This document shows, in pieces, positions 1-20,351 of a stretch of DNA of 20,351 bases. Within the stretch, counting starts at the first letter, position 1, and each line of letters starts with the position of its first letter. The stretch spans positions 22,911 to 43,261 of the forward strand of contig PATE01000011.1 of assembly GCA_002712305.1 (NCBI GenBank). Direction: 5' to 3'. This DNA comes from Gemmatimonadota bacterium (GTDB taxonomy: Bacteria; Latescibacterota; UBA2968; UBA8231). Under the pieces are notes generated by a model. It was given only the letters and a program-made list of their open reading frames with translations. It searched no databases and was not told where the DNA came from. The position numbers were made by a program, and so were the translations under genes.

Positions 1-752
1 AGCCCGGTCAAGCCCACGGCATCGTTGAACTGGGTCGCCTGATTCAGCGCATTCTGACCCGTCGTGGCGTCAAGAACCAGCAGCGTGTCGTGAGGAGCCC
101 CCTCACACTGTCGCACGATCGAGCGACGAACCTTTTTCAGCTCTTCCATCAGATTCACCTTGTTGTGCAACCGACCTGCGGTGTCGATGAACACCACGTC
201 CGAACCACGCGACTGGGCCGCTTGCAGCGCGTCGAAGACGACGGCGGCCGGATCGGCCCCTTGTTGCGCTTTGATGATTTCGACGCCGGCGCGTTGAGCC
301 CAGACATCGAGTTGGGCCACCGCTCCCGCACGAAAGGTGTCGCAAGCGGCGAGCAGAACCTTGTGTCCTGCTTCGGCATGCCGCTGAGCGAGCTTGCCGA
401 TGGTCGTCGTCTTGCCGACCCCGTTCACGCCGACAACGAGCACGACGTAAGGGCGATGCGGTAGTGTGGTGATTTCTGTGTCGGGTACCGGTAGCAGGCT
501 GGCTTCCAACTCGGCCTGCAAGAGATCGAAGACGTCGGCATCTGATCCGGCGTCGCCAGCCCGTGTACGCAGACCGTCGGTCACGGCAGCAGCCGTGTCC
601 ATCCCAACATCAGCTGTCAGCAGGATTTCTTCGATCTCGTCGAGCACATCATCGTCGAGACGACGACCACCCACAGCGGTGGCGATCCGCTCAGCAACAA
701 CCTTGCGCGTACGACCGAGGCCGCTGCGAATCCGCTCAAAGATACCAGCCAT
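1..752 (-). CDS. ftsY: Signal recognition particle receptor FtsY (C-terminus cut off by window edge)
   Basis: This is the GTPase receptor that docks SRP-ribosome complexes at the inner membrane for co-translational insertion. Reading the minus strand from ATG at 752 gives 250 codons before the window ends. Visible features are an N-domain start (MAGIFERIRSGLGRTRK), the P-loop GVNGVGKTT near residue 110, the SRP-GTPase motif DTFRAGAVAQL near 140, DTAGR near 190, and LLVLDATTGQN near 230. The acidic A domain of E. coli FtsY is absent, so this is the short form (family length about 300 aa); roughly 50 residues are missing beyond the window. Its ATG shares one base with the stop of the upstream HD-GYP-like gene (TGATG), which suggests translational coupling. 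The alternative identity, Ffh, is unlikely because the methionine-rich M domain would not fit the N-terminal layout and the GVNGVGKTT variant is FtsY-like. Confidence 0.96.
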   Translation of the reverse strand, partial: MAGIFERIRSGLGRTRKVVAERIATAVGGRRLDDDVLDEIEEILLTADVGMDTAAAVTDGLRTRAGDAGSDADVFDLLQAELEASLLPVPDTEITTLPHRPYVVLVVGVNGVGKTTTIGKLAQRHAEAGHKVLLAACDTFRAGAVAQLDVWAQRAGVEIIKAQQGADPAAVVFDALQAAQSRGSDVVFIDTAGRLHNKVNLMEELKKVRRSIVRQCEGAPHDTLLVLDATTGQNALNQATQFNDAVGLTG

Positions 753-1846
753 CAGTTGCGGGTCAGCACACCCTCTTCGATGGCCGGATCGACGATGTAG
801 AGCATCGGTTCGTCCTGCAGATTCAGGAGCCAGGCCTCAGGCAGACGACGACCTCGAGGATCGATGGGGATGTCCACCATAGGGCGTGTAGGATGCAGGC
901 GACTGGTGCCGACGACACGACCCAGCTCGCCATTGTTGAGTTTGACGAGGCTACCCAGGGGAAAGATGGAGACGATGTCGATGAGTGCTTTGATCAAGGA
1001 TCGATCGAACAGGCTGTTGCGCTGATCGATGATCTTCTTCAAAGCATTGTACACGACCCGCGCCTGACGATCAGCTCGTGGTTGGGCCATCGCTTCGTAG
1101 GTATCGACGAGACCGATGATCCGCGCGAATTCGTGAATCTCCTCTCCCGTCAGGCCCTTGGGGTAACCACTGCCGTCATGACGTTCGTGAACTTGAACGA
1201 CCACCTTGGCGATCCAATCGAAAGCCTTACCGAAGGTGCGCACGATTCGCTGCGAGTGCGCCGGATGTTCGCGCAATTGGCTGAGTTGTTCGGGCGAAAG
1301 CCGGTTGACATTCAGCACTTCTTCAGGAACACACAGCATTCCCAGATCGTGCATGAGCCCACACAGGCCGAGAGCCAGATTGCGTCGTTCGTCGAAGGCG
1401 ATCGCACGCCCCAGGCGCATGGCCATGACCGCCACGTTGGCGCTGCGGCGCGACCAGGAATCCGCCTCGGCCCGCCGGCGAACCGTCTCGGTCGGCAGTT
1501 CGTCGCCCTCTTTCAGTGAAGCCAGAGCGCGACGCACGGCGGCCACAACTGTCGGTGCATCGGGTGCGGTCTCGGATTCAGCGGCGGCAAAGATGGACGC
1601 TGCAACCTCGGCAAGTTCATCGTAGACCGCACCCGCCGGATTGTCGGATACCTGCGGTGATTCGATATCGGCGACCGGGGGTGGGTCCTGCGGCGTCTCG
1701 ACGGCCACTGCTGGGGTCTGCAGCAAGCCACCCGCTTCGGCCTCAGGTGGTGGAGGCGGGGGTGGCTCGGCAGGTGCAGGAGTGGAGGGAGGAAGATGAC
1801 GCGCCTGTCTGGACGAGCGCAGCAGCTGACTCATCCTAAGTGCCAT
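752..1846 (-). CDS. HD-GYP-like phosphohydrolase domain protein with proline-rich N-terminus
   Basis: The protein is about 364 aa. Residues 18-60 are proline-rich low complexity, a predicted helical segment follows, and an HD-GYP-like domain covers about 125-265: HDLGM (H166/D167), HPAHS (H194), VHERHDGSGYP (H220, GYP at 227-229) and VDTYEAM (D248). HD-GYP proteins usually hydrolyse cyclic di-GMP. Here some usual metal ligands are replaced: the first His is Arg (RRSANVA instead of RHSxNVA), the first His of the HHE motif is Val, and the Lys of HDxGK is Met. Catalysis is therefore doubtful, and a sensor or scaffold role is possible. I chose ATG 1846 because GGAG lies 7 nt upstream; a GTG at 1852 and an ATG at 1834 are alternatives. 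It overlaps the ATPase gene upstream by about 11 nt and ftsY downstream by one base. Confidence 0.85.
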   Translation of the reverse strand: MALRMSQLLRSSRQARHLPPSTPAPAEPPPPPPPEAEAGGLLQTPAVAVETPQDPPPVADIESPQVSDNPAGAVYDELAEVAASIFAAAESETAPDAPTVVAAVRRALASLKEGDELPTETVRRRAEADSWSRRSANVAVMAMRLGRAIAFDERRNLALGLCGLMHDLGMLCVPEEVLNVNRLSPEQLSQLREHPAHSQRIVRTFGKAFDWIAKVVVQVHERHDGSGYPKGLTGEEIHEFARIIGLVDTYEAMAQPRADRQARVVYNALKKIIDQRNSLFDRSLIKALIDIVSIFPLGSLVKLNNGELGRVVGTSRLHPTRPMVDIPIDPRGRRLPEAWLLNLQDEPMLYIVDPAIEEGVLTRN

Positions 1847-2653
1847 CGCCACGCTCCGCCTGAATCAAACGCTCTACCCAGTCTGCATCGATGCCTTGGA
1901 GCTTTCGGCTGAAACCGATGACCAATGCGATGTCGCAGATGTTGTTGATCTTGCGTGACACGCCGGAGGTGTGCTGGTGAATCAAATCGACTGCGTCTGT
2001 ATGGAAGACGGGATCTTCGCGTCCAGCCGTCGTGAGGCGGAAGTCGACATAGGCATGGGTGCCTTCGTGGCTGAGAGGACGCAGGGCCCCACGCGTGGCG
2101 ATGCGCTGATCAAGACCTGGGTGTTTGCGAATCGATTCGATCAGGGGTGATTGTCCGACCAGCAACAGGGTGATGAGGAATGCGTCGTCGAGTTGGAGAT
2201 TCAGTAGCAGCCGCATCTCATCGAAGATGCTCTCTTCCAACAACAATTGCGCTTCATCGACAACGACGATGGTCTCTTTCCCCTGAGCATGAGCGCCATA
2301 GACGATCTCGTGGATTCGATGGACGGTACGCTGCCGGTCGAGGTCAGAGGCCGAGTCATCTCCCAGCTGATAGAGGATTTCGCGCAGAAAATCTTCTCCA
2401 TCACGGCAGGGATTGCTCATCAGAGGGATCTCCGTACGGGACGGATCGAGCTCATGCAGCAACGAACGAGCGATCATCGTCTTGCCGCAGCCCGAATCAC
2501 CGGAGAGCATCGCTGCACCGTGCCGACTCTGCAATGTGTAGAGCAGACGGGTGTAAAGTCCTCGAGTTCCTCACAGCGAAAGAGGAATCGAGGATCTGGC
2601 GTGTTTTCGAATGGCTTCTCCGTGAGTCCCCAGTAGGCCTCGTACATCTCCAT
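1836..2653 (-). CDS. AAA+ ATPase of the ExeA/GspA (TniB-like) family, apparent one-base frameshift
   Basis: Two frames together give a full ExeA/GspA-type ATPase. From ATG 2653 (or 2647) the first frame reads MEMYEAYWGLTEKPF, then NTPDPRFLFRCEELE, which is the hallmark N-terminus of the family. Near 2560-2562 the similarity moves to another frame, which continues YTRLLYTLQSRHGAAMLSGD with Walker A GDSGCGKT, Walker B VVVDEAQ, a sensor-like LLLVGQ, and an arginine-containing lid up to the TAG at 1836. One missing base in a run of G (GAGG-ACTT) explains this. The rejoined protein would be about 272 aa. If unrepaired, translation could start at TTG 2534 (232 aa), which retains the nucleotide-binding core but not the N-terminal segment. 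Relatives power secretion and surface-polymer machines or act as adaptor ATPases. It precedes the HD-GYP-like gene and ftsY in one operon. Sequencing error, pseudogene and true restart remain open. Confidence 0.8.
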
Positions 2654-2740
2654 CCATATTGGCGGGCAATGAATTCCGATGGTATCGGATCACACGCGTG
2701 ATGCCATCGTTGCGACCGGATTCGTGCTAAACCTATGAAG

Positions 2741-2768
2741 ATTACCGTTTTAGGCATAGAATTGTCAA
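2741..2768 (-). promoter_or_regulatory. Candidate sigma-70 promoter for the ATPase-HD-ftsY operon
   Basis: On the minus strand a perfect TTGACA (2768-2763) is followed after 16 nt by GGTAAT (2746-2741), which matches four of six -10 positions. It lies about 90 nt upstream of the ATPase start and points into that operon. It is based on consensus matching only. Confidence 0.4.
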
Positions 2769-2846
2769 GATGTAGGCCCTCAGGTCTACCTTTGTGTTTG
2801 TGCAAAAGACATAATAAATATGCAACAATCGGACCCGCTCACGTCG

Positions 2847-2875
2847 TTGACGCCGGATCGGGCACGGTCTACATT
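2847..2875 (+). promoter_or_regulatory. Candidate sigma-70 promoter for the S55/propeller/riboflavin gene train
   Basis: TTGACG (2847-2852), a 17-nt spacer and TACATT (2870-2875, four of six consensus positions) predict a transcript start near 2882, about 25 nt before the TTG start at 2907. This is the best plus-strand promoter candidate before the long collinear block. The stretch 2654-2906 is noticeably more AT-rich than its surroundings, as expected for a divergent promoter region. Confidence 0.45.
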
Positions 2876-2906
2876 CAAAAATTCCTCTTTTTTGAGAGCT
2901 AGCTGA

Positions 2907-4661
2907 TTGCGGCACAGCAAGTTACCTGCGAATCTGGCCGATGGTGAGTTCCGGCGATGGATGATCACGATGTTTGCCGTCGTCGTCTGTCAGCAACCGG
3001 CCCTCGCCAATCCCGAGACCTGGGACGCCGACGATCTCATTGCGGGGCAGAAGGGTGTCGGCTATTGCGTACTGCAAGGCACGCAGCTCGACTCCTTCGA
3101 AGTTGAAATTCTGGGCGTCCAGCACGATGTAATACAGCCCGGTCGTGACCTGATTCTCGCTAGACTCTCCGGCGCAAATCTGGAAGAGACGGGACTGTTC
3201 CATGGCATGAGTGGGAGTCCGGTCTTCGTGGAGGGTATGCTCGTGGGTGCTGTCGCTCACGGATGGACCTTTTCCATGGAGCCGATCTGTGGGATTACGC
3301 CCATCCGGGAAATGTTGGACTTGCTCGAACAAGATTTGTCGGGCCCCAACGAGTATCCGATGGCCGCCACTCCGCCCGTGGGCACTCTCCATCGTATTGA
3401 GCCGTTGCCATTACCCGTCTGGGTGAGCGGGGCGGGCCGGGGTGTCGAAGCCTTCCTCGCAGATGTGCTTGAACCGATGGGAATGATTCCCGTGACGGGC
3501 CTGGGTGCGTCGGCAAGTACGACAAATCCGCCTGGCGATCTGAAACCCGGCAGCTCAGTGGGCGTGCAGATGGTGCGCGGCGACATGTCGGTGTCGGCGA
3601 TTGGCACGGTGACGTGGATTGAGGGGGATCGCGTATTGGCCTTTGGTCACCCCTATCTCAACGTGGGTGCCGTCGACATGCCCATGACTCGCACGGTCGT
3701 TCACGGCGTATTGCCTAGCCAGTACTCTTCCTTCGTCCTGGGCTCCACTGGAGAAACGATTGGTGCCCTGCGTCAGGATCGATCCGTGGGTGTCGCTGGT
3801 TTGCTTGGCGAAGAAGCCTGGATGTTGCCTGTCGCCGTGACGGTGGATGGTCCCTCGGGTACACGAACGCTGAAGACTGAGGTGCTCGATCACAGTCTGC
3901 TGTCCAGTTCTCTTGCACAGATCGTGGTGTTCAGTGCGCTGGAGTCGGCGGAGAGACTGCTCGGACTCGCCAGCCTTGATGTTCAGCTTCTCGTGACCTT
4001 GAGCGACGGCCGCGAGGTGATTTGGAACCAGGTGTTCAGCGGACTCCATGCTCCCCTGTTTGCGGCCCGGGGTGTGGGTGGCCCCATCGCCAGCCTGGTC
4101 TGGTCGGGTTTGCAGGACGTTCGTCTCGAGCGGGTCGACGTTCATATCGACGTGCGCGATGATGTCCGTGTGGCACGAATCGCTTCGGTACGTCATGAAC
4201 CACAACAACCCCGGGCGGGACGGCCCCTCACGCTGCAGATCGAACTGGCGCCGGTACAGGCTCCGCGACAGCAGTTGGACATCGACGTGATCTTGCCTGC
4301 ATCGGCTCGGGGACTCCCCGTTCAGATTCAGCTGGGTAGCGGATCGGCGGCGGTGTCCTGGGGTGCGCAACGACAGGATGAGTTGCCACCGCGAACGAGC
4401 GACGAACTGCTGCGCCGCCTCGAGCGACCGCGGCGTGATGACGAGTTGGTGATCGAGATTGTCGCCGACGCGCCAGGACTCTCCGTCGGCGGGCAGTCCA
4501 TGCCGTCGCTGCCTGCGTCGGTGGGTCGCTGGCTTCAGCAGACCCCCTCTGTCGGTCACGTGGGACGGGTATCGGGACGAGTGCTTCACACGCAACGAAT
4601 GCGCGTGCCTTACGTGCTGGAGAATGAGCAGGTGATCGATCTGGGGAGTCTCGACCGATGA
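2907..4661 (+). CDS. Secreted SpoIVB/S55-type serine peptidase family protein
   Basis: This is a 584-aa exported protein. An N-terminal segment with two arginines and a hydrophobic stretch ending PALA-NP (residues 16-36) looks like a signal peptide. The S55 signature GMSGSPV (Ser102 as predicted nucleophile) is followed by VEGMLVGAVAHGW and GITPI. Further on, GDRVLAFGHPYLNVGAVDMP (His248) resembles the ALGH segment around the catalytic His of B. subtilis SpoIVB, and an IGALRQDR segment follows. The order is Ser before His, the reverse of SpoIVB. The C-terminal ~200 residues look like beta-rich domains without a motif I recognise. The start is TTG 2907, with GAGAG 8 nt upstream, because it supplies the charged n-region; ATG 2961 would leave an uncharged one. 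It ends in an ATGA overlap with the propeller gene. The peptidase target is unknown, and activity is inferred only from the motifs. Confidence 0.8.
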   Translation: MRHSKLPANLADGEFRRWMITMFAVVVCQQPALANPETWDADDLIAGQKGVGYCVLQGTQLDSFEVEILGVQHDVIQPGRDLILARLSGANLEETGLFHGMSGSPVFVEGMLVGAVAHGWTFSMEPICGITPIREMLDLLEQDLSGPNEYPMAATPPVGTLHRIEPLPLPVWVSGAGRGVEAFLADVLEPMGMIPVTGLGASASTTNPPGDLKPGSSVGVQMVRGDMSVSAIGTVTWIEGDRVLAFGHPYLNVGAVDMPMTRTVVHGVLPSQYSSFVLGSTGETIGALRQDRSVGVAGLLGEEAWMLPVAVTVDGPSGTRTLKTEVLDHSLLSSSLAQIVVFSALESAERLLGLASLDVQLLVTLSDGREVIWNQVFSGLHAPLFAARGVGGPIASLVWSGLQDVRLERVDVHIDVRDDVRVARIASVRHEPQQPRAGRPLTLQIELAPVQAPRQQLDIDVILPASARGLPVQIQLGSGSAAVSWGAQRQDELPPRTSDELLRRLERPRRDDELVIEIVADAPGLSVGGQSMPSLPASVGRWLQQTPSVGHVGRVSGRVLHTQRMRVPYVLENEQVIDLGSLDR

Positions 4662-6649
4662 AGCGATGGCTTCTGTTCATCGTCTGCATGGTTGCCGCCG
4701 CACAAGCCGTTGAACCGGTCACCGTCCATCACGGGCGGTTGCCCGACTATATCGGCGGCAAGGGTGAGGGCGTCGCCCTTCAGGCAGATGGTCGACTGAC
4801 CCTCGCTGCGCGGCTGGTTCCGGTCATCGACCTGGCCGCTGAACGAATCTGGTCCATGACGAGTGATGGGAAACGCCTGGTGGTGGGAACAGGCGACGAA
4901 GGCACCGTCCATGTCGTCGAGGGTGACCGATCCGTCGATCACTTCGACGTACCCCAGGGAGCACCCATTGCACTGGGTGTGGGTTCCAGTGGTCTCTACA
5001 TCGGCGCGGGGCCGCGTGGACGACTGTTGCGGCGTGGCCCCGATGGAAGCACGGAAGAACTGGTTGTTACGCAGAGCCAATACATATGGGATGTAGCCAT
5101 CGACGGAAACGGGGTCTTGCTCGGCTGTGGCGCCGATGCACAAGTCCTGCGATGGTCACGAGATGGCACGGTAGACACCCTCCTCAACGCGACCAACGAC
5201 GGCCATGTACGCGTGCTGGCGCGACGCGGGCAGCAATGGCTGGCCGGCACGGCCGTGAGCGAAGGAAGCCAGGACAGCGAAGGCCGGGGACGCGTCTACG
5301 AACTGGGGCAGAACGGTGGTCGCCTGCTTTTGGAAACCACCTACGAGGAGGTGTCCGCCATGGCGAGTATGGGAGATGCCGTCTTCATCGCGGCCATGAC
5401 GGTTCCCTCCACAGGCACACCGACAGTCGCACTACTGCGGCTCAATGCGGATGGTGCCAGTTATCCCGTGTGGCACGGCACGGGGATCTGGGCAGGCCTT
5501 GTTCGGGACGGTGACGATCTGCTCGCTGTCACTCGCGAACCGACACGCGTCCTACGCTGGGCGGCAGACGGACAGACGGGCGCGGTTTTAGCCCGGTCTG
5601 ACTCGGTGGTCCCGGGCACGATCGCCTTCACCGATGGCACCCTCATTCTGGCTGACGCGCACTCTGGGCGATTGTGGAAACTGGACCGTCGTCGCGCCGA
5701 CGAAGGACACTTCGATTCAGCCGTACACGACGCGGGAAGTGTCGCTACCTGGGGCAGACTCTCTTGGAAGGGGGAGGGCAACGTTGAAGTCCTGACACGA
5801 TCTGGAAACAGTGTCGAACCGGATGAGACGTGGAGTGTATGGTCCGCCGTGCAGAAGGATGAGACCATCCGCAGTCCGAGCGCGCGATATCTGCAGTATC
5901 GAATACGCCTCGAAGCGGGCGGCGATTCAACGCCGTCGGTTGATCGAATCGTCTTCAGCCTCCGTCAGGCCAACCTCCCACCGCGTATCGAGGATGTGGT
6001 CACCTTTCCCTATCGAGGTGGGCCCGGTGCTCTACAGAATCCAGATCAAATTCCGCTGCCAGGCCAGCACCGCAACAATGGGAATGGACTGCCACAGCGT
6101 AAGAGCCTGCGGGTTTTGCGTTGGAAAGCGGACGATCCGAATGGCGATCCTCTGCTCATCGACATCTATCTGCGAGGCGATGGGCAGTCCCACTGGAAGT
6201 TGCTGGAAGAGGGCGTCGAGCGAGTGAAGACGGTCGTGTGGGATACGGAAGTGATGCCCGAGGGGACCACGCAGTTGCGACTGGTTGCGCGGGACACCGA
6301 TTCCAACCCCGGGGACACCGCCTTGGAGGATTCCTACATCACGGCCCCCTTCACTATCGACAATACCCCTCCCGTGGTGCAGTTGCGCCTTCGACAGCAG
6401 GGAGATGACACGATGATCGAAGCACAGATCATCGACGGAATCTCCGCGCTTCGCGGTGCTCGATTCAGCCTCGACTACGACGACGAGACGACTCGACTGG
6501 CCGCTGCAGATGGACTGTTCGACACACCGCAGGAACAACTGCGCTTCACCTTGCCCCCGCTTCCGCCTGGAGAACACGTGGTCTCGGTGCAGGCGTGGGA
6601 TGAGCTGGAGAATGTCGGCGTAGGCCAGATTCTGGTGGAGATTCCGTGA
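4658..6649 (+). CDS. Secreted beta-propeller protein with C-terminal Ig/FnIII-like domains, function unknown
   Basis: The protein is 663 aa. Residues 1-17 (MKRWLLFIVCMVAAAQA) form a clear signal peptide. Residues about 50-340 carry repeated blade-like units with the pattern 'G.G..G.v.....DG': GTGDEGTVHVVEG, GAGPRGRLLRRGPDG, GCGADAQVLRWSRDG, REPTRVLRWAADG and DAHSGRLWKLD. Next comes a segment with WSVWS and ARYLQYRIRLE, a pattern often seen in secreted beta-sandwich proteins, then Ig/FnIII-like modules (PPRIEDV; RWKADDPNGDPL; IDNTPPVVQLRL; DELENVG near the end). No catalytic motif is visible, so binding or scaffolding outside the cytoplasm is the likely role. It overlaps the S55 gene (ATGA) and ribD (GTGA), so it is probably translated from the same mRNA. 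GGGGAG upstream of 4658 serves as ribosome binding site. I do not recognise a named family. Confidence 0.8.
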   Translation: MKRWLLFIVCMVAAAQAVEPVTVHHGRLPDYIGGKGEGVALQADGRLTLAARLVPVIDLAAERIWSMTSDGKRLVVGTGDEGTVHVVEGDRSVDHFDVPQGAPIALGVGSSGLYIGAGPRGRLLRRGPDGSTEELVVTQSQYIWDVAIDGNGVLLGCGADAQVLRWSRDGTVDTLLNATNDGHVRVLARRGQQWLAGTAVSEGSQDSEGRGRVYELGQNGGRLLLETTYEEVSAMASMGDAVFIAAMTVPSTGTPTVALLRLNADGASYPVWHGTGIWAGLVRDGDDLLAVTREPTRVLRWAADGQTGAVLARSDSVVPGTIAFTDGTLILADAHSGRLWKLDRRRADEGHFDSAVHDAGSVATWGRLSWKGEGNVEVLTRSGNSVEPDETWSVWSAVQKDETIRSPSARYLQYRIRLEAGGDSTPSVDRIVFSLRQANLPPRIEDVVTFPYRGGPGALQNPDQIPLPGQHRNNGNGLPQRKSLRVLRWKADDPNGDPLLIDIYLRGDGQSHWKLLEEGVERVKTVVWDTEVMPEGTTQLRLVARDTDSNPGDTALEDSYITAPFTIDNTPPVVQLRLRQQGDDTMIEAQIIDGISALRGARFSLDYDDETTRLAAADGLFDTPQEQLRFTLPPLPPGEHVVSVQAWDELENVGVGQILVEIP

Positions 6650-7776
6650 ACGGATCGGCCAACAGCGATCGTTCCGGTGACGGTCGTTCCAGCGACGACC
6701 GTTTCATGCGGCGAGCCCTGCAATTGGCTGCCCGCGCCCGAGGGCGCGTGAGTCCCAACCCCATCGTCGGCGCCGTCGTCGTGGATCCATCGGGTCAGAT
6801 CGTTGGCGAAGGATATCACCGCAACGTGGGTGGACCACACGCCGAGGCCCATGCCTTGAACGAGGCGGGGGATCGCGCACGAGGCAGCACCGTGTACTGC
6901 ACGCTTGAACCCTGCGCCCATCATGGTCGGACCCCTCCTTGTGCAGAGGCGTTGGTGCGAGCCGGTGTTCGCCGGGTCGTGTGCTCACTGCACGATCCGG
7001 ATACCCATGTCTCAGGCAAGGGCTTTACCATCTTGACGGATGCGGGAATCGACGTCGAGATCGGCCCTGGTGCGGCGACGGCCAGCGCCCAGAACGCGGG
7101 ATATCTGCATCACCGGCAGCACGGTCGGCCACGGGTGTGGCTGAAACTTGCCCAGAGTCTGGATGGGCGTATCGCCACACGGACCGGTGATTCTCGCTGG
7201 ATCACGGGCGAGACGGCTCGTCGACATTCCCACCGCTGGCGTTCGTGGATGGATATGGTCGCCGTGGGGGCCGGTACGGTGACGGCCGACGACCCGGCCC
7301 TGACCGTTCGTCACGTGAAGGGTCAGGATCCCAGAGCCCTCGTGGTAAGTGGTCGCCTCACCTGCGCTCCCCAGGCTCAGGTTTTTGGGCGCGCTGGCAC
7401 TGTCGTGGCCACAGGACACCACAGCCCGGAGCGCACCACCCCCTTCACGGCTCGCGGAACGGAGGTCTGGGCCTTCGATAGCAAAGACGATGAGATCGAC
7501 TTGGCCGAGGTGGTTCAGCAAGCCGGCAGCGCCGGTATCACGAGTTTGCTGATCGAGGGCGGCCAGGGGTTGGCGGCAGCTGCGTTGCGGGCACGGATCG
7601 TCGACGAACTGATGATCTACGTCGCCCCTCGACTGATCGGCGAGGGGCTGTCGGGGATCGGTGAACTGGGTATCGAACGGATCGATGACAGCATCGGACT
7701 GACCCAGGTCACTACTCGTCGGCTGGGCGAGGACCTTTTGGTGACGGGAAAGGTGGAGTCATGTTCACCGGTTTGA
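6646..7776 (+). CDS. ribD: Bifunctional riboflavin deaminase/reductase RibD
   Basis: RibD performs steps two and three of riboflavin synthesis: deamination of the pyrimidine made from GTP, then NADPH-dependent reduction of its ribosyl side chain. The 376-aa product has both domains. The N-terminal zinc deaminase (about 20-165) shows NPIVGAVVV, the zinc His and catalytic Glu in HAEAHAL, and TLEPCAHHGRTPPC with the two zinc cysteines. The C-terminal reductase shows LKLAQSLDGRIA, SRWITGETAR, VGAGTVTADDP and LLIEGG. The GTG at 6646 overlaps the propeller stop (GTGA). An internal ATG at 6706, just before the conserved core, is an alternative that would remove a 20-residue polar leader. It overlaps ribE by 16 nt. 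No FMN riboswitch precedes it, since it directly abuts a coding sequence. Confidence 0.96.
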   Translation: MNGSANSDRSGDGRSSDDRFMRRALQLAARARGRVSPNPIVGAVVVDPSGQIVGEGYHRNVGGPHAEAHALNEAGDRARGSTVYCTLEPCAHHGRTPPCAEALVRAGVRRVVCSLHDPDTHVSGKGFTILTDAGIDVEIGPGAATASAQNAGYLHHRQHGRPRVWLKLAQSLDGRIATRTGDSRWITGETARRHSHRWRSWMDMVAVGAGTVTADDPALTVRHVKGQDPRALVVSGRLTCAPQAQVFGRAGTVVATGHHSPERTTPFTARGTEVWAFDSKDDEIDLAEVVQQAGSAGITSLLIEGGQGLAAAALRARIVDELMIYVAPRLIGEGLSGIGELGIERIDDSIGLTQVTTRRLGEDLLVTGKVESCSPV

Positions 7777-8420
7777 TCGAGGAAGTCGGTCATGTTCGCC
7801 GGGTCGACAAGGTCAGAACAGGTCTGCAGCGGCTCGAGGTCGAAGCCCGGGTGGTGACGGATGGGCTGCAGCTCGGTGATAGTGTCAATATCAACGGTGC
7901 CTGCCAGACGGTCGTGCAGGTGGGGACAGATCGCTTTTCCGTAGAATCTGTGTCGGAGACGTTGCAGCGCACGACCCTTGGATCGCTCCGCGTCGGCGAC
8001 CCGGTCAATCTCGAGCGGGCCCTGCGGGCCAGCGACCGGCTCGGCGGACACATGGTGCTGGGACACGTCGATGGTGTGGGCCATCTGCGCCGTTTGGACG
8101 AGGGGTCCGGACAGTGGACACTGGCCGTGGAACCGCCCACCGAACTGCGCCGCTATGTTGCCGAAAAGGGCTCCATCGCCATCGACGGGATCAGCCTAAC
8201 AGTGGCACAAGTCCTTGCCGACGAAGTCTTTACGGTCGCCATCATTCCACATACATTCAATCACACCCATCTGTCGCACGCGGCCGTCGGCGACCCGGTC
8301 AATCTCGAGGTCGATGTCGTCGCCCGCTACGTGGAACGATTGCTGACCAGCGATCCCAATGCGCCACGAAAGAGGCTGGAGCTCGAAGACCTTCGTCGTC
8401 TGGGCTACAGTGAAGACTGA
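7761..8420 (+). CDS. ribE: Riboflavin synthase alpha subunit
   Basis: This enzyme dismutates two molecules of 6,7-dimethyl-8-ribityllumazine to riboflavin plus the pyrimidine substrate of lumazine synthase. The 219-aa length is typical. The signature MFTGLIEEVG opens the first beta-barrel, which contains INGACQTV; GGHMVLGHVDGVG marks the junction; the second barrel carries IDGISLTVAQV and HTFNHTHL. The first barrel has GACQTV where GVCLTV is usual, so one residue differs in a conserved patch. Both barrels contain VGDPVNLE, encoded by an identical 24-nt stretch (7992-8015 and 8286-8309). It overlaps the end of ribD by 16 nt and is followed at once by a strong terminator hairpin. Confidence 0.97.
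   Translation: MFTGLIEEVGHVRRVDKVRTGLQRLEVEARVVTDGLQLGDSVNINGACQTVVQVGTDRFSVESVSETLQRTTLGSLRVGDPVNLERALRASDRLGGHMVLGHVDGVGHLRRLDEGSGQWTLAVEPPTELRRYVAEKGSIAIDGISLTVAQVLADEVFTVAIIPHTFNHTHLSHAAVGDPVNLEVDVVARYVERLLTSDPNAPRKRLELEDLRRLGYSED
7992..8309 (+). repeat. Two identical 24-nt direct copies within ribE
   Basis: Positions 7992-8015 and 8286-8309 are identical over 24 nt, in the same frame, both encoding VGDPVNLE. RibE is an ancient internal duplication, so the protein motif recurs in many species, but perfect nucleotide identity over 24 nt suggests recent gene conversion or strong codon preference. Confidence 0.85.
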
Positions 8421-8423
8421 CGC

Positions 8424-8448
8424 GGCCCGGTGCCTCCGGGCCTTTTTT
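8424..8448 (+). terminator. Intrinsic terminator between ribE and ribBA
   Basis: Stem GGCCCGG (8424-8430), loop TGCCT, stem CCGGGCC (8436-8442) and then six T. This is a textbook rho-independent terminator only 3 nt after the ribE stop. It would reduce or stop readthrough into ribBA, ribH and nusB, unless it acts as an attenuator. Confidence 0.9.
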
Positions 8449-8476
8449 CTCCCCATCGCCATGAGCAGTTCGACCC

Positions 8477-9742
8477 ATGTCCGATTTTGACCCCATCGAG
8501 GAAGTCATCGAGGCGCTCCAGGCAGGACAGATGATTGTCCTGGTCGATGAGCGTGCTGTCGATGTTGACGGATCCGAGTTGGTCGGCGAGGGAGAACTCA
8601 TGATGATCGCTGAACTGGCCGACCCCAATTCCGTGCATTTTCTCGCCCGCCATGCGGGTGGACCGGTCTATGTGGCGGCCGAAACCAGCCACCTCGAGAA
8701 ACTGGGCCTCGATGCCGCTAGCGCTGGCGCCACGGGCCCGCGCGGTGCCTCGTACATGGTGCCTGTGAATGCGCGTGACGTAGAGGGCACGGGCGTTTCG
8801 GCGCATGAACGAGCGCTGACCATTCGTCGCCTCGCCGATCCCGAAAGCACCCCTCGAGACTTCGTACAGCCCGGACACGTCACTCCCATCGCCGCCCAAT
8901 CAGGGGGTATCCTGAGACGGGCCGGACACACGGAGGGGTCCGTCGACCTCGCCCGACTGGCGACCTTCTCACCGCCTGTGGCGGTCCTCGCGTCGATTCT
9001 AGACGATGACGGAGAGGTCGCCTCGACCCCCTATCTGCTCAACTTTGCAACACGGCACGGTCTCAAGATCGCCACGCTACGTGATCTGATCGCCTATCGC
9101 AGCCGGTCGGAGAAGTTGGTCAATCTGGAGGCTCGGGCACGAATGCCGACACGGCATGGTGAGTTCACCACCTATGCCTATCGATCCCTCGTCGATGGCT
9201 CTCCCTACATCGCGCTGGTGATGGGTGAGGTGGATGATGGTGAGCCGACACTTGTCCGCATGCACTCCTGCTGCGTAACCGGGGATGCCCTCGGGTCGAA
9301 CCTGTGCGACTGTGGTGAACAACTGCAGGCAGCCATGGCGATGATCGCTGCCGAGGGGCGCGGTGTCATCGTCTATATCCAGAGTCACGAAGGGCGCGGT
9401 ATCGGCGTCCTGCACAAACTCAAGGCATACGAACTACAGCAGGAACAGGGGTTGGATACGATTGAAGCCAATCACGCCCTCGGACTGCCTGCCGATAGCC
9501 GCGACTACGGCATCGGTGCTCAGGTTCTGCAGGATCTGGGGCTGCGTGAGCTCCGCCTGCTGACGAACAACCCGCGCAAACGAGTGGGGCTCGACGGCTA
9601 TGGTCTGCGTGTCGTTGAGCAGGTGGCCATCGCCGCCGACCCCAATCCGCACAACATCCGATATCTACGAACCAAACGAGATCGCATGGGTCACTCGACC
9701 CTGCTTGAGGAGGGAGATCGATCCGATGCCCAGAGTGCATGA
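8477..9742 (+). CDS. ribBA: RibBA-type fusion: degenerate DHBP synthase domain plus GTP cyclohydrolase II
   Basis: The protein is 421 aa. The C-terminal half (about 215-405) is a complete GTP cyclohydrolase II, which starts riboflavin synthesis from GTP: zinc cysteines C266, C277 and C279 (CVTGDALGSNLCDCG), HEGRGIG, DTIEANHALGL, DYGIGAQ and LLTNNPRK. The N-terminal half has the 3,4-dihydroxybutanone-4-phosphate synthase fold (GTGVSAHER, QPGHVTP with H134, RRAGHTE with R148/H151). However, the hallmark DDEDRENEGD loop is replaced by a longer stretch ending ELVGEGE, the conserved Cys after RHxxG is not there, and the catalytic Glu of the CEL segment is Ser173. DHBP synthase activity is therefore doubtful. 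ATG 8477 lies 28 nt after the terminator's T-run and has no clear Shine-Dalgarno. It overlaps ribH by 17 nt. Confidence 0.93.
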   Translation: MSDFDPIEEVIEALQAGQMIVLVDERAVDVDGSELVGEGELMMIAELADPNSVHFLARHAGGPVYVAAETSHLEKLGLDAASAGATGPRGASYMVPVNARDVEGTGVSAHERALTIRRLADPESTPRDFVQPGHVTPIAAQSGGILRRAGHTEGSVDLARLATFSPPVAVLASILDDDGEVASTPYLLNFATRHGLKIATLRDLIAYRSRSEKLVNLEARARMPTRHGEFTTYAYRSLVDGSPYIALVMGEVDDGEPTLVRMHSCCVTGDALGSNLCDCGEQLQAAMAMIAAEGRGVIVYIQSHEGRGIGVLHKLKAYELQQEQGLDTIEANHALGLPADSRDYGIGAQVLQDLGLRELRLLTNNPRKRVGLDGYGLRVVEQVAIAADPNPHNIRYLRTKRDRMGHSTLLEEGDRSDAQSA

Positions 9743-10193
9743 GGGCAAGCTCGATGCGTCGAGCCGCCGCTTCGCCATTGTTATCAGCCGCTTCAACAGC
9801 CTCATCACGTCACGTCTTCTCGATGGCGCTCTTGACTGCCTTCGCCGCCACGGTTGTCCAGAAGACAATGTCGAAATCGCCTGGGTGCCGGGTGCCTTCG
9901 AATTGCCCGTCACGGCCAAGCGCCTGGCAGCGACGGGTCGCTTCGATGTCGTGATGTGCCTGGGCGCCATCATTCGAACATCGACTCCCCATTTTGATTT
10001 TGTCGCTGCTGAGGCGGCTCGGGGTATCGCCTCGGTCGGTCTGGACTCGGGAGTACCCGTCACCTTCGGCGTCGTGACCACCGATGATGTGGAGCAAGCC
10101 ATTGAACGGGCTGGCACGCTGTCTGGGAATCGCGGCTGGGACGCTGCGGCCAATGCCATCGAGATGGCCAATCTGCTCGCCGACATGAACTAG
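9726..10193 (+). CDS. ribH: 6,7-dimethyl-8-ribityllumazine synthase
   Basis: RibH condenses 3,4-dihydroxybutanone 4-phosphate with the ribitylaminopyrimidine to give the lumazine used by RibE. The 155-aa length fits, and the family normally forms pentamers or 60-mers. Motifs: SRFNSLIT, WVPGAFELP, GAIIRTSTPHFDFV with the conserved His89, FGVVTTDDVEQAIERAG and NAIEMANL. The usual RG(D/E)T loop reads RTST and the usual GNKG reads GNRG, both conservative enough for activity. ATG 9726 is chosen because the protein alignment begins there; it sits inside the last 17 nt of ribBA, following GAGGGAG. nusB follows after 7 nt. Confidence 0.96.
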   Translation: MPRVHEGKLDASSRRFAIVISRFNSLITSRLLDGALDCLRRHGCPEDNVEIAWVPGAFELPVTAKRLAATGRFDVVMCLGAIIRTSTPHFDFVAAEAARGIASVGLDSGVPVTFGVVTTDDVEQAIERAGTLSGNRGWDAAANAIEMANLLADMN

Positions 10194-10200
10194 GCCCCCG

Positions 10201-10716
10201 TTGACCGACCTGCCCACAGAAGAGTCCTCCACGGCCCCATCCTCACCCCGCCAGCAGCGTTGGGATGACGGCGAGTGGGGGAATGCCGAGCAGGAGAAAA
10301 TCCCGCAGTCTCGTTCCGGCGCACGCCAACTGGCCCTGCGGGCACTGTATTGGGAAAGTGCCAACCCGGGTCAAGTTGGCGAAGCCCTGCAGCAACTCGG
10401 TGAGGCCTGTGGTTTGACGCCCAAATTGCGGACCTTCGCCGAGCAGGTGGCCACGGCGGCTGTAGAGTATCGGTCAGAGCTGGATGACCTGGTCCGTGAC
10501 AATGCCACCAACTGGCACCCCGATCGAATCGCCCGTCTCGACGGATTGATCCTCAGGTTGGGGCTGGCAGAGTTGCTCTATATCGACGATGTGCCGGCGC
10601 GGGTCACAATCCACGAAGCCGTCGAACTGGCCAAGACTTATGGCGGGGGGCAGTCGTATCGGTTCGTTAACGGTCTGCTGGACGCCATCGCCCGGCAGCG
10701 CGATCTCGACGTTTGA
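10201..10716 (+). CDS. nusB: Transcription antitermination/termination factor NusB
   Basis: NusB binds boxA RNA with NusE (S10) in antitermination complexes, mainly on rRNA operons. The 171-aa product has the all-helical NusB core from about residue 37 (SGARQLALRALY) to the end. Its C-terminal signature is clear: RIARLDGLILRLGLAELLY, then DVPARVTIHEAVELAKTYGG and YRFVNGLLDAIARQ. The first 35 or so residues are a polar, proline/serine-rich extension not usual in NusB. I see no in-frame ATG or GTG before the core, so TTG 10201 is the likely start (an in-frame CTG is at 10210). The neighbour order ribH-nusB is common in bacteria. No terminator with a T-run follows it closely. Confidence 0.95.
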   Translation: MTDLPTEESSTAPSSPRQQRWDDGEWGNAEQEKIPQSRSGARQLALRALYWESANPGQVGEALQQLGEACGLTPKLRTFAEQVATAAVEYRSELDDLVRDNATNWHPDRIARLDGLILRLGLAELLYIDDVPARVTIHEAVELAKTYGGGQSYRFVNGLLDAIARQRDLDV

Positions 10717-10816
10717 AGGCTCTCCGCCTCAGCTGAGTGATCTGGGGCCAGTCGAGTGGACCTTCCGTCCGAGACCTTTCAGATGGGGACTTTACCCCAC
10801 TGCCCTGTGACCAGTA

Positions 10817-10852
10817 TTCAGTGACACGGTTCAGTGGCCACTGTTTAGTGGC
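10817..10852. promoter_or_regulatory. Repeated TTCAGTG motifs and dyads upstream of secA (possible operator)
   Basis: Three near-identical heptamers, TTCAGTG (10817-10823), TTCAGTG (10830-10836) and TTTAGTG (10844-10850), are spaced 13 and 14 nt apart. They overlap a perfect 12-bp palindrome CAGTGGCCACTG (10832-10843) and a perfect 6-4-6 inverted repeat GCCACT-GTTT-AGTGGC (10837-10852). No T-run follows, so this is not an intrinsic terminator. It sits 65-100 nt before the secA start. Confidence 0.4.
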
Positions 10853-10870
10853 TCGAGTACCTTCTCACAG

Positions 10871-10882
10871 CATAGATCTATG
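10871..10882. promoter_or_regulatory. Palindrome CATAGATCTATG upstream of secA
   Basis: A perfect 12-bp palindrome followed directly by GTTTTTTG, 34 nt before the secA ATG. It is too AT-rich to make a stable hairpin; a protein-binding site or the promoter -10 area is possible. I could not identify a convincing -35/-10 pair. Confidence 0.25.
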
Positions 10883-10916
10883 GTTTTTTGTTCCTAGACC
10901 CAACCAGAGGTAGTCC

Positions 10917-13900
10917 ATGCTCGGCCGTACGCTGAAAAAGTTGTTCGGATCGCAGGCGGATCGCGAGTTCAAGAAGTCGGAATCCGTGATCGACGCGGTC
11001 AATCAATATGCTGATGGCTACACCTCACTCTCCGACGCTGACGTCTTCGCAAAAACGACCGAATTCCGTCGACGACTCGACGAGGTTCGCGGACCCCTTC
11101 GAGAGAAACTCGCGCAGCTCGACGAGCAACTTCGTGGCGACCTGGAGGGAAATGACAGGCAGGACCTCAGCGACCGGCAGGCGGAGTTGGAAACCGCCAT
11201 CCGGGATGCCGAAGCGCAGGCACTCGATGACCTGCTGCCTGAGGCCTTTGCCCTGGTAAAGGAGACCTGCCGACGGCTGTGTGGCCGCAGTTGGGAAACC
11301 GTCAGTGGGCCTGAGGAATGGGCCATGGTCCCCTATGACGTCCAGATCTACGGGGGCACCGTCTTGCACGCCGGCCAGGTCGCTGAGATGGCCACGGGCG
11401 AGGGCAAAACGCTGGTGGCCACCATGCCGCTGTATCTGAATGCGCTGACGGGCCGAGGCACACATCTGATCACCCACAACAACTTCCTGGCCAAACGCGA
11501 TGCCATGTGGATGGGGGCGATCTACAACTTTCTCGGTCTGTCCGTCGGCATCATCCAGGACGCACGCCAGACCGGTGGCGCCGAGGCGTATCTGATGCCT
11601 GCCACGGACGAAGTCCCTACGAGTTTCGATTGGCAGCCGGCCAACCGTCAGCAGGCTTATGGGGCTGACATTATCTACGCCACCAAAGATCAGATTGGTT
11701 TTGACTACCTGTATGACAACATGGCGACGCGTCGCGACCAGATCTCGCAACGCGAGTTCAACTATGCCATCGTGGACGAGGCGGACTCCAATCTCATCGA
11801 TGATGCTCGAACGCCGCTGATTATCTCGGGACCCGTGCCGGAGAGCACGAATCGATATGCCGAGTTCAAACCCCTCGTAGAGAAGCTGCTGCGCGCCCAG
11901 ACCAATCTGGTCAACAAGCTCGTTTCCGGGGCCGAAAAGAAGCGTAGCGAGGGGGGTGACGAATACGAAGTTGGTGTCGATCTGCTGCGCTGCACCCGGG
12001 GTGCGCCAAAGAACAAACGCCTGATGAAGATCCTGCAGGAGGAAGGGGTCAAGCGTCTGATCGGACGCGTGGAGGCCGACTTCATGCGCGACAAACGCAT
12101 GTTCGAGATCGATGAGGAGTTGTTCTTCGGCGTCGACGAGAAGTCACACACCATCGACCTGACTGACAAAGGCCGCGACCTGCTCTCGCCAAACGAGCAG
12201 GCCCTGTTCATCCTCCCAGATCTCAGCGGCGAAATCGATGAGATTCGCAAGAACGGCGACCTCGACGACGAGGCGCGCCGATTGGCAGAGGACCAGGCCT
12301 ATCGTGACCACGCCTATCGCACGGAGGCCGTGCACAACATCAATCAGTTGATGAAGGCGTACAACCTCTTCGAGCGCGACGTCCAGTACATGCTGTCCGA
12401 AGAGAAGAAGGTCATCATCGTGGACGAGTCAACGGGGCGTCCGCAGCCGGGCCGGCGTTTTGCCGATGGCCTGCACCAGGCGCTGGAGGCCAAAGAGGGC
12501 GTCAAGGTCGAGCAGGAGACGCAGACTGTCGCCACGATCACACTTCAGAACCTGTTTCGCATGTACAATAAGCTGTCGGGCATGACGGGGACGGCCGAGA
12601 CCGAATCGGCCGAACTGTTCGAGATCTACAAGCTCGAAGTCATCGTCATCCCCACGCATCGGCCGATTCGGCGCGTCGACCACGAAGACCAGATCTACCG
12701 GACCAAACGCGAGAAATACACGGCCCTCATCGACGAGATCGCCCGACTGCACGAAATGCAGTTGCCGGTGCTCGTGGGCACGATCTCGGTGGAGATCTCT
12801 GAGCTCCTGTCACGAATGTTGACCCGCAAGGGGATCAAACATCAACTGTTGAATGCGCGGTACCATGACAAAGAGGCCGAGATCGTGGCCGATGCAGGGC
12901 AGCCTGGATCGGTGACGATCGCCACCAACATGGCGGGCCGTGGAACGGACATCAAACTCCACGCTGACGTGGTGAGAATCGATCGTGACCTGCTGAACAG
13001 GGATGTGACCCTGGCGGACAGCATCAAGGGTCACTCGTTGCGCGACGAGTTGACGCAGAATCCGTCGGGTCTGCAGGTGATCGGTACCGAGCGCCATGAG
13101 TCGCGGCGGATCGATCGACAGCTGCGCGGAAGATCGGGCCGACAGGGTGATCCCGGTTCGTCACGATTCTATCTATCGCTGGAAGACGACCTGATGCGGT
13201 TGTTCGGTTCGGAACGCATCGGCAGCGTGATGGACAAGCTCGGCGCTGAAGAGGGTGAGGTGATCGAGCACAGTATGGTCACCCGCTCGATCGAACGGGC
13301 ACAGAAGAAGGTCGAAGCGCGCAATTTCGAGATGCGTAAGCATCTGCTGAAGTACGACGATGTGATGAATCAACAACGTCAGGTCATCTACAACCGACGC
13401 CGCGATGTGTTGGAACGCGACTCGGCCAAAGATCTGGTGGAGGAACTCATCGACGTCGCCATTGACGGGCTGGTTGCCACACACGCACCGCAGGGCGTGC
13501 ACACGGAAATGTGGACGTGGGAAGATCTCGCCAATGACTTTACCAACAGCTTCCTGGCTCCCTTTCCCTTCGACGCGCCAGAGCGGGCACAGCTGGACTC
13601 AGACACTCTTCGTGAGCGCCTCGGCGAGCTGGCGCAGCAATCCTACGCGATGCGTCAGGAATTGGTCGACCTGAGCACGTATCGAGAGGTCGAAAAGGCG
13701 GTGCTGCTGCATACGGTCGATACGTGCTGGCAGGAGCATCTGCACGAATTGGATGAATTGAAGGAGGGCGTCGGGTTTGCCGGTGTCGGCGGCAAGGACC
13801 CCCTCATCGTCTACCAGAAGGAAGCGTTCGATATGTTTGAAAGCCTTCTGGATCGCATTGATGCCGGATCGTTGAACAACCTGTTCCGGCTTCGTATCGA

Positions 13901-14201
13901 TGCGCCGAAGCCGGCCCCCTCTGGGCCGAGGATTGGCCGAGGTCAGCTGAGCGACATCCACCGTGAGGCAACGAATCTTGGTTTCTCGGGTGGTCAACCG
14001 GCACCTGCCGATGGCGGTGGCGTGCCTCTCGGCAAACCGATGCCCGATTCACCGCGAGGGCGTGGGCTGGTGGCCGCAGGGAGTGAGGGTTCTGACAGTG
14101 CCAAACGCGAGCCGATCCGCAACGAGCCCAAAGTGGGGCGCAACCAGCCCTGTCCCTGTGGCAGTGGAAAGAAGTTTAAGCACTGTCATGGTCGGAGCTG
14201 A
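10917..14201 (+). CDS. secA: Preprotein translocase ATPase SecA
   Basis: SecA pushes unfolded precursors through SecYEG using ATP. The product is 1094 aa, longer than E. coli SecA (901), with extra helical/coiled sequence at about 55-110 and an insertion in the preprotein-binding region (about 330-420). Visible motifs: [13 protein letters not shown], Walker A MATGEGKT (about 158-165), [19 protein letters not shown] (about 286), [22 protein letters not shown] (about 670) and [12 protein letters not shown]. The C-terminus carries the SEC-C zinc motif [14 protein letters not shown], a SecB/ribosome contact. Motif Ia reads [10 protein letters not shown] where TVNDYLAKRD is common. ATG 10917 is preceded by AGAGG at a 6-nt gap. 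The long form with insertions resembles Bacteroidetes/FCB SecA. Confidence 0.98.
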
Positions 14202-14287
14202 GCAAGATTCTATTTTGCATCCATTTGGGTTGTGCAGTCATCCAAGAGACGTTCAGCCTGCAGCACCTGAAGCCGCCGGCGCCTGTG

Positions 14288-14328
14288 TAGTGGTTTTCTA
14301 TCCACTATCCACATGATCGACCACTGAA
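14288..14328. promoter_or_regulatory. Inverted AGTGG-type motifs upstream of the glycosyltransferase
   Basis: TAGTGG (14288-14293) and CCACTA (14302-14307) form an inverted repeat around 8 nt, and CCACTGAA, the reverse complement of the TTCAGTGG found upstream of secA, directly abuts the glycosyltransferase ATG. The rest of the 126-nt gap after secA shows no terminator with a T-run. Confidence 0.3.
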
Positions 14329-15830
14329 TGGACGCGCTATCCACGACCCAGATCACGATTCTCGGCGTCTACTGCGGAATCGTGGCTGTCTTGAGCCTGT
14401 ATGGCTTCCATCGCTGGCACAACCTGCGTCTCTATCTGCGCCATCGCCACGATCAACAAGCTCCGGCTGGTCGTTTTGACGAGTTGCCGGCCGTCACCGT
14501 GCAGCTACCGATCTTCAATGAATTTCACGTCGTAGAACGATTGATCAGCACCGTGGGCCGACTGGACTATCCGCGTGATCGGCTTCAGATCCAGGTGCTC
14601 GACGACTCTACCGATGAGACCCAGGGCCGCGCCCGAGCCGCAGTGGAGCGACTGCAGGCACAGCGAATCGACATCGACTACGTCCATCGTGACCACCGGC
14701 ACGGCTACAAGGCGGGCGCCCTCGATCACGGTCTCAAGATGGCCAAGCACGATCTCATCTTCATCCTGGATGCCGACTTCGTTCCGCCCGCAGATGTGCT
14801 GCAGCGGGTGATCCACCACTTCACCGACGCCGAAATCGGCATGGTGCAGATGCGCTGGGGCCACATCAATCGTCATCACTCCCTACTGACCCGAATCCAG
14901 TCCATCTTCCTTGATGGACACCTCGTCATCGAGCATACGGCGCGCAGCCGCTCGGGGCGCTTTTTTAACTTCAATGGCACAGCAGGGATCTGGCGACGCC
15001 AGGCGATTGACGATGCAGGCGGGTGGGAACACGACACCCTGACCGAGGATCTCGACCTGAGTTTCCGCTCTCAGCTGGCGGGTTGGCGTTTTCGCTATCT
15101 GCCCGACGTAGAGGTGCCCGCCGAGCTGCCCGTGGAGATCAACGCCTTCAAGTCTCAGCAACATCGGTGGACAAAAGGGGCGGTACAGACAGCGAAGAAG
15201 ATCCTGCCCCGGGTCTGGAAGGCGCCCCTGCCACTGAAGGTAAAAGTTGAGGCTACCTTCCACCTGACGGCGAATTCTTCACACATCCTGATTCTCGCCA
15301 TGGCCATCCTGATGCTGCCGGTGGTTTCCATTCGAGAGCTGATTCCATGGCATCAGCGTTTCTTCATCATCGACCTGCCGCTCTTCTCCATGGCAACCAT
15401 GGCGGTCAGTGGTTTCTACCTGGCCTCGCAGCGAGCGTTGTACGAAGACTGGTCCACGTCGATCAAGTATCTGCCGGTACTGATGGCCATAGGAATCAGC
15501 TTGTGTGTCAACAATGCCCGCGCCGTAGCCGAAGGATTGATCGGCTATCAGACGGGTTTCCATCGCACACCCAAGTATGGCGCCACCGGCCAGACGCGGG
15601 CGGTGGGTGCAAAATACGCAGGGGCCAAGACGATTATCGCCGCCATCGAATTGCTAATGGCCGGATACTTCGTCCTTGTGATCGCCAAGGCATGGGCGAT
15701 TGAGATGTATGCGGGAATCCCCTTCCTCATGTTGTTCCATACGGGGTTTCTCTATACCGGTGCACTGTCGGGCCTGCAGCCCTTCTTCACCAAGCACTGG
15801 CTGCGACCAGCACGGGCGATTCCCGCCTAA
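14328..15830 (+). CDS. Membrane family 2 glycosyltransferase, cellulose synthase-like
   Basis: This 500-aa processive-type glycosyltransferase probably uses a nucleotide sugar on the cytoplasmic face and extrudes or transfers the product at the membrane. An N-terminal membrane segment (about 8-27) precedes a GT-A domain with VTVQLPIFNE, LDDSTDET (D92/D93), GYKAGAL, ILDADF (D148/D150), TEDLDLS (T239-E240-D241) and QQHRW (Q277, R280, W281): the full D,D,D,Q..RW set. From about 310 to 480 there are several hydrophobic segments typical of the C-terminal channel. The length fits glucomannan/cellulose synthase-like or ceramide glucosyltransferase-like members; no PilZ domain is present. The sugar and product cannot be told from sequence. 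It stands alone between secA and a terminator, with no polysaccharide gene cluster nearby. No strong Shine-Dalgarno is visible before ATG 14328. Confidence 0.92.
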   Translation: MDALSTTQITILGVYCGIVAVLSLYGFHRWHNLRLYLRHRHDQQAPAGRFDELPAVTVQLPIFNEFHVVERLISTVGRLDYPRDRLQIQVLDDSTDETQGRARAAVERLQAQRIDIDYVHRDHRHGYKAGALDHGLKMAKHDLIFILDADFVPPADVLQRVIHHFTDAEIGMVQMRWGHINRHHSLLTRIQSIFLDGHLVIEHTARSRSGRFFNFNGTAGIWRRQAIDDAGGWEHDTLTEDLDLSFRSQLAGWRFRYLPDVEVPAELPVEINAFKSQQHRWTKGAVQTAKKILPRVWKAPLPLKVKVEATFHLTANSSHILILAMAILMLPVVSIRELIPWHQRFFIIDLPLFSMATMAVSGFYLASQRALYEDWSTSIKYLPVLMAIGISLCVNNARAVAEGLIGYQTGFHRTPKYGATGQTRAVGAKYAGAKTIIAAIELLMAGYFVLVIAKAWAIEMYAGIPFLMLFHTGFLYTGALSGLQPFFTKHWLRPARAIPA

Positions 15831-15848
15831 CGTCAGGCCGAAGGGTAC

Positions 15849-15893
15849 ACACAAAAACGCCTCCAGCCGGTCTCGGCTGGAGGCGCTTTGTGT
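15849..15893. terminator. Bidirectional intrinsic terminator
   Basis: An 11-bp perfect stem CGCCTCCAGCC (15858-15868) and GGCTGGAGGCG (15875-15885), extendable by one more pair, is flanked by ACACAAAAA on the left and CTTTGTGTT on the right. It lies between two convergent genes, the glycosyltransferase (+, ending 15830) and the lipoprotein (-, ending 15920), and should stop transcription from both sides. Confidence 0.88.
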
Positions 15894-15919
15894 TCTGTCA
15901 GCGGGTAGGAGAAGGCGGG

Positions 15920-16399
15920 CTAGTCTTCCGGCCACCCAAGTTCGTACTCGCCGCCCTCGAGCTTTTCGCGCGCCAACATCACGTCGAGGGACGGATAGAC
16001 ACGATCTTCGATGGCGGTGCGCAGGCGACGCAGACCGATGGCGACAGACTGCGCCTGCCGTTTCGTGTCACCCGTCTCATCGCGGGCAAGCTTGCGCGCA
16101 TCGCCGAAGGTGCGCACATACAGCTGGTGGGTGTGCTTCAGTACGTTTTCGCTGGGTGTCGGCACCGCTCGGACCGCCGCCGCGTAGTCATCGAGCTTCT
16201 GGCGTGCAGCGGTGATGTCTGCGTCGGTGATCGCACTCGTTGGGTCATCGAACCTGGTGATCAACGCCTCGACTTGGCGATTGTAGTCCTCGAACCCGTG
16301 TACGGTCTGAACGTAGGACTTCAACTCGTCTACATCCTCCGTATTGTCACAAGCGACGAGGGCGGTCAACACTGCGAGGGCGAGGAACCTGCGAATCAT
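15920..16399 (-). CDS. Small lipoprotein of unknown function
   Basis: The protein is 159 aa. Residues 1-16 are a lipoprotein signal (MIRRFLALAVLTALVA) with lipobox LVAC and the acylated Cys17. The +2 residue is Asp, which in Enterobacteria keeps a lipoprotein in the inner membrane; whether that rule holds here is unknown. The mature part is charged and looks mostly helical (segments around 25-50, 60-78 and 105-145), with no cysteines beyond Cys17 and no recognisable catalytic motif. AGGAG lies 8 nt upstream of the ATG at 16399, supporting that start. It is a single-gene unit divergent from purC. I do not recognise the family. Confidence 0.85.
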   Translation of the reverse strand: MIRRFLALAVLTALVACDNTEDVDELKSYVQTVHGFEDYNRQVEALITRFDDPTSAITDADITAARQKLDDYAAAVRAVPTPSENVLKHTHQLYVRTFGDARKLARDETGDTKRQAQSVAIGLRRLRTAIEDRVYPSLDVMLAREKLEGGEYELGWPED

Positions 16400-16575
16400 G
16401 GGCTGATCTCCTGGCTGATCGATGACCCTCGTACGCTCGTGCAGATGTGTACGAATCGGGCGCCGTGGGGTCTCACCATCTCATGTGACTCGAAACATAG
16501 CGAGCCCGCGGAGGAAAATGCAAGAGGCACAACGAACTGTGGGGGCCACAGGCGATTCTGCAGCCCTGCGCCTCG

Positions 16576-16604
16576 TTGACGATGAGTGAATGGACAGATA
16601 CTTT
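16576..16604 (+). promoter_or_regulatory. Weak candidate promoter for purC
   Basis: TTGACG (16576-16581) is followed after 17 nt by TACTTT (16599-16604), a good -35 with a poor -10, about 60 nt before the purC start. The whole 16400-16662 gap otherwise shows nothing distinctive. Confidence 0.25.
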
Positions 16605-16662
16605 CAGCCTCCTGAATTCAGCCCATTTTTCAACCAGATTTCTGTGCATAGGAGAGGCAACC

Positions 16663-17637
16663 GTGGTCTCACGCGAAACGCTCCGCAGCCTGCTCGATAA
16701 TACCCTCCGGGATGCCCGTTATCCGCGATGGGAAGACAACTATCGCCAAGGCAAGGTGCGAGATATGTACCTGCTGCCGGGGCGTCGTGTTCTGGTCACG
16801 TGTGATCGCCAGAGTGCCTTCGACCACATTCTGGGGACCATCCCTCTCAAGGGGCAGGTGCTGAATCGGATCGCCAATCACTGGTTCGAGAAAACCGCCG
16901 ATATCGTGGCCAATCACGTGATCGACGTCCCCCACCCGAACGTGACCATCGCCGAAGAGCTGGACATGTTCCCGGTGGAGATCGTCGTACGCGGCTATCT
17001 GACGGGTAGTTCCGATACATCAGCATGGACCTACTACGCACGGGGCGAACGAGACATCTGTGGCAACATTCTGCCGGACGGGATGGTCAAGAATCAGCCC
17101 TTTGACACCGCGATCCTGACACCGACGACCAAATCCGAGGAACACGATGAGCCCATTTCCGCTTCGCAAGTGCTGGAGCGTGGGCTGGTAGATGAAGCCA
17201 CGTGGACCCAGATCGAGCGCATTGCCTTTGAGTTGTTTGCTCGAGGGCAGCAGATCGCAGCTCAGCAAGGTCTGATTCTGGTCGACACCAAGTATGAGAT
17301 GGGCCGCAATGCGGCGGGCGAGATTGCCGTCGCGGACGAGATCCACACGCCGGACTCCTCCCGCTACTGGATTGCAGAAACCTACGCCGATCGCCACGCT
17401 CGCGGCGAGGAACCTGAGAGTCTCGACAAGGAGTTCCTAAGGTTGTGGCTGCGCGAAAAAGGGATCTCTGACACCAACATCCCGGATTTGGATGATGAGA
17501 TCCGTATCGATGTGGCCGAGCGGTACATCGATCTGTTCGAACGAGTGACGGGTGAGAGTTTCTCTCCCTCCAATCCCGACGAGCCGCTGCGCGACGCCAT
17601 CGAGCGATCCATCGAGCCGTGCTTCGAGTCTGCGTGA
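16663..17637 (+). CDS. purC: Phosphoribosylaminoimidazole-succinocarboxamide synthase
   Basis: PurC joins aspartate to CAIR, using ATP, to make SAICAR in de novo purine synthesis. The product is about 324 aa, in the longer yeast-like size class rather than the ~240-aa E. coli class. Motifs: QGKVRDMYLL, TCDRQSAFDHILGTIPLKGQ, NHVIDVPHPNV, PVEIVVRGYLTGS, TPTTKSEEHDEPIS, GLILVDTKYEMG and DEIHTPDSSRYW. The reading frame stays open upstream to 16576, but GTG 16663 is preferred: AGGAGAGG (16650-16657) sits 5 nt before it, and the family alignment begins soon after. The stop overlaps the next small ORF (GTGA), so purC probably heads a four-gene unit. Confidence 0.95.
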   Translation: MVSRETLRSLLDNTLRDARYPRWEDNYRQGKVRDMYLLPGRRVLVTCDRQSAFDHILGTIPLKGQVLNRIANHWFEKTADIVANHVIDVPHPNVTIAEELDMFPVEIVVRGYLTGSSDTSAWTYYARGERDICGNILPDGMVKNQPFDTAILTPTTKSEEHDEPISASQVLERGLVDEATWTQIERIAFELFARGQQIAAQQGLILVDTKYEMGRNAAGEIAVADEIHTPDSSRYWIAETYADRHARGEEPESLDKEFLRLWLREKGISDTNIPDLDDEIRIDVAERYIDLFERVTGESFSPSNPDEPLRDAIERSIEPCFESA

Positions 17638-17882
17638 GTGCCGCGTTGGACTCTCACGCTTGTCGTCAGCTGCCACGTCCGAAACGGGCTCTGGGGCGCT
17701 TTCTGAGTGCCCTATTGGTTCTGCGTCTTGAGGCCCGTGAGGTGGCCCCCCTGTCGGCTGGGGTGATCCTGTTGAGCTGGCTGCACCGCCCCGTCATCGA
17801 GATGCCCCTGTCGATGGTCGATCGTGCCGCCCGACGACGAACCCAGATCGCTCGTCGACTCGATTCTGTCTATCCCTTCTGA
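17634..17882 (+). CDS. Small hypothetical protein (82 aa)
   Basis: The start GTG overlaps the purC stop as GTGA, the same coupling used by ribD, which is the main evidence that this is a gene. The product is basic and arginine-rich, with a central hydrophobic stretch (about 24-52, LSALLVLRLEAREVAPLSAG then VILLSWL) interrupted by charges, so a single membrane helix is doubtful. The tail is strongly basic (DRAARRRTQIARRLDS). I do not recognise it. A noncoding spacer that happens to be open is possible. Confidence 0.5.
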   Translation: MSAALDSHACRQLPRPKRALGRFLSALLVLRLEAREVAPLSAGVILLSWLHRPVIEMPLSMVDRAARRRTQIARRLDSVYPF

Positions 17883-17896
17883 CCGAATCTCCCCCA

Positions 17897-18175
17897 ATGC
17901 TGCACCGACAATTGCGCACCGCCCTCGAGGAAATCTTCGGCGAAGATTTCGTCGAAGAGGCTCTACGGCGGTCCGAATACGCGCAGATGGTGATCTACGA
18001 GCAACCGGACGAGTTCAAGAAAGCGGTGCTCGGTTTTCAGCGTTTGAACTTTCGCGATGAACAGAGCGAGTACGCACAGAAACTGGCTCCGGACTTTGGT
18101 TTTGCCCTGATCTGCTCTCTGCTCGACAACTCGACACGAGAGCTGGTCGCCGAACTGGGACTCAACTATCTATGA
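17897..18175 (+). CDS. Small hypothetical protein (92 aa)
   Basis: This is an acidic, probably helical cytoplasmic protein without signal peptide or membrane segment. Its stop overlaps the kinase start in ATGA (18172-18175), which argues for real translation and coupling. It begins MLHRQLRTALEEIFGEDFVE and ends LVAELGLNYL, with several aromatic residues between. No motif is recognisable. No clear Shine-Dalgarno precedes ATG 17897; the 14-nt gap to the previous ORF suggests reinitiation. Confidence 0.65.
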   Translation: MLHRQLRTALEEIFGEDFVEEALRRSEYAQMVIYEQPDEFKKAVLGFQRLNFRDEQSEYAQKLAPDFGFALICSLLDNSTRELVAELGLNYL

Positions 18176-19656
18176 GCGGCACTCTGCTGGCCTTCGACCT
18201 GGGTGCCGAGAGTGGCCGCGGCATCCTCGGTCGTTTTGATGGCAATCGCCTCACACTGGAACAGGTCCATCGCTTCGAAAACGGCGGTGTAGCGCTGTTG
18301 GACCGGCTCTATTGGGATCCGCTCAGACTGTTTGGTGAAATCGAGTCAGGGCTGGGCATGGCTGGCAAAATGGAACCGCAGCTGGCTTCGGTAGGTATTG
18401 ACACGTGGGGTGTTGATTTTGTCCTGTTGGCTGCCGACGGAACATTGTTGGACAATCCCCGTCACTATCGTGATGCCCGCACGGACGGTATGCTGGAGAC
18501 CGCCTTCCAGATCATGCCGCGTGAGCAGATCTTCTCTCATACGGGAATTCAGTTCATGAAACTGAACTCCCTGTATCAGTTGCTTGCCCTGCGTCTTGCC
18601 GATGCGCCGCAACTGGCAGCAGCACAACAGCTGCTGATGATCCCCGACTTGCTCCACTACTTCCTCTCGGGAGAGCGAAGTGGTGAATTCTCGAACGCCA
18701 CCACAACCCAGTTGTTTGATCCGACTCGTGGAGGATGGTCGACAGCACTTTGTGAGGCCTTCGATTTGCCTCAACACATTCTGCCCCCGATCGCAGCACC
18801 TGGCACACAGCTGGGCACAGTGCGCGACTCGGTCGCCGAGCGCTGTGGACTGTCGAAGAGTGTCCCCGTCATCCTCCCGGCAACCCATGATACTGGTGCG
18901 GCCGTGGCTGCCGTCCCCGCCACCGGTGTGGGTTCGGGGGATTTTGCCTACATCAGCTCCGGAACCTGGTCGCTCATGGGCGCCGAGCTTGCGGCACCCG
19001 AACTTGGGGCCGATGCACTGCGACACAACTTCACCAACGAGGGCGGCGTGGGGGGCACATATCGGTTTCTCAAGAACATCATGGGACTGTGGTTGGTGCA
19101 GGAATGCCGCCGCACATGGAGTCTGGCCGGCCGGGATCGCTCCTACGGTGAGCTTGCCACCGCAGCCGCAGCGGCGCCGGCCTTCGGTCCTCTCATCAAT
19201 CCTGACGATGAACGATTCCTGCCCCCCGGAGATATGCCCTCCCGGATCCGGGCCTACTGTGAGGAGACGTCTCAGCAGATTCCCGAGAACGAGGGGGCGA
19301 TCATTCGTTGTGTCCTGGAGAGCCTTGCTCTGAAATACCGGCAAACCCTCGAGCAATTGGAGACGATTCTCGATCGCCCTATGAAAACGATCCACATCGT
19401 GGGCGGCGGCATTCAGAACGAGCTGCTGTGTGAACTGACGGCCCACGCCACGAGCCGCCCGGTCGTGGCAGGACCAGCCGAAGCGACGGCCATCGGCAAT
19501 CTGTTGATTCAGGCGCTCGGCCTCGGCTGGGTCGAGTCGCTGGAGCAGATTCGGCAGGTTGTCATCGACTCCTTCGATCCAACACGCTACGAGCCGGCCG
19601 TGGACCAGGCTGAAGCGTGGAACGACGCCTACGGGCGGTTTGTTCGCTTGGTTTAG
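18172..19656 (+). CDS. rhaB: Rhamnulokinase-type FGGY carbohydrate kinase
   Basis: The RhaB family phosphorylates L-rhamnulose at C1 with ATP; FGGY relatives use other sugars. The 494-aa product has the usual two-lobe actin-like fold: AFDLGAESGRG (phosphate 1) at the start, GIDTWGVDFVLL, HYRDARTDG, NATTTQLFDP, PATHDTGAAVAAVP, ISSGTWSLMGAEL, NIMGLWLVQECR and IVGGGIQNELLCELTA near the adenosine site, then AEATAIGN. DLGAESGR and SSGTWSLMG are typical of rhamnulokinase rather than xylulo- or glycerol kinase. No rhamnose isomerase, aldolase or regulator is visible in the window; the upstream partners are purC and two small unknown ORFs. The substrate is therefore a family-level call. Confidence 0.9.
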   Translation: MSGTLLAFDLGAESGRGILGRFDGNRLTLEQVHRFENGGVALLDRLYWDPLRLFGEIESGLGMAGKMEPQLASVGIDTWGVDFVLLAADGTLLDNPRHYRDARTDGMLETAFQIMPREQIFSHTGIQFMKLNSLYQLLALRLADAPQLAAAQQLLMIPDLLHYFLSGERSGEFSNATTTQLFDPTRGGWSTALCEAFDLPQHILPPIAAPGTQLGTVRDSVAERCGLSKSVPVILPATHDTGAAVAAVPATGVGSGDFAYISSGTWSLMGAELAAPELGADALRHNFTNEGGVGGTYRFLKNIMGLWLVQECRRTWSLAGRDRSYGELATAAAAAPAFGPLINPDDERFLPPGDMPSRIRAYCEETSQQIPENEGAIIRCVLESLALKYRQTLEQLETILDRPMKTIHIVGGGIQNELLCELTAHATSRPVVAGPAEATAIGNLLIQALGLGWVESLEQIRQVVIDSFDPTRYEPAVDQAEAWNDAYGRFVRLV

Positions 19657-19763
19657 GCGGCACACCCTCCTGTCGCAACCTGTACCACCCTGAACTAAAG
19701 ATTTTGGCGCTGCGCGCCGATGTACCGAGGGCACCGGCTCGCCGAGCCGTCGGAACCGTCGGC

Positions 19764-19788
19764 AGAACGGGCCGTTCTACCCTATAGT
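19764..19788 (+). promoter_or_regulatory. Candidate -10 element with overlapping inverted repeat, sigma factor gene
   Basis: TATAGT (19783-19788) is a good -10, with no clear -35 at the right distance. Directly upstream, AGAACGG (19764-19770), one base, then CCGTTCT (19772-19778) form a perfect 7-1-7 inverted repeat covering the -35 area. A second dyad CGGCTC-GCC-GAGCCG (19735-19749) and GGCGC-TGC-GCGCC (19706-19718) lie further upstream. Confidence 0.35.
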
Positions 19789-19832
19789 GAGACCACAGGG
19801 CCATGGCGACTGACACGAAACAGGACGGTGTG

Positions 19833-20351
19833 ATGACACAGGCTCCGCCGCGCGGCAGCTCAGGCAACTCCACGGGTGAATCTGACCCGGTCGAGTCCTA
19901 CTGGCACGACATCCGTGATTTCCATCCCCTATCGCGCAAACAAGAGACCGAGTTGGTCCAGAGGGCGCGTGAAGGAGACCGGTCTGCCTCCGACGCCCTG
20001 GTGACGGCCAACCTCCGCTTCGTCGTCAGTGTCGCCAAGAAGTACAACAACTACGGCATGACGTTTCTCGAGCTCATCGCCGAGGGCAACTACGGTCTGC
20101 TCGAGGCCGTGAAGCGTTTCGACGAAACACGCGGTTTTAAGTTCATCACGTATGCCGTGTGGTGGATCCGTCAGGCGATCCTCAAGGCGCTGGCTGAACA
20201 GAGCCGTGCCGCCCGGCCACCGATGAGCCAGGTCAACGACCTGCAGAAGGTGGAGAAACTCAGCGCCGGCCTGACGCAGAAACTGGGAAGAGCACCCACC
20301 CTCGAGGAAATCGCAGCCGCCGCCGACATCAGTTACGAGCGCACGCGAAAT
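19833..20351 (+). CDS. Sigma-70 family RNA polymerase sigma factor, primary type (C-terminus cut off)
   Basis: Residues follow the primary sigma order: region 1.2 (SYWHDIRDFHPLSRKQETELV), regions 2.1-2.2 (LVTANLRFVVSVAKKY; FLELIAEGNYGLLEAV), 2.3-2.4 (KRFDETRGFKFITYAVWWIR, then QAILKALAEQSR) and the start of region 3 (LGRAPTLEEIAAAADIS). Only about 20-30 residues precede region 1.2, so the region 1.1 of E. coli RpoD is absent, as in Bacteroidetes-type housekeeping sigmas. An in-frame ATG at 19803 has only a cramped purine run before it; ATG 19833 has AGGA 7 nt upstream and is preferred. Regions 3 to 4 lie beyond the window. A group 2 (RpoS-like) identity cannot be excluded. Confidence 0.93.
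   Translation, partial: MTQAPPRGSSGNSTGESDPVESYWHDIRDFHPLSRKQETELVQRAREGDRSASDALVTANLRFVVSVAKKYNNYGMTFLELIAEGNYGLLEAVKRFDETRGFKFITYAVWWIRQAILKALAEQSRAARPPMSQVNDLQKVEKLSAGLTQKLGRAPTLEEIAAAADISYERTRN

Follow-up and report, generated by a model that had tools for sequence, protein, structure and literature searches.

The RibBA protein encoded in the riboflavin operon of a Latescibacterota genome has lost most catalytic residues of its DHBP synthase (DHBPS) half and is most likely, judged from its sequence, now a GTP cyclohydrolase II (GCHII) only. A RibBA with a lost DHBPS site is a new bacterial variant of the plant RIBA3-like kind. The fuller account that we favour, at somewhat better than even strength, is that RibBA acts as GCHII alone, that ancestral DHBP came from a stand-alone RibB, and that ribB was lost in the genus studied here, where the DHBP source is not recognisable as RibB. 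What is directly observed is which residues are lost and kept, that the genome has a single GCHII, which genomes have ribB and which do not, that the locus is free of ribB, and that the evolutionary rate has changed.

The riboflavin operon and the altered RibBA

The window, meaning the whole stretch of 20,351 nucleotides analysed, lies in a Latescibacterota MAG (G000:C32, 90.9% complete). Its family, f1, comprises 25 genomes (G000–G024, of which G000 is the window's own). The sole congener is G001, and the two RibBA proteins are 92% identical. The closest loci found to the window RibBA are Latescibacterota RibBA; the named relatives are Latescibacterota, part of them labelled Gemmatimonadetes or Gemmatimonadaceae. 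The gene order is ribD-ribE-ribBA-ribH-nusB. Directly 5' of ribD (2907-6649) are genes for a SpoIVB-type S55 peptidase-like protein and then a 663-aa protein without a family over cut-off. No FMN riboswitch was recognised before the riboflavin genes (zero Rfam matches at gathering score, window 1-20351). The features are as follows.

6646..7776, + strand: ribD, deaminase/reductase (Pfam)
7761..8420, + strand: ribE, riboflavin synthase (Pfam)
8477..9742, + strand: ribBA, 421 aa, DHBP synthase-like half fused to GTP cyclohydrolase II (Pfam, NCBIfam)
8498..9097, + strand: DHBPS-like half, catalytic residues lost (Pfam residues 8-207; site table)
8546..8596, + strand: altered acidic loop DERAVDVDGSELVGEGE in place of DDEDRENEGD, with a 7-residue insertion and R37, E38, N39 and D42 lost (alignments)
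8669..8671, + strand: Tyr65 at the Cys67 position of intact enzymes (alignment, site table)
8876..8935, + strand: His136 ... Arg150-x-x-His153-Thr154-Glu155 retained, PGH ... RAGHTE (site table)
8993..8995, + strand: Ser173 at the Glu174 position of intact enzymes, CE[IL] to ASI (alignment, site table)
9131..9625, + strand: GTP cyclohydrolase II half, zinc motif C-x2-G-x7-C-x-C present as CVTGDALGSNLCDC (Pfam, 229.9 bits)
9726..10193, + strand: ribH, lumazine synthase; loop IRG-x-T-x-H (9975-9992) is IRT-S-T-P-H (Thr85), and GNKG is GNRG (Pfam; 75-sequence alignment)
10201..10716, + strand: nusB, last gene of the riboflavin run (Pfam)

The protein has the architecture of a bifunctional RibBA: DHBP_synthase (PF00926) covers residues 8-207 at 190.8 bits, GTP_cyclohydro2 (PF00925) covers residues 219-383 at 229.9 bits, and the gene sits inside a riboflavin operon. 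The residues of a bifunctional RibBA are wanting, as R37, E38, D42, C67 and E174 are all five replaced. It is the sole match to either family genome-wide. The zinc motif, as defined in PMC10366380, is present (CVTGDALGSNLCDC) and, with the family score, marks a GTP cyclohydrolase II. The ribA models are passed (TIGR00505, 218.9 against a cut-off of 205.85); the ribB equivalog TIGR00506 gives 147.0, below its cut-off of 177.45. The preliminary description had called the GCHII half intact, and the score, zinc motif and ribA cut-off agree. It had also reported a longer stretch in place of the DDEDRENEGD loop and the absence of the conserved Cys and of the Glu of CEL. Both points hold: the loop is seven residues longer with R37, E38, N39 and D42 replaced, and Tyr65 and Ser173 occupy the other two positions.

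Residue numbers are those of E. coli RibB, from a reference sequence that we take to be correct and whose extent agrees with PDB 1g57. The window loop reads D24-ERAVDVDGSELVGEGE-L41. The half lacks R37, E38, N39, D42, C67 and E174, and retains D33, E40, S110, H136, R150, H153, T154 and E155. Across 43 intact RibBA and RibB proteins, drawn from further families of Latescibacterota and from other phyla, the lost residues are conserved at 95-98%; 51 columns are at least 90% conserved in this set. In the five f1 genomes that carry no stand-alone ribB, the residues lost are D34, R37, E38, N39, D42, M58, C67, T93, F95, G104, F138, L140, E174, M182 and R184, and D33, E40, G64, T107, G108, S110, R114, H136, R150, H153, T154 and E155 are kept. 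Judged by DHBPS structures, metal-site and acid/base residues are probably among those lost, and residues around the sugar phosphate among those kept. Alignment of the loop is ambiguous in that Asp29 or Asp31 of the insertion could fall near the E38 position. Relatives without the insertion (VDECEAVGEGVL) give gap-free replacements of R37 by A, E38 by V, N39 by G and D42 by V. Alignment with RibBA relatives of the same lineage, a check proposed in the preliminary description, finds the degenerate state in 22 of 22 f1 proteins examined (the family has 25 genomes). This uniformity, together with purifying selection, rules out chance or sequencing error as the cause. An AlphaFold model built from nine sequences has a mean pLDDT of 66, too weak for pocket analysis.

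Much the same change is found in f6, a family of another class of Latescibacterota, which has lost R37, E38, N39, M58, C67, T107, F138, P139, V171, E174, I175, M182 and R184. Nine losses are common to f1 (15 lost) and f6 (13 lost), with a hypergeometric P of about 7e-4, a post hoc value over columns that are not independent. By alignment, nearly the same residues were lost independently in f6, and much the same subsite appears to have been given up twice. Further degenerate proteins occur outside f1. L107 and L108 (an uncultured bacterium / 'Erysipelotrichaceae' MAG) encode RibBA with a degenerate DHBPS loop (DDESADSKAHLIL), His at Cys67 and Glu174 kept. L124, L125 and L126 (Rhodospirillales/Acetobacteraceae) encode distant PF00926-like proteins whose catalytic residues are mostly replaced.

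Stand-alone ribB genes in Latescibacterota

The PF00926 search covered 64 Latescibacterota genomes. Wherever it matched in families f2-f5 and f7-f10, it matched once per genome, and all canonical residues are present in the representatives aligned. Among the f1 genomes, 20 of 25 carry a second PF00926 gene of ~200 aa, including the single-contig genomes G018 and G024; the second copy of G019 is fragmentary. The 17 stand-alone proteins aligned have R37, E38, E40, D42, H136, R150, H153 and E174, with His or Leu for Cys67. A missing Cys67 is therefore weak evidence when taken alone. In a tree built with a limited choice of outgroups, the stand-alone genes group as a single clade. In clades g3, g4, g6 and g7, ribB lies in a conserved stretch, rarA/spoU/epimerase/EPSP synthase/MR_MLE - ribB - dsbD; in two g5 genomes (G005, G009) it is at another place, with a sulfatase gene and a DUF362 gene as neighbours. 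The g6 and g7 copies are directly 3' of an MR_MLE enolase-superfamily gene (L043:1937-3753 and equivalents), an odd neighbour for ribB.

Genome-wide searches found no second PF00926 gene in the window's genome, its congener or three close relatives (G002, G012, G015). A diverged second RibB was sought with a stand-alone-RibB profile at E up to 10 and rejected: the profile gave RibBA alone in G000, G012 and G015, while in G001 and G002 it added nothing to RibBA but insignificant fragments. The dsbD locus has no ribB in any of the five genomes, and the stretch is assembled in all of them. Between MR_MLE or EPSP synthase and dsbD is a 508-aa sodium:solute symporter (SSF) in the window's genome (L135:6740-8266), intact also in G001 and G012; the same slot holds decayed SSF remains in G002 and 54 bp in G015. 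At the second home of ribB, of the g5 type, the assemblies of G001 and G015 include the DUF362 neighbour and other flanking genes but no ribB. The syntenic loci are contiguous, and an assembly gap is rejected as the cause of the absence. The operon tree, quickly built and weak at some forks, places g4 as sister to (g2,(g1,g5)). Under the simplest history, ribB therefore stood beside dsbD originally and disappeared along that branch.

It is improbable that the window's species has a stand-alone ribB that was missed because it moved to a poorly assembled region. The five ribB-less f1 genomes are MAGs of 85-96% estimated completeness (G000, 90.9%), in which a relocated ribB could be missed, and the g5 genomes show that the gene can move. 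Against this, the chance of missing it in all five, calculated from the completeness values with independence assumed, is ~5e-6. The ribB-free dsbD loci and, in G001 and G015, the second-place flanks also speak against it. So do the four f6 genomes (80-97% complete), in which the PF00926 search gave one degenerate copy each and no other ribB.

The preliminary description had looked to another source of the four-carbon unit, or a changed mechanism, and proposed a search for a separate ribB in the rest of the genome. A separate gene in 20 of 25 f1 genomes bears out another source for most of the family, but the search found none in the window's genome, where the ribB locus is assembled and empty of ribB. 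DHBP synthase is present in 14 of 14 bacterial and archaeal control genomes searched, so it is unusual for a lineage to lack it and retain the other steps of the riboflavin pathway. Flavin salvage through RibU is rejected for G000, where weak PF12822 matches are read as BioY-like (after accD) and ThiT-like. A flavin importer search found no PnuX-type PF04973 in G000, the other four ribB-less f1 genomes or f6.

Constraint on the DHBPS half and the supply of DHBP

Evolutionary rate was measured on a fixed tree as the ratio of the DHBPS-half length to the mean for RibH, RibE and RibD. The relative rate is 0.38 in the intact families f2+f3+f4; in degenerate clades it is 0.75 (f6), 0.74 (g4), 1.02 (g6+g7) and 0.78 (g1+g2+g5). 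The GCHII half stays at 0.34-0.46. For g1 alone (two sequences) the values are 0.58 for the DHBPS half and 0.16 for the GCHII half. Constraint on the DHBPS half is relaxed about two-fold, not removed, and to much the same degree whether a second ribB is present or not. The half is under purifying selection, with dN/dS below about 0.15 (YN00; pairs giving values, window-G001 not among these). Selection re-tightened after the loss of ribB is rejected, as neither rates nor core retention differ from those in ribB-keeping lineages.

The main rival to the GCHII-only reading holds that the altered half goes on making DHBP through a rebuilt metal/acid site, with acids of the insertion serving for E38 and D42 and another group for E174 and C67. 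We consider it rather unlikely. It would spare an unknown enzyme in nine genomes (five f1, four f6), which have the rest of the pathway and no intact DHBPS and are most easily explained by a working altered half. The purifying selection, the retained D33 and E40 and the equal core retention with and without stand-alone ribB also weigh against a GCHII-only protein. The phosphate-side H136, R150, H153 and T154 are all kept in lineages lacking the extra gene. The inserted loop, with its conserved pattern D-E-R-x-x-D-V-D-G, is nearly constant across g1/g2/g5, and the overlapping losses in two families may mean a change of chemistry, not decay. Yet metal-site, Cys and Glu residues are gone together, and the half's rate of evolution is double that seen in intact families, whether or not a second ribB is present. 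In part of g7, moreover, the inserted loop is absent again with identical core residues missing, and plant RIBA3, in which essential DHBPS residues are exchanged, has no measurable DHBPS activity (PMC3509567).

The lumazine synthase is also altered, a feature absent from the preliminary description, as is the retention of phosphate-side pocket residues in RibBA. The loop IRG-x-T-x-H of RibH lies where the phosphate of DHBP binds. Its glycine is invariant in all other RibH of a 75-sequence alignment and is Ser or Thr in every f1 RibH aligned. GNKG is GNRG in nearly all f1 RibH and GNYG in one, with one RibH copy per f1 genome; f6 RibH has GNRG and keeps the loop glycine. Such a loop might aid a four-carbon unit that is formed non-enzymatically or drawn from another metabolite (e.g. 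diacetyl + 5-amino-6-ribitylaminouracil), and a review notes non-enzymatic DMRL formation from 5-A-RU and DHBP (PMC12855090). This is the least probable alternative: ribB-bearing f1 genomes have the same change and f6 keeps the glycine, so that the change does not track DHBPS loss, and direct evidence for diacetyl use was not found. Being independent of ribB presence, the glycine change offers a lead but does not prove that another substrate is used.

The GCHII-only reading suggests the following mechanism. (i) The DHBPS half would no longer convert ribulose-5-phosphate to DHBP in the canonical way, its activity presumably lost with the residues. (ii) It would persist as a folded pseudo-enzyme domain that keeps the sugar-phosphate side of the pocket. 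(iii) This domain may act as a dimer scaffold and possibly, if it binds the ligand, as a ribulose-5-phosphate sensor for the GCHII half. (iv) The f1 ancestor would have obtained DHBP from a separate stand-alone RibB beside dsbD, a gene that most members retain. (v) On the branch to the window's genus, ribB would have been lost from the locus, with a sodium:solute symporter gene in its place. (vi) The otherwise complete pathway (RibD, RibE, RibH) of this genus would be fed by a putative DHBP source not recognisable as RibB.

A bolder proposal is put forward tentatively, as rather doubtful: the window's genus, its nearest kin and f6 would make riboflavin without any RibB, through an undiscovered non-homologous DHBP synthase or another four-carbon precursor, and the DHBPS half would now be a ribulose-5-phosphate-binding regulatory domain of GCHII. 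An undiscovered synthase is not far-fetched, because Sinorhizobium meliloti without ribBA stays prototrophic (PMC9478397).

Comparison with known systems

A blanket annotation of RibBA as bifunctional would be wrong for whole clades. Should the altered half be active after all, the residues needed for the DHBPS reaction would be redefined. PDB 4i14, deposited as a bifunctional RibBA, is homologous to the window protein over its full length (residues 3-407). The DDEDRENEGD loop, the Cys and the Glu are all present in 4i14 and all missing from the window RibBA. The f1 stand-alone RibB (e.g. L043:3139-3753, L063:2820-3419) is of the same PF00926 family and keeps the acid box, H136, R150, H153 and E174. 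It differs as a separate gene of ~200 aa next to dsbD, with His or Leu for Cys67, and is absent from the window's genus.

In plant RIBA3, GCHII activity is present and DHBPS activity absent, both in vitro and by complementation (PMC3509567). The Arabidopsis protein likewise combines RibBA architecture and a kept GCHII with exchanged DHBPS catalytic residues, and a partner enzyme elsewhere supplies its DHBP (PMC3509567). The likeness to RIBA3 drawn in the preliminary description is supported, since DHBPS catalytic residues are lost and the GCHII half is intact (PMC3509567). A separate DHBP source in the organism is present in 20 of 25 f1 genomes, with none found in G000, G001, G002, G012 and G015. 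The window RibBA may work like RIBA3, a likeness by analogy, not shown descent. Arabidopsis RIBA3 is a eukaryotic plastid isoform beside a bifunctional RIBA1; in contrast, the window protein is the sole RibBA and sole GCHII, is fixed through a bacterial family, and has a seven-residue loop insertion and a partner not found in five genomes.

In S. meliloti, deletion of ribBA leaves a prototroph with no identifiable DHBPS, and an alternative DHBPS has been postulated (the BrbF branch / inferred 'RibB2'; PMC9478397). The BrbF link is uninformative here, as creatininase-family proteins occur in 18 of 18 genomes searched. That family (PF02633) is expanded in f1, with 8-21 copies per genome searched vs 1-3 in f6. 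The S. meliloti wild type has an intact RibBA and its GCHII is also bypassed, whereas the window's genus keeps GCHII and the loss is natural. Lineages of this kind provide natural gene sets in which to seek the alternative DHBP synthase inferred in Sinorhizobium (PMC9478397).
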